In this document: in pieces, positions 1 to 64,000 of the stretch
Numbering within the stretch: position 1 is the stretch's first letter
Layout: each line of letters opens with the position of its first letter
Assembly (NCBI RefSeq): GCF_004102725.1
Contig: NZ_LHQS01000001.1
Coordinates: 601,327 to 665,326, forward strand
Origin: Methanoculleus taiwanensis
GTDB lineage: Archaea; Halobacteriota; Methanomicrobia; Methanomicrobiales; Methanoculleaceae
Direction: 5' to 3'
Length of the DNA: 64,000 nt
Notes under the pieces: model-generated
The model's database searches: none
Told to the model about the DNA's origin: nothing
What the model saw: the letters and a program-made list of their open reading frames with translations, nothing else
Program-made: the position numbers and the translations under genes

Positions 1-444
1 ATGGGTGTCGTCGCCCCCGAGTGGCAGCGGGTCGACCGCATGGTCGAGCAGGTACTGACGGAGATCGATACCGGGCGCATCGAGGTTGCGGTCTCCACCG
101 GGCCGCTTGAGATCTATGCAGATCCCCTCTTCCGGAAGGTCATCTACAACCTTTTCGACAACGCTCTCCGGCACGGCGGAGCTGTCACCCGGATCGGGAT
201 TTCGTTTTCCAGGACGGAAAACGGCGGTCGCCTCCGGGTTGAGGACGACGGGGCAGGGATACCTGCGGAGATGAAGGAGCGGATCTTCCAGCGCGGGGTC
301 GGCAGGAACACCGGGTACGGGCTGTTTCTGGTTCGGGAGATCCTGGATATCACCGGGATGACCATCCGGGAGACCGGGACGCCCGGAGAGGGGGCACGGT
401 TCGAGATAGCCGTTCCGGCCGCCGTCTGCCGGATGGCCCGGTGA
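1..444 (+). CDS. Histidine kinase, C-terminal ATPase part (5' truncated by window)
   Basis: The reading frame is open from the first base, so this is the 3' end of a longer sensor kinase gene. The visible 147 residues form a HATPase_c domain. The N box is at about residues 45-58 (YNLFDNALRHG), the G1 box is EDDGAGIP at about 81-88, and a G2-like GRNTGYGLFLVREIL lies near 100-114. The domain binds ATP and phosphorylates a histidine lying upstream of the window. The sensor part and any partner regulator are not visible. The first ATG is probably internal. Confidence 0.85.
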   Translation: MGVVAPEWQRVDRMVEQVLTEIDTGRIEVAVSTGPLEIYADPLFRKVIYNLFDNALRHGGAVTRIGISFSRTENGGRLRVEDDGAGIPAEMKERIFQRGVGRNTGYGLFLVREILDITGMTIRETGTPGEGARFEIAVPAAVCRMAR

Positions 445-458
445 GGGGCGCCCCGCCC

Positions 459-980
459 TCATTCAGCCCGTGTTTCGTCTTTGGGAGAAAACGGCCAGAA
501 CCTGACGACCAGCACCGCGACGGTGCTGCCGATGAAGACTTCGCCGAACCGGAGGGCTGCGTTGACGACCGGGCCTATCTCCGGGTTAAGGTCGGAGAAG
601 ATCATGATCGCTCCCACGGTTATCGCGGCGAGACGGGCGTGGTCGGGCACCTGGAATGCCTGGCAGATGAGGACGGTGATCCCTATCGAGAGCGCCATGC
701 CGACGGGGCTGAAGGGGAAGACCAGCAGGTATGCAGCACTCAGCACCGCCCCGACCAGCGAGCCGAAGACCCGGCGCCCGGCCGTCGACTCGGTCGCGTC
801 CATGGTCGCCTGCAGCACTACCATCCCCGATATCATCGCCCAGAGCCCGCCGATGGACGCATACGAGCCGTGGACGAGATTGGTGAAGGAGTAGGCGCCG
901 AGGTATGCGATCAGGGAGACGATGACGTACTGGACTGCGACGGTGAGCGTGCCTGCGGTGATGCGTCCCGGGAACCTCAT
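459..980 (-). CDS. FUSC/aromatic-acid-exporter-like membrane protein
   Basis: A 173-residue protein with about five hydrophobic segments. The C-terminal stretch reads like the FUSC/ArAE_1 family, with an RFGEVFIGSTVAVLV signature around residues 143-157 and an FPFSP loop. Family members are half-size efflux-type membrane proteins of poorly known substrate. The gene is convergent with the kinase remnant and divergent from the dockerin protein. An AT-rich TATA-like stretch lies about 30 bases upstream of the ATG, so the message may be leaderless. Assignment is by sequence flavour and the substrate cannot be inferred. Confidence 0.65.
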   Translation of the reverse strand: MRFPGRITAGTLTVAVQYVIVSLIAYLGAYSFTNLVHGSYASIGGLWAMISGMVVLQATMDATESTAGRRVFGSLVGAVLSAAYLLVFPFSPVGMALSIGITVLICQAFQVPDHARLAAITVGAIMIFSDLNPEIGPVVNAALRFGEVFIGSTVAVLVVRFWPFSPKDETRAE

Positions 981-1288
981 GCAATAGCAATCAGATTGCC
1001 CGGCCGGATAGTATCTTTTTCGAAGCGTTGCCAGGCAGCTCTGATGCTCGTTCCGTGAGATGATCGACGATACGGTATCGAAACCTCTTAACGATGCGCT
1101 TTCGCCTCAAATATTACGTAATCAGACTATTTTCAAGAAGGGTTGGTATACGGTCTTTGCAATAAAGAATTCTTTTAAATACCACTTAGCGAAAGTACCT
1201 CTTTGTTGTTTGTGTCGTACCCGGCGCCGCACCGGATCTCCGGGTTCCCCGGCGGGGGCGACTGTGGTGCCTGAAGGAGGATTTAGAG
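981..1288. promoter_or_regulatory. Divergent intergenic region with TATA box for the dockerin protein
   Basis: No gene seen in these 308 bases. A TTTAAATA box at 1174-1181 on the + strand would place a start site near 1203 and give an 85-base leader. A strong Shine-Dalgarno (AAGGAGG, 1274-1280) sits 8 bases before the ATG at 1289. The opposite-strand promoter of the FUSC-like gene is close to 1008-1018. Confidence 0.5.
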
Positions 1289-3160
1289 ATGAAGAACAGG
1301 GTTTTTGTGGCATGTATGCTGGCCTTCGCCGCCTGCATCGTCGGCGGAGCGGCGGCGGCAGCCCCCGGTATCGAGTGGTCGTACAAGTTCGGTGGGAGCG
1401 GGACTGACTACTGGCCGGATATTGCTGCGACCGCCGACGGCGGATCGATCTTCGCAGGGCAGTCGAACTCGCAGGACGGGAATATCACCGATCCGCTCGG
1501 TCTGTACGATATCGTCCTGCTGAAGCAGGACGCGGACGGTGCCGTCGAGTGGCAGAAGAATATCGGCGGAACCGGGAACGAAGCTTCCGGCCGGGTGCGC
1601 CAGACTTCCGACGGCGGTTTTATTCTTACGGGAACGACGAAGTCGAACGACAACGATGTGAGCGGACTGCACGGCACCTACTACGATATATGGGTGGCCA
1701 AATTCACCGAAAGCGGCAGCATCGAATGGCAGACGTGCCTCGGCGGGAGCCATACCGAGGATGGCATGGATGTCCGGCAGACGAGCGACGGCGGCTACAT
1801 CGTCGTCGGCAACACGTACTCGACCGACGGCGATGTGACCGACCGGATCGGCGGCACCGCCGATGCCTGGGTCGTGAAGCTGAACAGCACCGGCGGCATC
1901 GGGTGGACGAAGTGTGTCGGGCGGGACGGAGAAGGTGAGATGGCAAACGGTGTCGTGCAGATGAGCGGCGGGGACTATATCATTGCAGGAAGCTCGAACG
2001 TCGACAGCCAGTGGGACGGCCTCGTCGCCAGGCTGAACAGCACCGGCGGCATTGTCTGGGAGACCTACTTCGGCGGAACCGCCGACGACGGATTTATGGG
2101 CGGCCCGGACGACGCCGAACTTTCGGGTGTCACTCTGGACGACGACGGAAACGCCATCGTCGTCGGGACGATAACCCTCGAAGAGGAGGGTATATCCGAT
2201 CACAACGATGTCTACCTGGTCAAGGTGGACGGCGCGACGGGCGCGGTCGTCTGGGAGAAGACCTTCGGCGGGAGCAGGACGGAGTACGGCGTGAGTATCG
2301 ACCGCACATCCGACGGCGGCTATATCCTCGGGGCGACGACAGGTTCTGTCGACGGTGATGTGAGCGGTGTTCACGGCGACTACCCGCCCGCGGGTGATTA
2401 CTGGATCGTGAAACTCGACAGCAGTTTCACCATTGAGTGGCAGAAGTGCGTCGGCGGCACCGGCCCCGACTGCTACCCGGTGGTCGCCCAGACGACCGAC
2501 GGCGGGTTCGTCTGTGGTGGCTATACCTCGTCGACGGATGGCGACGTTCCGGCACTCTCCTATAACAGCAACTTCGACTTCTGGATCGTGAAGCTCGCCC
2601 CGGAGACGCCTGCAGGGCCGCCGGTTCCTGCCGCCCCGCCGGTCTGTCCAAGCCCTGCGGCCTCTCCCGACACCATCCCGACCGACACCGACGGCTCTGC
2701 CGGATGGGGCGAGAGCGCCGCCCTCTCGGTGAACGTCACCGGCGAGAGCACCATCACCTCGGTCACCGTCAACCTCTCGTCGATCGGCGGGTCGGCGTCC
2801 GCGGCGATGGCCGCGTCGGGTAGCGTCTGGTCGCTCTCGACGAACGCCACGACGGCTTCGCCGTTCTCGGGCGGTGCGTACCAGCCGGTTAACCTGACCG
2901 TGACGGCCACGGACGCCGGCGGACGGACGAACACGACCGTCATCGTCCTGACGGTGATCACCAACGGCGACGTGAACGAGGACGCCAGCGTCAACCTCCA
3001 CGATGCGTACTATCTCGCACGGTCCGTCCTCGGCGTGCCGGGTTACACGATGCACACAAACGTCGCGGATGTTTCGGGCGACGGCGCCGCCTCGCTCTTT
3101 GACGCCGTCTACCTCGCCCGGCACATCCTCGGGGTCACCGGGTACGGAACGCTCCACTAG
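1289..3160 (+). CDS. Secreted beta-propeller-like repeat protein with C-terminal dockerin-type module
   Basis: 623 residues beginning with a signal peptide (about 1-25, ending in AAAAA). Residues 30-440 hold about eight degenerate repeats of the form GGSGTDY...TADGGSIFAGQS...DGDV...WVVKL, as in large secreted methanogen and bacterial proteins. A Thr/Ser-rich Ig/PKD-like domain covers about 465-560. The last 65 residues are two dockerin-like calcium loops, each followed by an LARxxLG helix. An exposed or secreted location is expected, but a cohesin partner is not visible here. The start is chosen for the perfect SD and the signal peptide directly after it. Confidence 0.85.
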   Translation: MKNRVFVACMLAFAACIVGGAAAAAPGIEWSYKFGGSGTDYWPDIAATADGGSIFAGQSNSQDGNITDPLGLYDIVLLKQDADGAVEWQKNIGGTGNEASGRVRQTSDGGFILTGTTKSNDNDVSGLHGTYYDIWVAKFTESGSIEWQTCLGGSHTEDGMDVRQTSDGGYIVVGNTYSTDGDVTDRIGGTADAWVVKLNSTGGIGWTKCVGRDGEGEMANGVVQMSGGDYIIAGSSNVDSQWDGLVARLNSTGGIVWETYFGGTADDGFMGGPDDAELSGVTLDDDGNAIVVGTITLEEEGISDHNDVYLVKVDGATGAVVWEKTFGGSRTEYGVSIDRTSDGGYILGATTGSVDGDVSGVHGDYPPAGDYWIVKLDSSFTIEWQKCVGGTGPDCYPVVAQTTDGGFVCGGYTSSTDGDVPALSYNSNFDFWIVKLAPETPAGPPVPAAPPVCPSPAASPDTIPTDTDGSAGWGESAALSVNVTGESTITSVTVNLSSIGGSASAAMAASGSVWSLSTNATTASPFSGGAYQPVNLTVTATDAGGRTNTTVIVLTVITNGDVNEDASVNLHDAYYLARSVLGVPGYTMHTNVADVSGDGAASLFDAVYLARHILGVTGYGTLH

Positions 3161-3329
3161 GAACCGGATATACCCTTCTCTCTTTTTATCACTGCTGCGG
3201 CGGGAGTGCGTTCCCGGTAGAAGGCCGGTAATTGCAGATGCTCGTCGGTATGTGTTGCTCTGTCGGACCCGGGGATACAGGATCAAAGCGAGCGAGCGGC
3301 TTTGTGCGAAAATCCGAAAGAAGAAGGAA

Positions 3330-3402
3330 GGCCAGGGCCGAGATTCGAACCCGGGTCGAGGGATCCACAGTCCCTTAGGATAACCAACTACCCCACCCTG
3401 GC
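3330..3402 (-). tRNA. tRNA-His (GTG anticodon)
   Basis: On the minus strand the acceptor arms GCCAGGG and CCCTGGC pair perfectly, the anticodon loop is CTGTGGA (anticodon GTG), and the T arm contains GGGTTCGAATCTC. The discriminator base is C73, as expected for tRNA-His. The base encoded at position -1 is T, not G. An AT-rich TATA-like stretch lies about 15-20 bases upstream (3412-3421). Confidence 0.95.
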
Positions 3403-3566
3403 AAGATACCCTCTTTTATTTGTACAGGGATTTGATTAATCTATCTCTTCAGCTCTCTCCCGTACCTGCCCTCCCCGGCGTTGCGGGACGGGTGTGCCGC
3501 AGCGATGGACGGCGCAGAAGCTCCGCATTTCCTCCGGGCTTATCGCCGGTGCCCGGGTCAGCGGGT

Positions 3567-3576
3567 GAATTATTAA
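3567..3576 (+). promoter_or_regulatory. TATA box for aIF5B-eS6
   Basis: An AATTATTAAT stretch in otherwise GC-rich DNA. A start site about 25 bases downstream (near 3600) would leave a long, about 125-base, leader before the ATG at 3726. Confidence 0.5.
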
Positions 3577-3615
3577 TAGACCCCGTGTTCTATTACGTAC
3601 AAACGTATACAGTGC

Positions 3616-3698
3616 CGGGCGACACGGTGAGGGGATAGTCCAGTGGAGACTTCGGCGCTGACTCGGGAAACGGCGAAACCGCTCAAATTCCCTGCCCG
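3616..3698 (+). ncRNA. Candidate structured leader RNA upstream of aIF5B
   Basis: The leader can fold on itself. CGGGC at 3616-3620 pairs with GCCCG at 3694-3698, and AGGGGAT at 3630-3636 pairs with ATTCCCT at 3687-3693. Inside are two small hairpins: AGTC/GACT at 3637-3651, and CGG/CCG around a CGAAA loop at 3671-3681. It does not fold as a canonical tRNA and I do not recognise a riboswitch class. It may be a cis-acting leader or a small RNA. The fold was found by eye only. Confidence 0.35.
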
Positions 3699-3725
3699 AA
3701 ACTGTTCTTCTCCGATCACTACCGG

Positions 3726-5519
3726 ATGGTGAATATCATGACACAAACTTCCAAGATCAGAACCCCGATCGTCTGCGTACTCGGGCATGTCGATCACGGA
3801 AAGACCTCGCTGCTCGATAAAATACGCGGCTCTTCCGTGGTCGACACCGAAGCGGGTGCCATCACGCAGCATATCGGTGCGACGGTCGTTCCTATCGATG
3901 CGATCACGCAGATGGGCGGGGCTCTCTCCAAGCTGACGGTCAGCATCCCGGGCCTCCTCTTCATCGATACTCCGGGGCACCACGCTTTCACGACACTCCG
4001 GGCGCGCGGCGGGTCCCTCGCCGATCTCGCGGTTGTGGTGGTGGATGTCAACGAGGGGTTCAAGCCCCAGACGATCGAAGCGCTCCAGATCCTGCGCAAC
4101 TACAAAACACCGTTCGTCATCGCGGCGAACAAGGTCGACCGCATCCACGGCTGGCGTGTTCAGGAGAACGCACCCTTCGCCACGACGTTCGCCAAACAGA
4201 ACGAACGGGTGCAGGGGATCGTCGAGACGAAGCTCTATGAGCTCGTCGGGAAACTCTCGGATCTCGGATTCAACTCCGAGCGGTACGACCGGGTGCGCGA
4301 CTTTGCACGGAACATCGCGATCGTCCCGACGAGCGCTATCACCGGCGAAGGCATCCCCGACGTCCTGATGATGCTTATCGGGCTTGCCCAGCGCTACATG
4401 ACCGAGAACCTCGCGATGAGCGTTGAAGGGCCCGGTGCCGGGACGGTGCTCGAGGTGAAGGAGGAGCGCGGTCTCGGGACGACGCTCGACGTCATCCTCT
4501 ATGACGGAACACTCAGCGTCGGCGACGAGATCGTGGTTGCAGGCCATACCCAGACGATCACGACGAAGGTCCGGTCGCTCTTAAAGCCCCGCCCCATGAG
4601 CGAGATCCTTATCGAGGAGAAGTTCGAACGGGTCAAATCCGTCACCGCCGCCTCCGGTATCAAGGTCGCCGCCCCGAAGCTCGAAGGCGTCATCGCCGGC
4701 ACGCCCCTCCGCGTTATCCGGGGGGAGAATCGCGATGCGGTCGTCGAGCAGGTGATGAACGAGATCCAGGATATCCAGGTGACCCTTGCCGAGGAAGGTG
4801 TCGTCATCAAGGCCGATACCATCGGAGCGCTCGAAGCCCTCTCGAAAGAGCTCGATAGCCAGGGTATCGGGGTGATGAAAGCGGAGGTCGGGCCGGTCAC
4901 CCGGCACGACGTCATCGAGACGGGCACGATCAAAAACCCGCTCTACAGTGCGATTATCGCTTTCAATACCCCGACCCTCCCCGATGCAGTCGATGCCTTG
5001 ATGGAGACCTCCGCGTCCAACGTCAGCATCTTCGAAGGAGGGGTCATCTACAAACTCCTCGACGACTACGTAGAGTGGCGGGAAGAGAAGAAACGTGAAA
5101 TGGAGCGGCAGCAGTTCGAGAAACTCGTCATGCCGGCGAAGGTGCGCATTCTCCCGAACTGCGTCTTCCGCCAGAGCAACCCTGCCGTGGTGGGTGTCCG
5201 GATCCTCGGCGGCAAGCTGCAGACCGACGTAAACCTGGTGCTCACGAACGGCAAGAAAGTCGGGCACCTCAAGCAGATGCAGCTTCGGAGCGAGACGATC
5301 CACGAGGCCGATGCCGGCAAGGAGGTGGCGATCTCGATCGAAGGGCCGACCGTCGGCCGGCAGATCAACGTGGACGACGAGATGTACGTGGATATTCCGG
5401 AGCGGCACGTCAAGGTGATCGAGCGGGAGATGCTCGACCGGCTCAGCACGAGCATGCAGGAGATCCTCGAGGAGTATACGTCCATGAGGCGGCGTGAAGA
5501 TCCCTTCTGGGGGAAGTAG
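3726..5519 (+). CDS. infB: Translation initiation factor aIF5B (IF-2)
   Basis: 597 residues. The GTPase motifs are clear: GHVDHGKT (20-27), DTPGHHAF near 83-90, and NKVD near 137. The length matches archaeal aIF5B, which lacks the long N-terminal extension of eukaryotic eIF5B. The protein promotes ribosomal subunit joining and initiator tRNA placement. It is followed after 54 bases by eS6, a linkage common in archaea. An alternative start is the ATG four codons on (3738). The long leader is described separately. Confidence 0.97.
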   Translation: MVNIMTQTSKIRTPIVCVLGHVDHGKTSLLDKIRGSSVVDTEAGAITQHIGATVVPIDAITQMGGALSKLTVSIPGLLFIDTPGHHAFTTLRARGGSLADLAVVVVDVNEGFKPQTIEALQILRNYKTPFVIAANKVDRIHGWRVQENAPFATTFAKQNERVQGIVETKLYELVGKLSDLGFNSERYDRVRDFARNIAIVPTSAITGEGIPDVLMMLIGLAQRYMTENLAMSVEGPGAGTVLEVKEERGLGTTLDVILYDGTLSVGDEIVVAGHTQTITTKVRSLLKPRPMSEILIEEKFERVKSVTAASGIKVAAPKLEGVIAGTPLRVIRGENRDAVVEQVMNEIQDIQVTLAEEGVVIKADTIGALEALSKELDSQGIGVMKAEVGPVTRHDVIETGTIKNPLYSAIIAFNTPTLPDAVDALMETSASNVSIFEGGVIYKLLDDYVEWREEKKREMERQQFEKLVMPAKVRILPNCVFRQSNPAVVGVRILGGKLQTDVNLVLTNGKKVGHLKQMQLRSETIHEADAGKEVAISIEGPTVGRQINVDDEMYVDIPERHVKVIEREMLDRLSTSMQEILEEYTSMRRREDPFWGK

Positions 5520-5573
5520 TATTTAATATCTCAATATCCAACGTAATAGATACATTTGAAGGAGTGGCCAAAT

Positions 5574-5969
5574 ATGGTGGATTTTAAAGTAGTTCTCTCC
5601 GACCCGAAATCGGGTCGGTCATACAAAATCGACGCAGCCGGCGCTGTGGCGGGTGCATTCGTCGGGAAGCGTATCGGTGAAGCGATAGACGGCAACGCTC
5701 TCGGTCTTGCGGGCTACACCGTTGAGATCACCGGCGGGACGGACAAGACTGGTATTCCTGCGCGGCGGGACCTTCCCGGCTCGGGACGCAGGAGACTGCT
5801 TCTCTCGGAGAGCACCGGGTTTCATCCCACGTACGACGGCGAACGCCGCCGGAAATCCGTTCGCGGCGGCGAGATCAGCCAGGACTTTGTTCAGGTCAAC
5901 GCCATCGTGAAGACCTACGGCGAAAAATCGCTGCAGGACTACTTCGGACCGAAGGAAGCTGCAGAATAA
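5574..5969 (+). CDS. rps6e: 30S ribosomal protein eS6
   Basis: 131 residues, the archaeal length for eS6 without the phosphorylated eukaryotic tail. Diagnostic stretches are VVLSDPKSGRSYK near the N terminus, a GADKTGIPAR-like loop (here GGTDKTGIPARRD), and the basic RRLLLSESTGF region. The ATG at 5574 is preferred over an in-frame ATG at 5556 because GAAGGAG at 5558-5564 sits at good spacing and the family begins MVDFKVV. It lies directly downstream of aIF5B. Confidence 0.95.
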   Translation: MVDFKVVLSDPKSGRSYKIDAAGAVAGAFVGKRIGEAIDGNALGLAGYTVEITGGTDKTGIPARRDLPGSGRRRLLLSESTGFHPTYDGERRRKSVRGGEISQDFVQVNAIVKTYGEKSLQDYFGPKEAAE

Positions 5970-5970
5970 A

Positions 5971-6441
5971 TCAACTCCTGTTTTTCTTCGATACGCTCGC
6001 GATCAGGGCATCGAGTTTGTCCTCGAACGGGACGGCGTATCGCTTTGCGATCAGCACGACCGCCGCCTCCACGCTGAGGTTGCCGTCGAAGTGATCGGTG
6101 ATGATAGGGTTGAGCTCGGCCACGATCTGGTTCGGCGATCTGCCGGTTGCAGCTGCAATACGGCCGATGAGTTCCTCGTACGGGTTCTCCTGCTCGAATA
6201 TCTCTGAAGTGGGTTTGAACCCGAGCGGGACGGTCACTCCGGCGACGTCAAAGAGCGGTCTGATAAAGCCGCCGTCCACCTCGACAAGCCCGTCGGCCTG
6301 TGCGCGTTCCAGCAGCTGGTTCGCCTGCTCTTTGTTCATCCACTTCCGGTCGATGGCGATATAGAAGATGAACTCGCTCTTCTGCAGCCGGTCTTTGCGC
6401 ATATGCTTGAACGGCGCGGCGACGGCGATTGTCAGGTTCAC
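5971..6441 (-). CDS. DUF2240 family archaeal protein
   Basis: 156 residues from a GTG start. The family opening AVAAPFKH-x-RKDRLQKSEF is present, followed by a helix-rich region (DRKWMNKEQANQLLERA) that looks winged-helix-like. DUF2240 is an archaeal family of unknown function. The GTG overlaps the stop of the upstream gene by four bases (GTGA), so the two genes are translationally coupled; the overlap and the family start both argue against the longer frame to 6519. It is convergent with eS6, with one base between stop codons. Confidence 0.8.
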   Translation of the reverse strand: MNLTIAVAAPFKHMRKDRLQKSEFIFYIAIDRKWMNKEQANQLLERAQADGLVEVDGGFIRPLFDVAGVTVPLGFKPTSEIFEQENPYEELIGRIAAATGRSPNQIVAELNPIITDHFDGNLSVEAAVVLIAKRYAVPFEDKLDALIASVSKKNRS

Positions 6442-6860
6442 TCGCAGGCACCCTTGAGCAGCGTCCGAAGGTTCATTGCGTCCATGCCGCCGTGCTGTCC
6501 CTCTTTTGCTACGAAGCATTCGGTATAGGGCCCCTTATCCACGACTCTGAGCAGAAAGATATTTGCGGAGACGGGAAGACGCCGTTCCGGGGTAAGGAGC
6601 GTCTCCTGCAGGTCGACCCGGAAGTCGGCGGTTTCGGATACGGTCTCCTCGAGCGGCGGCAGGGTGTCCAGGGATACGAACTGCGTCCTGCCGTCCGATA
6701 TCTGGAAGAGTATTCTCCGCTTGAGGAGGCCGCCTTCCTGCCGCTCCGTCGTGTGGGTGTTGTGGAGCCGCTGGAGGCACCGCAGGAGGTCACGGAAGGG
6801 GCGATGCACTTCGAAGTCGAGATCGACGTTCTGGGGGAACCGGTGGTAGACTCTGCGCAT
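6438..6860 (-). CDS. Conserved archaeal protein of unknown function
   Basis: 140 residues, not recognised. It has alternating strand-like and charged stretches, with no signal peptide, membrane segment or metal motif. It overlaps the DUF2240 gene by four bases and is the first gene of that two-gene unit, so the two probably act together. An all-beta fold is possible from the strand-like patches (RILFQISDGRTQFVSL), but this is only a guess. Confidence 0.6.
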   Translation of the reverse strand: MRRVYHRFPQNVDLDFEVHRPFRDLLRCLQRLHNTHTTERQEGGLLKRRILFQISDGRTQFVSLDTLPPLEETVSETADFRVDLQETLLTPERRLPVSANIFLLRVVDKGPYTECFVAKEGQHGGMDAMNLRTLLKGACE

Positions 6861-6971
6861 TGGTACAGTTGAGGATCTGGGAACGTAAAAAGGATATGAT
6901 CTCCGGGAATGAATGCCGAAAGGTTTTCATCCTCTGCGGCAGGTATCCCTCTCGCGCGGGGGATGGTTACC

Positions 6972-8408
6972 ATGGAGCACTTGACGATCATGCAGATGAA
7001 CGACTCCCACGGCTACCTGGAGCTCCACCCGGAACTCTTCAGGGTGGGGAACCGGGCGGAGTACCGGATGGCGGGAGGATATGCACGGATAGGCACGCTT
7101 CTTGCGCAGGTTCGGGAGGAGCGGCGCGGGGAGGTGCTGGCGTTCGACTGCGGGGATACCATCCACGGGACGTACGGGGCTGTCACGACCCGGGGGGAGG
7201 CGCTCGTTCCGATTCTGAACGCTCTTGCCTTCGACGGCATGACCGCTCACTGGGAGTTTGCTTACGGCCCGGAGCGGTTCCGCGAACTCGCAGGAAGGCT
7301 TCGTTATCCGATGCTCGCCGTCAACTGCTACGACGATGCGACCGGCGACCTTGTCTTTCCGCCCTATACCGTCTGCGAGACGAACTCAATGCAGGTCGGC
7401 GTCATCGGCATCGCCGCGACGATCGTCGACAAGACGATGCCGGCATCGTTTTCAAAGGGCATCCACTTCACCCTCGGGAACGAGGAGCTCCCGGGCTACA
7501 TCACCCTGCTCCGCGAGGACGAGGGCGTCGATCTCATCGTGGTCGTCTCGCACCTCGGGTTTCCGCAGGAGATGCAGCTTGCGCGGGAGGTCGACGGGAT
7601 CGACGTGCTGCTCTCCGCCCACACCCATAACCGGCTCTACCGGCCGGCAGTCGTGAACGATACCATCGTCATCCAGTCGGGCTGCCACGGCTCGTTCCTC
7701 GGGAGGCTGGATCTTACGGTGGAGAACCGCCGCGTCACGCACTACGCTCACCGGCTCCTCACCGTCGATCAGGAGATCCGGCCGGATCCGGAGATTGAGG
7801 AGATGGTGAACCGAACGCTCGCCCCCTCCCGCGAGGAACTCGAACGGGTCGTGGGGACGACGGCGACCGCACTCCACCGGACTCTGGTGCTGGAGTCGAC
7901 GATGGACAACCTCCTCCTCCATGCACTGCTTGACGCCACCGGGGCGGAGATGGCCTTCTCGAACGGCTGGCGGTATGGGGCGCCGATCCCGCCCGGGCCG
8001 GTCACCGTCGACGACCTCTGGAACATCATCCCCACGAACCCGCCCGTCTCCACCGTCGAGATTACGGGGCGCGAACTCCTGGCGATGATGGAGGAGAACC
8101 TCGAGCATACCTTCTCCCGCGACCCTTACAATCAGATGGGGGGTTACGTCAAACGGTGCCTCGGGATAACTGTCTACTGCAAGCTTGAAAACCCGCCCGG
8201 CAATCGTATCCAGGAGTTCTTCGTGGGGGGCAGATCGCTTGAGCCCGGCCGGACGTACAGCGCTGCGTTCGTGACGTCGCAGGGCGTGCCCGGGCAGTAC
8301 GGCGAGCATCGCCGGCATCTCGATATGTCTGCAATCGAGGCGCTGGAGCGCTACCTGGCGAAGGGGACTGTCCGGGCGGAGCTTCGCGGGACGGTTACGG
8401 CGATCTGA
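6972..8408 (+). CDS. SoxB-like bifunctional metallophosphatase/5'-nucleotidase
   Basis: About 478 residues. It has the two-domain 5'-nucleotidase layout: an N-terminal calcineurin-like metallophosphatase (NDSHG, FDCGDTIHG, VVSHLGF, SAHTHN) and a C-terminal substrate domain from about residue 300. The usual GNHEFDYG motif is AHWEFAYG here, which recalls the HWEF form I associate with SoxB-type enzymes. No signal peptide is seen. The ATG at 6972 follows a G-run and directly begins the first strand; in-frame ATGs at 6909 and 6963 are alternatives. The DsrE-like gene follows closely. Confidence 0.8.
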   Translation: MEHLTIMQMNDSHGYLELHPELFRVGNRAEYRMAGGYARIGTLLAQVREERRGEVLAFDCGDTIHGTYGAVTTRGEALVPILNALAFDGMTAHWEFAYGPERFRELAGRLRYPMLAVNCYDDATGDLVFPPYTVCETNSMQVGVIGIAATIVDKTMPASFSKGIHFTLGNEELPGYITLLREDEGVDLIVVVSHLGFPQEMQLAREVDGIDVLLSAHTHNRLYRPAVVNDTIVIQSGCHGSFLGRLDLTVENRRVTHYAHRLLTVDQEIRPDPEIEEMVNRTLAPSREELERVVGTTATALHRTLVLESTMDNLLLHALLDATGAEMAFSNGWRYGAPIPPGPVTVDDLWNIIPTNPPVSTVEITGRELLAMMEENLEHTFSRDPYNQMGGYVKRCLGITVYCKLENPPGNRIQEFFVGGRSLEPGRTYSAAFVTSQGVPGQYGEHRRHLDMSAIEALERYLAKGTVRAELRGTVTAI

Positions 8409-8444
8409 TTGGACGATCTAACGGATACCGGGAGTTTTCGCAGC

Positions 8445-8753
8445 ATGACCAAAACGTATCGTGTGGTGCTCCACCTCGACGAGGGCTACCGGGCGACGAC
8501 GACGCTCGTCAATGTCAGGAACCTGCTCGAGGATCTCGGTGTCGATGCCGTAGAGGAGGTGAAGGTTGTCGTGTATGCCGACGGTGTGTACGCCCTGCGG
8601 ACCGGGGATCGGCATGAGGGGGCCGTGCGGTTCGCTCTCTGCAGGGGGGGTCTCGAGACGCACGGGCTTGTGCCCGACGATTTTCGAGGGGCGGGGTTCG
8701 AGCTCGTCTCGTCGGGTGTCGCCGAACTTGTACGGCTCCAGGCCGCAGGGTGA
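8445..8753 (+). CDS. DsrE-family small protein
   Basis: 102 residues with the DsrE/YchN pattern: YRVVLHLDEG strand, N-x-RNLLEDL helix, VVVYADGVYAL strand, then one Cys (C66) in ALCRGGLE and the typical ending VSSGVAELVRLQAAG. DsrE-like proteins carry sulfur on such a cysteine or act as small chaperones. The ATG at 8445 has GGGAG about 12 bases upstream; an in-frame TTG at 8409, directly after the preceding stop, is also possible. The spacing suggests co-transcription with the SoxB-like gene. Confidence 0.7.
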   Translation: MTKTYRVVLHLDEGYRATTTLVNVRNLLEDLGVDAVEEVKVVVYADGVYALRTGDRHEGAVRFALCRGGLETHGLVPDDFRGAGFELVSSGVAELVRLQAAG

Positions 8754-8809
8754 AAGACTGGAAGGTGCCCGGGCTTTTTCCGGGTTTGTTTCCAGAGTCG
8801 AAAAAAATA

Positions 8810-9187
8810 TTACTCGATCAGGACTGCGTTGATAACGCCGTCCTGGCCGGGCCTGCTGACGATACGGGCACGACCGATCTCGGTCTTGATGATTGCGCCC
8901 TTGGTGAGGAGGTTACGCCGAACGTAGTTCGGGTTCGCGCTGTTTGCCTCGACCGTCTGGATCTGGGCCTTCTTGTTCTCACCGGTCGCGGGGTTCGCGA
9001 CGGTTGCGTAGGTTGCACGCAGTGCCCGGACCTTCTGGTTGCCGCCGTAGGTGCGGACGAGTTTTCTGCGGTCCTCGCCGATGTGCGTGTCTGCGGGTGC
9101 TCTTCCGATCTCCGAGCGCCTCTTGCTCTGGGCCGGGCGGTAGCGACCGCCGGTTGCCTTTCGTACTGATCTACCTTGCCACTGCAT
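8810..9187 (-). CDS. rps8e: 30S ribosomal protein eS8
   Basis: 125 residues, matching archaeal eS8. It opens [18 protein letters not shown], has the basic KRRSEIGR stretch, and ends in the conserved [14 protein letters not shown]. The ATG at 9187 is preceded by GGTGG at useful spacing; the longer frame to 9244 has no family support. A TATA-like ATTTATAGC lies near 9255-9264 on the minus strand. The gene stands alone. Confidence 0.95.
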
Positions 9188-9292
9188 ATGACCACCGTAT
9201 ACTTGTATTGAAGCCTTCCCCTCCAGGAGGATGGGGAAGTACATCGTTAAAGTGCTATAAATGTTCGAATCAAAGCTATTTAATCGTGCTGA

Positions 9293-9940
9293 TCATGCGA
9301 GGATTGCGTCGAGCAGTTCCTCCGTGCCTTCGCCTGTTTTGAGGTTCGTCCGGAAGATCGGCATCTCCGGGTTGTAGCGGCGGATGTCCTGCTCCATTCT
9401 CTCGACGTTCGCCCCCACGAGTTCAGCGAGGTCGACCTTGTTGATCACCGCGATGGTGCCCCCCCGGAACATCATCGGGTGTTTGTTCACCACGTCGTCG
9501 CCTTCGGTGGAACTGACGATCACGATCCGTTTCTCGGCGCCGAGCTGGAAATCCGTCGGGCAGACCATGTTCCCCACATTCTCGATGAAGAGAGCATCGA
9601 TCTCGTCGAGGGGCAGGTGGCTGATGGCGTGCTCGACCAGGTGTGCGTCGAGGTGACACTCTTTCCCCGTGTTTGCGTTGACTGCCGGAACGCCGAGCGC
9701 GACGATCCTCTTAAAGTCGTCGTCGCCGTAGACGTCGCCCGCAATAGCCCCGGCACGAACGCCTCGCTCGCGGAGGAGTGGGACGAGGCGCTCGATCAGG
9801 GCGGTCTTCCCGGAGCCTATGGCGCCGAGGAGATCGAATGCCCGCACGCCGTGTTCCCGGAGATTCCGGGCGTTGGCATCTGCAATGCGGTTGTTGACGT
9901 CGTAGACGTCCTTTTCGACGTTGACGTCGATGTGATGCAT
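9293..9940 (-). CDS. hypB: Hydrogenase nickel incorporation GTPase HypB
   Basis: 215 residues, archaeal length. The P-loop is GAIGSGKT (39-46). The G-domain metal site is complete: C95 and H96 in GKECHLDA, and C127 in GNMVCP. The guanine specificity motif is NKVD. The N-terminal CxxCGC nickel site of many bacterial HypB proteins is absent, as usual in archaea. The protein drives GTP-dependent nickel delivery to [NiFe] hydrogenases, which a hydrogenotrophic methanogen needs. hypA is not adjacent. It is divergent from SRP19. Confidence 0.95.
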   Translation of the reverse strand: MHHIDVNVEKDVYDVNNRIADANARNLREHGVRAFDLLGAIGSGKTALIERLVPLLRERGVRAGAIAGDVYGDDDFKRIVALGVPAVNANTGKECHLDAHLVEHAISHLPLDEIDALFIENVGNMVCPTDFQLGAEKRIVIVSSTEGDDVVNKHPMMFRGGTIAVINKVDLAELVGANVERMEQDIRRYNPEMPIFRTNLKTGEGTEELLDAILA

Positions 9941-9992
9941 ACAGATAGATTGATCATGATCTGTTTATAGATTAACGTCCAAAGGGTAGGTA

Positions 9993-10265
9993 ATGAGCCC
10001 GGAACGTATCCTGTATCCCTGCTACTTTGATGCCGCACTACTGTGTCGTGAGGGACGAAGGGTTCCCCGTTCGATGGCCGTCAAGAATCCCACGCTCGCA
10101 GATCTCGAGACCGCGCTCAAACAGCTGAAGATCACCTATCAGACGGGCGAGCAGCACCACCCGGCTCACTGGGCGGAGCGCGGGGGCAGAGTCGCCGTCG
10201 ACTGGAGCGAGAGCAAGGAACTCCTCATCAAGAAGGTGGCACGGATTCTGCCGCACCGGAAGTGA
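9993..10265 (+). CDS. srp19: Signal recognition particle 19 kDa subunit
   Basis: 90 residues. The SRP19 pattern is present: an ILYPCYFD opening, the helix ADLETALKQLKI, and a lysine-rich end (KELLIKKVARILP). It binds the 7S RNA tips and prepares the binding site for SRP54. GGTAGGT precedes the ATG. The PHP phosphatase gene starts about ten bases after its stop. Confidence 0.9.
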   Translation: MSPERILYPCYFDAALLCREGRRVPRSMAVKNPTLADLETALKQLKITYQTGEQHHPAHWAERGGRVAVDWSESKELLIKKVARILPHRK

Positions 10266-10274
10266 GTCCCCGGC

Positions 10275-10922
10275 ATGTACGACCTTCACACGCACACGAT
10301 CTACAGCGACGGCGAGCTCCTTCCGATCGAACTCGTACGCCGCGCTGCGGTCCTCGGCTATCGCACTCTCGCGATCACCGATCACGCGGACAGCACGAAC
10401 GTGACCCGCCTTATCAAGGAACTCCAGCCGGTGCGGGAGTCCGCGGAGAGCTACGGGGTCGCTATTCTCATCGGTGTCGAGCTGACGCACGTTCCCCCTG
10501 TGGAGATTCCGGTTCTTGCCCGGAGAGCCCGCGAGCATGGTGCCGACATCGTCGTGGTGCACGGCGAGACGACGGTGGAGCCGGTGGCGCCGGGGACGAA
10601 CCGTGCCGCCTGCACCTGTGAATACGTCGATCTCCTCGCGCATCCCGGGCTTATCACGCTGGAGGATGCGAAAGAGGCAGCAGAGCGCGGGATAGCACTC
10701 GAGATCACCGCGCGGGCAGGGCATAACAGGACGAACGGGCATGTGCTCCGGATCGCACGGGAGGCAGGATGCGCCGTTAGCGTGGATTCGGATGCGCACG
10801 CGCCTTCGGATCTGATGACGAGAGATGCGAGAAAAACGGTTGCGCTCGGAGCAGGGATGACGGAAGCGGAGTGCATTGCGGCGCTCTCCCTGGACGTCGA
10901 TCGGCTCCTGCATCGGTTCTAA
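10275..10922 (+). CDS. PHP-domain phosphoesterase (histidinol-phosphatase type)
   Basis: 215 residues. The PHP metal ligands are visible in order: H5 and H7 (DLHTHT), TDHAD near 36-40, GVELTH, VVHGET, LAHPG, and DSDAH near the end. These support a trinuclear-metal hydrolase. Family members include histidinol phosphatases and nucleases, so the substrate is uncertain. It lies directly downstream of SRP19 with a ten-base gap, and an AT-rich stretch follows its stop. Confidence 0.85.
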   Translation: MYDLHTHTIYSDGELLPIELVRRAAVLGYRTLAITDHADSTNVTRLIKELQPVRESAESYGVAILIGVELTHVPPVEIPVLARRAREHGADIVVVHGETTVEPVAPGTNRAACTCEYVDLLAHPGLITLEDAKEAAERGIALEITARAGHNRTNGHVLRIAREAGCAVSVDSDAHAPSDLMTRDARKTVALGAGMTEAECIAALSLDVDRLLHRF

Positions 10923-11022
10923 CTATTATTTATACCTTACAGATAAGTTTTTATATTGTTCTGGTCAATATATATATGTTACTCAATAGTACCAGGAACA
11001 GAGTTACCTAGAGGTTTGCAGT

Positions 11023-11247
11023 TTGAGGTTCGTCGGGCGTTCTACAAGTGTTTGTGGTCGTCGCATGTTAATCTTGCGATGTGATGCTGCACACCTCCCG
11101 CGTCTGCATGGTGAGGTCGTCGATAGGCGATTGAAGCCCGTAGGAAAAGTCGTTGACGTCTTTGGGAATATATCAGATCCCTACGCCGTAGTTCTCTGCT
11201 ATAATGACTGTTCCGTGCACGCCGGTGAGAAGATATTTGCAAAATAG
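11023..11247 (+). CDS. gar1: H/ACA RNP protein Gar1 (TTG start)
   Basis: 74 residues. The core LHGEVVDRRLKPVGKVVDVFGNI-x-DPYAVV followed by GEKIFAK is typical of archaeal Gar1, the small beta-barrel subunit that helps Cbf5 release substrate in RNA-guided pseudouridylation. The TTG start has GAGGT 7 bases upstream and gives the expected N terminus (MRFVG...LILR). It is twelve bases upstream of tfb, a pairing known in many euryarchaea. An ATG at 11065 would cut into the fold. Confidence 0.88.
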   Translation: MRFVGRSTSVCGRRMLILRCDAAHLPRLHGEVVDRRLKPVGKVVDVFGNISDPYAVVLCYNDCSVHAGEKIFAK

Positions 11248-11259
11248 GAGAAATCATCC

Positions 11260-12273
11260 ATGACTGAAGTTGAAAAGCTGAAACAGCTGCAGTTGCAGCG
11301 TGAGGCCCTGAAGAAGAGAGGGGAGCAGCAGATAAAGGAGAAGGAGAAGAAGCGCACCGAAGAGACCGTCCAGTCGACCTGTCCCGAATGCGGTAGCCGC
11401 CAGCTCGTCCACGACTATGAGCGTGCGGAGCTTGTCTGCCAGAACTGCGGTCTCGTCCTCGATGAAGAGTTCATCGACCGCGGCCCTGAGTGGCGTGCCT
11501 TCGACCACGACCAGCGCATGAAGCGTTCCCGTGTCGGTGCGCCGATGACCTTCACGATCCACGACAAGGGTCTCTCGACGATGATCGACTGGCGGAACCG
11601 CGACTCGTACGGCCGTGCTATCTCCAGCAAGAACCGTGCCCAGCTCTACCGTCTCCGCAAGTGGCAGCGGCGTATCCGGGTCTCGAACGCAACCGAGCGG
11701 AACCTCGCGTTCGCGCTTTCCGAACTCGACCGGATGGCGTCGGCACTCGGTCTTCCCCGGAACGTCCGCGAGACCGCTGCGGTCGTCTACCGTGACGCCG
11801 TGGACAAGAACCTTATCCGCGGGCGGAGTATCGAGGGCGTCGCTGCGGCGGCCCTGTATGCGGCATGCCGGCAGTGCAGCGTTCCCCGGACGCTCGACGA
11901 GATCGCCGAGGTATCCCGGGTCTCGAGAAAAGAGATCGGCAGGACGTACCGGTTCATCTCCCGCGAGCTCGGATTAAAACTCCTCCCGACGTCGCCGATC
12001 GATTATGTGCCGCGCTTCTGCTCCGGTCTGAACCTCAAGGGTGAGGTGCAGAGCCGTGCCGTCGAGATCCTCCGACAGGCAGGAGAACGTGAATTAACGA
12101 GCGGCAGAGGGCCAACCGGGGTTGCAGCGGCCGCGATTTATATCTCGTCGATCCTCGGCGGAGAGCGCCGGACCCAGCGCGAGGTGGCCGAGGTTGCAGG
12201 GGTAACCGAGGTCACCATCAGGAACAGATATAAGGAACTGGCAGAAAAATTAGATATCGAGATCATACTCTGA
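11260..12273 (+). CDS. tfb: Transcription initiation factor IIB (TFB)
   Basis: 337 residues. An N-terminal zinc ribbon uses C41, C44, C60 and C63 (CPECG...CQNCG). The B-finger/linker follows, then two cyclin folds over about 140-335, each with a TFB repeat such as [12 protein letters not shown] and [11 protein letters not shown]. It recruits RNA polymerase to TBP-TATA complexes and reads the BRE. The ATG follows a GAGAAA stretch and the frame is open through a Lys/Glu-rich N-terminal helix. Confidence 0.97.
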
Positions 12274-12284
12274 TCTCTTTTCTC

Positions 12285-12356
12285 GGGCTTGTAGATCAGG
12301 GGTAGATCGTTACGTTCGCAACGTAAAGGCCGCGGGTTCAAATCCCGCCAAGTCCA
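12285..12356 (+). tRNA. tRNA-Ala (CGC anticodon)
   Basis: Acceptor arms GGGCTTG and CAAGTCC pair with a G3:U70 wobble, the alanine identity mark, and A73 follows. The anticodon arm is TTACG-TTCGCAA-CGTAA (anticodon CGC) and the T arm is GCGGG-TTCAAAT-CCCGC. No CCA is encoded. It lies 11 bases after tfb. Its 3' half is duplicated just downstream. Confidence 0.95.
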
Positions 12357-12567
12357 CTTTTCCTGTATCTCCATTCTGCATTGTCACTTCGCGACCGTCA
12401 GGTCGCGCCGGGGTTTCGAAAGGGGCGGCGCCCCTTCGGTGCGCAAGAGTAAAGGCCGCGGGTTCAAATCCCGCCAAGTCCATTTCTTGTATCTCCATTC
12501 TGCATTGTCACTTCGCGACCGTCAGGTCGCGTCGGGGTTTCGAAAGGGGCAAAGCCCCTTCGGTGCG
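12323..12567. repeat. Tandem duplication of tRNA-Ala 3' half plus downstream flank
   Basis: About 120 bases starting in the anticodon 3' stem of tRNA-Ala (12323-12443) recur with an offset of 124-126 bases at 12449-12567. Both copies carry the T arm, the acceptor 3' strand, and a flank with two hairpins: CGCGACC/GGTCGCG around GTCA, and AAGGGGC/GCCCCTT. They differ by a few substitutions and small gaps. The pattern resembles the scar of integration at a tRNA 3' end, or a slippage duplication. No integrase is adjacent. Confidence 0.85.
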
Positions 12568-12617
12568 GAAAACTTCGCCGCCACCCGACGTTTTTCCAAA
12601 AAAAGAAGAGTCTCGGT

Positions 12618-13784
12618 TTATCGCTTCTTCATCCGTCCTGCCGCCCAGACGCCAATGCATGCCGCCGCGCCGATGAGCGCCGTCTCTCCTCCCGCCGTCG
12701 GGGTCGGGGTGGGCGTCGCTGTCGTCTCTTCAGGCGCTGGCGTTGCCGGCGTCGTTGGCACCGGTTCTTGCGCCGTTGCAAAGATCAGCGTGCTGTTCCC
12801 TGCCGCGACGGCGAGGGTATCCCCTGCGCTGCTGAGCGCCACCTCATTCACGGGTGCGCCTGCCGGGAAGGTCCAGTTTGTACGGCTCCGGGTGTCGATG
12901 AAGGCGATCGTACCGTTGGCCGTCCCCGCCGCAACGGCACTCCCGGTCCGGGAGATCGCAACTGTTCCGACGTCGCCGTCCATCCGCTCGGAGAAGATCA
13001 GATCCTCCCCGGCACGGAAGAACTGGAGATTGCCGCCCCGGTTTCCGACGGCCACGTAGCGGCCGTCACGGGAGAGCGCGAGAGCGAGGATAGGTGTGCC
13101 GGTGACCTTCAGCCAGGGAAGCCCCCCCTGACGGCTGTAGACGTAGAGGTTGTCGTCGTAGCTCCCCGCCGCGATTACCGTCCCGTCCGCCGAGATGCCG
13201 ACCTCCGGGACGGCGCCGAGTGCAAGGTTCTCCCAGAAGATATTGCCGCGCCGCCCGATCAGCGTTATCCTCCCGTTGTTGGTTCCCGCCGCGATATATT
13301 GGCCGTCCTCCGAGATAGCGACGGACAGAATGGTATCGCCCGTCGAGACGTTCCAGAGCGTATCCCCGAGGTAGGTGTAGAGGTGCACCCGGGTGCTCCC
13401 TGCCGCAATGTACTGACCGCTCTCGGTGACGGCAACCGAAGAGACCGGTGCTTCGGTGTTCTTCGTCCAGATCGGGTTCCCGTTCTCGTCGAGGAGCGTC
13501 ACGGTGCCGTTTTCCGTCCCGACAGCGGTGTAGGCACCGGTAGTGGATACGGCGATCGCACTCACGTTCTCGCCGCCGGGGTGCGTCCATCTGCTCTCCC
13601 CGCTCTCGTTCAGGCCGATGACCTCACCCCCGGCGGTTCCGGCGACGATGTACCGGCCGTCACCCGCCACCGCCACCGCCGTGACGCTGGTGTTCGCCGC
13701 CGTCTCCACCTCTGCCGCTACGGCCTGGATCAGGCAGACGGCGAGCAGGAGACCTGCAAGCATCAGTATGTGATTTCCCTTCAT
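12618..13784 (-). CDS. Secreted WD40/PQQ-like propeller protein with C-terminal membrane anchor
   Basis: About 388 residues. A signal peptide (LMLAGLLLAVCLIQAVAA) is followed by about seven repeats of the form SVAVSEDGQYIAAGTNNGRITLI, a WD40/PQQ-like propeller. A Thr/Pro-rich spacer then leads to a short hydrophobic helix and a basic end (RMKKR). The arrangement fits an S-layer-associated, tail-anchored surface protein. The ATG at 13784 is chosen because it directly begins the signal peptide; the longer frame adds 17 residues that would bury it. Confidence 0.8.
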   Translation of the reverse strand: MKGNHILMLAGLLLAVCLIQAVAAEVETAANTSVTAVAVAGDGRYIVAGTAGGEVIGLNESGESRWTHPGGENVSAIAVSTTGAYTAVGTENGTVTLLDENGNPIWTKNTEAPVSSVAVTESGQYIAAGSTRVHLYTYLGDTLWNVSTGDTILSVAISEDGQYIAAGTNNGRITLIGRRGNIFWENLALGAVPEVGISADGTVIAAGSYDDNLYVYSRQGGLPWLKVTGTPILALALSRDGRYVAVGNRGGNLQFFRAGEDLIFSERMDGDVGTVAISRTGSAVAAGTANGTIAFIDTRSRTNWTFPAGAPVNEVALSSAGDTLAVAAGNSTLIFATAQEPVPTTPATPAPEETTATPTPTPTAGGETALIGAAACIGVWAAGRMKKR

Positions 13785-13935
13785 TCTTCTTCCCCCATAT
13801 ACTCTGCCGAACCCTCCCGGCGACGGGAGGGACAAACAGTCTGCTGATTCCCCGCCGCTCTATAAAAAGCATTGTATGGCATGCGATACAGGGGGCATCT
13901 TCGCTCTGGAGGGTGCAAAGGTATAACGCTCCCGT

Positions 13936-14388
13936 ATGCCTACTGTCAGAACTATGAGCAGAGCGGATGATGCGGTCTCCCGGTTTTTGGAGGGTTCCAG
14001 TTGTGCACAGGCGGTAACCTCGGTCTTCGCTCCCGATCTCGGGCTTACCGAGGAGCAGGCGCTCCGGGTCTCGGCGGGCTTCGGGGGCGGCATGGGTCAG
14101 ACCGGCGGGGTATGCGGTGTGGTCTCCGCGGGGATCATCGTCCTCGGGCTTCGCTACGGGAGCGGTGTAGCGGGGGATAAAGAGGGGCGGGCAAAAATCT
14201 ACGCCGTCGTGGCGGAGTTCATCGACCGGTTCAGGGAGCGGCACGGCGCGATCGACTGCCCCGCCCTCCTCGGGTGCGATCTCTCCGTGCCGGAGGAGCG
14301 GAAGCGGGCGCGGGAGCAGAACCTCACCAGGGACGTCTGCCCGGAGTACGTCCGCGATGCAGTGGAGATCCTCGAAGATCTTCTCTAA
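13936..14388 (+). CDS. C_GCAxxG_C_C family redox protein
   Basis: 150 residues or less. The family cysteines are all present: SSCAQAV, the GGVCG segment within GGGMGQTGGVCGVVSAG, LLGCDL, and a late VCPEY. The family name comes from this spacing; members are small redox or metal proteins of unknown role in anaerobes. An in-frame ATG at 13954 is a likely alternative start, since the family begins close to the A-D-x-A helix. It is divergent from the propeller protein. Confidence 0.8.
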   Translation: MPTVRTMSRADDAVSRFLEGSSCAQAVTSVFAPDLGLTEEQALRVSAGFGGGMGQTGGVCGVVSAGIIVLGLRYGSGVAGDKEGRAKIYAVVAEFIDRFRERHGAIDCPALLGCDLSVPEERKRAREQNLTRDVCPEYVRDAVEILEDLL

Positions 14389-14395
14389 CTCTTTT

Positions 14396-15577
14396 TTACC
14401 CGACGAGGCGGCGGATCGCCTTTCCGAGCCGGTCTATCCCCTCGACGATCATCGCTTCGCTCGCGTTTGAGAAGTTCAGGCGCATGGCGGTATCGCCGCC
14501 GCCGTCGACGTAGAACGCCCGGCCAGGCACGAACGCGACGTTCTCGCAGAGCGCGAGCTCGAGGAGTGTTGTCGTCGAGCAGCCGTCCGGGAGCGTGACC
14601 CAGAGGAACATCCCGCCCTCGGGCTTCGTGACCGAGATATCTGCCGGGAACGACTCCCCGATGCAGGAGAGCATCAGATCGCGCCGTGCCCGGTACTCCC
14701 CGACGATGCGCTCGATATGGGCATCGAGGTCGTTCTCCTCCAGGTAGCGGGTGATGATCCGCTGGGCGAGGACGTTCGAGTGGAGGTCGGATGCCTGCTT
14801 TGCGACGTTCACCTGCTCGATGATCTCCCGTGGCGCAGAGATCCACCCCATCCGCAGCCCCGGCGTGACGATCTTCGAGAACGATCCGGTGATGATCGTC
14901 TTCTCCGGAAGGTACGTCCGAAGCGACGGGAGGCTCTTTCCGTCGAACCGGAGTTCGCCGTAGGCATCGTCCTCGACGAAGAGGGTCTCCGTGCCGGCGA
15001 GGATATCGGCGATCGCCCGCCGCTTCGCGTCGGAGTACGTGACACCCGATGGGTTCTGGGCGTTCGGGACGCCGTAGAAGAACCGGGACGGGTGCTTCCC
15101 GAGCACGCTTGCGAGTTCCTCCGTATCGGGCCCGTCGTTCCCGAGCGCGACGGTATGGAACTCCGGTTCGTAGAGGGAGAATGCCTGAATGGCGCCGAGG
15201 TAGCCCGGCCGCTCGATCAGAACCGGGTCGCCCGCATCAAGGAGCACCTTTCCGATGAGGTCGAGGCACTGCTGCGACCCGTTCGTGATCAGGATCTCGT
15301 CCGGGTCGACGGAGAGGCTGAGCCTTTCCTTGTAACGGTCGGCGATGAAGGTGCGGAGCGGCAGGTACCCCTCGGTCGTGCTGTATTGGAGGGCGGACTC
15401 TCCCGCGTGCTTCATGACGTACTCGGCGGCCGCCCTGAGTTCCTCGACGGCGAAGAGTGAGGGGCTCGGAAGCCCTCCGGCGAACGAGATGACCTCGGGC
15501 CGTTCGGTCGTCTTCAGGATATCGCGGATGAACGATCGCGGGGTCGTCTGCATCCGGGAAGCAAAGTGGTATGGCAT
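14396..15577 (-). CDS. PLP-dependent aminotransferase (class I, 2-aminoadipate/MocR type)
   Basis: 393 residues. Fold-type I motifs are clear: ISFAGGLPSP near the N terminus, QYSTTEGYLPLR, NPSG (PNAQNPSGVTY), DDAYGEL, and the PLP lysine in TGSFSKIVTPGLRMGW. The closest named groups are LysN-like 2-aminoadipate and aromatic aminotransferases. The ATG at 15577 is preferred to that at 15601 because it begins the usual MPYHFASRM opening. There is no obvious pathway partner next to it. Confidence 0.88.
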   Translation of the reverse strand: MPYHFASRMQTTPRSFIRDILKTTERPEVISFAGGLPSPSLFAVEELRAAAEYVMKHAGESALQYSTTEGYLPLRTFIADRYKERLSLSVDPDEILITNGSQQCLDLIGKVLLDAGDPVLIERPGYLGAIQAFSLYEPEFHTVALGNDGPDTEELASVLGKHPSRFFYGVPNAQNPSGVTYSDAKRRAIADILAGTETLFVEDDAYGELRFDGKSLPSLRTYLPEKTIITGSFSKIVTPGLRMGWISAPREIIEQVNVAKQASDLHSNVLAQRIITRYLEENDLDAHIERIVGEYRARRDLMLSCIGESFPADISVTKPEGGMFLWVTLPDGCSTTTLLELALCENVAFVPGRAFYVDGGGDTAMRLNFSNASEAMIVEGIDRLGKAIRRLVG

Positions 15578-15689
15578 GGTCTGGTTTCTCCTCCGGGGCA
15601 CCAGGGGTATTCTATTCTCCGGGCGGTGCGTGGTAGAGAATTTTTGCTCTTATCCGGGATAATAGATGCAGGAGAGGAGGGTTTCGGGG

Positions 15690-16775
15690 TTACCGTTTCC
15701 CCGCTATCCGGTCGCCGCCCGCGAGGCCGCCCGAGAGGAGCGTCTCCACGCGGAGCCGGTACGCCCTGGCGAGTGCCGAAGGCGGTGTGTTCTTCAGCCC
15801 GAGCGCCCGCCGCTCGACGAGGTTCCAGGAGAGGTATGCGAGCGGGAAGGTCATCGCAAACGAGAGGACGGCGAGCACCGGTGCCGCGACTGCGTCCTGC
15901 GTCGCCTGGATCACCGCCTGCTGAAGGGGATAGTGGTAGATGTACATCCCGTAGGAGAAGTCGCCCGCCCGCCCGAAGCCGCTGAGGAACGGGATCGGAA
16001 GGTGGGCAAAGTACAGCGTCAGGTACGGAATGCAGAGCACTCCTGCGGCGGTGACATACGGCGTTGCGATGGCGAGGAGAAGCACGGCGAGGAGCACTCC
16101 TGCTATCCGGACATCGTAGACGATCCGCTCCCGGTGGAGGTAGAGGTAGGCACCGACGAGGAAGTAGAGCGTGAACCGCACTTTCCCGAGGCTCGGGTCG
16201 GCGTACCAGGGCAGCCAGATGAGGAGGTTTACGAGGATCAGCCCGGGGACGACGCCCCGCCGGCTTAAAAGGCCGGTCACGCCGCAGATCGCGACGATGC
16301 CGTACATGAAGACTTCGACCGGGATCGTCCAGAGCGAGCTGTTCACATTCGTCACGGGGTTGCCCTGAAAAAGGCCGATAATCGCACCGTTCTCGAAGAA
16401 CGGCGCCGAAACGAGACCCTGCCACGAGAAGAGCGATGCGTAGTACCCGGACAACGGGAGGGTCGTCATCAACGGGCCGATGATGAAGAGCGTGATGAAG
16501 ACCATCGGTACGAGGGCGGGAACCACCCGCAGAAACCGTTTCCAGATAAACCTGCCCGGTGATGAGGTTGTCTCCCAGCTGGCCGTGATCAGGTAGCCGC
16601 TGGTGACGAAGAGCGCGGCGAGCGCGGCACACCCAACCATGAGAACCGGGTCGTCCGGCCGGATCCGGGCGTAGCCGAGCGAGAGCGAGTATGCGTGAGC
16701 GACGATCACAACCGCTGCGGCGGCAAACCGGAGCGCATCGAAGTTGTTCTCGTGCCTGCCCGGGTTCATACGCAT
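15690..16775 (-). CDS. Acyltransferase 3 family membrane protein
   Basis: 361 residues with about ten hydrophobic helices. The acyltransferase-3 opening is present: NNFDALRFAAAAVVIVAHAYSL with the catalytic-type histidine, then SGYLI and the WKRFLRVVPALVP basic loop. These integral membrane enzymes O-acylate surface sugars and lipids. The likely target here is S-layer or surface glycan, which is an inference. An ATG two codons downstream is equally possible. It stands alone. Confidence 0.85.
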   Translation of the reverse strand: MRMNPGRHENNFDALRFAAAAVVIVAHAYSLSLGYARIRPDDPVLMVGCAALAALFVTSGYLITASWETTSSPGRFIWKRFLRVVPALVPMVFITLFIIGPLMTTLPLSGYYASLFSWQGLVSAPFFENGAIIGLFQGNPVTNVNSSLWTIPVEVFMYGIVAICGVTGLLSRRGVVPGLILVNLLIWLPWYADPSLGKVRFTLYFLVGAYLYLHRERIVYDVRIAGVLLAVLLLAIATPYVTAAGVLCIPYLTLYFAHLPIPFLSGFGRAGDFSYGMYIYHYPLQQAVIQATQDAVAAPVLAVLSFAMTFPLAYLSWNLVERRALGLKNTPPSALARAYRLRVETLLSGGLAGGDRIAGKR

Positions 16776-16851
16776 ACCGGTTTCCCTTCAGTGCATATAC
16801 ATCTCTCTCCCCGACCCGGGGCGCGGCAACCCCGGAAAAATAGTGTCGGTT

Positions 16852-17280
16852 TTAGTCGGTTGCCGGGAACGACTCGCCTTCTTCCTGTTCCGCGCACGGC
16901 AGCGAGAAGTGGGTGAGTGTGCAGAGCCAGGTTTCGCCCTCGCGCCTGAAGACGGCGGTCATCCTCCCTTCGAGCGGTTCGCTCTTCCCCTCGAACGTCG
17001 GGGTGATCGTGCACCGTGCGGCGGTCCAGGCGACGTCTCCCGTTCCCGCGACCCGGATATCCTCAAACTCCATCGAGAGCGCGTCGCACTGGATGAAGTC
17101 CCGCTCGAGCCCGAGCCGGTACTCCTCGGGGTCGGTGCAGACCTCGTCCGATCCCGACCCGAAGGCCATGAACTCCGGAGCGGTCAGCGCGAGCACCGCA
17201 TCGGGGTCGCGGCGGCTGTATGCGGCGCCGTACTCTTTCAGTCTCTCTTTAACCGTCTCGTTCGATTTTTCGTCAAGCAT
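16852..17280 (-). CDS. SnoaL/NTF2-like protein
   Basis: 142 residues with the NTF2-like pattern: an N-terminal helix (KERLKEYGAAYSRRDPDAVLALTAPE), a central VAWTAARC strand, and a final GETWLCTLTHFSLP strand. Stand-alone NTF2-like proteins of this kind are often annotated as nuclear transport factor 2 family; the pocket may bind a small ligand. No catalytic residue can be assigned. It has its own upstream region shared with the divergent YhfC-like gene. Confidence 0.7.
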   Translation of the reverse strand: MLDEKSNETVKERLKEYGAAYSRRDPDAVLALTAPEFMAFGSGSDEVCTDPEEYRLGLERDFIQCDALSMEFEDIRVAGTGDVAWTAARCTITPTFEGKSEPLEGRMTAVFRREGETWLCTLTHFSLPCAEQEEGESFPATD

Positions 17281-17400
17281 AAGGGCATCCCTCTCCCGGA
17301 GAGATGGATCTTTCCGCGCTTAACTGTTTCCAATTTGTAAGGTGATCCGGATGACCCCGTCGTGCATACTTCAAATACATGGAGGACAGTAACCAACCGT

Positions 17401-18192
17401 ATGGACCCGCTTGTCGTTGCCACGTTTGCGTTCGTCGTCTTCCTCGAGTTCGCCGTTCCCCTGGGGCTCGGATGGTGGATAGCCCGCCGGTTCGGGGTGT
17501 CCTGGAAGATATTCGGGTACGGCGCCCTCTTCTTCGTCCTCGTGCAGGTATTCCACACGCCCCTTGTTCTCGTCACCCAGGGGCCGCTCACCCTCTATCT
17601 GCTCGAGATACTGCAAGACCCGACGCTCGTCCTTGCCGTTCTCGCCGTTTACCTCGGCCTGCTTGCAGGGCTCTTCGAGGAGACGGGCCGCTACCTCGTC
17701 TTCCGGTATCTCTTTCCCCGCCGGGGAATTTCGCTCGTGCGGGAGAACGGGCTGATGTTCGGTGCCGGGTGGGGCGGTATCGAGAGCATGATCGTCGGCG
17801 GTCTTGTCTTCACGACGTTGCTCTCCTATATCGCCCTCACCTCGGGGGAGATGGCGTTCCTCCCGGCCGACCCTGCCGTCCAGCAGCAGGTCGCCGCCCT
17901 CCTCGCCCTGACGCCCCTCGATATCCTGCCGGGGCTCTTTGAGCGTATCATGACCATCACGCTCCATATTGCCTGGACGATGATGGTGCTGGCGTCGATC
18001 GTCCTCGCCCGGCCGGCCCTCCTGATGCTGGCCATTCTCTGGCATGCCGCCGTCGATGCCGCGGTGGTCTTCCTCGGGCAGACGTCGGGGATACTCATTG
18101 CAGAGGCGTCGCTCTTCGTCTTCGCAGTAATCGGGATCGCCTACATCTGGTGGGAGTGGAAGCGGCTCGGCGGGCATCAGGCGGCGGCCTGA
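17401..18192 (+). CDS. YhfC-family intramembrane metalloprotease-like protein
   Basis: 263 residues with about seven hydrophobic helices. The EETGRY motif near residues 94-99, and WHAAVDA in a later helix, match the YhfC family, grouped with CPBP-type intramembrane metalloproteases. The ATG at 17401 directly begins the first membrane helix and is preferred over the 17362 frame. Protease activity is inferred from family placement. It is convergent with thiL. Confidence 0.75.
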   Translation: MDPLVVATFAFVVFLEFAVPLGLGWWIARRFGVSWKIFGYGALFFVLVQVFHTPLVLVTQGPLTLYLLEILQDPTLVLAVLAVYLGLLAGLFEETGRYLVFRYLFPRRGISLVRENGLMFGAGWGGIESMIVGGLVFTTLLSYIALTSGEMAFLPADPAVQQQVAALLALTPLDILPGLFERIMTITLHIAWTMMVLASIVLARPALLMLAILWHAAVDAAVVFLGQTSGILIAEASLFVFAVIGIAYIWWEWKRLGGHQAAA

Positions 18193-18193
18193 T

Positions 18194-19054
18194 TCACCAC
18201 CGGTGCTGGTAGCCCCGCCGCTCGAGCACCCGGCCGCTGGCGAGCACGACCGGTTCTGCAGTAACCCTGCCGATGATCGTAGCCTCCACATCCGGGACGG
18301 GGAGCAGCTCTTTCGGGCAGGTGAAGAGGAGTTCGAAGTCCCCGCCGCCGTGGAGGGCGAGCTCGCGTGCCTCCCCTTCCGGCACCCCGGCCGGGAGCGG
18401 GAGGCGATCTGTATCGATGGCGAATCCGCACCCGTTTGCCGCCACCATATCGTAGAGCGAGAGGGCGAGGCCGTCGGAGATATCCATCATCGCCGTCGCC
18501 CCCGCCCTGCCGAGCGCTATCCCCTCGCGAAGACGCGGCTGCGGTTCGAGGAGCGCCTGCCGGTGCTGACCGTAGCCCTCGAGCGCCGCCTGCGCTTCGC
18601 CGAGCGTGCCGGTTATCGCGACGACGTCGCCCGGCCGCGCCCCTTTCCGGCGGACGAGGTGCTCCGGCGCGACGTGCCCGAGACCGGTACTGACGATCGT
18701 GAGTTCCCGGTGAGCGTCGAGGTCGCCGCCGGCGAGCTCCGCGCCGTAGGTCGTGCAGCAGTCGTTCGCGCCCTCCATGATCGAAAGGAGCCGTTCCGGG
18801 TCGTCGAGCCCGACGGCGAGGAGTACGGCGGTGGGGCTTGCACCCATGGCGGCGATATCCGAGAGGGTGACCGCGACCGACATCCAGCCGATCTGCCACC
18901 CCGTCATCCCGCACGGAAAATCGGTGGTCTCGTGGAGCATATCCGTCGTCGCGACGAGGTATTCCCCGCCGTGGGGAAGGACGGCGCAGTCGTCGAGCGT
19001 CTGTGCATGTCCAATGACCGCCTGCACCCGGGTCAGCAGGTCGCGGTCATCCAC
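18194..19054 (-). CDS. thiL: Thiamine-monophosphate kinase
   Basis: 286 residues from a GTG start. ThiL motifs: DDCAVLP, TTDMLHETTDF, MSVAVTLSDIAAMGA, GDVVAITGTLG, and MMDISDGLALSL. The enzyme makes thiamine pyrophosphate from the monophosphate with ATP. The GTG lies inside the end of the upstream DUF460 gene (8-base overlap), so the two are coupled; the much longer frame to 19183 has no family support. It is the last gene of the RIO2-DUF460-ThiL unit. Confidence 0.93.
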   Translation of the reverse strand: MDDRDLLTRVQAVIGHAQTLDDCAVLPHGGEYLVATTDMLHETTDFPCGMTGWQIGWMSVAVTLSDIAAMGASPTAVLLAVGLDDPERLLSIMEGANDCCTTYGAELAGGDLDAHRELTIVSTGLGHVAPEHLVRRKGARPGDVVAITGTLGEAQAALEGYGQHRQALLEPQPRLREGIALGRAGATAMMDISDGLALSLYDMVAANGCGFAIDTDRLPLPAGVPEGEARELALHGGGDFELLFTCPKELLPVPDVEATIIGRVTAEPVVLASGRVLERRGYQHRW

Positions 19055-21002
19055 CGCGCCGCACCTCCTTTTCGCGTTCGCTCCGGTATTCCTTGAAGAG
19101 GTATTCGACCCGTTCCGCCTCCTGCTCGCGGCGGAACTGCTTCTGCTCCTCTTCCCAGTCCCGGATCGCTTCTTCGAGCGCATCCGTCTTCACCGCCCCG
19201 GTCTTCCCCCGGATATCAGCCGCTACCTTCCGGTCAGGGACGAGCGGCAGATCCGCCTCGCGGAACGCCGCGACGAGCTGGGGGTCGGGCTCCCCGGGAG
19301 TCTCCTTCCCGGCGATCACCGCCTGCACCCCGGCCGTGGCGAGATCCTTGACGACCGCCCGCCCCCATCCGGCCGTCCGGCGGGCGTAGAGGATGTCCCC
19401 CTCGCCGATACCGATCTCCTCTGATAGAGCCCTGACCGCGTCCCGGGTGAGGGCGTCGAGCACCTTGACCGGCGTCCCGTCCTCTGCGTGCTCCACCTCC
19501 GCGATCGTCCGGAGCCTATCGAGCCTCTTCTTGAGCCTCCTGCCGTGCCTCTTTTCGTTCCGGAGCTGCTGGCGCAGGCTCTCGATGATCGCGTCCTTCG
19601 TCGCGAGTTCGGCGTCTTTCCGGAGTTTCTTCTCGGTGGCCGACCGCTCCCTGCGAATACCCGCTCGGAGCCGTTCGATCTCCGTATCCCGGCTTTTGAG
19701 GTCTTCCTGGAGATCGGCCACGTAGCCGCGGAGCCTCTTGACCATTCCGTCGAGGGTGATCACCCGTTCGTCCTCGACCTTCCGCTCGACGATCGTCGCC
19801 GGTGCCGCTTCTTCGGCCGGCGCCGGGACGCCCTGCATATCGGCGAGCACCTGGTCGAGCGCCTGGCCACGGAGGACGCGGGCTCGCACCTCGTCGAGAT
19901 CGACGCCCGGCGGCACCCTCTTAGCGATGTTCCGGAACTTGTTCTTGTTGCTCCGGTAGGCGTCGAGCGCCGCCGAGAGAGCGTCGCGTTCGTGGTCGTT
20001 CGTGTAGGAGAACGGCGCCGTCAGGTCGTACTTGGTCTCGACGGCGAGCGACTGCCGCGGCGTATAGGGGATGGCGTTGAAGGCGCGGCGGATCTTCTCG
20101 ACCGAGTAGGGCATCTGCTGGACGTCCGAGGCGACGATCAGGGGTTTTCCTGCCCTGTAGAGTTCCTCGACGATATCGGACATCGTCATCTGGCGGGAGC
20201 TTGAGAGGTGGATGAGATTCCCGTCGAGGTCGACGGCGGCGATCCCGGTCGTGGTGCCGGGGTCGAGACCGACGATGAGGTAGCGGGGGCGACCGCTGCG
20301 CTGTTCGTAGCGTATCCGGTCGAGCCGTCGCCCCGCCACCCTGACCTGCACGTCGGCGCCGCGGTAGGTGTGCACCGGCACCATGTCGCGGGGAGCGTGG
20401 ACGGTGAAGGCGACCCGGGAGAACCCGCCGAAGGCTTTCGTCTCCTTCTTCTCGTAGCGGAGCCCGGCTCCTTTGAGCTGCTGCTCGATCTCGCGGGATT
20501 TCTGCATGACCCCGCCGTGGATCTTCCGGGCATAGCGGTTCTGGCTCCACCCTCCCCTGCCGGGCGAACGGTGGCGGCTCACGACGATATCGGTGGTGTT
20601 CTCAAAGGCGATCACCTCGACGCCGGCGCCGAGCCCTGCGACCTGGGCGATGGTGCGGGCTTCTGCGTAGGGATCGAGTTTATTGAAACTGATATTGTAT
20701 CGGGATGCGACTTTCGGGAGGGACTCTTTCCGCTCGCCCCCGGTCACCTGCACGAGACGGGTTCTCGGCGGGAGCGACTGGAGAAACTCGAAGAGTTCGT
20801 GCTGGTCGGTCGCGATCTCCTGGATGCTGTCGACGGCGAGGATATCGGGCTCCTCCGCGTCGAGCAGGCGGCGGAGGCGAAAGAGCGTCACCTCCGTAAC
20901 GTCGGTGATCTCACCGTCTTCCATCCGGTAAAGGGCGAAAAGCGGTCGCTGCGACCGCGAGCGGACCGATCCTTTGATGACGTCGATCCCGAAGATCCTC
21001 AA
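19047..21002 (-). CDS. DUF460 archaeal RNase H-fold protein
   Basis: 651 residues from a TTG start. The N terminus RIFGIDVIKGSVRSRSQRP is diagnostic. A second RNase H-like segment starts at IVGLDPGTTTGIAAVDLDG. A long charged coiled coil covers about 400-500, followed by a C-terminal alpha/beta domain. DUF460 is archaeal and of unknown function, possibly nucleic-acid processing. The TTG overlaps the stop of RIO2 by four bases (TTGA) and has AAGGTGATC just upstream, which decides the start over the frame to 21155. Confidence 0.9.
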   Translation of the reverse strand: MRIFGIDVIKGSVRSRSQRPLFALYRMEDGEITDVTEVTLFRLRRLLDAEEPDILAVDSIQEIATDQHELFEFLQSLPPRTRLVQVTGGERKESLPKVASRYNISFNKLDPYAEARTIAQVAGLGAGVEVIAFENTTDIVVSRHRSPGRGGWSQNRYARKIHGGVMQKSREIEQQLKGAGLRYEKKETKAFGGFSRVAFTVHAPRDMVPVHTYRGADVQVRVAGRRLDRIRYEQRSGRPRYLIVGLDPGTTTGIAAVDLDGNLIHLSSSRQMTMSDIVEELYRAGKPLIVASDVQQMPYSVEKIRRAFNAIPYTPRQSLAVETKYDLTAPFSYTNDHERDALSAALDAYRSNKNKFRNIAKRVPPGVDLDEVRARVLRGQALDQVLADMQGVPAPAEEAAPATIVERKVEDERVITLDGMVKRLRGYVADLQEDLKSRDTEIERLRAGIRRERSATEKKLRKDAELATKDAIIESLRQQLRNEKRHGRRLKKRLDRLRTIAEVEHAEDGTPVKVLDALTRDAVRALSEEIGIGEGDILYARRTAGWGRAVVKDLATAGVQAVIAGKETPGEPDPQLVAAFREADLPLVPDRKVAADIRGKTGAVKTDALEEAIRDWEEEQKQFRREQEAERVEYLFKEYRSEREKEVRRGG

Positions 21003-21856
21003 CCGATCACCTTGTCCACCGCGTCGTTGAGGGAGTAGTCGATCTGGTACTTCCGCCTGAAGTGCTGGAGGAGGTTCCCGACGTCCCGTATGAGAATCTC
21101 GTGTGCGTTCGGGTGCGACGCCTCCATCCACTGCGGCCAGTCGATCAGCCAGCACTGCTCCTCCGCGACCATGACGTTGTACTCGGAGAGGTCGGCGTGG
21201 ACGATGCCGAGGCGGTACGCCTCCCTGACGTTATGCAGGATCTCGTCGAGCACCTCACGCGGCTCTTCGAGAACCGCCTGGGAGAGGTTCACCCCGGGAA
21301 CGAAGGACATCGCCACCACGTGCCGGTTCCGGTCGATCGGGAGCGGCACCGAGACGGCGGGGTGGAGGGCCGTGAGCGCCTCGTACTCCATCTTCGCCGA
21401 GAGGTTCGAGGCGAATATCCAGGGGCAGTGCCCGGACTCGGGCATGTAGCTGCGCTTGAGCCGGGCCGACTGGAACGAGCGCTGCCCGACGCGGTGGAAC
21501 TTGAGCACGAGGACGCCGAGCCCCATCGCTTCGTAGACCTCCGACTCTTTCCCGACTCCGATCAGGGTGCCGAGCGCCTGAACCGTCCCTTTGCGGGTCA
21601 GGCTCGAGAGAGCGAGGGTATCGTAGCCGTTGAAGACCAGGGCGTAGCCCTCGTAGGGCACCTTCTCATACCGCACCATACCCATCTCCATCAGCCTCCC
21701 GATGCGGTAGGCGAGTTCGCCCTCCGAGAGTTTTGTGGCTGATTTCAGGATATCGAGCGGAACCCACTCGTGCCATCGCATCAGGCGCTCGAGTGCACGC
21801 AGTATGGACTGTTCATAGGGATGTAACGATCGTACGTGTTCTGCAGGAACGGGCAT
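20999..21856 (-). CDS. rio2: RIO2-type serine/threonine protein kinase
   Basis: 285 residues. An N-terminal winged helix (about 10-85) precedes the RIO kinase domain: flexible P-loop GVGKESEVYEA, the lysine in LKFHRVG, the catalytic VHADLSEYNVMV, and LIDWPQW in the DFG position. RIO2 acts in maturation of the small ribosomal subunit. GGTGGTGA precedes the ATG at 21856; a further ATG at 21868 is less well placed. It is the first gene of the unit with DUF460 and thiL. Confidence 0.93.
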   Translation of the reverse strand: MPVPAEHVRSLHPYEQSILRALERLMRWHEWVPLDILKSATKLSEGELAYRIGRLMEMGMVRYEKVPYEGYALVFNGYDTLALSSLTRKGTVQALGTLIGVGKESEVYEAMGLGVLVLKFHRVGQRSFQSARLKRSYMPESGHCPWIFASNLSAKMEYEALTALHPAVSVPLPIDRNRHVVAMSFVPGVNLSQAVLEEPREVLDEILHNVREAYRLGIVHADLSEYNVMVAEEQCWLIDWPQWMEASHPNAHEILIRDVGNLLQHFRRKYQIDYSLNDAVDKVIG

Positions 21857-21909
21857 GGTCACCACCATTTATGTGTTCGGGTGATAAAAGTGTGATTGGG
21901 ACGACCGAG

Positions 21910-22809
21910 ATGCAGTGCACGAAATGCCGCAGGGACGCGATTGTGTATCAACGATACTCGGGGCTGCACCTCTGCGAGCACCATTTCGTCCTCGATCTCG
22001 AGGCGAAGGCCAAGCGGGCGATCCGGAAACACCGCTGGATCGATTCGGGGGATTCGGTGGGAGTCGCCCTCTCGGGGGACCTGGCGAGCAGTGCCGTTCT
22101 CTTCTTCATGCACCGCCTGCTCCACAAACGGCGGGATATCATTCTCACGGCGATCACCGTCGACGAGGGGATAGCCGGTTATCGCGACCCCGGCCGGGCG
22201 GAGGCGATCGCCCGGACGATCGGGGCTCCTCTGGTGACCGCCTCGTTCGCCGACGCGTACGGGATCACCCTCGACGAGTTCGCCCGCCGGAAAGGGCGTG
22301 CCTCCGCCTGCTCCGCCTGCCGGGTGCTCCGGGAAAACCTGCTGAACCGGGTTGCCCGGGAGCACGGCGTCACGAAACTCGTTTTCGGAACCACCCTGGA
22401 CGACGGAGCGGTGTCGGTGCTCGCGGACGTCTTCCGGGGAGATGCGGAGAGTTTCCGCCGTCCGGCGCTGCCGGTTCCGGGGACGGTGCCGCGGATCCGG
22501 CCGTTTATGGATATTCCCGGGGAGGAGGTGAGCCTCTACGCCGCCCTGCACCTCGACGGGTTCGACCTCGCCGAATGCCCGTACGCCGGGAATGCTTTCC
22601 GGGAAGATGTCCGGAGTTTGCTTGACGAGTACGCCTCCCGCCACCCGGCCACAAAGAACGCCCTCGTGAATCTCGGTGAGGAGCTCTCGGGGGCGCTCGC
22701 GGCAGGGGCAGGGCCGACCCGGATCTGCGAGCGGTGCGGCGAGCCGTCGGGGGAGACCTGCCGGTGCTGTCGGATCCTCGACGAAGCGAGGGGGTATGAG
22801 GGGGCGTAG
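21910..22809 (+). CDS. TtuA/Ncs6-like (TIGR00269) protein with degenerate PP-loop
   Basis: 299 residues with the tRNA-thiolation layout: an N-terminal zinc site (CTKC...CEHH), a Rossmann-like PP-ATPase core, and a C-terminal zinc ribbon (CERCGEPSGETCRCC). The iron-sulfur cysteines of TtuA look kept (CSAC and AECPYA). The PP-loop, normally SGGKDS, is SGDLAS here, and GHNLDDEA is GTTLDDGA, so ATP chemistry may be lost or altered. It overlaps the potassium channel gene by 14 bases. Confidence 0.8.
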   Translation: MQCTKCRRDAIVYQRYSGLHLCEHHFVLDLEAKAKRAIRKHRWIDSGDSVGVALSGDLASSAVLFFMHRLLHKRRDIILTAITVDEGIAGYRDPGRAEAIARTIGAPLVTASFADAYGITLDEFARRKGRASACSACRVLRENLLNRVAREHGVTKLVFGTTLDDGAVSVLADVFRGDAESFRRPALPVPGTVPRIRPFMDIPGEEVSLYAALHLDGFDLAECPYAGNAFREDVRSLLDEYASRHPATKNALVNLGEELSGALAAGAGPTRICERCGEPSGETCRCCRILDEARGYEGA

Positions 22810-24496
22810 CCTTCTCTGGCGGCTGGCGAACGCTCCGTCGCGGCTCCGGATACGCTTCTACCTCGTCCTGTTTGCGGCACAGATCATCATCTACACCGTC
22901 CTCTACCATACTTTCTATCCGCAGTGGGAAGGCCGGCCCCTCACCTGGTTCGACGCCCTGCTCTTCGTCCTCGAGACCGTCACGACGACCGGGTACGGCG
23001 AGCAGCTCCCGTTCCGGAACGAAGCGACGGTCGTCTTCGCCATCGTCGTGATGCTGACCGGCGTGGTCATGATCTTCATGTTCATCCCGCTGCTGCTCGC
23101 ACCCTATCTCACCACGATCATCCGGGCCGCGCCTCCCCGGCGGACGCCCTACCCGCTCGACGGGCACGTCGTCATCGTCGGCTACTCCGAACTCGTCCGG
23201 TCGCTCGTCGACAGCCTGATGATAGCGGATCTCGATATCGTCGTCGTCGTCGAGGACGAGGCGGTCGCCCGGGACCTCGACTCCCGGTACCGCCCCGAGG
23301 TCTACGTCGTCTGGGGGGCCTACGCAGAGCCGTCGACGTGGCGGCAGGTCTCCATTGAGAACGCCTCGACGGTCATCGTCACCGAGCGGGAGCGCACCAC
23401 CGCGTCGGTGATCCTCGGGATACGGGACATGACCGCCGCCCGGATCATCGCTATCGTCGACGACCTCGCCTTCGACCGCTATCTCCGCTATGCCGGCGCC
23501 GAGTACGTCCTCTCGCCCAAGAATTCGACCGGGAGGATCCTCGCCCGGCACGCCGTACTGAGGCCGGTCGTCGAGACGATCTACGAGGCGATCCGCCTGG
23601 AAGGGACGGATATCTACGGGACGGGAACCGACCGGTCGCTCCAGTTGGTCAAGGTTCCGATCATGAGCGGTTCGCCCGCTGCAGGGAAAAGCCTCCGCGA
23701 GCTGGCGCTCGTCGAGACCTATGGGGTGGAGGTGCTCTTTTTCTGGAAGGGCGGGCGGTTTGTCCCCATCCCGAAGGCTGACGATGTCATCGATACCTCC
23801 ACCATGCTCTTCGTCCTCGGGCCGGCCGCCGCCATATCCGAGATGATCGACCGCGAGTTCGCTCACGACGGAGGCCGCGATTCGCTCGCCGTGGTCGCGG
23901 GGTTCGGCGATGTCGGCAGAGCGGCGTACAGAGAACTCGCATCCTCCGGCATAGCGAGTATCGTGGTGGATCAGAAGCCCTACGATGTGACCGAGGTCGT
24001 CGGGAACGTCGAGGACGAAGGGGTGCTCCGGGCTGCCCGGATCGAGGGTGCCCGGTTCTGCGTGGTGGCGGTCAACGACGACGACGTCAATATCTTCACG
24101 ACGCTTATGGCGCGGAACTTAAACCCTTCCTTACGGATTCTTGCACGGGCGAACGAGCCGTCTTCGGTCGATAAACTCTACCGGGCGGGTGCGGATTACG
24201 TCACCCTGCTGCCGGCGATCGGCGGGCAGGTGATCGCCGGGATCATCCTCTCGGAGATAGCCGGCATCCTCCTCGATCTCCCGGACGGGCAGAAGGTGGT
24301 GATGAAGCACCGGATGCGGGATACCTCGACGACGGTTGGGGCGGTGGAGGTGCATAGCGGCGTCCGGATCGTCGGGATCGAAGGAGCCGGCCGTTCGGTG
24401 ATCCGCCCGCAGTCGGAGGATCTTATCCTCCCGGACGATACGGTGATCGCCTTCGGCAGGAACGAGACGCTGAAACGGTTCATCCGCCTGATGTAA
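22796..24496 (+). CDS. Potassium channel with two RCK (TrkA) modules
   Basis: 566 residues. Two membrane helices flank a pore loop with the filter TVTTTGYGE (about 61-69). Two cytoplasmic TrkA_N folds follow, beginning VVIVGYSELV and AVVAGFGDVG, each with a TrkA_C segment (KVPIMSGSPAAGKSLREL, and RIVGIEGAGRSVIRP). This matches MthK-like or Kch-like gated channels with tandem RCK domains. The ATG at 22796 is preceded by a G-rich stretch and lies inside the end of the TtuA-like gene; the frame from 22676 would duplicate that gene's coding DNA. Confidence 0.9.
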   Translation: MRGRSLLWRLANAPSRLRIRFYLVLFAAQIIIYTVLYHTFYPQWEGRPLTWFDALLFVLETVTTTGYGEQLPFRNEATVVFAIVVMLTGVVMIFMFIPLLLAPYLTTIIRAAPPRRTPYPLDGHVVIVGYSELVRSLVDSLMIADLDIVVVVEDEAVARDLDSRYRPEVYVVWGAYAEPSTWRQVSIENASTVIVTERERTTASVILGIRDMTAARIIAIVDDLAFDRYLRYAGAEYVLSPKNSTGRILARHAVLRPVVETIYEAIRLEGTDIYGTGTDRSLQLVKVPIMSGSPAAGKSLRELALVETYGVEVLFFWKGGRFVPIPKADDVIDTSTMLFVLGPAAAISEMIDREFAHDGGRDSLAVVAGFGDVGRAAYRELASSGIASIVVDQKPYDVTEVVGNVEDEGVLRAARIEGARFCVVAVNDDDVNIFTTLMARNLNPSLRILARANEPSSVDKLYRAGADYVTLLPAIGGQVIAGIILSEIAGILLDLPDGQKVVMKHRMRDTSTTVGAVEVHSGVRIVGIEGAGRSVIRPQSEDLILPDDTVIAFGRNETLKRFIRLM

Positions 24497-24554
24497 CGGC
24501 AGTCCGGCTGCACGCTTAAATACTTTGATCGCCCCCGGACGGTCGGTGAGTACG

Positions 24555-25223
24555 ATGCGTTCGTTCGTCTGTTTACTCCTCTGTCTCTTTCTTGCGGCTG
24601 CTCTCGCTCTCCCGGCGGCGGGAGCGGACGGCGGCGGCAGGGTCGTTCAAAGCGGGGATACTATCTATATCGGTGAGGAGGACCTCGATCTCACACCCCT
24701 CTTTGCGGGGTCTCCGCCGTCTCCTGCCGGTATGAACCGGCTGGTGCACTCCGGCGATCCCGAGAATATCATCGACGTGCCGGACCCGGGCAGGTTCGAT
24801 CTCACCCCGGTCGCCGTCGGCGGCGTCACCGGGAGCTACGCCGTCCTGCCGCAGGGCGGCGCTCCAGGCCGGCAGGTGGCCGTGGCCGAACCGCTCCGCC
24901 TCCGCGTTGTTTCGAACGGGTCGCCGTCGGAGTCGGTGAACGGGATGGTTCTGACAGAGAACCGGACGATCGATCTCGTCCTGGTGCATAATCTATCGGG
25001 AGTATCCGCCCGGATCGATCTCGTCGGGCCGGAGGGTGGCCTCCTCCCCTCCTTCGGCGGGGTGAACCTGACGGCGATCCCGGTCACGGCGAGCCCGGTC
25101 GTCATCGGCGGCATCGATCTTGCCGGAGTGCCGCCCGGGTTCTATGCTGCCCGGGCGAGGGTACCGTCCCCGAATGCGACGTATCTCTCGAACACCGTCG
25201 TTGTCGGGGTGGTTCCCTCCTAG
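24555..25223 (+). CDS. Secreted DUF3821-type surface protein
   Basis: 222 residues. A signal peptide (CLLLCLFLAAALALPAAGA) leads into VVQSGDTIYIGEEDLDLTPL, the opening I associate with DUF3821 proteins of Methanomicrobiales. The rest is strand-rich, with N-glycosylation sequons (NRT, NLS, NLT, NAT). It lacks a membrane anchor. A TTAAATACTTT box lies about 40 bases upstream of the ATG at 24555; the longer frame would hide the signal peptide. It is convergent with the lipoprotein gene. Confidence 0.7.
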   Translation: MRSFVCLLLCLFLAAALALPAAGADGGGRVVQSGDTIYIGEEDLDLTPLFAGSPPSPAGMNRLVHSGDPENIIDVPDPGRFDLTPVAVGGVTGSYAVLPQGGAPGRQVAVAEPLRLRVVSNGSPSESVNGMVLTENRTIDLVLVHNLSGVSARIDLVGPEGGLLPSFGGVNLTAIPVTASPVVIGGIDLAGVPPGFYAARARVPSPNATYLSNTVVVGVVPS

Positions 25224-25231
25224 AGGCTATG

Positions 25232-25774
25232 CTAGAGTTTGAGGTTTGCCATCGCTGCGATCTCCTGCGCCATCCCGATCGTCGCGGGGCCGTCGGCCGA
25301 GAGATAGTCGACGATGACGACGATCGTTCCCTTCCGGAAACCGACCTGTGCCGCCTCCCGGTGCTGCCACCCGTAGCCCTCGTCCGGGATGGCGAGGTCG
25401 AACGTCCGGTAGCCCGACCGTTCCCGGGCGGCGGTATACCCGGCGCAGGCGCTCTCCTCGCCGCCGTAGAGCGTCGTCACGATAGTGACCGCATCTCCGT
25501 CCTCGTTGACGAACCCGGCCGTGCAGGTTTTGTCCTCGTAGAGAATGGTATCCGTGTCCCACGTCGCCGCCATATCCTGTGCGGTGACGATGAACCCTTC
25601 GATCGACTCGACGGCTGCGGGGTCGAGGGTGACCGGAAGCGTTACATCCGCCGGAACCGTGATCTGCGGCAGTGACCGGTCGCCCATGGGAGCGGTCGCC
25701 GTGCAGCCCGATGCGCCGAGCGTGCAGACAAGGAGAATGAGTAAGAGAGAAGCCGTGACGGCTCTGTTCTTCAT
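25232..25774 (-). CDS. Lipoprotein of unknown function
   Basis: 180 residues. A signal peptide ending in a lipobox (LGASGC) predicts a lipid-anchored extracellular protein. The mature part has two cysteines (KTCTAGF and ESACAGY), which could form a disulfide, and a strand-helix pattern. No family is recognised. The ATG at 25774 begins the signal; an ATG five codons upstream is possible. Confidence 0.7.
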   Translation of the reverse strand: MKNRAVTASLLLILLVCTLGASGCTATAPMGDRSLPQITVPADVTLPVTLDPAAVESIEGFIVTAQDMAATWDTDTILYEDKTCTAGFVNEDGDAVTIVTTLYGGEESACAGYTAARERSGYRTFDLAIPDEGYGWQHREAAQVGFRKGTIVVIVDYLSADGPATIGMAQEIAAMANLKL

Positions 25775-25836
25775 AGAGAGCGTGCGCACGCCCCTATAAT
25801 AAAGGGGAGCAAACCGACGCCGCCGGAAAAAGAATG

Positions 25837-26556
25837 TTACCGGGGTACCGGGTAGTTGGTCAGCTCGGCAAAGATCTCCATGAACTGCTCCGGGTGGTTT
25901 AAGAATGCGACCGACCGTGCCCGCCCGACGAGGTCGTAGAGGGGTGTCGTCCGGTCGATGGAGAGTTCCCGTACCTCGATGGGCGGCAGGTGCCTGACCG
26001 GTGCTGCGTGGGGGTATTTCGGGTTTTTGACGAGCGCCCCGCCCTCCATCTCGTAGTAAGCCGCTCCGTTCCGGTCGACGTAGGGCTGGTAGTCGCTCGC
26101 GAACGCGGTCGAGACCAGGTTCGACATGACCAGCACCTTCGATCCGGGGTTGATGGTCACGTGCCCGTATCCGGGTGGGATCAGGACTTTATCGCCCGCG
26201 GAGGCTTCGATCATGATAACGTCGCCCGCGTCACGGGTCTGGAGGAGGTAGTGGCCTCTCCCCTGGAGCACTTCGTAGATCTCGGGGTAGCCGAGTCCTG
26301 CCGGGTTGTCGGGGTGGAGGTGGCCTTTGGTCTTGACGTACTCCCCGCAGAGGGTGCCGGGAGGGATGGCGGTGATATCGTAGCTGATACGCTGTTCTTC
26401 AAGCCACCGCCGGTCGTCGTCGGACTTTGCCAGGTGACGGTACATATAATAGAGGGGGTGATTGGCGGTGCAGGTCCGATCTGCAAGCACCTGCCGCATA
26501 TCGTCTATCGTCCGCACCTGTGCCTCCGGGAGCGGACCGTCCCAGTACCCGTTCAT
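25837..26556 (-). CDS. pgi: Cupin-type glucose-6-phosphate isomerase (cPGI)
   Basis: 239 residues. The cupin metal motif is clear: GHLHPDNPAGLGYPEIYEVL with two histidines and a glutamate, and a later GYGHVTINPG histidine. This is the euryarchaeal cPGI that interconverts glucose 6-phosphate and fructose 6-phosphate, unrelated to bacterial PGI. Its ATG overlaps the stop of the upstream surface-protein gene by four bases (ATGA), so the two are co-translated. Confidence 0.92.
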   Translation of the reverse strand: MNGYWDGPLPEAQVRTIDDMRQVLADRTCTANHPLYYMYRHLAKSDDDRRWLEEQRISYDITAIPPGTLCGEYVKTKGHLHPDNPAGLGYPEIYEVLQGRGHYLLQTRDAGDVIMIEASAGDKVLIPPGYGHVTINPGSKVLVMSNLVSTAFASDYQPYVDRNGAAYYEMEGGALVKNPKYPHAAPVRHLPPIEVRELSIDRTTPLYDLVGRARSVAFLNHPEQFMEIFAELTNYPVPR

Positions 26557-27836
26557 CTCTGTTTCTTACGGTACACCAGTATATAATACCCTCCACCGAG
26601 GATAATTGCGGCGAGAACGGCGAGAACGACGGGGTTCGTGACGAGTGAGCCGGTCTTCTGGGCGAGGTCGACCTGCACCTTCATGGTATCGGAGATCCGG
26701 CTGCTGCCGAGGGCGTCACGGTAGCGGATCTCGGAGTCGAGGCCGTAGGCCTTGAGGGTGGCGTCGGCGTCGACGTTCATCTCGAACCGTGCGGTTCCTT
26801 CCGCCCCGGGTGCGAGGTCGCCGAGGTAGGCGGTGTCGTCGTTGCTGGTGAAGGGGTCGATGGCGCTGATCCGTGCCTGTGCGTTGTAGACGGTGGCGGC
26901 GCCGGTGTTTTTGTAGACGACTTCAAGGACGCTCTTCTCGCCGGGGTAGAGGACGGCGCCCGAGGAGACGACCGCGAAGTCGGTCTTGCCGCCGACCGGG
27001 ATGCCGAGGGTGACGGTCTTTGAGGTCGCGGCGTCGCCGTCCGAGTCGGTGTAGGTGACGAGGACGTCGAGCGGGTAGGTCTGCGCCTCGGCGTCGGTGG
27101 TGACGGCGGCCTTGAAGGTCACGTCGACGGTCTCGCCGGGGGCGAAGTCGCCGAGGTAGGCGGCGGCGTCGGTCGGGACGACCGGGCTCGTGCCGCTCCG
27201 GGCGATCCGGGCGACGGCACCCTGTGCGGTCTCGTACCCGGCGTTCTTCAGGGTCAGGTGGACGTAGCCTTCGGTGCCGACGTTGAGGTCGTCGGTCGTG
27301 ACCGCGAGCACTTCAACCCGGAGGTCGGGGGTGATCGTGACCGCGAGCGGGAGCACCTCGGTCTTCTCCTCGTAGAAGTACTGGATGCTGTCGCTGCCGT
27401 ACTGCTCGGCGGAACTGAGGTAGGTGTAGGTCACGGTGAGCGGGAGGTTGTATGTCCCGGGAGCGGCGCCTTCAGCGACTTTGACGGTGAAGGTGGCGGT
27501 GGCGCTCTTGCCGCCGGCGATGTCGCCGAGGAACTGCGGGTCGGTCTTGACGGTGACCGGGGCGGCGTCGGCGCCGAGCGCGGCGGTGACGAGTTTCGCC
27601 GTGTTCGGCAGGTCGTCGCGGGCGACCGCGGTCGGGTCGACGAACTTGAACGTATTCAGCCCGCTGTTCTTCAGGGCGACCGCAAGCGCGATCTCCTGCC
27701 CGGGGGTGAACTCGTTGGTGCCGGCGATCGAGGCCGAGAGGGTCGGGCTTCCGTAGAGGTATTTATCGGCGGCCAGAGCCGGACCGGTCAGGGCAGCTAC
27801 CATGAGGGCTGCTACCAGGATATGCTGTATTCTCAT
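26553..27836 (-). CDS. COG1361-type S-layer/CARDB surface protein with C-terminal anchor
   Basis: 427 residues. A signal peptide (HILVAALMVAALTGPALA) precedes four tandem Ig-like/CARDB-type domains with recurring AYLGDFAPGETVDVTF-type strands. The C terminus has one hydrophobic helix followed by YRKKQR. The protein is probably exposed and tail-anchored. AGGTGATC lies just before the ATG at 27836, which rules out the longer frame. A TATATATAATG box (27882-27892, minus) gives a start site near the inverted repeat at 27849-27868. It is coupled to cPGI downstream. Confidence 0.85.
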   Translation of the reverse strand: MRIQHILVAALMVAALTGPALAADKYLYGSPTLSASIAGTNEFTPGQEIALAVALKNSGLNTFKFVDPTAVARDDLPNTAKLVTAALGADAAPVTVKTDPQFLGDIAGGKSATATFTVKVAEGAAPGTYNLPLTVTYTYLSSAEQYGSDSIQYFYEEKTEVLPLAVTITPDLRVEVLAVTTDDLNVGTEGYVHLTLKNAGYETAQGAVARIARSGTSPVVPTDAAAYLGDFAPGETVDVTFKAAVTTDAEAQTYPLDVLVTYTDSDGDAATSKTVTLGIPVGGKTDFAVVSSGAVLYPGEKSVLEVVYKNTGAATVYNAQARISAIDPFTSNDDTAYLGDLAPGAEGTARFEMNVDADATLKAYGLDSEIRYRDALGSSRISDTMKVQVDLAQKTGSLVTNPVVLAVLAAIILGGGYYILVYRKKQR

Positions 27837-27848
27837 CAGATCACCTGT

Positions 27849-27868
27849 GTTGTTTCTTGCGGAACAAC
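27849..27868. promoter_or_regulatory. Inverted repeat between surface-protein gene and TrmB regulator
   Basis: GTTGTTTC and GGAACAAC form an imperfect inverted repeat around TTGC. It sits at the predicted transcription start of the minus-strand surface gene and next to the TTTATTTC box (27869-27876) that would serve a leaderless TrmB gene at 27901. This is a plausible operator for the TrmB regulator; no binding has been shown. Confidence 0.45.
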
Positions 27869-27900
27869 ATTTATTTCCCGTCATTATATATACATATGGG

Positions 27901-28692
27901 ATGAGCGAGCCTAGGGACATTCCTGCAGATATTATCGAATCTCTCAAATCACTGGGGCTTACCAAGTACGAGGCCCTTGTCTATATCGGGCTCCTCAAGG
28001 TTGCCGGCGCTACGGCGACCGAGATCCACGAAATCTCGGGCGTGCCCCGCGCATCGGTCTATCCGGTTCTCGATCGGCTGATGCAGAAGGGTCTTGTCAG
28101 CGTCTCGCATACCACGCCCCGGCGGTTCAACGCGACGCCGCCCGACGAGGGGGTAGGAACGCTGATGCACCGGATCGAGGAGGATGCGGCGGCCGCCCGC
28201 GAAGCGCTCGTCGCGATCTACCAGGCGAAGCACGAGGATGACCGGGGCGACCAGGAACTGATCTGGAGCCTGTACGGGCAGGAGAATATTGTCGCCCGTC
28301 TTGCCGAGGCCTTCCGGAACGCGAAACGGAGCATCTCCATGGTCGTCAACAACGATCTCCTGGCGGACGCGATCCTTCCCCTTCTCCTATCGTGCCCGAA
28401 TCCTGTCGCCGTCGAGGTTGTCACCGACGCCTGTGTGGGCGAGGTGCCGGACGGGATGGTGGTTCACGTCCACCACCACTGTATGAAGTCCGGGAACTGC
28501 GGGCATGCTGAGAAGAGGATGCCGCTTGAGAACGCGGGCGTCTTTATTGTCGACGGTGAAAAAGTGCTTGTCTGGATGGGCTCGGCCGGTGAGGCGCCTT
28601 CCGCCCTCTACTCCGAATCCGCCGGGTTCGTGCAGTTCTTCAACCGCTACTGGACGAATATCCGGGACTGGATGGCGCTCGGCGATCAGTAG
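27901..28692 (+). CDS. TrmB-family transcriptional regulator
   Basis: 263 residues. An N-terminal winged HTH fits the TrmB family (LGLTKYEALVYIGLLKVAGATATEIHEISGVPR, key residues in about 17-50). The C-terminal half is PLD-like (from about 115: GQENIVARLAEAFRNAKRSISM) and includes a Cys/His cluster (HHHCMKSGNCGH, about 186-197) that could bind metal. The ATG has no SD and lies about 26 bases after a TATA-like box, so the message is probably leaderless. It is divergent from the COG1361-cPGI operon, its likely target. Confidence 0.85.
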   Translation: MSEPRDIPADIIESLKSLGLTKYEALVYIGLLKVAGATATEIHEISGVPRASVYPVLDRLMQKGLVSVSHTTPRRFNATPPDEGVGTLMHRIEEDAAAAREALVAIYQAKHEDDRGDQELIWSLYGQENIVARLAEAFRNAKRSISMVVNNDLLADAILPLLLSCPNPVAVEVVTDACVGEVPDGMVVHVHHHCMKSGNCGHAEKRMPLENAGVFIVDGEKVLVWMGSAGEAPSALYSESAGFVQFFNRYWTNIRDWMALGDQ

Positions 28693-29432
28693 TCGTCGAG
28701 GTAGCCCATCTCGTCGATATCGATCAGCCCTTTGAGCGCACGGGTGACGACCCAGCGCCCCGCCTCTTTTATCGCCGCCATGGCGTTGGTGCCGCCGACC
28801 ATCGTCACGCCGAGGTACTGCGGGCTGACCGGGACGCCGAGGAGCGGGACGTTCGGGGCGCCGACGTCGAGGATGCCGGAAAACCCGCTGGCGGTGAGTT
28901 CGTCGAGGACGGTTCCGACGAGCGGTTCGGCCTCCATGTGGCATTCGCGCATGTTCGCGAGGATATTCCCGCTGCCGTGCTTCATGACGCTCCGGATGGA
29001 GGTGATGTCCTGGGAGATGAGCACCTCAAGGGGATCGAGCGTCGTGTCCTTGTAGAGGAGCATGCTGATGAACCGGCGCGGTTCGTGCCGGTCGATCTCG
29101 ACCACGCCGCCGCCGATGGGGTTGAGCGGCACGCCGCGCTGGAGCAGCAGGGCGTCGAGGGTGATGCTGCACATGGTGCAGATCGCGTGGGCGTGGTCGG
29201 GGACGGTGTAGTCCCCTATATCTTCGCCGGGCTCCGCGACCCGGATCCGGTCGCTGACCATGAGCCCGGTTCGGTGGGCGTCTTTGAGCATCGCAAGCGC
29301 AAAGGAGAGGTCGTCCTCTTTGATGAGCGAGAGGTTGTAGATGATCTTCCCGGTGTTCTCCTCGGGGTTGTAGGTCACCTGGAGGGCGTACTCCTCGATG
29401 CGGTGGTTGGTGAATTTCAGCGGTTCTTTCAT
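28686..29432 (-). CDS. NrpR regulatory-domain protein without HTH (NrpRII type)
   Basis: 248 residues forming one DUF128/NrpR domain, with the glycine-rich GVVEIDRHEPRRF and VGGTNAMAAIKEAG stretches and a CTMCSITLD motif. Full NrpR nitrogen repressors carry a winged helix first; none is encoded here. This fits the NrpRII type described in Methanosarcina, which works with a separate DNA-binding NrpRI. GAAGGAG precedes the ATG at 29432, deciding the start. It overlaps the end of the TrmB gene by seven bases, tail to tail. Confidence 0.82.
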   Translation of the reverse strand: MKEPLKFTNHRIEEYALQVTYNPEENTGKIIYNLSLIKEDDLSFALAMLKDAHRTGLMVSDRIRVAEPGEDIGDYTVPDHAHAICTMCSITLDALLLQRGVPLNPIGGGVVEIDRHEPRRFISMLLYKDTTLDPLEVLISQDITSIRSVMKHGSGNILANMRECHMEAEPLVGTVLDELTASGFSGILDVGAPNVPLLGVPVSPQYLGVTMVGGTNAMAAIKEAGRWVVTRALKGLIDIDEMGYLDDY

Positions 29433-29842
29433 CGGCACGGCTCCTTCATTGCGCGGGAGAGGGATCTTCCGCAGGGAAGGGTTGTAGTTTATTTTCTTCC
29501 CCGAGGGAAAAAGGGTAGCTGATCGGAGGTGGGGGGTGGATGTGTTCGGGTGCGGGATGGTTGGGGTGGTGGTTGGCCGTTCTTGCAGGGGTCTTCGTCG
29601 CCTGTTCGTCGTTTCTTTGGCGAACGGCTTGGTCACGGGGAGAGGGTATGCTTTTTGTATTGCCACTGCAACATGATACTTTAAGGAAGCGATTTCGGCA
29701 ATGGATGTTCCCACGAAGTAGTTGAAAAAGAAACCATCACATTTTGGAGCCCTACAAAATGGAATGTTGGCTTGATGCGAAAGTCGTAGCAGGCGAATTT
29801 TAAACGAGACCGGAAGCCATCATCTATTGCCTGACAGCCGGG
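29433..29842. promoter_or_regulatory. NrpR-gene promoter and upstream spacer
   Basis: No gene is supported here. On the minus strand an AAAATAAAC box (about 29487-29495) serves the NrpR-domain gene. It is flanked by two dyads, TTCC-N4-GGAA at 29467-29478 and TTCC-N5-GGAA at 29497-29509. On the + strand an ATTTTAAAC box (29797-29805) precedes the interrupted small ORF. The middle is G-rich with no clear signal. Confidence 0.45.
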
Positions 29843-29939
29843 ATGGTGAGAGAAGAGCAGCCGGAGATCGACCTCGAGAAGATGAAGCAGGATATCGTCG
29901 ATAGCGTCTCGAAGGAGATTGCGAGAGATCTGATTGAGG

Positions 29940-30412
29940 TCATCCCATAACTCTCCAGAGCATCATTGCACATGCCAGGTAGATGAGTCCCAAGAATGAG
30001 TATTCATATCGCTCATATCGTGGAACGACCTTCTTAAATGCCTCTATCCAGCTGAAAAATCGTTCAACAGCACTGCGCTTTTTATACAATTCCGGATCAA
30101 ACCAGAATGGCCTTCCCCGCTTGGGATATTTCCTTGATCTTCGATTCACGGGAATATTGCTCCTGATTCTTCGTTCTCGATTGTACTGGCGAATCTCCCG
30201 GGAATCGTAAGCTGCATCTGCCGAGATGATAGTGGGATGATCTTGGACGTCTGGAATCGTGAATGCTTCGAGAGTTGGTTCGTAGAGTCGTGAATCGTGG
30301 ATATTTGCTGGGAAAACGGTGCAGGCGAGGGGAAGACCATTCTGATCGACCAAAGCGCTCAGTTTACTCCCTTTTACTTTCTTATAGCCATCATAACCGG
30401 TCGATCCCCCTT
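29940..30412 (-). CDS. IS5-family transposase, C-terminal frame
   Basis: The DDE catalytic part: ALVDQNGLPLACTVFPANIHDS, then IISADAAYDSREIRQY, and the final RSAVERFFSWIEAFKKV with the catalytic glutamate, ending near LMLWRV-like helices. An ATG-like start within the frame exists at 30353, but the frame runs back to the slippery site near 30412. It is probably made only as a fusion to the N-terminal frame by -1 frameshifting. Confidence 0.82.
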
Positions 30413-30733
30413 TTTTGCTTGAATATCCTTGGTATCCGTCGAACAGTGCCCTAAATCGATTTTCTGAAGGATATAGCCGGCGCGGAGAAGGTCAAGGAAA
30501 ATGTCCTGATAGATGCCGTGCTCAGCAAGATAGAGGTGAAAGCGGTGTACCGTCGATTTCGTGCCGTATTGCCGAGGAACATCGCTCCAGGTACAGCCGG
30601 TGGTCAGGACAAAGAGAATACCGTTGAACATGGCACGATGGTCGGTTCGCGGACGTCCAATATGGGGTTTCTGAGCGGGGAGATGCGGCTCGATGATTGC
30701 CCAGAGATCATCGTCGATTTCCCGGAAGGCCAT
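30374..30733 (-). CDS. IS5-family transposase, N-terminal frame
   Basis: 119 residues with the IS5 opening (DDDLWAIIEPHLPAQKPHIGRPR) and GCTWSDVPRQYG. The frame ends shortly after the slippery sequence A-AAA-AAG (minus strand, about 30407-30413). A -1 shift there joins it to KKGGSTGYDGYKKVKGSKL, the expected IS5 continuation. The first catalytic aspartate lies in the short HCSTDTKDI stretch. Confidence 0.82.
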   Translation of the reverse strand: MAFREIDDDLWAIIEPHLPAQKPHIGRPRTDHRAMFNGILFVLTTGCTWSDVPRQYGTKSTVHRFHLYLAEHGIYQDIFLDLLRAGYILQKIDLGHCSTDTKDIQAKKGDRPVMMAIRK

Positions 30734-30842
30734 ACACCTCGGGTTTTATTCAAGAGGCCTTATAATTATGGGATATCCTCATTGATAAACTGATCAAAAA
30801 AGAGAGCAGCGCTTGATATTAGCGTTCCCAAACGGTAGTGCT

Positions 30843-31601
30843 ATGACAACCAATGACAAACTTGAGAAGTCATTAGGGATACTAGTTGAACCCGCAATTT
30901 TAATTGCGGTGATCACGAGTGGACTCTATTGTATTGCTCGTGTTTATACTGATAGTTATTTTCATCGATTGAGTCTAGATCCTGGTATTCTCTCTTTTTC
31001 ATCTGAGGATTATTTTCAATTTGGGTTCGTTCCGCTCGTTTTAACAATTATTTTAGTGGCAGCTTATATTTTTGTACTAGAGATTCAAGAAAATAGCAGA
31101 ACTATTGTCTTTTTGTCAAACATACCTTTTTTACTATACTACATTGCCGGACTTTTCTTTTTGACCCAAATATCCCTATTTCATTGGAAACCACTTCCAA
31201 TTGCCTTGCTTTTAATTTTCATTGCCTCTTTTGTAGCTTACTTTTACTTTTCAATGATAAGTCAGGCTTTTTTTTCAAATACATGGCAGCAAAGTAATTT
31301 TGGGAAATTAAGGGTGTTGTACATTCTTATTGTACTAGCAATTTTAATTGTTGCTTCGTTTGGTACATTTTATGCGGCTCAGAATGTTGAAGGGAATTTG
31401 CCAAATACTATTGTCATTGGATTCGAGGCGCAAAATGGATCATTCCGACCTCTCCAAGAGTATTCTGAATTTGTCTTAATCTCTTATCACAGCGGAAACT
31501 ATTACGTTACTCCAAGACTGGAACATGCCCCTCCCGATCCAAGAGTATATGTGATACCAGAGAGGGAAGTTGAAATAGTAATCCTAAAATGCCTCAAATA
31601 A
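30843..31601 (+). CDS. Orphan AT-rich membrane protein
   Basis: 252 residues, family not recognised. About five hydrophobic helices cover residues 15-190 (PAILIAVITSGLYCIA, LVLTIILVAAYIFVL, IPFLLYYIAGLFFL, PIALLLIFIASFVAYFYF, VLYILIVLAILIVASF), followed by a soluble tail of about 65 residues that may face outward. Base composition is far more AT-rich than the genes before 29 kb, suggesting transfer. It lies just right of the insertion sequence and is convergent with the KAP gene. Confidence 0.6.
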   Translation: MTTNDKLEKSLGILVEPAILIAVITSGLYCIARVYTDSYFHRLSLDPGILSFSSEDYFQFGFVPLVLTIILVAAYIFVLEIQENSRTIVFLSNIPFLLYYIAGLFFLTQISLFHWKPLPIALLLIFIASFVAYFYFSMISQAFFSNTWQQSNFGKLRVLYILIVLAILIVASFGTFYAAQNVEGNLPNTIVIGFEAQNGSFRPLQEYSEFVLISYHSGNYYVTPRLEHAPPDPRVYVIPEREVEIVILKCLK

Positions 31602-31641
31602 CAATCGGAAAGCAAATTCCTGCATCCACTTCAGTTGCAGC

Positions 31642-31836
31642 TTAATCTCCCGTTTCACCCAGACCGCGTAGACCGGCACCCCCCACACCCAGCACTGCAG
31701 CACAGACCGCCGGGTACCATGTCGGGCCGGAGAGGCAGTACTGCCCGATGGCCATCGAGACCGCCGGGATGCCGAGCCCCGGGACGAGGATGGAGACCCA
31801 GAGCTTTCGGGTGATGGTTATCTGCCGGTCCGTCAC
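31642..31836 (-). CDS. Small membrane protein of a locally repeated family (copy A)
   Basis: 64 residues from a GTG start. A basic N terminus (TDRQITITRKLW) is followed by two hydrophobic stretches. Related starts occur at 37148 (intact, shorter), 37979 (truncated) and 34581 (stop at codon four), all with the same upstream leader. GC-rich, unlike its AT-rich neighbours. It has no canonical SD; the leader reads CCGCCGCAATCCTCC in the coding direction. Confidence 0.45.
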   Translation of the reverse strand: MTDRQITITRKLWVSILVPGLGIPAVSMAIGQYCLSGPTWYPAVCAAVLGVGGAGLRGLGETGD

Positions 31837-31885
31837 GATGGAGGATTGCGGCGGAGAGGGGAAATGGGTTGTGGATTGGTTTGGA
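31642..31885. repeat. Dispersed leader-plus-small-ORF repeat, copy A
   Basis: First of four related segments in the accessory region. The shared part on the + strand reads CACGATGGAGGATTGCGGCG, then GAGGGGAAA. Here it joins the intact 64-residue ORF. It lies between the orphan membrane protein and the KAP gene. Confidence 0.7.
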
Positions 31886-31947
31886 AGTTAAGATTGAATT
31901 ATTAATTGAATGTATCTATTTGCATATATGCTAAATAGTGATATTCC

Positions 31948-34491
31948 TCAGCTTCCCGGTCCCTCGGTAATGATGATGTAATCTATGACACGGATATCCA
32001 TCTCTAAACATTCTACCTCAATATCATACCGATTTGAAGCAAGCCCCGAAATATCGAATAAGCATTCCCATTGATTGTTCTCTCCGCCTTCTTTAACTTT
32101 GACAGTTGCTGTCATGCCAGAGAATCTGTTACGCTGTTTTTTCAAATGAGGGGAATAATCCATGTTTTGTACTTTTACAAGAAGCTCTGTGCCAATGGCT
32201 AAATTTGTCTCTCCCCTCAATGTTACTATGCTCATTTGACTCTTATCTACCCTTTTGTCCTCAAATTGATCAATTGAAAGCCAGGGTTTTTCCACAATAA
32301 AAGTTAGTTTTGTATAAATATCGCTACACTGGGGGCTTGTTAGGAAATCAATCAAAGCAAGAGCAGATCCTTTTGGGTCATTATTTAAAATCTGATGCGA
32401 ATCCGTTGGATCATATCGAGATTTTATGTACCCGGATTCTTCAAAGACATCCGGTTCTGAGTTCGTGTTTGGATGTTGAATTATAACAAAATAAGTACCC
32501 GGATTCATTGCACGTGTTTTCGCACCACCTAGAGTGTATTGGTATTCGCCACTAGATCTAACGCCAACTGGGTCTCTGATTGCACAATATGGTCCAAATG
32601 TCCATACGTAGATTTGAGAAGGGTTGCCTTCAGCGGTACCAGTTATCCTTATTGCATTTCCCTGCGCTACTGCTGATGCACTAAGTGAACCTGTAATATA
32701 GGGGACTCTTATAACCAACGATTGTGTAGAATAAGTAGGACGCTTTTGATAATCGACATGGAGCTGCTCTTTATCATATGGCTGGGAAACAGCATAGATT
32801 GTGTAAGTTCCTCCCGTTAGATGTTTGGCGATGGTGGATGTTTCCCACTTATATTCCCAAGTCTGATCATTACCCACAGGAATTCTAGTGAAAGTATCCT
32901 CATTGCCGTGAATTACAGGGTCAGTTAAGTTTTCAAGGCTTGTTCCTGCCGGCGGAAGATTTGGTCCAATAATAAACAGATATAGAGTGTTACTTGCCGT
33001 GCACGTGCCTGTAATTGATAATTCTTCTCCGGTAAACGCTACACCAGTTCCGGAAATGGTTATGGTGAGGCTCATGTACGTGTTCTCTTCTGTGCCATTG
33101 CCGCTTTGCTTGTCGCTTTTTGGTGAAGAAAAGTTCTCAGATGCTACCGTACTTAGAAAAATGCATTTTCCAAGATTGAAGTCTGTGAAAATCTTATCAC
33201 CGGTTCGCAAAATCAGTTGGGTCTTGCCATCGCTCTTGAAACTATTAAATAGTGTATGGATATTTTCTGGCAATCTGGACAACACATCTGCATCCTTGCC
33301 TTCAGCTTCTCTTGCATACTCTTGCAAATATAGGAGGAGGTCGAAATTTGATTTTATTTCGCGTACGAATGGCTCTGAGTAAAAGTTCAGAAGAACCCAC
33401 TTTATTAGTATTTCTTTTTCGATGCCATTCCCAAGAGCAGACATTAAGCTTAAAGTATTGAAAAACCGCTTGATTTCTCTTGGGTTGCTATCCAGTCCAT
33501 TTACAATTAATTCTTCATATTCTTGAATTAATTCTCCAACCAACAACTCTTTTTCAATAAAATCCTTAACGCCTTGCCTTGATATTGCGGGGAGATTGAA
33601 TTCTAATTGAATCATTTTTTTAATATATTCTCTTCCTGAAAAACTGTGACCACCTTCAAGCCCAAGCTGTTTATAACGTGAATCTACCGCCCTTGATATC
33701 AGGTTGATGTCCATTCCTAGAACAAAAACACACCCTTTTTGGTCGAAAAATAAATTTATCGATTCTAAAATGTTTGTGACCACGCCTGGGGGACACCGAT
33801 CAAGGTCGTCAATAAATATTACGAGAACACCATCGCGGTCGTCAAAATCACCGTCATCGTATTCTTCACCACAGATGTATCGCCTTAGAACACATCGTAA
33901 ATATCTGCTAAACTCATTGTAAAAAGAGGGATTTTCTTTATATATCGGCTTCTTGACCCATTTTTCATAGTTAGGGCTGAGTCCTGAAAGGGATCCCATT
34001 CCGCTGAAAATTCCGATAGCGGATAGTGAAGTACTGACAAAGTCTTGGATTACCACTTCGGTTCTAACGCGATCCGTGTCTATGAGTTCGTGGATCCATC
34101 TTTCCGTTTTCTTAAAGAAATCTCCTGTCTCAAGTCGGTCGCAATTATTTGAAAGTTGCTCATGAATTTCAAGTGATAATGCGGCGAGAAGTACGTCGGT
34201 TTCGGGATATTTCCATGCGTTAAACCATACTGTTCTGATTTTCCTGTAATCATCGTCGCCTTTTTTACATCTATTAATCAACTCTTCACGGAGGGTTTTC
34301 ATCAGCGAGGTTTTCCCAGTTCCCCATCGTCCATTTACTGCTATAGAGAAAGGAGTTTCATTATCTTTATTCAGTATGATTTCCGAAATTCCCTCGATAT
34401 ATCTTTCAAAATTAAAGTGTTTTGCTCCTTTTGTGGGGCTATCTGAATACATATTGATATTTGACACAGTACGGTCGCGGTTTTGATTCAT
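31948..34491 (-). CDS. KAP-family P-loop NTPase fused to S-layer-type domains
   Basis: 847 residues. The KAP NTPase fills about 25-460: Walker A GRWGTGKTS (54-62), FNAWKY (90-95), one hydrophobic insert near 150-170, Walker B LVIFIDDLDRC (223-233), and NPREIKRFFN (335-344). After a Ser/Gly/Glu linker (about 453-470) come three beta domains. The first two have SITGTCTASNTLYLFIIGPN-type strands, and the last (about 750-845) reads like the closing domain of Methanoculleus-type S-layer proteins (LRGETNLAIGTELLVKV). No signal peptide. AT-rich. An ATG at 34452 is an alternative start. Confidence 0.85.
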   Translation of the reverse strand: MNQNRDRTVSNINMYSDSPTKGAKHFNFERYIEGISEIILNKDNETPFSIAVNGRWGTGKTSLMKTLREELINRCKKGDDDYRKIRTVWFNAWKYPETDVLLAALSLEIHEQLSNNCDRLETGDFFKKTERWIHELIDTDRVRTEVVIQDFVSTSLSAIGIFSGMGSLSGLSPNYEKWVKKPIYKENPSFYNEFSRYLRCVLRRYICGEEYDDGDFDDRDGVLVIFIDDLDRCPPGVVTNILESINLFFDQKGCVFVLGMDINLISRAVDSRYKQLGLEGGHSFSGREYIKKMIQLEFNLPAISRQGVKDFIEKELLVGELIQEYEELIVNGLDSNPREIKRFFNTLSLMSALGNGIEKEILIKWVLLNFYSEPFVREIKSNFDLLLYLQEYAREAEGKDADVLSRLPENIHTLFNSFKSDGKTQLILRTGDKIFTDFNLGKCIFLSTVASENFSSPKSDKQSGNGTEENTYMSLTITISGTGVAFTGEELSITGTCTASNTLYLFIIGPNLPPAGTSLENLTDPVIHGNEDTFTRIPVGNDQTWEYKWETSTIAKHLTGGTYTIYAVSQPYDKEQLHVDYQKRPTYSTQSLVIRVPYITGSLSASAVAQGNAIRITGTAEGNPSQIYVWTFGPYCAIRDPVGVRSSGEYQYTLGGAKTRAMNPGTYFVIIQHPNTNSEPDVFEESGYIKSRYDPTDSHQILNNDPKGSALALIDFLTSPQCSDIYTKLTFIVEKPWLSIDQFEDKRVDKSQMSIVTLRGETNLAIGTELLVKVQNMDYSPHLKKQRNRFSGMTATVKVKEGGENNQWECLFDISGLASNRYDIEVECLEMDIRVIDYIIITEGPGS

Positions 34492-34544
34492 TTTGCGTCA
34501 CATCCAACGTAGTTTGATGCCTATGGTTGAAAGTCAGACCCTCG

Positions 34545-34625
34545 GGGTAATGCCGGTTACCTCCCGGCTCTAGTCTGTCACGATGGAGGATTGCGGCGGG
34601 GAGGGGAAAAGGATTGCTAAAAGAA
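34545..34625. repeat. Dispersed repeat, copy B (ORF destroyed)
   Basis: The leader CACGATGGAGGATTGCGGCG is intact at 34579 onward, but the small ORF stops at its fourth codon (GTG ACA GAC TAG on the minus strand). It lies in the 138-base gap between the KAP gene and the restriction endonuclease. Confidence 0.7.
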
Positions 34626-34629
34626 TCTC

Positions 34630-35940
34630 TTACCCGGTTTGGAACTCTATGTTGTCGCAGATCCAGTGGAGCCAGCGTTTCACGGTCGAAGCTCTCCTTC
34701 CTACCGTCTGGCCGGATAGTGTGGTGTTCTCACGGATGACTTCTGCAATGTGGTTTTTGTCCAGCCTGTCAAGGTTACAATCCCGTTGAATCAGATCCCG
34801 CATCAGGACATTGAAGGTCGGCTTTGCCAGAATCTGCTTCAGCAACAGCAAGTTTCTCTGGGTCCGGTTGCTGCAACGGCGCAACTCCTCCCCAAGGGGA
34901 GTGAGATCAAACCTCTTCTCCTCGTCATCGTCACGCTTCAGAAAGCCGAGATAAATTGCAGCGTTAGCATAATAATCGCCTTGCCGTTCATCAAACTCGA
35001 AAGAAAGGGCGATGAGATCTTTTGTATTGAGGTTGTCATCAAACCGGGTCACAATGTCTATGACTTTGTCAAGGTCGTTTGCCTGTGGATACGGAACGTC
35101 GTGAGGCTCGCTGTCGGCGACCGAGAGGGTTCTGATCAACTCGTTGAGATTGAGCATCTGCTTGAGGGGTTCGTTAATGACGAAACCCCGGCACTTTACA
35201 ACCTGTAACTCGCCAAAGGCATCCCCAAACTTGAACTCCGTTAGATAAAAGATTCCGTTTGTATAGATAACAAACAGTGGGATAACTTCTTTATCCGTTC
35301 TGATCGACCAATCCCGATACGGGTAGTAGAGCTGCCGGATGTGGAAATCATCCCGCTTCCCGATCTTCGTTTCCAGGACATAGACCTTGTCCGGGCTCTC
35401 AAAGCCGGCGTCCACCTCGATCTGCACACCCGAGACACTGACACAGTGATCGCAGTTTGGGAGATGGAAATCAAACTCGTTTGAACGCAGTCTTCCACGA
35501 ATCGTCAGAAATAACTCTGATTCACCTGTGAATGTCTTAATCAGGGATATGAGATAGGCGTAGTCGATAGCCTGCGATTCGCTTGAGATCGTGCCTAGCT
35601 GGAGCGTTTTAAAGTTATGAATATCGGGTTTTGGGACGTATTCGGTAATGAGAACATCATCCAGTGACGATTCATACGAATAGTAACTTTTCAGGCTGTT
35701 ATCTTTGAAAATAATGTATCGGCCATTATCAACGGGGAAGATTGAAAGGTCATGCTGCTTAAAGATAGCCGGCCGCGAACTCTGGGTATCCTGCTTTGCC
35801 ATCAGACGAGGTTCGCGGCGATCACCACTGTTCCCTTTGAGCTCATCGGCCGTGATGTAGACAAAACCCTTACTATTTATTTGTTCGAGAAGATTGAGGT
35901 TTTCAAAGACGCTCTTCCAAGCCTCATCGTTTTTTCCCAT
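34630..35940 (-). CDS. Restriction endonuclease-like protein (PD-(D/E)XK), paired with Dam
   Basis: 436 residues. A PD-(D/E)XK core is visible: an EVDAGF strand with D177, then VLETKIG with E190 and K192, followed by Q203-x-x-Y. The C-terminal part (about 300-430) looks winged-helix-like and may read DNA. The ATG overlaps the stop of the upstream methyltransferase (TAATG), so both are made together as a type II restriction-modification pair. The recognition site is not shown by the sequence; GATC is possible from the partner. AT-rich, horizontally acquired. Confidence 0.75.
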   Translation of the reverse strand: MGKNDEAWKSVFENLNLLEQINSKGFVYITADELKGNSGDRREPRLMAKQDTQSSRPAIFKQHDLSIFPVDNGRYIIFKDNSLKSYYSYESSLDDVLITEYVPKPDIHNFKTLQLGTISSESQAIDYAYLISLIKTFTGESELFLTIRGRLRSNEFDFHLPNCDHCVSVSGVQIEVDAGFESPDKVYVLETKIGKRDDFHIRQLYYPYRDWSIRTDKEVIPLFVIYTNGIFYLTEFKFGDAFGELQVVKCRGFVINEPLKQMLNLNELIRTLSVADSEPHDVPYPQANDLDKVIDIVTRFDDNLNTKDLIALSFEFDERQGDYYANAAIYLGFLKRDDDEEKRFDLTPLGEELRRCSNRTQRNLLLLKQILAKPTFNVLMRDLIQRDCNLDRLDKNHIAEVIRENTTLSGQTVGRRASTVKRWLHWICDNIEFQTG

Positions 35941-36884
35941 TAGAACACCGAAAGGTCGTTTCTTTCGGTTTTGTAATTTGTAATTATTAATTCATTGATT
36001 TCGCCCCGTCGCTCTCCGTTACAGTTTATTGCACGGCGGGCGGAGACCCGATCGATGGTATACTCCGGATAGAGGTCTTCAAAGAAGTGATCATTCGGAT
36101 CTTCATTTTTCGGATCCGAGTTGCTCAGCATCAACTTTGCCCCTTTTGCGTCAAGTTCGTGGAAGAATCCGGCGAGGCGTTTCTGGTCTTCGTCTCCGAA
36201 TCTGTCTTTGGAGTATGAGGTAAAACTTGATGTCTGGTTCAGTGGCCGGTATGGCGGGTCAAAGTAAACGAACGTCTTTTCATCAACGTACCGAGCACAG
36301 TCTGAAAAATCACCGAGATGGATGCTTGTGTTTTCGAGGAGAGCAGAATCGTTCCGCAATATTTCCTGATTCAGTATCTGGGGCTTTTTATGTCGACCAA
36401 AGGGAACGTTGAACTCGCCCTTTGAGTTGACCCGGAACAAACCGTTGAAGCAGGTCTTGTTCAGGAAGATGAGATCTGCTGCTCTCCGGATCCATGCTTT
36501 GTTGTACTTCTGCGGCTGAATCGAGGTTTTGAACTCATTATACTTGTTGCGGATTTCGTAGAAGTACTCCTGCCGTTTTTCGGTATCCAGCTGCAGGTAT
36601 GTGGTTTCTACGTCCTTTAGGATCTCAATGAGTTCCTCAACATCATGCTTGACAACAGTATACGCGAGTACGAGCTCTTCATTTACGTCAAAAATGTGGC
36701 ATTCGTCAAACTGGTATTGATTATTGATATAGAAGTATACGGCTCCCCCGCCCACAAATGGTTCGACATATGTATTGGTAAGGCCTTTTCTCACCTCTTC
36801 CGGGAGTCTAATCTCAAATTCCTTGAGTAATTGGCCTTTTCCACCAGCCCACTTCAAAAAAGGCTTGGCATTCTGAGTTTTCAT
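35940..36884 (-). CDS. Dam/DpnM-type DNA adenine-N6 methyltransferase
   Basis: 314 residues, class alpha (D12) layout. The SAM motif is FLKWAGGKGQLL (9-20), EPFVGGGAVYF follows at 41-51, CFNGLFRVNSKGEFNVPFG covers about 145-163, and the catalytic DPPY is 209-212. It methylates adenine in DNA and would protect the host from the coupled endonuclease. DpnM-like relatives act on GATC, but target specificity here is an inference. It is the first gene of the two-gene unit. Confidence 0.92.
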   Translation of the reverse strand: MKTQNAKPFLKWAGGKGQLLKEFEIRLPEEVRKGLTNTYVEPFVGGGAVYFYINNQYQFDECHIFDVNEELVLAYTVVKHDVEELIEILKDVETTYLQLDTEKRQEYFYEIRNKYNEFKTSIQPQKYNKAWIRRAADLIFLNKTCFNGLFRVNSKGEFNVPFGRHKKPQILNQEILRNDSALLENTSIHLGDFSDCARYVDEKTFVYFDPPYRPLNQTSSFTSYSKDRFGDEDQKRLAGFFHELDAKGAKLMLSNSDPKNEDPNDHFFEDLYPEYTIDRVSARRAINCNGERRGEINELIITNYKTERNDLSVF

Positions 36885-37028
36885 CCTGTTGAACCTCTGT
36901 AAGAACTCTAAGTAATTGGCACTGAATATTATCGACCGGGCTATTTGAATGTACGTTGGGCGGTCTGAAACAAAAAAGAATGCGAAAATCTCACGGTGAA
37001 ATTATCCCTAAAAGACAGGCTAAGACGC

Positions 37029-37148
37029 TCAAAAGACTCCGTTGATCGGCACCCCCACGACCAGTACCACGACCACCGGCAGGCCGAACCCGACGATCAG
37101 GACGGAGCGCCATACCCTCCGGGTGACGGGTACCCGCCGGTCTGCCAC
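37029..37148 (-). CDS. Small membrane protein of the repeated family (copy C, 39 aa)
   Basis: A GTG-started frame of 39 residues: basic N terminus (VADRRVPVTRRVWRS) then one hydrophobic helix (VLIVGFGLPVVVVLVVGVPI). It aligns with the first 35 residues of the 64-residue copy A, and both share the upstream leader. That the frame survives despite sequence divergence hints at selection, but it is too short to be sure. Confidence 0.4.
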   Translation of the reverse strand: MADRRVPVTRRVWRSVLIVGFGLPVVVVLVVGVPINGVF

Positions 37149-37192
37149 GAGAGAGGATTGCGGCGGGGAAGGGAAAAGAGTTGCTCATCCGG
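37029..37192. repeat. Dispersed repeat, copy C
   Basis: Shares the leader (here CACGAGAGAGGATTGCGGCG, then GAAGGGAAA) and the 5' part of the small ORF with copies A, B and D. It lies between the Dam gene and the 37348 gene. Confidence 0.7.
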
Positions 37193-37347
37193 CATCCGTG
37201 CTCGGCCTGACTGCCGTCCGGGCTCATCTCAAAAAAGAACATTGATGAGCATATCTGATGACCATACTATAAGCAGATCAGCTTTATGTCAGCAGGTCAA
37301 CTTTACAGGGGACTGCCGGGTATGCCTGTTTTTGCTGGAGTGATGGC

Positions 37348-37833
37348 GTGGAAGAGGAGCATGTCCGGCTTTTGGATTCGGTATTCGTCGGAGCCACCAT
37401 CGAAGATGCCTGGGACGAGGATGGCGTCCGGGGGCTTGTGATTGATACCATCCGGGGAGAGACGGTTCGCGTCTGGGCGGAAAACCTCTGCATGACGCAC
37501 CTGAAGAAAGTGCCGGTATCGCTGGTATCGGTCGGTGATGAGGGGAGAGAAACTTCGATTGCCTGGAGTTCCCTGCAGGGGGCAATCATTCTTGGCAGCA
37601 CGTATTGCTGTACGCCCCGGCTTGACCTATTCACCGATGTAGCAATCCGGGAAATGCGTATCCTGGCTGTGGATGGGACTGTGCAGACCATCAGAGCCCG
37701 GTGGGAGTGCGGCGGGTTGCAGTGCCCGGACACCGCAAAAGATCTGGACGTTGATGTGTTTATCTGCCAAAAAGGTCGGGAAGCTCGTCTTGTTTTTTGT
37801 CGGGATGATCTCCTCTCCCCTGTACAGGAGTAG
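37348..37833 (+). CDS. Hypothetical protein
   Basis: 161 residues from a GTG start, with GGAGTGA about five bases upstream. Not recognised. It is strand-rich with eight cysteines (including YCC, CGGLQC and FCRDD contexts) and no membrane segment or signal. GC content is back near the chromosomal level. A TATA-like box 80 bases upstream suggests its own promoter. It sits alone between repeat copies C and D. Confidence 0.55.
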   Translation: MEEEHVRLLDSVFVGATIEDAWDEDGVRGLVIDTIRGETVRVWAENLCMTHLKKVPVSLVSVGDEGRETSIAWSSLQGAIILGSTYCCTPRLDLFTDVAIREMRILAVDGTVQTIRARWECGGLQCPDTAKDLDVDVFICQKGREARLVFCRDDLLSPVQE

Positions 37834-38363
37834 GGGAGAGGATCTGCCTCACCTCTTAACTCTTCACGAATCCGTTTTTACTTCCTGATACTACTTCTCA
37901 AACTTCCGGTTCACCCGGCACCCCGGCGACCGGGACAGAGCCGGAGCTTTTGGGTGGTGGGTATCCGCCGGCCCGTCACGACGGAGGATTATGGCCGGGA
38001 TAGTAAAAGAAGTGCTAAACGAAGCCGTATCGAATGTGAGCAAAAACCGTACTGGCATGCCCGCCCTCTCCCGCAGCAGTCTCCCGGACTTCTTCACCGG
38101 CGGTATATCCGGAGCTCCCGGGAGGTGAACCCGAATCCATATCCTGCGCGTCTCCGGCGAGCCCTCTCCCGTTCCCCTCCCGGACCGGGCAATCCCGGCA
38201 TAAATGATTCAGTAATGTTCATATGATGCCTTTTTTCACATTCAGCGAACGCCCCGAACCTTTTTAACCCCCATCTCCCCACGCTGAAACAAGCGGTGCA
38301 CGACAACGGCTTACTCCCCCGGAGGACGCCGGTGCATCGCGAAAAACAACAGAGAGGCAACGC
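37834..38363. other. Intergenic region with repeat copy D and cassette promoter
   Basis: 530 bases without a supported gene. Copy D of the repeat lies at 37911-38022. A CTTTTTAAC box at about 38258-38266 would serve the replication cassette that starts at 38364. The long minus-strand frame across 38094-38675 lacks family support. Confidence 0.5.
37911..38022. repeat. Dispersed repeat, copy D (ORF truncated to 22 codons)
   Basis: The leader is diverged (CACGACGGAGGATTATGGCC) and the small ORF, starting GTG at 37979 on the minus strand, stops after 22 codons (VTGRRIPTTQKLR then a non-hydrophobic end). The most decayed copy apart from B. Confidence 0.6.
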
Positions 38364-38744
38364 ATGAAACCGAAACCCATACCCATGGACGATACCGGAG
38401 CCCCCGGAGAGCAGCGGGGCACCTCTGTCCTGAAAGAATCGAGAAGAGAAGACGAAGTAATCTGCGGCGGCAGCCAGGCACAACCAATTGTTTCCAGCAC
38501 TCGGATGCACCGGACCGCCAATGGTACTCGGCACTGCAACAATATAAGCATCGCCACCCCGGGAGATGCACCGCAGAAGGTGCCGCTCTACCTCATCGCC
38601 CACGCGGTCGCGGCCGAGGTAGTCCGGCACAAACGGAGACTGCGCGAGATCCACGTCACCTGCACGGCAGGGCACTACTACGCTATCACCACGGTGGCCG
38701 GAAAGGAGGCAGGGTCCTCCCCCACCCCGGAGGTGGCGGAATGA
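38364..38744 (+). CDS. Hypothetical protein upstream of primase-helicase
   Basis: 126 residues, not recognised. The first 70 residues are polar and look disordered; the last 55 (LYLIAHAVAAEVVRHKRRLREIHVTC) form a helix-strand unit. GAGAGG precedes the ATG. Its stop overlaps the primase-helicase start by four bases (ATGA), so it belongs to the replication cassette and is probably an accessory or regulator. Confidence 0.65.
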   Translation: MKPKPIPMDDTGAPGEQRGTSVLKESRREDEVICGGSQAQPIVSSTRMHRTANGTRHCNNISIATPGDAPQKVPLYLIAHAVAAEVVRHKRRLREIHVTCTAGHYYAITTVAGKEAGSSPTPEVAE

Positions 38745-41680
38745 GCGACGCTATCCGCCGTGCGGTGGAGGTGCTCGCCCCGGGCGGCGTTGTGGAGGTG
38801 CGGGCGCTCGCGGAGAGTGCCGTTCACTCCGGCTACTTCGACGACCGCACGGAGCTCGCCGGCCGGGCAGCGGTGCTCGATGCCGACCCGGAGGTTGCCG
38901 GGATCTACGTCACCTTAAACCCCGTCAACCCGGCGCTCCTCGCCCGACGGGCGAACCGGATCAAGCTGCGCCTTACGAAGAAAGACGCGACGACGGCCGA
39001 TACCGATATCGTGAGACGCCGGTGGCTCCCGGTCGACATCGACCCGGTGCGCCCGAGCGGGGTCTCGTCCACCACTGCGGAGCACGACCTCGCCCTCGCG
39101 ACGGCGGAGAAGATCGCCGCCTGGCTCAGCGAGCAGGGCTTCCCGGCGCCGGTTGCGGCCGACTCCGGGAACGGCGCCCACCTCCTCTACCGTATCGATC
39201 TTCCGAACGACGAGGCGGCGACCGGACTCGTGAAGGGCTGCCTCGCGACCCTCGACGCGCTCTTCTCGAACGAGAAGGTCACCGTCGACACCGCGAACTA
39301 CAACGCCGCCCGAATCTGGAAGCTCTACGGCACGGTCTCCCGGAAGGGCGATTCCACCCCCGAGCGGCCGCACCGGCGGGCGAAGTTCCTCGCGGTTCCT
39401 GACGAGATCGCAGTGGTTCCGGTGGAACGGCTACGGCACCTCGCCGGACTGCTCCCGAAAGAAGAGCCGGCGGCGCCGAAGAAGGGCGCCGGCATCGACC
39501 TCGCCGCCTGGCTCGCAGGCCACAAGATCGCCGTCCGGTCTGCAAAACCCTACCGGGGCGGGACGCTCTACGTCCTTGAGGACTGCCCGTTCTCGGCGGC
39601 GCACAAGGACGGTGCGTTCGCGATCCAGTTTGCGAACGGTGCGATCTTCGCCGGGTGCCACCACCAGAGCTGCGGCGGCGGGCGGCAGCGCTGGCCGGAG
39701 CTCCGGGCACAGTTCGAGAAGCCGAAGCAGAAGAAACCACGGGGCGGGGAGCTCTCCTCTCCTCCCGTCCCTGCACCGGAGCAGGACGAGTACCGGGAAA
39801 AGGCGCTCGCCGTCCTGAAAGAGGGCGACCCGCTCGGGTTCCTGCTCGACACCTTCCACCGGGAGCACGTCGGCGATGCCGCAGTGGCGAAATGCCTCAT
39901 CATGTCGCTCGCCTCGCAGTCGATCGCAAACACCAGAGGCCTGCACGTCGCCATCTCCGGCAAGTCCGGCAAGGGCAAAACGCACGCCTGCGCGGCGATG
40001 CTCGCGCAGGTGCCGGAGCAGTACCGCCTCGCCGGCACGGTCAGCGACAAGGCGCTCTACTACAACAACCGATTGTGCCCCGGCACGGTCTTCCTCTTCG
40101 ACGACGTGTCGCTCTCCGACGACCTGCAGGAACTCCTGAAGGCGGCCACCGCGAACTTCAGGGAACGGATCGAGCACCAGACCGTAACCACCGACCGGCA
40201 ACTCCGGATCTGCACCATCCCGGAACGGTGCGTCTGGTGGCTTGCGAAGGTCGAGAATATCGGCGACGACCAGGTGGCGAACCGGATGCTGACGGTCTGG
40301 ATCGACGACTCCGCGGAGCAGGATCGGGCGGTGCTCGAACACCTCAAGGTGAGCGAGGCACGGGCTCCCGGGGCGGTGGCGGTGGCGGAGGAGGTGCACG
40401 TCTGCCGGGCGATCTGGACGCTCCTCAAGGAGCGGCTCGTTCACGTCATCATCCCGTTCGCGACCCGTATCCAGTTCTCGAACGCCGCGAACCGCAGAAA
40501 CCCCGGTATCCTCTTCGACCTCATTAAATGTCACGCCCTGCTCCGGTGCCTGCAGCGCGAGCAGGTGCCGTCGGCTTCGGGGGATCTCTGCATTCTCGCG
40601 ACCCGGGAAGATTTCAAGGCCGCGGCCGACCTCTACGCCTCTCTCAACGGGGTGACCGGTGGGCAGGAGACGAAACTCACCAGGAACGAGGCGGCCGCCC
40701 TCATGACGGTCGTGGCGATGGGCGCCCCTGTCTTCACCATCAAGCAGCTCCAGCAGGCGATGGGACTCACCTACTACCAGACCCGGCGTATCATGAACGG
40801 CTACGTCAACCGGGGCACCACCTACGCAGGGCTGCTTGAGAAGTGCCCGGCGGTCAGCTGCGTCGACGCCACGGTGACGGAGGACGGCTGCGGCACCACG
40901 GTCCGGCGGCGGGAGCACCATTACTTCTTCGACGTCGCGTTGTATCGAAACTGGAGCGCCGGGGCTGCGGTCTGGATCGATGAGGACGGCGATGAGGATG
41001 GTGACGACGATGACGGGTACACCATGGCAGCAGATGTACATCGTATGTACACCGCGTGGTGCCACCCTCAAAAAGGCGAAAACGGGGAGGGATCTGGTGA
41101 TACTCTTCATAATAGTACAAAAAGCGTTTCTCATAGTACTGATGTACACCAGGATCGGAGGGCACAGTCCAAGCAGCGTGCTCTCTCCCCTCACACTGCA
41201 TGTGTCTGTGCTTTGGAGAATGGTGTACATGTCGGGGCGAAAACGGCTTTTGAGTCTCGAATCAGTGCCGTTCCTCAGGAATCGCCTTCGCTCGGTGACA
41301 CCACGCGGTGTACACCGGTACACCCGGGCACCTCGCCGCTGTACATGGTGTACCCGACCGACTACATCCCGCTCCCGGTGCCGAAAAACGAGCCCTGCCA
41401 CGTCTGCGGCAGCAGGCCGACGTCGTCGGTGCTGCGGGGGAAGGAGCAGTACCTCTGCTATGCCTGCCTGAAGAAGGCGAAGACGCCGGCGAAAGTCCTG
41501 CCCCTGCCCGGCCTGCTCGACCACCGGACGTTCGAACGGGCGGGCGTCGATCTCGGGCGGTGCACGATCTGCGATTCGGAGAAGGCGGTCTACCGCTCCC
41601 GGGAGGCGCAGGCGAATGTCTGTGAGGGATGTTATGCACGGCTTGTGCGGGAGTGGAACCGGGAGGCGGGGGTGCGGTGA
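38741..41680 (+). CDS. Primase-helicase replication protein of an integrated element
   Basis: 979 residues. The N-terminal part looks like an archaeo-eukaryotic primase: VDIDPVRPSG near 99-108, then SGNGAHLLYRI near 143-153. A Cys/His zinc knuckle follows (CPFSAAHKDG...CHHQSC, about 282-311). The ATPase part has Walker A SGKSGKGKTH (about 405-414) and Walker B VFLFDDVS (about 449). A winged helix lies near 660-700. A polar, acidic linker (about 745-870) leads to two C-terminal zinc ribbons (CHVC...CYAC and CTIC...CEGC). Such proteins copy plasmids and viruses. No integrase is adjacent. Confidence 0.82.
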   Translation: MSDAIRRAVEVLAPGGVVEVRALAESAVHSGYFDDRTELAGRAAVLDADPEVAGIYVTLNPVNPALLARRANRIKLRLTKKDATTADTDIVRRRWLPVDIDPVRPSGVSSTTAEHDLALATAEKIAAWLSEQGFPAPVAADSGNGAHLLYRIDLPNDEAATGLVKGCLATLDALFSNEKVTVDTANYNAARIWKLYGTVSRKGDSTPERPHRRAKFLAVPDEIAVVPVERLRHLAGLLPKEEPAAPKKGAGIDLAAWLAGHKIAVRSAKPYRGGTLYVLEDCPFSAAHKDGAFAIQFANGAIFAGCHHQSCGGGRQRWPELRAQFEKPKQKKPRGGELSSPPVPAPEQDEYREKALAVLKEGDPLGFLLDTFHREHVGDAAVAKCLIMSLASQSIANTRGLHVAISGKSGKGKTHACAAMLAQVPEQYRLAGTVSDKALYYNNRLCPGTVFLFDDVSLSDDLQELLKAATANFRERIEHQTVTTDRQLRICTIPERCVWWLAKVENIGDDQVANRMLTVWIDDSAEQDRAVLEHLKVSEARAPGAVAVAEEVHVCRAIWTLLKERLVHVIIPFATRIQFSNAANRRNPGILFDLIKCHALLRCLQREQVPSASGDLCILATREDFKAAADLYASLNGVTGGQETKLTRNEAAALMTVVAMGAPVFTIKQLQQAMGLTYYQTRRIMNGYVNRGTTYAGLLEKCPAVSCVDATVTEDGCGTTVRRREHHYFFDVALYRNWSAGAAVWIDEDGDEDGDDDDGYTMAADVHRMYTAWCHPQKGENGEGSGDTLHNSTKSVSHSTDVHQDRRAQSKQRALSPHTACVCALENGVHVGAKTAFESRISAVPQESPSLGDTTRCTPVHPGTSPLYMVYPTDYIPLPVPKNEPCHVCGSRPTSSVLRGKEQYLCYACLKKAKTPAKVLPLPGLLDHRTFERAGVDLGRCTICDSEKAVYRSREAQANVCEGCYARLVREWNREAGVR
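41017..41353. repeat. Cluster of TGTACA/GGTGTACACC motifs inside the primase-helicase gene
   Basis: TGTACA occurs at 41035, 41046, 41143, 41224, 41309 and 41340, with TGTACC at 41349 and GGTACACC at 41017 (partial) and 41317. The fullest form is the palindrome GGTGTACACC at 41307-41316. The cluster coincides with the low-complexity linker of the protein. It may be an iteron array and origin for the element. Confidence 0.55.
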
Positions 41681-41749
41681 TCCCCGTCAACCCACCTCCC
41701 GGAGACGCATGGAAAAATAGTTCTACCATATAACGACAATGTACGGTAG

Positions 41750-42712
41750 ATGGAAAACGGGATGCGGGATAAAGCGCGGAGCGTTCTGAAACAGATCCTC
41801 ACGGCGGCAGGATACGACGTGGAGGATGTGAGCGATCCGCTGGACCTCTCGGCCATCGGAGACGAGGACGTTTTTATCGTGCTCTGCTCCGACGACCCGG
41901 ATCAGATAGACGAGTTCGACCGGACGACCTACAACCTCGGCGTCGATGGGGAGAACCTCGTCTGCAGGAAACTCCTCTTCACGCTCGACGGGAGCGTGCG
42001 GACCGGGAACTGTATCCGCTGGGGTGCCGACGAATTTGCGAAGTACGCCGGAGAAGCGGCACGGGCGCACCTCCTCGGCAGAAGGCTCGACCTCGACCTT
42101 GCGGAGCCCGAACCGGCAGTGCCGAAGCGGGCAGAGACGCCAAAGGCCGATCGGGACGACGACACCCTCACGGGTCCCGACCTCCTGCACCTCCCGGTGC
42201 AGGTCAACGAAAAGCGGGCTATCGGGATCGCCGGCGTGCAGGGAACGGTCAAGTGCAAGTTCATTCCGCACTGGTACTACCGGTACGCGAGCACCGGTGA
42301 ACGGGCGATCAAGGACAAACTGGTTTCGTTCGACTCCGAAGGTGCCGGCATCGTCAACGCGATAAACGGCCTGCGGGCTGAGATGGACATGCGCGACGCG
42401 GCCGTCTCGCCGGTGCCGTTCGGCTCCGAGGTGCTCCAGCCCCGGATCCAGAAGAGTGACGCCGAAGAGCAGCTCCGGCGCGAGATCGTCGAGAACCTGA
42501 CCCAGCGGGTGCGGTTCCGGCAGGAGAAGGGCGACGCGATCTTCTACGAGGAGAAGATCTTAAAGCCCGACCGGGGCAGCGTAACCGTCGATATGGAACT
42601 TGTCTACATCCCGGTCTGGCAGGTCCGAGGCGGGAGTCGGATCGTCGAGGTCAACGCCTACAGCGGAGAGATCCTCGCCATGCCGATGGACGAGGGCGTC
42701 GAGCTTCTGTGA
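41750..42712 (+). CDS. Conserved methanogen protein of unknown function
   Basis: 320 residues, not assigned to a named family. The N-terminal 100 residues (MRDKARSVLKQILTAAGYDVE) resemble the opening of Mrr-like endonuclease folds, though no catalytic motif is evident. A polar spacer (about 115-145) leads to a strand-rich C-terminal half ending in VEVNAYSGEILAMPMDEG, a PepSY-like turn. A CATATAAC box lies about 20 bases upstream. The oxidoreductase follows after four bases, so the two are probably an operon. Confidence 0.65.
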   Translation: MENGMRDKARSVLKQILTAAGYDVEDVSDPLDLSAIGDEDVFIVLCSDDPDQIDEFDRTTYNLGVDGENLVCRKLLFTLDGSVRTGNCIRWGADEFAKYAGEAARAHLLGRRLDLDLAEPEPAVPKRAETPKADRDDDTLTGPDLLHLPVQVNEKRAIGIAGVQGTVKCKFIPHWYYRYASTGERAIKDKLVSFDSEGAGIVNAINGLRAEMDMRDAAVSPVPFGSEVLQPRIQKSDAEEQLRREIVENLTQRVRFRQEKGDAIFYEEKILKPDRGSVTVDMELVYIPVWQVRGGSRIVEVNAYSGEILAMPMDEGVELL

Positions 42713-42716
42713 GACC

Positions 42717-44057
42717 ATGATCGTCGTTATCGGTGGCGGGCCTGCCGGGCGGATCGCGGCGATGCGGCTTGCAGAGGCCGGCCGCGAGGTCAGGCTCGTC
42801 GAAAAGCGGGCGATCGGAGGGCAGTGCCTTCACGACCGGTGCATGGTCGTCTGCGCCCTTGCCGATGCGGCGAGGCTCGTCGAGCGCTCGCGGCGGATGC
42901 ACGACCTCGGTATCTTCGATGCCGCGCCGCGGGTCTCGTTCCCGGCGATGATGACCCGGATGCGTGAGATCCAGACGAAACTCGGCACCGTCCTCGACGT
43001 GGAGACCCGGAAAGCCGACGTCGAGATCCTCTACGGCGCCGAAGGACGCCTCGAGGGGCGGACGGCCTACATCGACGACGAACCCGCACCTGCGGAGGCC
43101 GTCGTCGCGGCGACCGGGTCACGGACGGCGCTCCCGAGCATCCCCGGCACCGACCTTCCCGGCGTCTACACCTACGAAACCTTCCGGGAGCTCCCGGACC
43201 TACCCGCCCGGATCGCGGTCATCGGGGGCGGCACTGTCGGTGCGGAGTTCGCCCGGATCTTCCGGGCGTTCGGCTCTGAAGTGCACCTGATCGCCAGGAG
43301 CTCACTCTTAAAAGAGATCGACGGGCGGTTTCGCACCGCCGTCCTCCGCGACCTCGCCGGGGTCGCCATCCACGAAAACGCCCGGGTGCTCTCGATCGAG
43401 GGCGGCGGACGCGTCCGGTCGGTGGAGATGCAGACGGCAAACGGCGATACCGGGCTTGCGGTCGACGCCGTCTTCCTTGCGACCGGCCTTGCCCCCCGCT
43501 CCGAGCTCCTGCAGGGCATCCGGAAAGACCCACTCGGCAACGTAATCGTGGACGACCACATGCGGACGAGCGTGCCGGGTGTCTACGCGGCGGGTGACGT
43601 CATCGGCCCGCCCTACTTAACGCCCGTAGCCCGGCGGGAGGGGGTCGTCGCCGCCGACAACATCCTCGGGCGCGACGTCGCCATGGACTACGCCACCGTC
43701 CCGCAGGCTCTCGAGCTCGGGTACGAGTTCGCCTCCGTATCGGCGCCGGGAGACGACGGGCTCGCCCTCTCCTCGCCTGCTCCCGCCGGGCCGGGATCGT
43801 TCTGGGACGTCGCTTCGGGCTGGACCGGGATGGCGGAGATCCGGGTCGACCCCGCGACCGGCCGGATCGTCGGCGCCGCTGCGGCGGCACCCGGAGCCTC
43901 GCTCTTAATCTCCTACCTCGGTTTCCTGATGCGGCGGGGTATCACCGTCGAGGAGTTCGACACCTTCGCCGAGATTCACCCGTCGACCGATGGGATCTAC
44001 TGGCTCAACCGCTACGCCGCCGAGTTGCTCCGAAAAGAGAGAAAAGAAGATCTCTGA
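42717..44057 (+). CDS. FAD-dependent pyridine nucleotide-disulfide oxidoreductase
   Basis: 446 residues, dihydrolipoamide dehydrogenase/mercuric reductase type. FAD-binding GGGPAGRIAA (6-15), a redox pair C37-LHDR-C42 in GGQCLHDRC, NAD-binding IGGGTVGAEFARIF near 163-176, YAAGDVIGPPYL near 290, and a dimerisation domain ending AEIHPSTDGIYW. The usual CLNVGC is changed but both cysteines remain. The physiological disulfide substrate is unknown. The ATG at 42717 follows the upstream stop by four bases. Confidence 0.88.
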   Translation: MIVVIGGGPAGRIAAMRLAEAGREVRLVEKRAIGGQCLHDRCMVVCALADAARLVERSRRMHDLGIFDAAPRVSFPAMMTRMREIQTKLGTVLDVETRKADVEILYGAEGRLEGRTAYIDDEPAPAEAVVAATGSRTALPSIPGTDLPGVYTYETFRELPDLPARIAVIGGGTVGAEFARIFRAFGSEVHLIARSSLLKEIDGRFRTAVLRDLAGVAIHENARVLSIEGGGRVRSVEMQTANGDTGLAVDAVFLATGLAPRSELLQGIRKDPLGNVIVDDHMRTSVPGVYAAGDVIGPPYLTPVARREGVVAADNILGRDVAMDYATVPQALELGYEFASVSAPGDDGLALSSPAPAGPGSFWDVASGWTGMAEIRVDPATGRIVGAAAAAPGASLLISYLGFLMRRGITVEEFDTFAEIHPSTDGIYWLNRYAAELLRKERKEDL

Positions 44058-44067
44058 TGCCCACGGC

Positions 44068-45687
44068 TCAGAGATTCCTGAACATCTGCCCGAACTGGGG
44101 CAGGAAATCTTTTTTCCGGGACATGACGCCTTCGAGGCGCACCGGCTGGTCGCGAAGGGCGAGCTTCGTGAGGCAGGCGTCTTCGCCGGCGGCGAAGAGA
44201 TCGCTCGCGTTCTCAAAGACGTTCGTGAAGAGCGCGAGGAAACAGTCGGTGCCGGTGGCGCTCCGGAGCCGTTCCAGGCTCTGCCGGATCAGATCGGCGT
44301 TCTGCTCAGAGTACTCGAAGGTCGAGACCATCACCTGCGCGATCATCACGCTCTTCCCGAAGAGGTTGTAGCGCTTCATATCCCGGGTGAGGAGTTCCTC
44401 CGGCGACAGCGACCCGAGTTCCATCCCTTTCCCGACGAGTTCGGTGCCGAACGCGACCGGATCGATCCCGGTAAGGTCGGCGAGGTACCGGGCGGCCCGC
44501 GTATCCGCCGTTGTCGTCGTCGAGAGTTTCATCACCATCGTATCGGAGAGGATACCGGAGAGAAGGAGGCCTGCCGCGGCAGGGGAGGGCTCTATCCCCG
44601 CCTCGATGAACTTATTCGTGATGATCGTCGAGGTCGACCCGACGGGGTCGTTGAGGAACTTCACCGGCTTTAGGGTCGATATCGCGCCGAGCCGGTGGTG
44701 GTCGACGATCTCGAGGATATCGGCGGTCTCGATCCCGTCGACGGCCTGGGAGTACTCGTTGTGGTCGAGGAGGATCACGGACTTCTGCACCGACTGCATC
44801 AGCGTCGTCCGGGAGACGAGCCCGATATGCTTCTCCCCTTCGCCGACGGCGCAGGCCGTCCTGAACTTCGAGTTCGAGACGACCTGCTTCGCGTACTCGA
44901 GCGAGTCTTCCATCCGCACGATGGGAAGGTCGGTCTTCTCCATGATCATCTCCGCCGGGAGCGAGAGGCTGATCATCTTCCCGACCGAGAAGGCGTCGAG
45001 GGTGGTTGCGATCATCGAGACGCAGCGTGCCTGGGCGGCCTTGATCACCCGCTCGCCGACGGGCGCTCCTTCGGCGATGATCATCGCGGCGATCCCGGCC
45101 GATATCAGGGCGAGCTGAGCGGGTTCGTTGTCGCCGACGATCGCGATATCGTCCGGCGTCATCCGGGAGAGGGTGACGTGCAATGCGTCGATGACGGTGT
45201 AGACCCGGCCTTCGCCGAGCGTCGGGCGCTCGGCGGTGATGATCCGGGCGTCGAGGATCCGGGCGAGGGTCTCGAGTTTCATCGGGATCAGCGAGAGCTG
45301 CTCGTGGGGGTTCTTCCGGACGTACGACCGGGCGAGACCGTACTCGCTGACGAGGCCGAGGAGGGTGCCTGCTTCGTCGGTGATCGGCATATTCCGCATA
45401 TCGTAGGTATCCATCATGGCGGCGACGTCGATCGTCGGCACGTCCGCCTGGACGCTCCGGGTATCGAGCGGAATATCCGATACCGTCGGCTCGATGTTCG
45501 CGATATAGAGCGGGGGCTTTGCGTCGAACCTCGCGAGGGCGAAACGGGTCTCGGCGTTCACCTCGCCGCACCGGGCAGCGACGTAGGTATCGGACTCCGT
45601 CTGGTTCAGGAGCTCCGCATAGCCGATGACACTGCAGATACTATCGGTATCCGGCTGCTTGTGTCCGATGATGTAGATCGTAGTCAG
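44068..45687 (-). CDS. ppaC: Manganese-dependent inorganic pyrophosphatase with CBS/DRTGG insert (apparent CTG start)
   Basis: About 540 residues. DHH motifs: IGHKQPDTDS at the N terminus, LLDHNEYSQ, IVDHHRLG, and GILSDT. Between the first and later motifs are two CBS-type modules with a DRTGG domain (about 70-300), as in regulated family II PPases. The fold begins TTIYIIGHKQ; a perfect AAGGAGG lies seven bases before the CTG at 45687, and no ATG, GTG or TTG is closer than the TTG at 45768, which lacks an SD. The enzyme hydrolyses pyrophosphate to drive biosynthesis. Confidence 0.88.
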   Translation of the reverse strand: MTTIYIIGHKQPDTDSICSVIGYAELLNQTESDTYVAARCGEVNAETRFALARFDAKPPLYIANIEPTVSDIPLDTRSVQADVPTIDVAAMMDTYDMRNMPITDEAGTLLGLVSEYGLARSYVRKNPHEQLSLIPMKLETLARILDARIITAERPTLGEGRVYTVIDALHVTLSRMTPDDIAIVGDNEPAQLALISAGIAAMIIAEGAPVGERVIKAAQARCVSMIATTLDAFSVGKMISLSLPAEMIMEKTDLPIVRMEDSLEYAKQVVSNSKFRTACAVGEGEKHIGLVSRTTLMQSVQKSVILLDHNEYSQAVDGIETADILEIVDHHRLGAISTLKPVKFLNDPVGSTSTIITNKFIEAGIEPSPAAAGLLLSGILSDTMVMKLSTTTTADTRAARYLADLTGIDPVAFGTELVGKGMELGSLSPEELLTRDMKRYNLFGKSVMIAQVMVSTFEYSEQNADLIRQSLERLRSATGTDCFLALFTNVFENASDLFAAGEDACLTKLALRDQPVRLEGVMSRKKDFLPQFGQMFRNL

Positions 45688-45787
45688 TTCTATTCCTCCT
45701 TGCGGGATCTCCTTCGTATCGCCGTGTCCGAAGGGACAGTACGTAGCTGGTAGGTTCTGCTCTCCCAAAAGCTATTGCACCGGCACC

Positions 45788-46471
45788 TCAGTGTCCGGCG
45801 AGAAGGATCGCCATGATCCGTGATTCCGCACGCCGCAGATGTTCGATAGCCGTGGCTTTGCTGACCCCGAGTTCCTCCGCGAGCCCGCCGCCGCTGGTCT
45901 TCCGGGGATAGTCGTAGTAGCCGGAGCGTTTCGCGGCGAGGAGCACCCGGCGCTGCTGCTCCGTCAGCAACCCGAGGATATCGCGGCCGTCGTAGGTCAC
46001 CGGCTGGAAACTGACGTTCAGAACCTCCCCGTATGCTTCCATGAGGCGGAGGAACTTCTGCAGGTTCGCCTCGTCGCCGATGCACGAGTAGACGATACGG
46101 TCCGGCGACTTGGTGATCGGCGTCGTCCAGATCAGGTCAAGGTCGAACGCCTGCATCTTCCGGCGGAAGAACTCGTCATGCGCCTGGCCACGGATGAGGC
46201 AGGTATGTGCCCGACCCTGCACCCTGATGACGTGCAGGATCTCCATGACTCCCGGGATGGTAATATCCCCGATGGAGTAGCCGTCTGCGACGATGACCTC
46301 GCAGAGAATGAGTTTCAGTCCCCGCTCGAAGTCCACCTTCAGGATCTCGAGGAGCGAGACCGACTCGATCCGCTCAAAGACGCGCTTCCACTCCCGCAGC
46401 TTCTCCTGCAGTTCAGCCGGGGCGTCGGGCATGGAAAGGGTCGGGCGGAGCTCGACGATCAGCTTGCGCAT
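45788..46471 (-). CDS. Bat-type (HTH_10) transcriptional regulator
   Basis: 227 residues. The C-terminal HTH_10 domain is clear: LTEQQRRVLLAAKRSGYYDYPR then GGGLAEELGVSKATAIEHLRRAE. The N-terminal 150 residues resemble the bacterioopsin-activator sensor module (LILCEVIVADGYSIGD, and a CLIRGQAHDEFFRR segment). A TATATATTA box (46493-46502, minus) is about 27 bases from the ATG at 46471, so the message is probably leaderless. It is divergent from the surface-protein/ABC operon and upstream of the pyrophosphatase. Confidence 0.85.
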   Translation of the reverse strand: MRKLIVELRPTLSMPDAPAELQEKLREWKRVFERIESVSLLEILKVDFERGLKLILCEVIVADGYSIGDITIPGVMEILHVIRVQGRAHTCLIRGQAHDEFFRRKMQAFDLDLIWTTPITKSPDRIVYSCIGDEANLQKFLRLMEAYGEVLNVSFQPVTYDGRDILGLLTEQQRRVLLAAKRSGYYDYPRKTSGGGLAEELGVSKATAIEHLRRAESRIMAILLAGH

Positions 46472-46502
46472 GATCAGATGAGGGCGGCCGGGGTATATAT
46501 TA

Positions 46503-46518
46503 CCCGTACATGTACGGG
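46503..46518. promoter_or_regulatory. 16-bp perfect palindrome at regulator promoter
   Basis: CCCGTACATGTACGGG abuts the TATA box of the HTH_10 regulator, on the BRE side, in the 187-base divergent gap to the surface-protein/ABC operon. Position and symmetry suggest an operator used by the regulator for itself, the operon, or both. Confidence 0.6.
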
Positions 46519-46658
46519 ACAATCCTCATGTGGCCCTGCGGCGAACTATCGTCTGCAGAGGGATGACGGCGCCTGCCCCCTCCGGTCTGCAAAAGGCTAT
46601 CAACCGATATGACAAGGGGAAGATGAGGAGCGTGGAGTGTGATATGGTGAACGACCTG

Positions 46659-47816
46659 ATGGGAGTAACGACTATTCGGAGCGGCAGGGGAATTCGGATA
46701 ACGGTGCTGTGTATTGTCTGCGCCGTTCTTCTGCTGGCTGTCCCGGCGTCTGCGGCGCCTGCGGACGTGACGGTAACCTCCTTTACCCTCGACCCGCCGG
46801 TGCTGATGCGGGGGGACGAAGGAATTCTCACCGTAACGGTGCAGAACACCGGGCCCGAGCCCGTGGCTATCAGCCGCGCCCGCCTCTACGGCGACGGGGT
46901 CGTGGTGCTGAGCGACCCCTACCCGTCGGTCGGGGATATCGGTGCCGGGAACACCAAGCAGTTCAGTTTCACCGTCCGGGCGGACGCCCCAGACGGCACC
47001 TACTACCCGAAGTTCGTCCTTGAGTTCCGGGACGACGGCAGCCTCCGCTACCCGATCCCGGTGCGGGTGGAGAGCACCGAATTGCAGGCGGCGGTGGTCG
47101 ACCGGCCCGACACCTTCTCGGAAGGCCGGGAGGCCGACGTCGCGGTGCGGGTGGGGAATCCCCGCTCGAGTGCGGTGACCGGTGTCCGGGTCGTCCCTGA
47201 AGGAACCGGCTTTACGGCGATACCCTCGAGCGCATTTATCGGGACGCTCGCACCGGACGGGGCCGCGCAGGTGCTTTTCAACATCACCCCGCAGGAGTCG
47301 ACGAACCTCACCTTCAGGGTCGTCTACCAGAACGGCCGGAACGTGCATGAGACGATCCTGCCGCTCCCGGTCAGCCTCGGCGAAGGGAAGATACGGGCTG
47401 ATCCCGTCCTGACGAACATCGAGGTGATGCTGGACGGAGATCTCTACCGGGTGACGGGCGACGTGACGAACGCGGGTCTCGATACAGCGCGATCGGTGAT
47501 CGTGACGAGCGCCGCTCCGGCCGTGCCGACCGATCCGTTCCGGGTCTACGTTGTCGGCACACTCGACCCGGACGATTTTTCGAGTTTCGAGGTGACCTTC
47601 GAGACCGAAGGCAACGTCTCGGAGGTGCCGCTCGTCGTCGAGTATCGTGACGAGGACGGGAACCTCTACACCGAGCAGAGCATGATCGCGCTCGAGAACC
47701 GAACCGCGGCGGAGGACGAAGGAGGTCTCCCGCTCCTGCCGATAATCGTCGCCCTTGTGGTGGTGGTCGCGGCCGCGGCCGCCGGGTACTACCTCCTCCG
47801 GCGGAGACGAGGATGA
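46659..47816 (+). CDS. COG1361-type surface protein, first gene of an ABC operon
   Basis: 385 residues. A signal peptide (ITVLCIVCAVLLLAVPASA) precedes three CARDB-like beta domains, recognisable by LTVTVQNTGPEPVAISRARL and DGTYYPKFVLEF strands. A C-terminal helix (LPIIVALVVVVAAAAAGYYLL) and RRRRG anchor it. GGTGA lies seven bases before the ATG at 46659, which decides it over several upstream in-frame ATGs. It overlaps the ATPase gene by four bases, so it is part of the ABC system, perhaps as a surface partner. Confidence 0.82.
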   Translation: MGVTTIRSGRGIRITVLCIVCAVLLLAVPASAAPADVTVTSFTLDPPVLMRGDEGILTVTVQNTGPEPVAISRARLYGDGVVVLSDPYPSVGDIGAGNTKQFSFTVRADAPDGTYYPKFVLEFRDDGSLRYPIPVRVESTELQAAVVDRPDTFSEGREADVAVRVGNPRSSAVTGVRVVPEGTGFTAIPSSAFIGTLAPDGAAQVLFNITPQESTNLTFRVVYQNGRNVHETILPLPVSLGEGKIRADPVLTNIEVMLDGDLYRVTGDVTNAGLDTARSVIVTSAAPAVPTDPFRVYVVGTLDPDDFSSFEVTFETEGNVSEVPLVVEYRDEDGNLYTEQSMIALENRTAAEDEGGLPLLPIIVALVVVVAAAAAGYYLLRRRRG

Positions 47817-48487
47817 GCGGTGAGCCCGTCATCAGGTTCGACGACGTCTCGAAGATATACCGGCTTCCCGGCGGCGACGTCGTCGCACTTGATCACGTCA
47901 CCCTCACCGTGGAGCCCGGCGAGTTCATCGCGGTGATGGGCCCTTCCGGGTCGGGGAAATCCACCCTCCTCAACCTGATGGGCTGCCTCGATGTCCCGAC
48001 GTTGGGGCGGATCTACATCAACGGCGAGGAGATCGGGAGCATGAGCGACGACGAGCTCACGCGGCTCCGGCGAAACCACATCGGGTTTATCTTCCAGCAG
48101 TTCAACTTAATCCCGCTCCTCTCCGCCTTCGAGAACGTCGAGTTCCCGATGGTGCTGACCGAGAACCGGAGCAAAAGCCGGGAACGGGCGCTCGCGGTGC
48201 TCCGGTCGATGGACCTCGAGGAGGAGCTCTTCAGCCATAAACCGAGCGAACTCTCCGGCGGCCAGCAGCAGCGGGTGGCAATAGCACGAGCGCTCGTCAA
48301 CGACCCGGAACTCCTGCTCTGCGACGAGCCGACCGGCAACCTGGATTCGAAGACCGGGACCGCCATCATGGATCTCCTCGGCAGCATGAACGCCGAGGGC
48401 AAGACGATCGTCATGGTCACCCACGACCCGAAGGTCGCCGGTTACGCTCACCGCCATATCCAGATCGTGGACGGCAGACTGGTATGA
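47813..48487 (+). CDS. ABC transporter ATP-binding protein (MacB/LolD type)
   Basis: 224 residues. Walker A GPSGSGKST near 43-51, signature LSGGQQQRVAIARAL near 146-160, Walker B LLLCDEPTGNLDS near 167-179, and switch MVTHD. The length and PTGNLDS form fit the MacB/LolD group that powers FtsX-like permeases. It overlaps the surface protein by four bases and the first permease by four bases, and is the only ATPase for three permeases. Confidence 0.95.
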   Translation: MSGEPVIRFDDVSKIYRLPGGDVVALDHVTLTVEPGEFIAVMGPSGSGKSTLLNLMGCLDVPTLGRIYINGEEIGSMSDDELTRLRRNHIGFIFQQFNLIPLLSAFENVEFPMVLTENRSKSRERALAVLRSMDLEEELFSHKPSELSGGQQQRVAIARALVNDPELLLCDEPTGNLDSKTGTAIMDLLGSMNAEGKTIVMVTHDPKVAGYAHRHIQIVDGRLV

Positions 48488-49686
48488 TATTCTTCAATTT
48501 CGCTGTTCGGAACCTGAAAAGGCACTGGATACGCTCGGCACTCTCGATCATCGGGATCGTCATCGGCGTGATAGCCATAGCCTCCCTCGGGATCATGGGC
48601 AACAGCATCAATCTCCTTGTCGCGAACCTCATCACCGACGTCGGTGACACCGTCGTGATAACGCCGCATACCGCCGTCGGCGATACCTTTGCCGGCGACC
48701 CGCGGACGGCGGTGGACGCCTCCATTCCGGCCAGGCAGGTGGACGAGATCAGGCGGGTGGTGAGCCCACATCGGGTGATCCCGGTGCTGCAGGGAGCGGA
48801 CGAGGTGGATTTCGGCGGCGGCGAGAGCGGGTATGCCCAGATAATCGGGCTCGACGCCGAGGATATCCCGGTCCTGCTCGAACTTGAGGACGGGCAGTAC
48901 CCGCGGCAGAACCAACCGGGAGCGCTCGTCGGGACGTACCTGGCCGACGAGTACGACATAGCGCCCGGTGCACGGATCACGATCGGCGGCGAGGATCTGC
49001 GGGTGGCAGGCATCCTTGCCGAAAGGGGTTTTGCCGCCGACATTAACCCCGATTACGCGATCGTCGTGCCGTCCGACTGGTACCAGAGCCACTTCGGCAC
49101 CGGGGACGACTACTCCATGGTGATTATCCGGGTCGGCGATGTCGCCGAGATTGATACCGTGAAGAATGCGGTGGACGACCGGCTCAACCGGCGCGAGGAG
49201 ACGGTCGACATCTTCGACTCCCGGGAGCTTTTAGAGCAGTACGAAGAGATCTACGGGCAGATAACGACGTTTCTTGTCGGTATCGGCGGGATCTCCCTCG
49301 TCGTCGCCGCCGTGAACATCTTAAATGTCATGTACATCTCGGTGACCGAACGGATCCGCGAGATAGGGATCATGCGGAGCATCGGTGTCCTGCGGCGTGA
49401 GGTGCTCGTAATGTTCCTCTACGAGGCCGCGATCCTCGGGGTCATCGGGAGCGTCATCGGCGGGGTTTTCAGCACCGTCGGCGGCTACTTCATCAGCGTC
49501 GCCGCTGTCGGGGTCTTCACCGCCGGAACCACCTTCGGCGAGAACTTTACGGTCTTCGATATAACGGCCGTGGGGTTCGTCATCTTCGGGATGCTGTTCG
49601 GGATAGCAACGAGCATCGCTGCAGGGTTCTACCCGGCCTGGAAGGCCGCGCAGCAACTGCCGATAGAGGCGATGCGGCATGACTGA
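48484..49686 (+). CDS. ABC permease, MacB/FtsX family (1 of 3)
   Basis: 400 residues. An N-terminal helix (IRSALSIIGIVIGVIAIASLGIM) leads to an extracytoplasmic MacB-PCD-like domain (about 40-265). Three C-terminal helices form the FtsX core, with the loop TERIREIGIMRSIGVLRREVL. The final PAWKAAQQLPIEAMRHD is the typical end. It overlaps the second permease by eight bases. Such transporters move lipids, peptides or envelope components or act as mechanotransmitters. Confidence 0.92.
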   Translation: MIFFNFAVRNLKRHWIRSALSIIGIVIGVIAIASLGIMGNSINLLVANLITDVGDTVVITPHTAVGDTFAGDPRTAVDASIPARQVDEIRRVVSPHRVIPVLQGADEVDFGGGESGYAQIIGLDAEDIPVLLELEDGQYPRQNQPGALVGTYLADEYDIAPGARITIGGEDLRVAGILAERGFAADINPDYAIVVPSDWYQSHFGTGDDYSMVIIRVGDVAEIDTVKNAVDDRLNRREETVDIFDSRELLEQYEEIYGQITTFLVGIGGISLVVAAVNILNVMYISVTERIREIGIMRSIGVLRREVLVMFLYEAAILGVIGSVIGGVFSTVGGYFISVAAVGVFTAGTTFGENFTVFDITAVGFVIFGMLFGIATSIAAGFYPAWKAAQQLPIEAMRHD

Positions 49687-50890
49687 CGGGTACCGGACGA
49701 TCCTCTTCAACCTCGCTGTGCGGAACCTGAAGCGGCATAAAGTCCGCTCGGGGCTTGCGACGGTCGGGATCATCATCGGCGTGATCGCGGTCGCCTCCCT
49801 CGGGATCATGGGCACCAGCCTCTCGGCGCTCGTCGGCGGGCTGGTCTCGGACGTGAGCGATACCGTGCTCGTCACCCCGCACCTCGCGGCATCCAGCGGC
49901 GACCCGTTCGATCCCAGGAACACCCTCGCCTCACGGATCTCCGATCGGGATGTGGCGCAGATCGAGAAGGCCGTCGGGCAGAACCGCGTCATTCCCATGA
50001 TCCGGACATCGGAACGGCTAACGGTGGACGACGAGGGTGGGTATGCCCAGCTGTACGTGCTGCAGGCGGACGACATCCCTTTCCTGCTCGAGAAAGAGTC
50101 CGGGCTCTACCCGCAGGCAACCTCCTCGGGCGTGATGGTGGGTTCGCTCCTGGCGGACGAGTTCGACCTGAATCCGGGGAGCCGCATCGAGGTGGGGGGT
50201 GAGAGCGTCCGCGTCGTCGGCATCGCCGCCGAGCGGGGGATGGGGATCGATATCAATCCCGATTACGCCGTCATCGTCACCGAGGCGTGGTATACCGAGC
50301 GGCACGGCGAGCAGGAGTACAGCCAGGTCGTCGTGAAGGTCGCCGACCTCGACGAGGTCGAAGGGGTGAAGGCCGCCATCGAGCAGCAGCTCAACCGCAG
50401 GGAGGAGAACGTAGACGTTCTCGATTCGCGGGAGATCCTGGAGATCTACTACGATACGTGGGACGCCATCAACGTCTTCCTCCTCGGCATCGGCATGGTA
50501 TCGCTCTTCGTCGCGAGCGTCTCCATCCTCAACGTAATGATCATCTCCGTCACCGAGCGGACGCGGGAGATCGGGCTGATGCGGAGCATCGGCGCGGAGA
50601 GACGCGAGGTGATGTTCATGTTCCTCTACGAAGCGCTGATACTCGGTGTCGCAGGGAGTATCGTCGGCGGACTCGTCAGTGCGGTCGTCGGGTTCTACGT
50701 CAGTGCATCGGTCGCGGAGTTCCTGACCGGGTACGTCGCGACGGACGGGGCGGCGGCCTTAAGCCCCGCCGCAGTCGGGTACATCGTCTTCGGCGTTCTC
50801 TTCGGCATCGCGGCAAGCGTCATCGCTGGGCTGTATCCCGCCTGGAAGGCGGCGCAGCTGAACCCTATCGAAGCACTCCGCTACGAGTGA
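49679..50890 (+). CDS. ABC permease, MacB/FtsX family (2 of 3)
   Basis: 403 residues, paralogous to its neighbours, with the same layout: KVRSGLATVGIIIGVIAVASLGIM, a periplasm-type domain, TERTREIGLMRSIGAERREVM, and the PAWKAAQLNPIEALRYE end. The extracytoplasmic domains of the three permeases differ most near residues 55-120, where specificity may lie. It starts inside the end of the first permease, so synthesis is coupled. Confidence 0.92.
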   Translation: MTDGYRTILFNLAVRNLKRHKVRSGLATVGIIIGVIAVASLGIMGTSLSALVGGLVSDVSDTVLVTPHLAASSGDPFDPRNTLASRISDRDVAQIEKAVGQNRVIPMIRTSERLTVDDEGGYAQLYVLQADDIPFLLEKESGLYPQATSSGVMVGSLLADEFDLNPGSRIEVGGESVRVVGIAAERGMGIDINPDYAVIVTEAWYTERHGEQEYSQVVVKVADLDEVEGVKAAIEQQLNRREENVDVLDSREILEIYYDTWDAINVFLLGIGMVSLFVASVSILNVMIISVTERTREIGLMRSIGAERREVMFMFLYEALILGVAGSIVGGLVSAVVGFYVSASVAEFLTGYVATDGAAALSPAAVGYIVFGVLFGIAASVIAGLYPAWKAAQLNPIEALRYE

Positions 50891-50944
50891 TCGGCGGCGG
50901 AAAGGTTATCCCTCCGGCCGCCCCCTCACCCTTCCGGAGGCTCC

Positions 50945-52129
50945 ATGATCTTCTTCGACTTCGCCCGGCGGAACATCAGGCTCCACTGGTTCCGTTCGGT
51001 TCTTGCGGTCATCGGGATCGTCATCGGGGTGATCGCGATCGCGTCGCTCGGGATCCTCAGCAACAGTCTCGTCCTCTCGATCACGGAGACGATCTCGGAT
51101 GTCGGCGATACCGTCATCGTCACCCCGCATACCGGTGCCGCCGCCGGGAACGGTCCCGGCCCTCCCGGGGGCGGCGGCATCACGAGCAATACCCTCTCCG
51201 ACCAGCAGGTCGAGCGGATAGAACGGGCGGTCGGGCAGAATACGGTAATCCCGCTCTCGCAGGGAGGCGACCGTATCGTCGTCGGCAGCGAGACCGGGGC
51301 GGCGGTGATTTATGCCATGCCGGTCGAGGATATGCCGCCCCTCCTCGACCTTGCGGACGGGATCTATCCGCGGAGCAGTTCCGGCGCGCTTGCCGGGAGC
51401 GCTCTTGCAGAGGAGTTCGGTCTCGAACCGGGAAGCCGCGTTCAGGTCGGCAGCAACGCCTCGAACAGCGTCCGGGTGGTCGGGATCATCGCCGAACGGG
51501 GTGTCGGCTTCGATATCAACCCCGATTCCGCCCTGATCGTCCCTGATGTCTGGTACCGCGATCTCTACGGTGAAGAGGGCTACGACCAGGTGATCGTCAA
51601 AGTCCGGGACGTGAACGATATCGACGAGGTGAAGTCGGCTATCGAGGAGACGCTCAACCGGCGGGAGACGGTGGTCGACGTTATGGATACCCGTATGATC
51701 CTCGAGAGCCTCTTTGCGGTCTTCGAGCAGATCTCGGTCTTTACTCTTGCCATCGGGAGCATCTCCCTCGTCGTCGCCGGTGTCTCCATCCTAAACGTCA
51801 TGATGATGTCGGTAGCGGAACGGACGCGGGAGATCGGGGTGATGCGGAGCATCGGCACCCGGCAGCGGGATGTCCTCGCGATGTTCCTCTACGAAGCGCT
51901 GATCCTCGGTATCATCGGTAGCATCGTCGGCGGCGTGATGAGCGTCGGGACGGGGTACCTGGTGAACGCCATTGTGCTCCAGCGCCCGGAGTTCCTCTTC
52001 GCCCCGTCAAGCCTCGTCTATATCCTCTACGGCATGCTCTTCGGCATCGCGACGAGCGTCGCCGCAGGCATCTACCCGGCCTGGAGGGCGTCGCGGCTGA
52101 GGCCTATCGAGGCGCTCAGGTTCGAGTGA
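50945..52129 (+). CDS. ABC permease, MacB/FtsX family (3 of 3)
   Basis: 394 residues. WFRSVLAVIGIVIGVIAIASLGIL, a PCD-like domain with an unusual GPGPPGGGG insert (about 65-75), AERTREIGVMRSIGTRQRDVL, and an AWRASRLRPIEALRFE end. Unlike the other genes in the operon it is separated by 54 bases, with CCGGAGG about five bases before its ATG, so it may be translated independently. Last gene of the operon. Confidence 0.92.
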   Translation: MIFFDFARRNIRLHWFRSVLAVIGIVIGVIAIASLGILSNSLVLSITETISDVGDTVIVTPHTGAAAGNGPGPPGGGGITSNTLSDQQVERIERAVGQNTVIPLSQGGDRIVVGSETGAAVIYAMPVEDMPPLLDLADGIYPRSSSGALAGSALAEEFGLEPGSRVQVGSNASNSVRVVGIIAERGVGFDINPDSALIVPDVWYRDLYGEEGYDQVIVKVRDVNDIDEVKSAIEETLNRRETVVDVMDTRMILESLFAVFEQISVFTLAIGSISLVVAGVSILNVMMMSVAERTREIGVMRSIGTRQRDVLAMFLYEALILGIIGSIVGGVMSVGTGYLVNAIVLQRPEFLFAPSSLVYILYGMLFGIATSVAAGIYPAWRASRLRPIEALRFE

Positions 52130-52196
52130 CCCGGTGGGCAGCTGAGAGAATACTTATTACTCCTGTATCACCTACTCCTGCTACAGGGTCGGCCGT

Positions 52197-52364
52197 ATGA
52201 ACGACGAAGTCTGTTCGGTCTGTGGAAAGCGGGCGATCGGGTGCCAGATACTCGGTTGCTGCGGCGCAAACGTCTGCGAAGAGCACGCAGATCCGATACT
52301 TCGCGCCCTCGCCCCAGGTGAGCGGCGGCACTCCGGTGCCTGCTACTTCGTCAGGTTCGCCTGA
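52197..52364 (+). CDS. Small zinc-binding protein (55 aa)
   Basis: The 55-residue frame begins MNDEVCSVCGKRAIGCQ and contains CxxC, a CC pair, and C-E-E-H, then ACYF: enough Cys/His for one or two zinc sites of AN1 or treble-clef style. A short AT-rich box (ACTTATTAC, about 52152-52160) lies upstream. A strong hairpin follows its stop. The family is not recognised. Too short to be certain it is a gene, but Cys/His spacing argues for it. Confidence 0.6.
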   Translation: MNDEVCSVCGKRAIGCQILGCCGANVCEEHADPILRALAPGERRHSGACYFVRFA

Positions 52365-52377
52365 TCGATCCGCCGTG

Positions 52378-52410
52378 GAGGGCGCCCGGCTTTCCGGTAC
52401 GGGCGCTCTC
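52378..52410 (+). terminator. Strong hairpin after small zinc protein gene
   Basis: GAGGGCGCCCG (52378-52388) pairs with CGGGCGCTCTC (52400-52410) over 11 base pairs with one G-U, around an 11-base loop. It starts 14 bases after the stop codon. No U-tract follows immediately, so it may be a processing or stability element rather than a terminator. Confidence 0.45.
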
Positions 52411-52478
52411 GTCCACCCGATACGCACGAACCTTTTTATCCGAGATGGGATGATATTTCCTTTCGTGCGGACCAACCA

Positions 52479-52486
52479 TATATAAA
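52479..52486 (+). promoter_or_regulatory. TATA box for the 52532 gene
   Basis: TATATAAA in GC-rich surroundings, about 50 bases before the ATG at 52532. It would give a leader of roughly 20-25 bases. Confidence 0.55.
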
Positions 52487-52531
52487 CTCAATAGGATAGA
52501 ATACAATCAAGAGAACCTGTGTGTTGCGAAA

Positions 52532-53692
52532 ATGTTGCAGATGATTACCTGGCTCAATAAGGCCTTCGGCACCGTTCAACCGACGCGTGCGACGATAATG
52601 CGGGCGCTCCGCCACCTCCGCCCTGCGGATCGGCAGAAACTCTTCTCCGAAGATATTCCCCAGATGCGGACCGCCGAGGGGCGGTGGTTTGAGGCGATCG
52701 TCTACGAGATGATCCTCGACCTCTCGATGCAGTCTGACCTCATCCGGTCGGTGGTGAAGCGTGGAGCCGATGCACCCGGGAGGCCGAAACGTGCTCAGCT
52801 CGGCCAGAACGGTATCTTTTACTCAAATATCGGCGACATCAAGATCCGGGGGAACGGGCAGGACCTTGCCGAGGTCGATCTGGTGCTCGTCGATCATACC
52901 GGGGCGTTCGCGTTCGGGGAGATCATCACCTCCCCGGCGGACTTAAAAGAGCTCGAGGAGGAGATTCACTATAAAAAGCGCCTCTTCGGCTACCTCTACG
53001 GCCAGGCCAACGTGCCGTTCCTGCTGATCTCCTCCGTCGATATCTCCCGCACCGCCGTGGTGCGGCGGCTTATGAAGGAGCCCGACAACGTCCTTCTGAC
53101 CACCCCGACCTGCGAGGATCTCAAGGCACTCATCAAACCGCGTGATCTCCGGAAGGTTCCGTCGAAGCAGCAGGTCAAAAACCCGAAGATGATCTCGATC
53201 AGCGAGATCGAACCGCGCCGGCCGTTCGACTACAAGGAACTGCACGACGAACGGCTCCAGAGCATCATCCAGGCCGTAACCGGGAACGGCGGTATCGAGG
53301 CGCTCAGGACACCCGACGAGATCCCCCCTATCGTCAAGAAGATCCTCCTCGGCGGGCTGTATCCCTCCGCCGTCAAGATGCTCGATCAGCATCACCCGAT
53401 CAAGATCAAGGGAAAGGGATACGACCCGGAAGCGATCGCGAAACAGTTCTCGAAAGTTATCCTGGCGGTCAATCTCCCGGAGTATAAGCCGATCATCTAT
53501 CTGCGGGCGAGAGACAAGCGGGAGTATCTCAAGATGGTGCCGGACAAGTCCGGCGGGTTCAAGTTCGAGAGCCGCCGCACGCCGCATATGGCCGGTTTCT
53601 TCCTCTGGCTCGAGTCTACGCGGCCGTCGATCGGGGCGGAACTGACAAAGTCGCTCCTCGACACCTTCACCGTCATGCAGAAGAACCCCTGA
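52532..53692 (+). CDS. Conserved protein of unknown function, possible nuclease fold
   Basis: 386 residues, no family recognised. Residues about 95-140 (EVDLVLVDHTGAFAFGEIIT) have the strand-turn-strand look of a PD-(D/E)XK core with D and E but no lysine, so catalysis is doubtful. The C-terminal half is helix-rich and basic (KIKGKGYDPEAIAKQFSKVI). No signal or membrane segment. It has its own TATA box and stands alone. Confidence 0.6.
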   Translation: MLQMITWLNKAFGTVQPTRATIMRALRHLRPADRQKLFSEDIPQMRTAEGRWFEAIVYEMILDLSMQSDLIRSVVKRGADAPGRPKRAQLGQNGIFYSNIGDIKIRGNGQDLAEVDLVLVDHTGAFAFGEIITSPADLKELEEEIHYKKRLFGYLYGQANVPFLLISSVDISRTAVVRRLMKEPDNVLLTTPTCEDLKALIKPRDLRKVPSKQQVKNPKMISISEIEPRRPFDYKELHDERLQSIIQAVTGNGGIEALRTPDEIPPIVKKILLGGLYPSAVKMLDQHHPIKIKGKGYDPEAIAKQFSKVILAVNLPEYKPIIYLRARDKREYLKMVPDKSGGFKFESRRTPHMAGFFLWLESTRPSIGAELTKSLLDTFTVMQKNP

Positions 53693-53817
53693 TCCTCTGC
53701 TCTTCTCCTCGATAGGCCCGTCTGCCCGGCAAAACCGTATGATACTTATAACTCCCCGTAGCAGTACGGGTGTCGGCGGGACCGCCACGGCGCCCCGGTG
53801 AAAGGAGTGAATCAGGT

Positions 53818-54180
53818 ATGGTAGCGTTGCCCGGGATGAAAGGACTGGCCGAGTTCGCCCTCGTGGCTCTCGCCTCGGTTATTGCTATCATGAACCCGGC
53901 GACGACGACGGCGGTATCGACGGCGCTCCTCGAGGATATGCGGGAGCCCGAGCGCCGGATGGTGATCTTTCAGTCGGTGAAGATATCGCTGTTCGTCCTG
54001 CTCTTCTTCGCGTTCACGGGAGGGTTTCTCTTCTCCGTCTTCTCGTTCACCGTCCCGGCGTTCCGGATTGCGGGCGGCATCCTGCTCCAGCTTGCGGCGG
54101 TCGTCGGAGCCGTCCTCGTCGCCCTTGCCCTCTCCTACGTGGGGATGCTGTACGGGCCGCATATAGTGAGTAACCTGTGA
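53818..54180 (+). CDS. Truncated MarC-like membrane protein
   Basis: 120 residues. The first 75 match the MarC start: IAIMNPATTTAVSTALLEDM, then a RRMVIFQSVKIS loop and VPAFRIAGGILL. It then jumps to a helix resembling a late MarC segment (VVGAVLVALALSYVGMLYGP) and stops. MarC proteins are about 200 residues, so about 60 internal and 30 terminal residues are missing. AAGGAGTGA lies before the ATG at 53818. A TATA-like ACTTATAAC is about 65 bases upstream. It may be a decaying gene or a shortened variant. Confidence 0.6.
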   Translation: MVALPGMKGLAEFALVALASVIAIMNPATTTAVSTALLEDMREPERRMVIFQSVKISLFVLLFFAFTGGFLFSVFSFTVPAFRIAGGILLQLAAVVGAVLVALALSYVGMLYGPHIVSNL

Positions 54181-54201
54181 TCGGAGGAAAAGAGGTCGTA
54201 C

Positions 54202-55188
54202 ATGGATCTGCAGATACTTATCATCCAGATGCTCCAGAGCCTCTCCCCCTCGCTCGACGCACCTATGCGCCTCTTCTCCTTCCTCGGCCAGCCTGAGTTC
54301 TACCTGCTGCTCATCCCTTTCTTCTACTGGTGCCGCGACCCCCGCCTCGGGTTCCGCCTCGGCATCCTCCTCGGGCTCAGCGGGGGCGTGAACGATGTAC
54401 TCAAGACGGTATTCCACATGCCCCGCCCGTACTGGGTCAGCCCCGAGGTCGCGGCACTGAACAGTTACCCCTCCTTCGGCCTTCCGTCGGCGCATGCCCA
54501 GGGAGCCGTCACGTTCTGGGGGTATCTCGCCGCCAATATCCGGCGGCGGTGGTTCTCGCTCTTCGCCGCCGTCCTCGTTATCCTGATCGGGGTTTCGCGG
54601 ATCTACGAAGGCGTGCACTACCCGATGGATACCGTGGCCGGGTGGCTGGTCGGCCTCGCCGTCCTCGCTGTCTTCCTCCGCCTCGAAGATCCGGTCGGCT
54701 TGCGGCTCGCAAGACTGACGGTTCCCCGGCAGGTGCTGCTGGCGTTTGCAGCATCCCTCGTCCTGCTCGCCTTCTCGGGTCTCGCTCTCGCCGCCCTCGG
54801 TGACTGGCAGGTTCCCGAGGCGTGGAAGGCCGGAGCGCTCGAGCGCTCGGGAGAGCCGATCGATCCGCTCTTCCCCCGGGACAGTATCGTCGCGGCAGGG
54901 CTGCTTTTCGGGTTTGCGGCGGGCGGTGCGGCACAGGCGCGTACGGGGAGCATGTGCGCCGTAGAACGCCGCCCCGGCCCTCTGCTTGCACGATACGCCG
55001 TCGGCATCGGCGTGACCGGTGTGATCTGGTACGTCTTCGGCCTCGCCATCCCGGGAGGCGAGAGCCTGGCAGCGTACGTCCTCATATATCTCCGGGCGGC
55101 AACGGCCGCCGCCTGGGTGTCGTTCGGCGCTCCCGAACTCTTCACCCGCATGAACCTGGCCGGGAGCGTGCACGATGAAACTCGATAA
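54202..55188 (+). CDS. PAP2-family membrane phosphatase
   Basis: 328 residues. The three PAP2 motifs are present: KTVFHMPRP (K-x6-RP), PSAHAQG, and SRIYEGVHYPMD. The N-terminal half carries the active site between membrane helices; the C-terminal 150 residues add about four more helices of unknown role. A likely substrate is a phospholipid or polyprenyl diphosphate. It follows the MarC-like gene by 21 bases and overlaps the archaellin-like gene by 14 bases. Confidence 0.88.
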   Translation: MDLQILIIQMLQSLSPSLDAPMRLFSFLGQPEFYLLLIPFFYWCRDPRLGFRLGILLGLSGGVNDVLKTVFHMPRPYWVSPEVAALNSYPSFGLPSAHAQGAVTFWGYLAANIRRRWFSLFAAVLVILIGVSRIYEGVHYPMDTVAGWLVGLAVLAVFLRLEDPVGLRLARLTVPRQVLLAFAASLVLLAFSGLALAALGDWQVPEAWKAGALERSGEPIDPLFPRDSIVAAGLLFGFAAGGAAQARTGSMCAVERRPGPLLARYAVGIGVTGVIWYVFGLAIPGGESLAAYVLIYLRAATAAAWVSFGAPELFTRMNLAGSVHDETR

Positions 55189-55792
55189 AAACGAACGGGG
55201 ACTGACCGTCCTCGAAGGGATCATTCTTCTGGCCGTCGCGGTGCTTGTCGTCGCGATGGCTGTGCAGCACCTGACCGCACCACCGGCCGTTCCCGGCGGC
55301 ATGGTCGTCTCCGCGCTCGATGAGACGGGCGGGACGCTGGTCGTCGTCGGCGATGTCTACGGCTACGCGCTCGCGAGCGGGAGCGTCGGCGACGCGGTGC
55401 TCTCCTGCGTTCGTCCCGACCCCGGCAGAATGGGTTCGGTTTCGGTGACGGTCGGCCTTCTCGTCGGGGATATGGGTGCAGTCGATATGGAGCGGGCAAA
55501 GGTGACCTTCTCCGCGAAGAACGACGTAGAACTCCTGCAGATGACGACCGAAGTTCCGGTTCGCCCGCAGAACTGGACGATCCTCAACAAGTTCCACAGG
55601 ATCCCCGGTAAAACGGCGGACGGCGACGCCCTGCTCGAACCCGGCGAACAGTTCGAACTCCTGATATATCCTGCCCGCCCGCTCGCACCCTACGACCGGT
55701 TCGTCGTCACTATCGCTCCCGTAGAGAGCGTCCCGCTCGCGGTCTCGCGCACCGTGCCGCCCGGGATCACGAAGGTAATGGATCTCGGGTGA
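55175..55792 (+). CDS. Archaellin-like protein with class III signal peptide
   Basis: 205 residues. The start KLDKNERGLTVLEGIILLAVAVLVVAMA has the prepilin-peptidase form: charged segment, G before the cut, glutamate at +5, then a hydrophobic helix. The remainder is a strand-rich archaellin-like ectodomain with VTVGLLVGDMGAVDMERAKV. It is alone, with no fla motor genes here, and is translationally linked to a PAP2 phosphatase. It could be a minor archaellin or an adhesin-like pilin. Confidence 0.75.
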   Translation: MKLDKNERGLTVLEGIILLAVAVLVVAMAVQHLTAPPAVPGGMVVSALDETGGTLVVVGDVYGYALASGSVGDAVLSCVRPDPGRMGSVSVTVGLLVGDMGAVDMERAKVTFSAKNDVELLQMTTEVPVRPQNWTILNKFHRIPGKTADGDALLEPGEQFELLIYPARPLAPYDRFVVTIAPVESVPLAVSRTVPPGITKVMDLG

Positions 55793-55837
55793 CCTCCGCC
55801 CCACGACATTTTTATACGCAGGCACCTATTCTCGATC

Positions 55838-56299
55838 ATGCTTGCGGAAGGTATCGCTCTTGGCTGGGTTCTGATCGTGCTCGGAGCGGTCTTGCTGCTG
55901 ATTGAGGTCTACCAGCCGGGCTTTTTTATCGCCGTCCCCGCAACGGTGCTGATCATCCTCGGGATCCTGCTGCTGCTCGGCGTCGATATCCTAAGCTCGG
56001 TCCTGGGTCTCGTCATCGGGGTCGTTGCCGCCATCGCTACAGCGCTCATCACGGTCTGGGCCTACGGCAGACTGACGCCGGATCGGATGCCGACGACGAT
56101 CAGCCGCGACTCTCTGGCGGGAAAGGAAGGGATGGTCGTGCGGACGGTGGACGAGGAGACGATCGCCGGCAAGGTGACGATCGGGAGCAGCGAGTGGAGC
56201 GCCCGGTCGGTGCGCGGAACCATCCCGGTAGGGAAAAGAGTTATCGTCGTCCGATCCGAGGGAGTGCATATCGTCGTTGAGGAGAAGGAGAGCATATGA
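55838..56299 (+). CDS. nfeD: NfeD-family membrane protein
   Basis: 153 residues. Two or three hydrophobic helices (WVLIVLGAVLLLIEVYQPGF, and VLIILGILLLLGVDIL) precede a C-terminal OB-fold (GKEGMVVRTVDEETIAGKVTIG through VVRSEGVHIVVEE). NfeD proteins partner with SPFH/stomatins at membranes. A TTTTTATAC box about 25-30 bases upstream suggests a leaderless or very short-leader message. It overlaps the stomatin gene by four bases. Confidence 0.88.
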   Translation: MLAEGIALGWVLIVLGAVLLLIEVYQPGFFIAVPATVLIILGILLLLGVDILSSVLGLVIGVVAAIATALITVWAYGRLTPDRMPTTISRDSLAGKEGMVVRTVDEETIAGKVTIGSSEWSARSVRGTIPVGKRVIVVRSEGVHIVVEEKESI

Positions 56300-57393
56300 T
56301 TCCGACTGAAGGACTCTTCCCGGTAACCGGGATAATCACCATCTTCCTGATCATCGTCATCATCGTCATCTTCGCGCAGGGTGTGGTGATCGTGCAGCCG
56401 TACCAGCAGGGTCTCGAGATCCGGCTCGGTCAGTACATCGGCAGAATGAACCCCGGTTTCCGGTGGGTTATCCCGCTCGTCACCGTGGTCGAGAAGCTCG
56501 ACCTCCGCACCGAGGTGATGGATGTCCCGTCGCAGGAGGTGATCACCAAGGACAACTCGCCGACGAACGTCGACGCGATCGTCTACGTGCGGGTGATAGA
56601 CCCGGAGAAGGCGTTTTTCGAGGTGATGAACTACCGGTCGGCGACGGTTGCCCTCGCCCAGACGAGCCTGCGCGGCATCATCGGGGATATGGAGCTTGAC
56701 GAGGTGCTCTATAACCGTGACGTCATCAACGCACGCCTGCGGGATATCCTCGACCGCGAGACGGACGCCTGGGGCGTGAAGGTCGAGCGGGTCGAGATAA
56801 AAGAGGTCGACCCCGTCGGTGCCGTCAAGCAGGCGATGACCGAGCAGACCGCCGCCGAGCGCGAGCGGAGAGCGGCGATCCTCCGTGCCGACGGCGAGAA
56901 GCGTTCCGCCATTCTGCGGGCTGAGGGAAGTCGTCAGAGCATCATCCTCGAGGCCGAGGGCGAGCGGCAGAGCAAGATCCTGCGTGCCGAGGGCGACCGC
57001 CTGAGCACGATCCTCCGGGCGCAGGGAGAGGCGCAGGGGCTGCGGATCATCTCGGTCGGTGCAAAGCCGCTCGACCGGCGGGCGATCACCGTCCTCTCGC
57101 TTGATGCGCTCAAGATGATGGCCGACGGGCAGGCGACGAAGATAATCTTCCCGTTCGAGCTCTCGAGCCTCGTCAAGCAGGTTTCGTCGTATCTCGGCGC
57201 CACGGAAGAGATGCCGGAGGTGACGGAAGGGGCGGCGATAGCCGACGAGAGCATCCTCGGCGAGCTGCCGAAAGAGGAGGAGATCGAGGGCGTGAAGGAG
57301 GCGGCGAAGGGTATCGAGACGGATCTCACCACGGAGCTATCGCGGCCGGCGCCTGCTCAGGTTAGAAAAACAGGGGAAGAGGGGCAGATCTAA
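56296..57393 (+). CDS. SPFH/band 7 (stomatin-like) protein
   Basis: 365 residues. An N-terminal membrane helix (IIVIFAQGVVIV) leads to the SPFH domain (about 35-200: GLEIRLGQYIGRMNPGFRWVIP, and VPSQEVITKDNSPTNVDAIV). A repetitive coiled coil of RAEGxRQSxILxAEG units lies at about 205-260. These proteins form large membrane cages and often pair with NfeD proteases. The stop overlaps the convergent site-2 protease gene by four bases. Confidence 0.93.
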   Translation: MIPTEGLFPVTGIITIFLIIVIIVIFAQGVVIVQPYQQGLEIRLGQYIGRMNPGFRWVIPLVTVVEKLDLRTEVMDVPSQEVITKDNSPTNVDAIVYVRVIDPEKAFFEVMNYRSATVALAQTSLRGIIGDMELDEVLYNRDVINARLRDILDRETDAWGVKVERVEIKEVDPVGAVKQAMTEQTAAERERRAAILRADGEKRSAILRAEGSRQSIILEAEGERQSKILRAEGDRLSTILRAQGEAQGLRIISVGAKPLDRRAITVLSLDALKMMADGQATKIIFPFELSSLVKQVSSYLGATEEMPEVTEGAAIADESILGELPKEEEIEGVKEAAKGIETDLTTELSRPAPAQVRKTGEEGQI

Positions 57394-58688
57394 AAGAGGT
57401 GCAGGAGGTAGGGGAGCGCGATCAGCGAGATGAGCATCAGGAACATCGCCCAGCTGACGCTGCTCACCACCGGGTTCGTGAACCGGGAGAGGCCGCGCCA
57501 CGACAGGACGCGCTCGACCCCTTCGCGCATGATATAGCCGCCGTCGAGCGGAACCATCGGGATGGCGTTGAAGATACCGACGTTGATGTTGATCCAGCCC
57601 ACCCAGAAGAGGAGCTGGACGACCTCCCAGAACGCCGGGAACGGCGTCTGGTAGTACGCCTGGTCGGGCGTATCGAAGGCGAGGATCCGGAGCATCTGGC
57701 CGCCGTAGCTCGTATCGAAGGGAACGGTCAGGATCTGGAGAAAGCCGAGGGGGCTTGCGAGCCCCTCTATCGTCTGCATCACGGCGGGGGCGTCGTAGTA
57801 GTAGATCCCCATGAACCCTGTGGGATTCTCTCCAAACTCCTCCGGCCACTCTGCGAGGGTGAGCGTGTACTGCTGCTCGGTTCCGTCCTCTGCTGCGGTC
57901 AGCGTAACCTGATCGCCGGGCTGTGTGCCGGCGAGGACGCGGGAGATATCCTCACGGTTCGCGACGTCGATCCCGTTGACCCCGGTGACGATCGAACCCG
58001 GTGGAACACCGGCGATCGCGGCGGGGTAGTCCTGGTAGACCCCCTGGATCACCGGCGTCTCCGCAGGCACGGCAAGCCCTGCGACGGCGATCATCAGGAG
58101 CAGGGAGATGACCCCGATGACGATGTTGTTTGTGATTCCGGCGCCGAACATACGTGCTTTCGGAAGACCCCGGGTCTTCTCGAGATCCTCCTCGTCGGGT
58201 TCGACGAAGAACCCGATCGGAATGACGGCGATGAGCGCTCCAACGCTTTTTACCCTGATATTCTCGACGCGGCAGAGGATCGCGTGGCCGAACTCGTGGA
58301 TGGCGATCGTGAGGATGAAGGCGATCCAGACGGCGAAGGTCGAGGGAACGAACTCGTTGATCCCCGGCAGGAGCAGGATATTCTGCGGTTCGTAGATCCC
58401 GATCGGCTCGGGCTGCAGGATGAGGGTGATCTGAACCGAGAGGAAGAGCATGAGCGAGATGAAGATCGAGACCAGCACGACCATCCCGACGCCGAACGTC
58501 CCGTATACCCGGAGCAGCGGAGTTGCCCGCCTGAAGATGTCGAAGAACCCGACGTTTGAACTCTTGACGGCCATGATCGGGCCATAAAAGGAGATACGGT
58601 CCGCAAACAGCCCTCTCCGGCGTATGTATCCGGCTATCAGAAGGTAGGCGGCGAGGAGAAAAATGAGTATCTGCAACCAGCTCATCAT
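57390..58688 (-). CDS. Site-2 protease family (M50) membrane metalloprotease with PDZ domain
   Basis: 432 residues. The zinc motif HEFGH lies in the helix IAIHEFGHAILCR (about 128-140). A PDZ domain follows (about 205-275: PPGSIVTGVNGIDV), and the late LDGGYI motif completes the active site. The family cleaves membrane-embedded regulators or signal remnants. It is convergent with NfeD-stomatin, with stop codons overlapping by four bases, so both transcripts share antisense ends. Confidence 0.9.
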   Translation of the reverse strand: MMSWLQILIFLLAAYLLIAGYIRRRGLFADRISFYGPIMAVKSSNVGFFDIFRRATPLLRVYGTFGVGMVVLVSIFISLMLFLSVQITLILQPEPIGIYEPQNILLLPGINEFVPSTFAVWIAFILTIAIHEFGHAILCRVENIRVKSVGALIAVIPIGFFVEPDEEDLEKTRGLPKARMFGAGITNNIVIGVISLLLMIAVAGLAVPAETPVIQGVYQDYPAAIAGVPPGSIVTGVNGIDVANREDISRVLAGTQPGDQVTLTAAEDGTEQQYTLTLAEWPEEFGENPTGFMGIYYYDAPAVMQTIEGLASPLGFLQILTVPFDTSYGGQMLRILAFDTPDQAYYQTPFPAFWEVVQLLFWVGWININVGIFNAIPMVPLDGGYIMREGVERVLSWRGLSRFTNPVVSSVSWAMFLMLISLIALPYLLHLF

Positions 58689-58752
58689 ATAATCTAGGCA
58701 TGGGTGCGCCTTAAGCCTTGCCGGAAGTTTCGGCGCTGCACCGCCCTATCTT

Positions 58753-59379
58753 TCAGAACTCGACGATACTTCTCTGATAGAGGTTCGTCACCGTCTTCCA
58801 GGTCTTCCGGGCACAAGCGGGAGGCAGGCCGTGCAGTTTCATATACTCCCGGAGAAACCGTATCGTCTTTGGATCCGACGGGTACCCGCTGCCGATATCG
58901 CCGTACTCGACCGCGAGATCCCGGAGTGCCCGGTCGCGAGTGACCTTGGCGACGATGCTCGCCGCCCCGACGATCTTGTGCACGGAGTCGGCATGATGCT
59001 CGGCGACGATACGGCAGGGGAAATTGAGGTGCCCGCCGACCGTCCGGCCGAACCGCTCCGCGTTCACGTCGCAGGCATCGAGGTATGCGCAGTCGGGGTG
59101 AAGGCCGGTGAGCGCCTCGGCGTGGAGCTCGGCGACGCATGCGTTCATGCTCATCCTGCTTCTGGTCTCGTCGATCTCTGCGGCGTCGATGGTGATGACG
59201 GCGACGGCGAAATCCCTGACGATAACCTCGTACAGGCGCTCCCGCTGCTTTGCCGTAAGCCCTTTCGAGTCCCTGACGGGAAGCGCGTCCAGATCATCGA
59301 GCGATCCGCACCCGACCGCCGCGACGACCATCGGGCCGAGCACCGAGCCCTTTCCCGCTTCGTCCACCCCGCATATCAC
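58753..59379 (-). CDS. rnhB: Ribonuclease HII
   Basis: 208 residues, archaeal length. Active-site carboxylates: D6-E7 in GVDEAGKGSVLGP, and the aspartate in AYLDACDVN. The C-terminal region has a GYPSDPKTIRFL loop seen in archaeal RNase HII. It removes RNA from RNA-DNA hybrids and single ribonucleotides. No clear SD is visible; it is divergent from the TrkA gene. Confidence 0.95.
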   Translation of the reverse strand: MICGVDEAGKGSVLGPMVVAAVGCGSLDDLDALPVRDSKGLTAKQRERLYEVIVRDFAVAVITIDAAEIDETRSRMSMNACVAELHAEALTGLHPDCAYLDACDVNAERFGRTVGGHLNFPCRIVAEHHADSVHKIVGAASIVAKVTRDRALRDLAVEYGDIGSGYPSDPKTIRFLREYMKLHGLPPACARKTWKTVTNLYQRSIVEF

Positions 59380-59437
59380 AGTATACAGACATTTCTTTCG
59401 GAAGGTATTTTAATGCTCATGATGGAATCGAGATGGA

Positions 59438-60106
59438 ATGTACACCATCATCGTTGGCCTCGGCGGCATCGGGCGGAACCTCACGGCGATTGCGGTCGAA
59501 GCCGGTGACAGCGTGGTCGTCATCGATCAGGACGAGGCACGCGCCAGCGACACCCTCGAGCACTACGATGTCCTCGCCATCACCGGAAACGCCACCGACA
59601 AATCGGTCCTCGAGGATGCGGGGATCGAGCGGGCGGATGCGCTCGTCGCCACGACGAGCGACGATGCGGTGAACCTGATGACCTGCTGGCTTGCGAAACG
59701 CTACAACGTCATGAACGTCGTCTCCATCGTCAACCAGAAGGCGCACTCCGAACTCTTCAAGGAGGTCGGCGTGAAGATCAGCGAGAACCCCGACGAGCTC
59801 GTGGCCACCCGGATGTACTACTGGGCGAAGAACCCGAACATGCAGCAGCTCGCGTCCATCCCCGGCGGTACGATCTTCGAGATCGTCGCGGAGGAGGGAG
59901 CGCCGATCGTCGACCACGAGATCCGCGAGCTCGACGTCCGTGATTTCGTCTTCATTGCCATCCGGCGTGCCGGAGGCGACCTTATCATCCCGAGCGGCAC
60001 GGTCAGGATCCGGCCCGGGGACAACATTACGGTATTTACGAAAAAAGATGCCGAGAATGAGACGCTGAAACTGCTGAACAAGCAGCTCAAGCGCTCAGGC
60101 GATTGA
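59438..60106 (+). CDS. trkA: TrkA-family potassium uptake regulator
   Basis: 222 residues with one RCK module: NAD-binding [14 protein letters not shown] at the N terminus, an acidic DQDEA at the end of the second strand, and a TrkA_C domain from about 140. It binds NAD(H) or ATP to gate a Trk/Ktr potassium channel; no trkH is adjacent. The last 12 bases overlap the 3' end of the lipid reductase gene, tail to tail. Confidence 0.9.
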
Positions 60107-61291
60107 GTTTTTGAGTGCCCGGAGTTCGAGGAGCATCTTCGGGTTGCGCTTTATCAGTTCCATGATGAGCGTCGAGACCTTGAACTCCTCCATATTGATA
60201 TTGGCGAGCGATCCGGCAAGGTCGTTGAGTTTTGCGTCGTCGAGCGTGATGAAGTAGTCCTTGACTTTGTAGTTCCGCTCAAGCGTCTTGCCCATGTAGG
60301 ATGCACGCCACGCCTCGTCGTACTTCATCAGGGCGTCCTTTGTGCAGGTACCCGCCGATACGCACTCTGAGCCGACCTGACCCGCCATTCTGCCGGTGAA
60401 CATTGCGTTGAAGATACCGCCGCCGGTGATCGGGTCGACGACCCGCGCCGCATCGCCGGCCACCATGAGGCCGTCGGCCACCGTGCACGGGAGCGGTCTG
60501 CAGATCGAGACGCCGCCGACAATATGCTCGATGATCTTGCCGCCGGGGAAATGCTCGGCGACGAACCGATCGAGGTAGTCGCGTGCTCTCGTTCCGTCCC
60601 TGCTCTGCCGTCCCGAGATGCCGATACCGACGTTTGCCGTCCGGTCGCCCTTTGGGAAGACCCAGAGGTAGCCTTCGGGGGCGATCTCCCTGCCGAGATA
60701 GAAGTCCGTGGATACGGGGTCGATCGGGATATCGGTCATGAGGTACTGGACGCAGCTCATCATCTCGCCGAGCGGCACAGTGGTATTGAGCCCTGCCCAG
60801 CGTGCGAACTTGGACTCCACGCCGTCGGCGGCGATGACGAGATCCGCCGAGACGTCCATCGCTTTACCGGCGGAGATGACCTTTGCGCCCTTGACGGCAC
60901 CGTTCTCCATGATCGGGGCGACTGCACGGGTCTTGACGAAGACGTCCGAGCCTGCTTCGGCGGCACGCCAGACGAGTTCGCGGTCGAAGACCTTCCGGTC
61001 GAGGATGTACCCCACCTCGTTGCCGGCACGGCTCTGGTCGAGGCTGATGGTGGCGCCGTTCGGCGCGATGATCCTGGCGCGCTGGAGATCCGCTGATATC
61101 CAGCGTTCATCGGGCTCGATGAACTCTTTTAAGAGTTCCTTGCCGATACCTTCGGCGCACCGGACGGGCGTGCCGATCGCCGGCCGCTTTTCGATGAGGC
61201 AGACCGAGTGCCCGGCCTCGGCGGCTGTCTTTGCCGCGAGCGCCCCGGCCGGCCCGCCGCCGACGACGAGGATATCGTAGTTACTCTTCAT
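60095..61291 (-). CDS. Digeranylgeranylglycerophospholipid reductase
   Basis: 398 residues. FAD-binding [20 protein letters not shown] at the start, RCAEGI and [10 protein letters not shown] motifs, and the second FAD motif [16 protein letters not shown] match geranylgeranyl reductase. It saturates the isoprenoid chains of archaeal membrane lipids. Electrons probably come from the ferredoxin encoded just upstream, whose gene overlaps this start by 11 bases. The ATG at 61291 begins the FAD motif, so the 61330 frame is not used. Confidence 0.93.
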
Positions 61292-61466
61292 GGACAACCT
61301 CCAGAGCGCCGAGCGGGCAAGCCCGTGCACAGATGCCGCAGGAGATGCAGTCTCCTTCGAGGTTGAGGTAGGCGTCGATCAGCTCGAGCGCACCCTCGGG
61401 GCAGACTGCAACGCAGCAACCGCAGTATCCACATATATCTCGGTTTATGGTGAGCATCGGTATCAT
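61281..61466 (-). CDS. Two-cluster 4Fe-4S ferredoxin
   Basis: 61 residues with two ferredoxin motifs: [14 protein letters not shown] and [14 protein letters not shown], for two [4Fe-4S] clusters. The overlap with the lipid reductase gene argues that it is its electron donor, as shown for the similar pair in Methanosarcina. ATG codons at 61466 and 61457 are both possible; the longer frame to 61643 has no family support. An inverted repeat at 61542-61551/61570-61579 lies upstream. Confidence 0.9.
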
Positions 61467-61541
61467 GTTGTTGTTGCACTTCCAAAAACTTTTACTTTGA
61501 TTATCGGATGGACGTGGTTTCCGTATCCCCATACGTCGTCC

Positions 61542-61579
61542 TCCGGCGCCGTCTGCGTGAAGGAAAAACCGGCGCCGGA
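61542..61579. promoter_or_regulatory. GC-rich hairpin between ferredoxin and cbiT
   Basis: TCCGGCGCCG and CGGCGCCGGA form a perfect 10-base inverted repeat around an 18-base loop in the 225-base divergent gap. It may act in the ferredoxin leader. No cobalamin riboswitch is recognisable. The cbiT TATA box (TTTAATTTA, about 61664-61672) is some 22 bases from its ATG, suggesting a leaderless message. Confidence 0.4.
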
Positions 61580-61691
61580 AGGTGTGATGGCGGTATCCCC
61601 GGCGGATCAGTAGACATATTAGCTTCGGCGTTCCATAATTCAAAGAATTAATCGTTAACTCAAGTTTAATTTATCTTACGCAAGGGATGCT

Positions 61692-62225
61692 ATGGGATTG
61701 AAGGGAGGACCTACGCAGGATGAGGTTATGGCCGTTTCCCTCCGGAAACTCGGAATCCGGGCGGGGGATCGGATCGCCGATATCGGATGCGGGACAGGAA
61801 AAGTCTCGATCGCCGCATCTCTGGTGGCGGGACGGGTCTATGCGGTCGACCGGAGGGCAGAAGCGATCGCCTACGCGAGGCAGGCGGCAGCAGAGGCCGG
61901 TGCCGTGAATATCGACTTTTTTGAGGGTGATGCGGTCGAGTTCCTTGCGGGGATCGACCGGCTCGACTGCGCCTTTGTCGGGGGCTCCCGTCGCCTCCCC
62001 GAGGTGCTCGATCTCCTCTCCGAGAAGGTGAGTGGAACGATCGTGGTGAACGCCGTTATGGTGGAGACGCTCGCGGAAGCGATCTGCAGCATGAAGCGGC
62101 TCGGGATCTTCCGTGAAGCCGTCCACCTGCAGGTGTCCCGGTCGGCGGAGATCGCCGGCGGCGTGATGTTCAAGCCGCAGAATCCCGTCTATATCATCGT
62201 CGGAGGCGATGCGGCGTGCTCGTAG
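61692..62225 (+). CDS. cbiT: Cobalt-precorrin C15-methyltransferase/decarboxylase CbiT
   Basis: 177 residues. Class I SAM motif IADIGCGTGKVS (near 29-40) and the family start GGPTQDEVMAVSL. CbiT methylates C15 and removes the acetate arm of ring C in the anaerobic cobalamin route. Methanogens need corrinoids for Mtr. First visible gene of an operon; its end overlaps cbiL by ten bases. Confidence 0.93.
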   Translation: MGLKGGPTQDEVMAVSLRKLGIRAGDRIADIGCGTGKVSIAASLVAGRVYAVDRRAEAIAYARQAAAEAGAVNIDFFEGDAVEFLAGIDRLDCAFVGGSRRLPEVLDLLSEKVSGTIVVNAVMVETLAEAICSMKRLGIFREAVHLQVSRSAEIAGGVMFKPQNPVYIIVGGDAACS

Positions 62226-62833
62226 GCGTGGGGCTCGGGCCCGGGGATCCGGAACTCCTTACCCTGCGTGCGGTGCGCCGGCTCCGGGAGGCGGATACGG
62301 TCTTCGTCCCGGGGAAGCTCGCGTACGAACTCGTCCGGCCGTACCGTGACGACGCGGAGATCCTGGAGTTTCCGATGACTAGCGACGAAGCGTATATTCT
62401 CGAGTGTATGGAGAGGAACGCCGACCGGATCGCCCCTGCGGCGGAGAAGGGGCTTGCCGTCTTTGGGATCATCGGCGATCCGAATTTCTACTCGACCTTC
62501 TCCCGCCTCTGCGGGATGATCGCGGAAAAGCATCCCGATATCGAGTTCTCCACCGATCCCGGAATCAGCTCGATAACCGCTTTTGCGTCGGTGGCGGGCG
62601 TCCCGGTGGCGGGCGGTTTTATCGTCTCCGACGGGCCGGAACCCGGTTCCCGGATATTCATGAAGGTTCGGAAACCCGCGGCGATGGCCGAAGAGCTCCG
62701 CCGGGACGGGTATACCGAGTTCGTTCTCGTCGAGCGGATGTTCATGGACGGGCAGCGGGTCTACCGCTCGAACGATCTCCCCGAGACGAGCGACTACTTC
62801 AGCATTATGTTCGCGAGGCGATTGCATGGCTAA
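62216..62833 (+). CDS. cbiL: Cobalt-factor II C20-methyltransferase CbiL
   Basis: 205 residues from a GTG start inside the end of cbiT. The tetrapyrrole methylase opening GVGLGPGDPELLTLRAV and the central FGIIGDPNFYSTFSRL, DPGISSITAFASV motifs identify CbiL. It adds the C20 methyl group from SAM early in the anaerobic corrin pathway. It overlaps cbiF by eight bases. Confidence 0.92.
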   Translation: MLVGVGLGPGDPELLTLRAVRRLREADTVFVPGKLAYELVRPYRDDAEILEFPMTSDEAYILECMERNADRIAPAAEKGLAVFGIIGDPNFYSTFSRLCGMIAEKHPDIEFSTDPGISSITAFASVAGVPVAGGFIVSDGPEPGSRIFMKVRKPAAMAEELRRDGYTEFVLVERMFMDGQRVYRSNDLPETSDYFSIMFARRLHG

Positions 62834-63542
62834 GATATACATCGTCGGTGCCGGCCCTGGAGCCCCCGACCTTATTACGGTGCGGGGGATGCGCCTCCTC
62901 GAGGAGGCGGACGTCCTGATCTACGCGGGTTCGCTCGTGAACCCGGAACTCGTGGAGCGGTCGGGTGCACCCGTCAAGCTCGACAGCTGGGGTATGACCC
63001 TCGACGAACTCGTCGACGCCATGGTGGAGCATGCGGCTGCCGGAAAACGGGTCGTCCGGCTCCACTCGGGAGATCCGGCGCTCTACGGCGCGATCGTCGA
63101 GCAGATGGCGAGGCTCGCCGCCCGGGGTGTCGAGGCCGAAATCGTCCCCGGCGTCTCCTCGCTCTTCGCTGCGGCGGCGGCGCTCAAGACGCAGTTCACC
63201 CTCCGCGACGTCTCGGAGAACCTGATCGTCGCCCGGCCGGCAGGCGCCACCCTTGAAGCGGATCAGATCCGGGAGCTCTCCCGGCACGGATCGACGATGG
63301 TGGTCTTCCTCGGGACCGAGAAGATGGAAGAGGTGCTCGCGAAGGTGGAGTATCCTCCCGAGACACCTGCGGCGGTCGTCTACCACGCCTCGTGGCCTGA
63401 CCAAAAGATCGTCCGCGGAACGGTCGGGGATATCGCCGAAAAAGCCCGCAGCGCCGGTATCGAGCGGACAGCCCTCATCGTCATCGGCAGGGTCGTCGAT
63501 CCCGCCACCTCGGGATTCGGGAGGTCGGTCCTCTACTCATGA
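62826..63542 (+). CDS. cbiF: Cobalt-precorrin-4 C11-methyltransferase CbiF
   Basis: 238 residues. IYIVGAGPGAPDLITVRG opening, AGSLVNPE, RLHSGDPALYGAI, and PGVSSLFAAAAAL are typical of CbiF/CobM. It methylates C11, preparing ring contraction with CbiG. Coupled to cbiL and to cbiG (four-base ATGA overlap). Confidence 0.94.
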   Translation: MAKIYIVGAGPGAPDLITVRGMRLLEEADVLIYAGSLVNPELVERSGAPVKLDSWGMTLDELVDAMVEHAAAGKRVVRLHSGDPALYGAIVEQMARLAARGVEAEIVPGVSSLFAAAAALKTQFTLRDVSENLIVARPAGATLEADQIRELSRHGSTMVVFLGTEKMEEVLAKVEYPPETPAAVVYHASWPDQKIVRGTVGDIAEKARSAGIERTALIVIGRVVDPATSGFGRSVLYS

Positions 63543-64000
63543 CCGATACGGTCGTCATTGCGCTCAACCGTTTCGAAGATGCCGCCCGCCGGATTGCAGA
63601 AGCTCTCCCGGCTGATTGCATGCTGTACAGCCCCGATGCGTTCGAATCGGCTTTTGGCCGCTATAAGCGGATCGTCGCCGTGATGTCCGCCGGGATCGCG
63701 GTGCGGCAGATCGCGCCGCTCATCGCCGACAAATGGCGCGATCCTGCGGTCGTTGTCGTCAGCCCGGATCTCCGCTACGCCGTCCCGATTCTCGGCGGCC
63801 ACCACGGCGGCAACGATCTTGCCCGTGCGCTCGCAGAGCTCGGTATCGAGCCTGTGATCACCACCGCCACCGAGGTCTTCGGGCGGGAGTCGGTGGAGGG
63901 GATTGCAGAGCGAGCCTCCTGCGACATCGTGAACCGGAACTCGACCCGCATGGTTAATGCAGCGTTCCTTGACGCCGATATCCCGCTCTACGCGGTCACC
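63539..64000 (+). CDS. cbiG: Cobalamin biosynthesis protein CbiG (3' truncated by window)
   Basis: The first 154 residues of CbiG: VVIALNRFEDAARRIAEAL, FGRYKRIVAVMSAGIAVRQIAP, and the conserved LGGHHGGNDLARAL. CbiG opens the delta-lactone and releases acetaldehyde in the anaerobic pathway. The frame runs off the right edge. Confidence 0.93.
   Translation, partial: MTDTVVIALNRFEDAARRIAEALPADCMLYSPDAFESAFGRYKRIVAVMSAGIAVRQIAPLIADKWRDPAVVVVSPDLRYAVPILGGHHGGNDLARALAELGIEPVITTATEVFGRESVEGIAERASCDIVNRNSTRMVNAAFLDADIPLYAVT

Follow-up and report, generated by a model that had tools for sequence, protein, structure and literature searches.

A family-restricted repeat unit at the module boundaries of defence-type islands in Methanoculleaceae

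How defence genes enter genomic hot spots without an integrase is in general unsolved. The hot-spot model of Oliveira et al. (2017; PMC5635113) implies fixed core-gene borders and rapid cargo turnover with no site integrase, and core defence hot spots, for example those of Pseudomonas aeruginosa, hold mostly defence genes that are strain-specific and placed between conserved genes (PMC10250203). In an accessory island of the archaeon listed as Methanoculleus taiwanensis, one short repeat unit recurs between the cargo modules. Here, we addressed what this unit is, how tightly it is bound to cargo and by which process its arrays may have been built. The window, i.e., the whole stretch of DNA analysed, comprises 64,000 nucleotides; compared genomes and loci are designated by our G and L numbers.

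The unit and its four copies in the window

The whole inserted island (29430..41740, assigned to no strand) is bordered by NrpR-like and PepSY-domain genes, which in Methanoculleus are neighbours, mostly about 200 bp apart, with no copy of the unit between them. Its cargo comprises a membrane protein gene (30813..31601, plus strand, GC 0.36) with no Pfam, PADLOC or PHROGs match; a KAP-family P-loop NTPase gene (31948..34491, minus strand; PF07693, 8.5e-35; PADLOC PDC-S20, 9.8e-32, and QatA, 1.6e-27); the genes of a type II restriction enzyme (34630..35940, minus strand; PADLOC REase_II, 4e-59; DUF6997/DUF7226/DUF6996) and of a D12-class DNA adenine methyltransferase (35940..36884, minus strand; PF02086, 1.1e-59), the latter with a 78% identical protein at the same locus of the sister species G001; and a 161-aa ORF (37348..37833, plus strand) with no family match in Pfam, PADLOC or PHROGs. 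This cargo had been described as AT-rich, which holds up to 36884 (GC 0.36–0.48) and fails for the 37348 gene (0.57) and for the replication-like cassette (0.62–0.66). The latter, GC-rich and located at the right end of the island (38364-41680), encodes proteins of 126 and 979 aa, the larger having only a weak PHROGs match (2.7e-5), and is absent at the G001 locus. An IS4/5-type transposase, split over two ORFs (29936-30773), shares 80% identity with a copy in the island between the cofD-like and HD-domain genes of G024 (L058 5673-6510).

The full unit is about 250 bp long and consists of a leader of about 40 bp followed by a GTG-start ORF, which runs for about 70 codons to its stop and contains two hydrophobic stretches (two-helix, 2-TM). 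Scores of a profile built from the copies confirmed the positions of the four leader-plus-ORF copies proposed in the first-pass annotation, all on the minus strand and one in each of the four gaps that it had named between cargo modules. Copy 1 (31630..31878, read 31878-31630; 241.7 bits) is nearly full length, begins 70 bp beyond the 3′ end of the KAP gene and is 85% identical to copies of the second island described below; its ORF of 64 codons opens with GTG (31836-31642) and bears a frame shift near the C-terminus. Copy 2 (34527..34624, read 34624-34527; 63.8 bits) begins 6 bp past the 3′ end of the restriction enzyme gene and retains the leader, 97.7% identical over 43 nt to that of second-island copy 4264, and the first codons with a stop at codon four. 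Internal deletions left 39 codons in copy 3 (37029..37190, read 37190-37029; 127.7 bits), upstream of the restriction-modification (RM) pair, and 22 codons in copy 4 (37885..38022, read 38022-37885), which separates the 37348 gene from the replication-like cassette; the 75.9 bits of copy 4 cover 38022-37920, its 3′ end at 37921-37885 being weak. The earlier descriptions of all four ORFs were accordingly correct, while the GC content of the copies, formerly given as rich like that of the host, is corrected to 0.55–0.64. Since first-order Markov versions of the window, 2.56 Mb in total, gave a top score of 10.7 bits, window copies scoring 63.8–241.7 bits are far above chance. Compared with its three partners, the 44-nt leader agrees at 40, 36 and 31 of 44 positions; the next-best site of the window reaches 27. 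Copy 4 is abutted by the remnant of a segment, here called X (38022..38084, minus strand), 81% identical over 63 bp to X of the second island (L013 12331-12392).

Distribution, position and junctions of the copies

Nine copies are present in the genome (2.75 Mb, 12 contigs), and all nine belong to two cargo islands, C1:630-643k with the four of the window (C1:632962-639336) and C2:963-979k (L013) with five (C2:965266-977264). A sequence-only profile search covering 61 genomes returned no further copy above chance level in this genome, so that the copies are bound to cargo and are not frequent across the chromosome. Their strand is uniform in every multi-copy island: 4/4 in the window, 5/5 in C2 and 2/2 each in L057, L067 and G001. 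The second island also encodes two paralogous STAND-like proteins with TPR arrays of the TPR_12 type (L013 6268-10980 and 13285-16116), strongly different in length (1570 vs 943 aa) and having relatives in only one other genome among the 199 searched in the order.

Beyond this genome, the unit is restricted to the family, namely to Methanoculleus and the genus of the window, with a clear copy in about sixteen other family genomes searched and one to three copies in each. Matches in other families of the order were weak (E about 1e-2 to 1e-5) and are regarded as chance; neither the 84,980 species genomes nor the viral contigs searched with the protein profile gave a relative, a search with the leader pattern gave only Methanoculleus-type records and chance hits, and a plasmid search gave no match to the unit. 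In relatives the copy is mostly single and lies in the gap between cofD-like and HD-domain genes, always oriented from cofD to HD; exceptions are G023, where a pair encloses an AAA/TPR gene (L067), L057 with an additional 3′ fragment, and G001 with its degenerate pair. Related genomes carry differing defence-type cargo between these same core genes, as judged by family matches, which qualifies the gap as a defence hot spot: type II RM (L060/L061), PD-Lambda-1 (L058), a TPR protein (L054), Mrr-type nuclease (L059-L061), a methyltransferase (L055) and AT-rich genes without known family. Copies thus flank different cargo in sister species, RM, STAND/TPR and PD-Lambda-1 varying at this gap. Where the gap is empty it measures 45-48 bp and holds no copy (L142, L146, L147, L149, L152); in the genome of the window it measures 203 bp, likewise with no copy (L090). 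Because the empty sites, both cofD-HD and NrpR-PepSY, contain none, the copies arrived together with cargo instead of preceding it as landing sites. The version of the earlier proposal that placed a copy in the locus beforehand is not supported, an empty locus without a copy being the outcome that the proposal itself had named as refuting. The feature is real, lineage-restricted and part of defence-type islands. As a separate observation, the divergent gap of Methanoculleus (L054-L062, L068-L071, L142-L149) also accommodates several AT-rich gene pairs without Pfam or PADLOC family, e.g., L056 10305-12279 and L057 8397-9829.

Within islands, the copies keep a preferred position behind cargo genes. 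For 11 of the 17 copies, the unit starts 0-70 bp 3′ of the stop of a same-strand cargo gene, overlaps that gene or is fused with it, against 2.7 expected for random intergenic positions (P about 5e-5, a guide only, for the pattern was noticed before testing and paralogues occur among the 17 cases). Besides the 70 and 6 bp behind the KAP and restriction enzyme genes, spacings of 61 and 44 bp follow TPR1 and TPR2, and a copy at L013 5878, lying 48 bp after an 85-codon ORF, makes a twelfth case. In G012, a 1068-aa TPR protein with an apparent P-loop ends in the unit, which forms its C-terminal tail in frame.

Comparison of junctions provides a view on how cargo and copies were combined. In C2, a block in which a STAND/TPR gene is accompanied by a full copy and trailed by a fragment of one is duplicated (L013 12810-16022 vs 5783-9038, 75%); the duplication begins at least 100 bp upstream of the copy, therefore the copy was not its edge. 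Segment X, directly adjoining copy 4 in the window, is separated from the copy in C2 by about 500 bp with a small ORF, and its homology runs only up to the 5′ boundary of the copy. L057 contains a 316-codon (1.1-kb) AT-rich cargo gene between its copy and the cofD-side segment, where L058 has 20 bp. These two fixed points suggest that cargo may be gained or lost at the end of the copy. At the locus of the window in G001, a degenerate copy stands on either side of the methyltransferase gene, and the restriction gene breaks off after about 12 codons, where a copy leader is joined to it. The four junction cases fit cargo gain and loss at copies, none of them amounting to a dated event for which one species shows both states.

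In the sole transfer young enough for mapping, the crossovers lie elsewhere. Methanoculleus NL_3.1 and M. chikugoensis share an island of 6.2 kb, which carries an RM system and an Mrr-type gene, without a single mismatch (L060:7817-14010 vs L061), and because the core flanks are only about 88% identical, this is a very recent transfer; its crossovers map no further than about 90 bp from the starts of the cofD and HD genes and not in the copy. Among the junctions compared, no crossover inside a copy was seen directly. The placement of a copy facing an Mrr gene in C2 and in L060/L061 was considered as proof of a moved block and discarded, the link being absent from the intervening sequence. Independently of this case, cofD-HD cargo of L068 (8784-10222) is 97-99% identical to that of L071 within flanks of about 91%, suggesting another recent transfer.

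Coding status of the reading frame and rival explanations

Stops, frame shifts or deletions affect most copies, and near-full-length ORFs are confined to one copy of the second island (C2 966919-967128; L013 5920-6132) and to the G012 fusion. Mismatch rates at codon positions 1, 2 and 3 are flat within the genome (0.288, 0.249, 0.271), dN/dS equals 0.9-1.8 among its own copies (up to 1.82) and 0.56-0.68 against G012, and neither measure revealed purifying selection on the ORF, for which no Pfam family was found. Among Methanoculleus copies the rates are 0.364, 0.286 and 0.388, and the slightly conserved second position suggests an older coding past. Judged from the sequences, the ORF looks like a scar and not a working gene, no longer maintained as a protein; the original idea of a small-gene remnant is supported. 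Retention of a functional gene for a small membrane protein at each boundary would agree with the two near-full-length frames and with the lower second-position rate (0.286 vs 0.36-0.39), but most copies are broken, dN/dS spans 0.56-1.82 and the codon pattern is neutral with no Pfam family behind it, which renders such a gene quite improbable.

The main rival assumes decay as well. It treats the unit as a passenger pseudogene that once served STAND/TPR-type defence NTPases as their membrane-anchoring tail or as a partner gene, was co-duplicated with them and is decaying with no role in recombination. The in-frame tail of the G012 protein, the copy or fragment that follows each of TPR1, TPR2, the AAA/TPR gene of L067 and KAP, and the flat codon-position rates all fit such an origin, whereas copies also stand behind restriction enzymes, a methyltransferase and a RidA-type gene, and cargo is present or absent right at the copy 5′ end at two fixed points; we regard it as possible without leaning towards it. 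Dispersal as a tiny non-autonomous, MITE-like transposable unit is hard to credit in spite of defined 5′ and 3′ ends and occurrence at several loci: terminal inverted repeats or target duplications were not seen by eye in aligned copies and flanks, orientation is fixed within islands, and across the 61 genomes no above-chance copy was found outside islands except the G023 pair, itself placed around cargo. With 9/9 copies of the genome confined to two cargo islands, the suggestion of a tiny mobile unit was dropped. An integron-like cassette array, in which each cargo gene would carry a 3′ site for a site-specific recombinase, gains from the one-site-per-gene arrangement, the common orientation and the 3′ position (11/17). 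Nevertheless, the unit resembles an ORF and exceeds the usual length of attC sites, and its folding is no more stable than that of shuffled sequences (z of -0.18, -0.46 and 0.28 for DNA and 0.40 for RNA), giving no attC-like hairpin. No integrase was found beside the islands, the only two tyrosine recombinases of the genome (PF00589; C2:396k and C2:573k) being distant from both. Integron cassette arrays, including archaeal ones (PMC9668308), likewise have one repeat 3′ of each gene in a same-strand array, while here there is neither IntI nearby nor a folded attC-like site and the repeat is ORF-derived; the integron reading is scarcely credible and was rejected.

A proposed origin by homologous recombination

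Our preferred reading, to which we give an even chance, is that a decayed small gene behind cargo was multiplied and rejoined by homologous recombination in accessory, mainly defence, islands of Methanoculleaceae. An ancestral small gene with fixed ends would have sat directly behind cargo genes, been multiplied together with them by homologous recombination and then decayed. Arrays, restriction to islands, orientation and 3′ position are observed, and from the copies being direct repeats we infer the recombination step: exchange between copies would lead to tandem duplication or deletion, and a single crossover could add a DNA molecule bearing cargo and a copy. The outcome would be cargo-copy-cargo-copy arrays on one strand with one copy per module boundary, and whole islands may also pass between species by crossover at flanking core genes. 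The present copies, being 44-250 bp long and 60-90% identical, are poor recombination substrates today by reason of their shortness and divergence. Of the initial interpretation, the small-gene remnant and the link to cargo were borne out, and the mobile unit and pre-existing landing site were not. The proposal of a joint by which cargo is swapped stays plausible, favoured by differing cargo at copies and by the two fixed points and opposed by the L060/L061 crossovers, which map to core genes. A bolder version, unlikely in our estimation, would be an integrase-free cassette system, where defence genes each travel with a 3′ unit of about 250 bp, and where recombination between homologous units would pile these genes up in same-strand arrays and carry them from one island or species to another.

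Fixed core borders, cargo turnover, the lack of an integrase and the L060/L061 crossovers at the borders agree with the model of Oliveira et al. (PMC5635113), which has no counterpart to the repeat unit found here at each module boundary. The variation of defence genes between conserved genes is likewise shared with core defence hot spots (PMC10250203), compared with which the islands described here are archaeal and have a family-specific direct repeat between their modules. That homologous recombination feeds hot spots is already known; the new element is this repeat at their module boundaries. Copies probably mark the sites at which ordinary DNA recombination joined defence genes or duplicated them. 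A direct repeat at each boundary serves as a marker for junctions, by which sister strains could tell internal-repeat from core-gene exchange, and the cofD-HD gap of Methanoculleus could be mined for new defence systems.

What the first reader, a model, noticed from the sequence alone, without database searches (positions are those of the whole stretch)
31948..34491. KAP P-loop NTPase fused to methanogen S-layer-type domains
One uninterrupted AT-rich frame joins an intact KAP NTPase (Walker A 54-62, Walker B 223-233) to three beta domains of the kind found on the outside of Methanomicrobiales cells, yet there is no signal peptide. Established: KAP NTPases are often linked to membranes and, in bacteria, to anti-phage loci. 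Inference: the surface-like part could be a sensor or decoy for viruses that bind the S-layer, with the NTPase as switch. It lies beside a restriction-modification pair, in a region that looks transferred. I do not know a described system with this architecture.
Basis: partly seen in the sequence, partly recalled or inferred. Interest (0 to 1): 0.85.

Follow-up and report, generated by a model that had tools for sequence, protein, structure and literature searches.

The report
Cytosolic NTPase carrying host S-layer domains
A methanogen gene joins an intracellular ATP-driven switch of a kind used in virus defence to a piece of the cell's own outer coat protein; related switches in other methanogens did this separately, each with its own host's coat protein, so it may be an internal bait for viruses that bind the coat, though nobody has tested this.

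Summary
The minus-strand 847-aa ORF joins an intact KAP NTPase (Pfam E 8.5e-35) to the membrane-proximal half of the Methanomicrobiales S-layer glycoprotein (NCBIfam NF041431, E 2.7e-97). It lacks that protein's signal peptide, Thr-rich stalk and PGF-CTERM anchor, and has no transmembrane segment.

It is not an accident. The same KAP lineage (one clade, 99/98) carries S-layer domains in six genomes. Three Methanomicrobiales, from three families, have the MEMAR-type domain. Three Methanosarcinaceae-like genomes have PF07752, an unrelated S-layer domain solved as MA0829. Each fused MEMAR-type piece resembles its own host's S-layer more than the other fusions' pieces, and the data reject one origin for the three (AU p 0.008). 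So host S-layer domains were probably captured or replaced at least three times. Both halves are under purifying selection where testable (dN/dS about 0.2). Bacterial relatives carry FGE/C-lectin, pentapeptide or TIR domains in the same C-terminal slot.

Best reading: a cytosolic NTPase immune receptor with an integrated S-layer decoy. Defence function and trigger are inferred, not shown. I found no published description. Interest is high.

The parts
31948..34491 (-). KAP NTPase - S-layer fusion gene, 847 aa
   Evidence: same architecture in G193 and G106
33439..34407 (-). KAP P-loop NTPase domain, residues 29-351
   Evidence: Pfam PF07693 E 8.5e-35; AF2 pLDDT mostly 75-94 over the P-loop core
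34306..34332 (-). Walker A GRWGTGKTS, residues 54-62
   Evidence: sequence; GxWGxGKT core invariant in all six S-layer-bearing KAPs
33793..33831 (-). Walker B region GVLVIFIDDLDRC, residues 221-233
   Evidence: sequence; VIFIDDLDRC invariant in six relatives
31996..33069 (-). S-layer glycoprotein region, residues 475-832; three beta domains, no stalk or PGF-CTERM anchor
   Evidence: NCBIfam NF041431 positions 393-748/819, E 2.7e-97; aligned with own S-layer glycoprotein
34630..35940 (-). Type II restriction enzyme (DUF6996-DUF6997-DUF7226), neighbour
35940..36884 (-). Dam-type adenine-N6 DNA methyltransferase, neighbour
30813..31601 (+). AT-rich membrane protein of unknown family, convergent with the fusion gene; not a conserved partner
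   Evidence: about five predicted hydrophobic segments; no Pfam match over cut-off; no similarity to the G193 membrane neighbour
31759..31871 (+). GC-rich diverged repeat, copy 1 (downstream edge of the fusion gene)
34573..34616 (+). same repeat, 44-nt piece, 91% (between fusion gene and restriction enzyme)
37071..37183 (+). same repeat, 75% (beyond the methyltransferase)

Best explanation
The gene encodes a soluble, cytosolic KAP-family NTPase whose C-terminal recognition slot holds a captured, non-secreted copy of the host's own S-layer ectodomain. I propose it works as an integrated-decoy immune receptor. Viruses that use the S-layer as receptor must make S-layer-binding tail or spike proteins inside the infected cell. 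These would dock on the cytosolic S-layer copy, and the NTPase would then change nucleotide state or oligomerise. That would either start an abortive response or lock up the viral attachment proteins so that virions are not assembled. SHOWN: the domain composition; recurrence in six genomes of one KAP clade; two unrelated S-layer families, each matching its host lineage; more than one capture; purifying selection on both halves in the Methanosarcinaceae-like set. INFERRED from established family knowledge: ATP use, oligomerisation, a role in defence. INFERRED with no direct test: that the trigger is a virus protein, and the nature of the response.
For: (1) All six S-layer-bearing KAPs form one clade, 99/98. 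PF07752 copies occur in family f8 genomes (E 1e-60 to 4e-54) and MEMAR-type copies in Methanomicrobiales. The two S-layer types show no detectable relation (hhalign probability 0.3%). (2) Each fused MEMAR-type piece is closest to its own genome's S-layer glycoprotein among those compared: 39.5, 38.7 and 35.8%, against 30-31% to the other fusions' pieces, while the KAP halves are up to 50% identical. In trees the window's piece sits in its own family (100/99), G193's in its own (95/88), and a single origin of the three is rejected (AU p 0.008). (3) In P0001 and G193 the captured stretch ends before the stalk and anchor; G106's ends earlier. All omit the signal peptide, and none has a hydrophobic segment. 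(4) Where testable, dN/dS is 0.17-0.28 in both halves. (5) Relatives carry FGE/C-lectin, pentapeptide, HEAT or TIR modules in the same slot; FGE/C-lectin modules on NTPases, KAP included, are proposed antigen sensors (PMC10907252). (6) Patchy presence (3 of 232 and 3 of 112 genomes, plus one broken gene), AT-rich genes, and defence or mobile neighbours: R-M, AriA-like ATPase, SLFN_AlbA_2, casposon Cas1 and PolB, HsdR. (7) KAP proteins QatA and Tmn act in anti-phage systems (NCBIfam name; PMC11846954); S-layer is the receptor of two archaeal tailed viruses (PMC12494034), and MetSV attaches at the S-layer of Methanosarcina mazei (PMC9694453).
Against: No functional test exists. No effector domain or conserved partner gene was found, so the output of the switch is unknown. 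S-layer glycans, which some viruses bind, would be absent from a cytosolic copy. The captured region of the MEMAR-type protein is the membrane-proximal half, not obviously the most exposed part. The fused pieces sit on long branches (2 to 3.7 changes per site), so tree positions carry some risk: G106's piece is unplaced, and placing G193's piece with family f1 is not rejected (p 0.09). No virus is known for these particular hosts in the data I had.
Confidence: 0.55

Rival explanations
1. A direct blocker rather than a sensor: the cytosolic S-layer copy soaks up virus attachment or assembly proteins so that progeny are defective. The NTPase only drives oligomerisation or disaggregation; no cell death follows.
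For: Virus-binding would need only the captured domain. Tail-assembly blockers are known in bacteria (Tai, PMC11364771). No effector domain or partner gene was found.
Against: A strongly conserved NTPase of a family known from defence switches is more than a sponge needs. The bacterial relatives keep the NTPase while changing the C-terminal module, including TIR.
Confidence: 0.15
2. A guard of the host's own S-layer pathway: the fused domain pairs with newly made S-layer protein, or with its export machinery, and the NTPase responds when export or assembly is disturbed, for example by a virus or a competing element.
For: S-layer domains can be expected to meet like partners; the host match fits co-adaptation with the own S-layer just as well; MetSV infection works at the cell surface (PMC9694453).
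Against: The fused pieces have drifted far from the host S-layer (about 39% identity), which argues against tight co-assembly. S-layer is normally exported and folds outside.
Confidence: 0.15
3. A housekeeping factor for S-layer biogenesis or quality control, unrelated to viruses.
For: S-layer homology; KAP NTPases are often membrane-associated.
Against: Present in only 3 of 232 genomes of the class and 3 of 112 of family f8, while S-layer genes are very widespread there. AT-rich islands, casposon and defence neighbours.
Confidence: 0.08
4. A gene-fusion accident with no function.
For: One copy per genome; the KAP-pentapeptide relative in G445 is broken.
Against: Same architecture in six genomes of four families, two unrelated S-layer families, purifying selection on both halves in the Methanosarcinaceae-like copies, uniform composition across the junction.
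Confidence: 0.02

Closest known systems
QatA (KAP NTPase of the QatABCD anti-phage system)
   Same: KAP P-loop core; best curated defence relative (NF041923 E 1.3e-33; PADLOC E 1.6e-27)
   Different: Score 116.6 bits against a cut-off of 600; no qatB, qatC or qatD found beside it; QatA is not known to have an S-layer domain
PADLOC candidate defence family PDC-S20
   Same: Best PADLOC match, E 9.8e-32 over residues 25-347
   Different: The match covers only the NTPase half
Tmn (KAP NTPase with two transmembrane segments, anti-phage, PMC11846954)
   Same: KAP family, defence
   Different: The window protein has no transmembrane segment and has a surface-protein C-terminus
DGR-diversified NTPase conflict proteins with FGE/C-lectin sensors (PMC10907252, PMC7159879)
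   Same: NTPase plus exchangeable C-terminal recognition module; KAP versions are mentioned, and bacterial relatives of P0001 carry FGE
   Different: Here the module is a copy of the host's own surface protein, not a hypervariable lectin fold
Plant NLR immune receptors with integrated decoy domains
   Same: Logic only: an NTPase receptor with a built-in copy of a pathogen's host target, acquired repeatedly
   Different: No homology claimed; different NTPase family, effector and kingdom
KAP ATPase in the casposon MetMah-C1 (PMC4046053)
   Same: KAP gene as casposon cargo; our G341 copy also lies beside casposon Cas1 and PolB
   Different: That paper reports no S-layer domain
RdrA of RADAR
   Same: Best Foldseek match of the predicted model (8hr8, E 2e-7), a ring-forming defence ATPase
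   Different: Low TM-score (0.27) and 12% identity; no deaminase partner

Membership tests
KAP P-loop NTPases (PF07693) | P-loop core with Walker A and B over the curated cut-off | tested here: met
   120.9 bits against a cut-off of 20; motifs invariant in six relatives
KAP P-loop NTPases (PF07693) | Transmembrane segments inserted in the NTPase domain (typical, not universal) | tested here: not met
   No hydrophobic segment in any of the six S-layer-bearing members
MEMAR-type S-layer glycoprotein (NF041431) | Homology of the fused region | tested here: met
   E 2.7e-97 over positions 393-748 of 819
MEMAR-type S-layer glycoprotein (NF041431) | Full-length protein over cut-off, signal peptide, PGF-CTERM anchor | tested here: not met
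   327 bits against a cut-off of 600; no signal, stalk or anchor. It carries the domain but is not an S-layer protein
PF07752 S-layer domain in the family f8 relatives | Curated domain score and solved homologue | tested here: met
   184-205 bits against 30; MA0829 structure 3u2g E 7.6e-49
QatABCD anti-phage system | QatA over equivalog cut-off | tested here: not met
   116.6 of 600 bits
QatABCD anti-phage system | qatB, qatC, qatD neighbours | tested here: not met
   Neighbours of the window copy are an R-M pair and a membrane ORF
Tmn | Two transmembrane segments in the KAP domain | tested here: not met
DGR-linked NTPase antigen sensors | Template/variable repeat and reverse transcriptase beside the gene | tested here: inconclusive
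   Not looked for at the archaeal loci with a dedicated search. Among 17 bacterial KAP-FGE loci one (L032) has a 127-nt near-repeat with 15 of 27 differences at template A; one RT was found in that genome, on contig C16, its distance from the gene not determined
Anti-viral defence system (any) | Protects cells from virus | not testable with these tools
   Needs challenge experiments

The most novel reading that the evidence does not exclude
A prokaryotic intracellular immune receptor that uses a captured copy of the host's own virus receptor, the S-layer, as an integrated decoy, with the decoy captured anew, or replaced, in each host lineage. This would be the archaeal counterpart of plant NLR integrated decoys, with no described prokaryotic precedent that I found.
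Probability: 0.45. Interest if true: 0.93.

Novelty: new variant of a known kind. Interest (0 to 1): 0.84.

Why it matters
If the reading is right, archaea arrived at the integrated-decoy principle that plants use in NLR receptors: putting a piece of the pathogen's target inside the immune sensor itself. The signature found here, one NTPase lineage with at least three probable captures of S-layer domains that match the host lineage, makes that claim directly testable in cultivable methanogens and points to the S-layer as a virus receptor in methanogens. Even if the decoy idea is wrong, a cytosolic NTPase repeatedly fitted with the cell's own coat protein is unexplained. It also suggests a survey method: look for surface-protein domains without signal peptides fused to NTPases.

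Tried and rejected
Assembly or recombination accident: rejected by recurrence, selection and uniform composition. Local recombination of an incoming KAP gene with the resident S-layer gene: not supported, because the S-layer half is as AT-rich as the KAP half (41 against 39% GC; the host S-layer gene is 60%) and only 39.5% identical to it. One ancient fusion inherited by all Methanomicrobiales: rejected for the S-layer part by AU test (p 0.008), though the window and G106 pieces alone are not rejected as sisters (p 0.076). A conserved operon partner: none; membrane neighbours of the window and G193 copies are unrelated. Virus-borne copies: none found in IMG/VR for the S-layer part or the family f8 fusion; viral KAP hits show no S-layer match. 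Plasmid and phage records: only the KAP half matches in the rows listed, under 35% identity. Relation between the two S-layer families: none by profile comparison. Structure: KAP part well predicted, S-layer part low confidence (pLDDT mostly under 60), because relatives from whole-genome searches are not on the list of sequences allowed as input; the Foldseek match to an archaeal S-layer structure (7ptp, E 3e-5) rests on that weak part and is only suggestive. A second prediction of the S-layer part alone had not returned. Laying the whole genome in the Python box was not available.

Full report
What is there. The ORF at 31948-34491 is on the minus strand, 847 aa, ATG start, without internal stops. 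Residues 29-351 are a KAP NTPase (Pfam E 8.5e-35) with intact Walker A and B. Residues 475-832 match positions 393-748 of 819 of NF041431, the MEMAR-type S-layer glycoprotein (E 2.7e-97). The genome's own full-length S-layer glycoprotein (L152, 998.8 bits) has a signal peptide, a Thr-rich stalk and a PGF-CTERM anchor. The fused piece stops just before the stalk and lacks all three. No hydrophobic segment was found in the fusion. Since an NTPase needs cytosolic ATP, the S-layer part must be in the cytosol too (inference).

Composition. The gene is 39% GC in its KAP half and 41% in its S-layer half, against about 62% around it and 60% for the resident S-layer gene. The fusions in G193 and G106 are likewise AT-rich (34 and 32%, against 55 and 52% for their S-layer genes). 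The fusion therefore did not arise by recent joining with the resident S-layer gene.

Distribution. In the class, 11 of 232 genomes have a KAP NTPase at E 1e-10. Three of these, from three families, hold the lineage of the window gene, and all three carry the MEMAR-type S-layer region: the window genome G000 (847 aa), G193 (932 aa) and G106 (764 aa). The region ends at model position 651 in G106 and starts at 355 in G193, so boundaries differ. In family f8 (112 genomes; the PF07752 control rings only in Methanosarcina acetivorans, so Methanosarcinaceae-like; genus not named) the same KAP lineage occurs in four genomes. Three carry PF07752, the S-layer domain of that group (E 1.2e-60, 1.7e-56, 3.8e-54), matching the solved S-layer protein MA0829 (3u2g, E 7.6e-49). 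G449 has pentapeptide repeats in between. The fourth, G445, is a broken KAP-pentapeptide gene.

History. The six S-layer-bearing KAPs are one clade (99/98); the PF07752 three are one clade (100/99); the nearest bacterial sequence found is a Chloroflexi KAP with pentapeptides (94/91, not starred). The two S-layer types have no detectable relation. Within Methanomicrobiales each fused S-layer piece is closer to its own genome's S-layer glycoprotein (39.5, 38.7, 35.8%) than to the other fusions' pieces (30-31%), though the KAP halves are 37-50% identical. For G106 the margin over another genome's S-layer is slight (35.8 against 35.5%). In trees with one fusion at a time, the window piece falls in its own family (100/99) and G193's in its own (95/88); G106's is unplaced. 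The three as one clade are rejected (AU p 0.008), and so is the window piece with G193 (p 0.010), but not the window piece with G106 (p 0.076). Dropping the most divergent resident paralogues keeps the picture, with somewhat weaker support (95/83 and 94/85; G193 with family f1 p 0.09). The fused branches are long, so I claim at least two captures or replacements in Methanomicrobiales plus one in family f8, with moderate rather than full certainty.

Selection. Among the family f8 copies dN/dS is 0.17-0.20 (KAP) and 0.22-0.28 (S-layer). Both halves are maintained. The S-layer halves of G510 and G341 are closer at silent sites (dS 0.24) than their KAP halves (0.53), which hints at exchange of the module.

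The slot. Wider relatives place other modules at the same C-terminal position: FGE-sulfatase (C-lectin fold), pentapeptides, TIR and, in an IMG/VR contig, sigma-70 region 4, and HEAT-like repeats in more distant archaeal KAPs (read by eye). FGE/C-lectin domains on NTPases are proposed antigen sensors, and KAP versions are mentioned (PMC10907252; PMC7159879). So the S-layer piece occupies what is probably a recognition slot.

Neighbourhoods. Window: restriction enzyme and Dam methyltransferase, an IS-type transposase pair at 29940-30733 (read by eye), a membrane ORF. G106: SLFN_AlbA_2 protein and an AriA/OLD-like ATPase with a small partner. G341: casposon-type Cas1 and PolB, and a type I restriction enzyme. 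G510: SLFN_AlbA_2. No partner is conserved, so this looks like a stand-alone gene. A KAP ATPase has been reported in casposon MetMah-C1 (PMC4046053).

How it may work. The S-layer is the receptor of two archaeal tailed viruses (PMC12494034), and MetSV attaches at the S-layer of M. mazei (PMC9694453). A cytosolic S-layer copy could meet such attachment proteins while they are being made. The KAP model resembles ring-forming defence ATPase RdrA (Foldseek E 2e-7, TM 0.27), which fits oligomerisation on activation. The output is unknown. Literature searches found no description of such a fusion; the library holds open-licence papers only.

Filing. It is a KAP NTPase by curated score. It is not an S-layer protein, not QatA, not Tmn. 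Whether it is a defence system cannot be settled by sequence. I rate the integrated-decoy reading about 0.45-0.55 and the recurring host-matched fusion itself well above 0.9.

Noticed in passing
window 31759-31871, 34573-34616, 37071-37183, 37902-38014; G000 contig C2 965266-977259 (L149): A diverged GC-rich repeat brackets the fusion gene and the R-M pair. More copies lie in a second island of the same genome among two large NTPase/NB-ARC-type TPR genes (L149:7268-11980 and 14285-17116), as if genes sit between copies.
   Followed up: partly
window 38741-41680: Large protein of primase-like look (no Pfam match over cut-off) with several copies in this genome, the sister species and G106; in G106 a fragment lies about 3.2 kb from the fusion gene.
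   Followed up: partly
L032:12038-12164 and 12405-12531: The 3' end of a Chloroflexi KAP-FGE gene has a 127-nt near-repeat with 15 of 27 differences at template adenines, as in a diversity-generating retroelement.
   Followed up: partly
L007:1489-2040 (-) and L008:1399-2025 (+): Two short proteins of the window's genome carry single S-layer-type domains but begin with apparent signal peptides, unlike the fusion.
   Followed up: no
L090:985-2676 (IMG/VR contig): A KAP NTPase of the same broad group carries a sigma-70 region 4 domain at its C-terminus.
   Followed up: no
L130:7453-10142: KAP-pentapeptide gene of the same lineage in G445 is broken by an interruption of about 0.7 kb.
   Followed up: no
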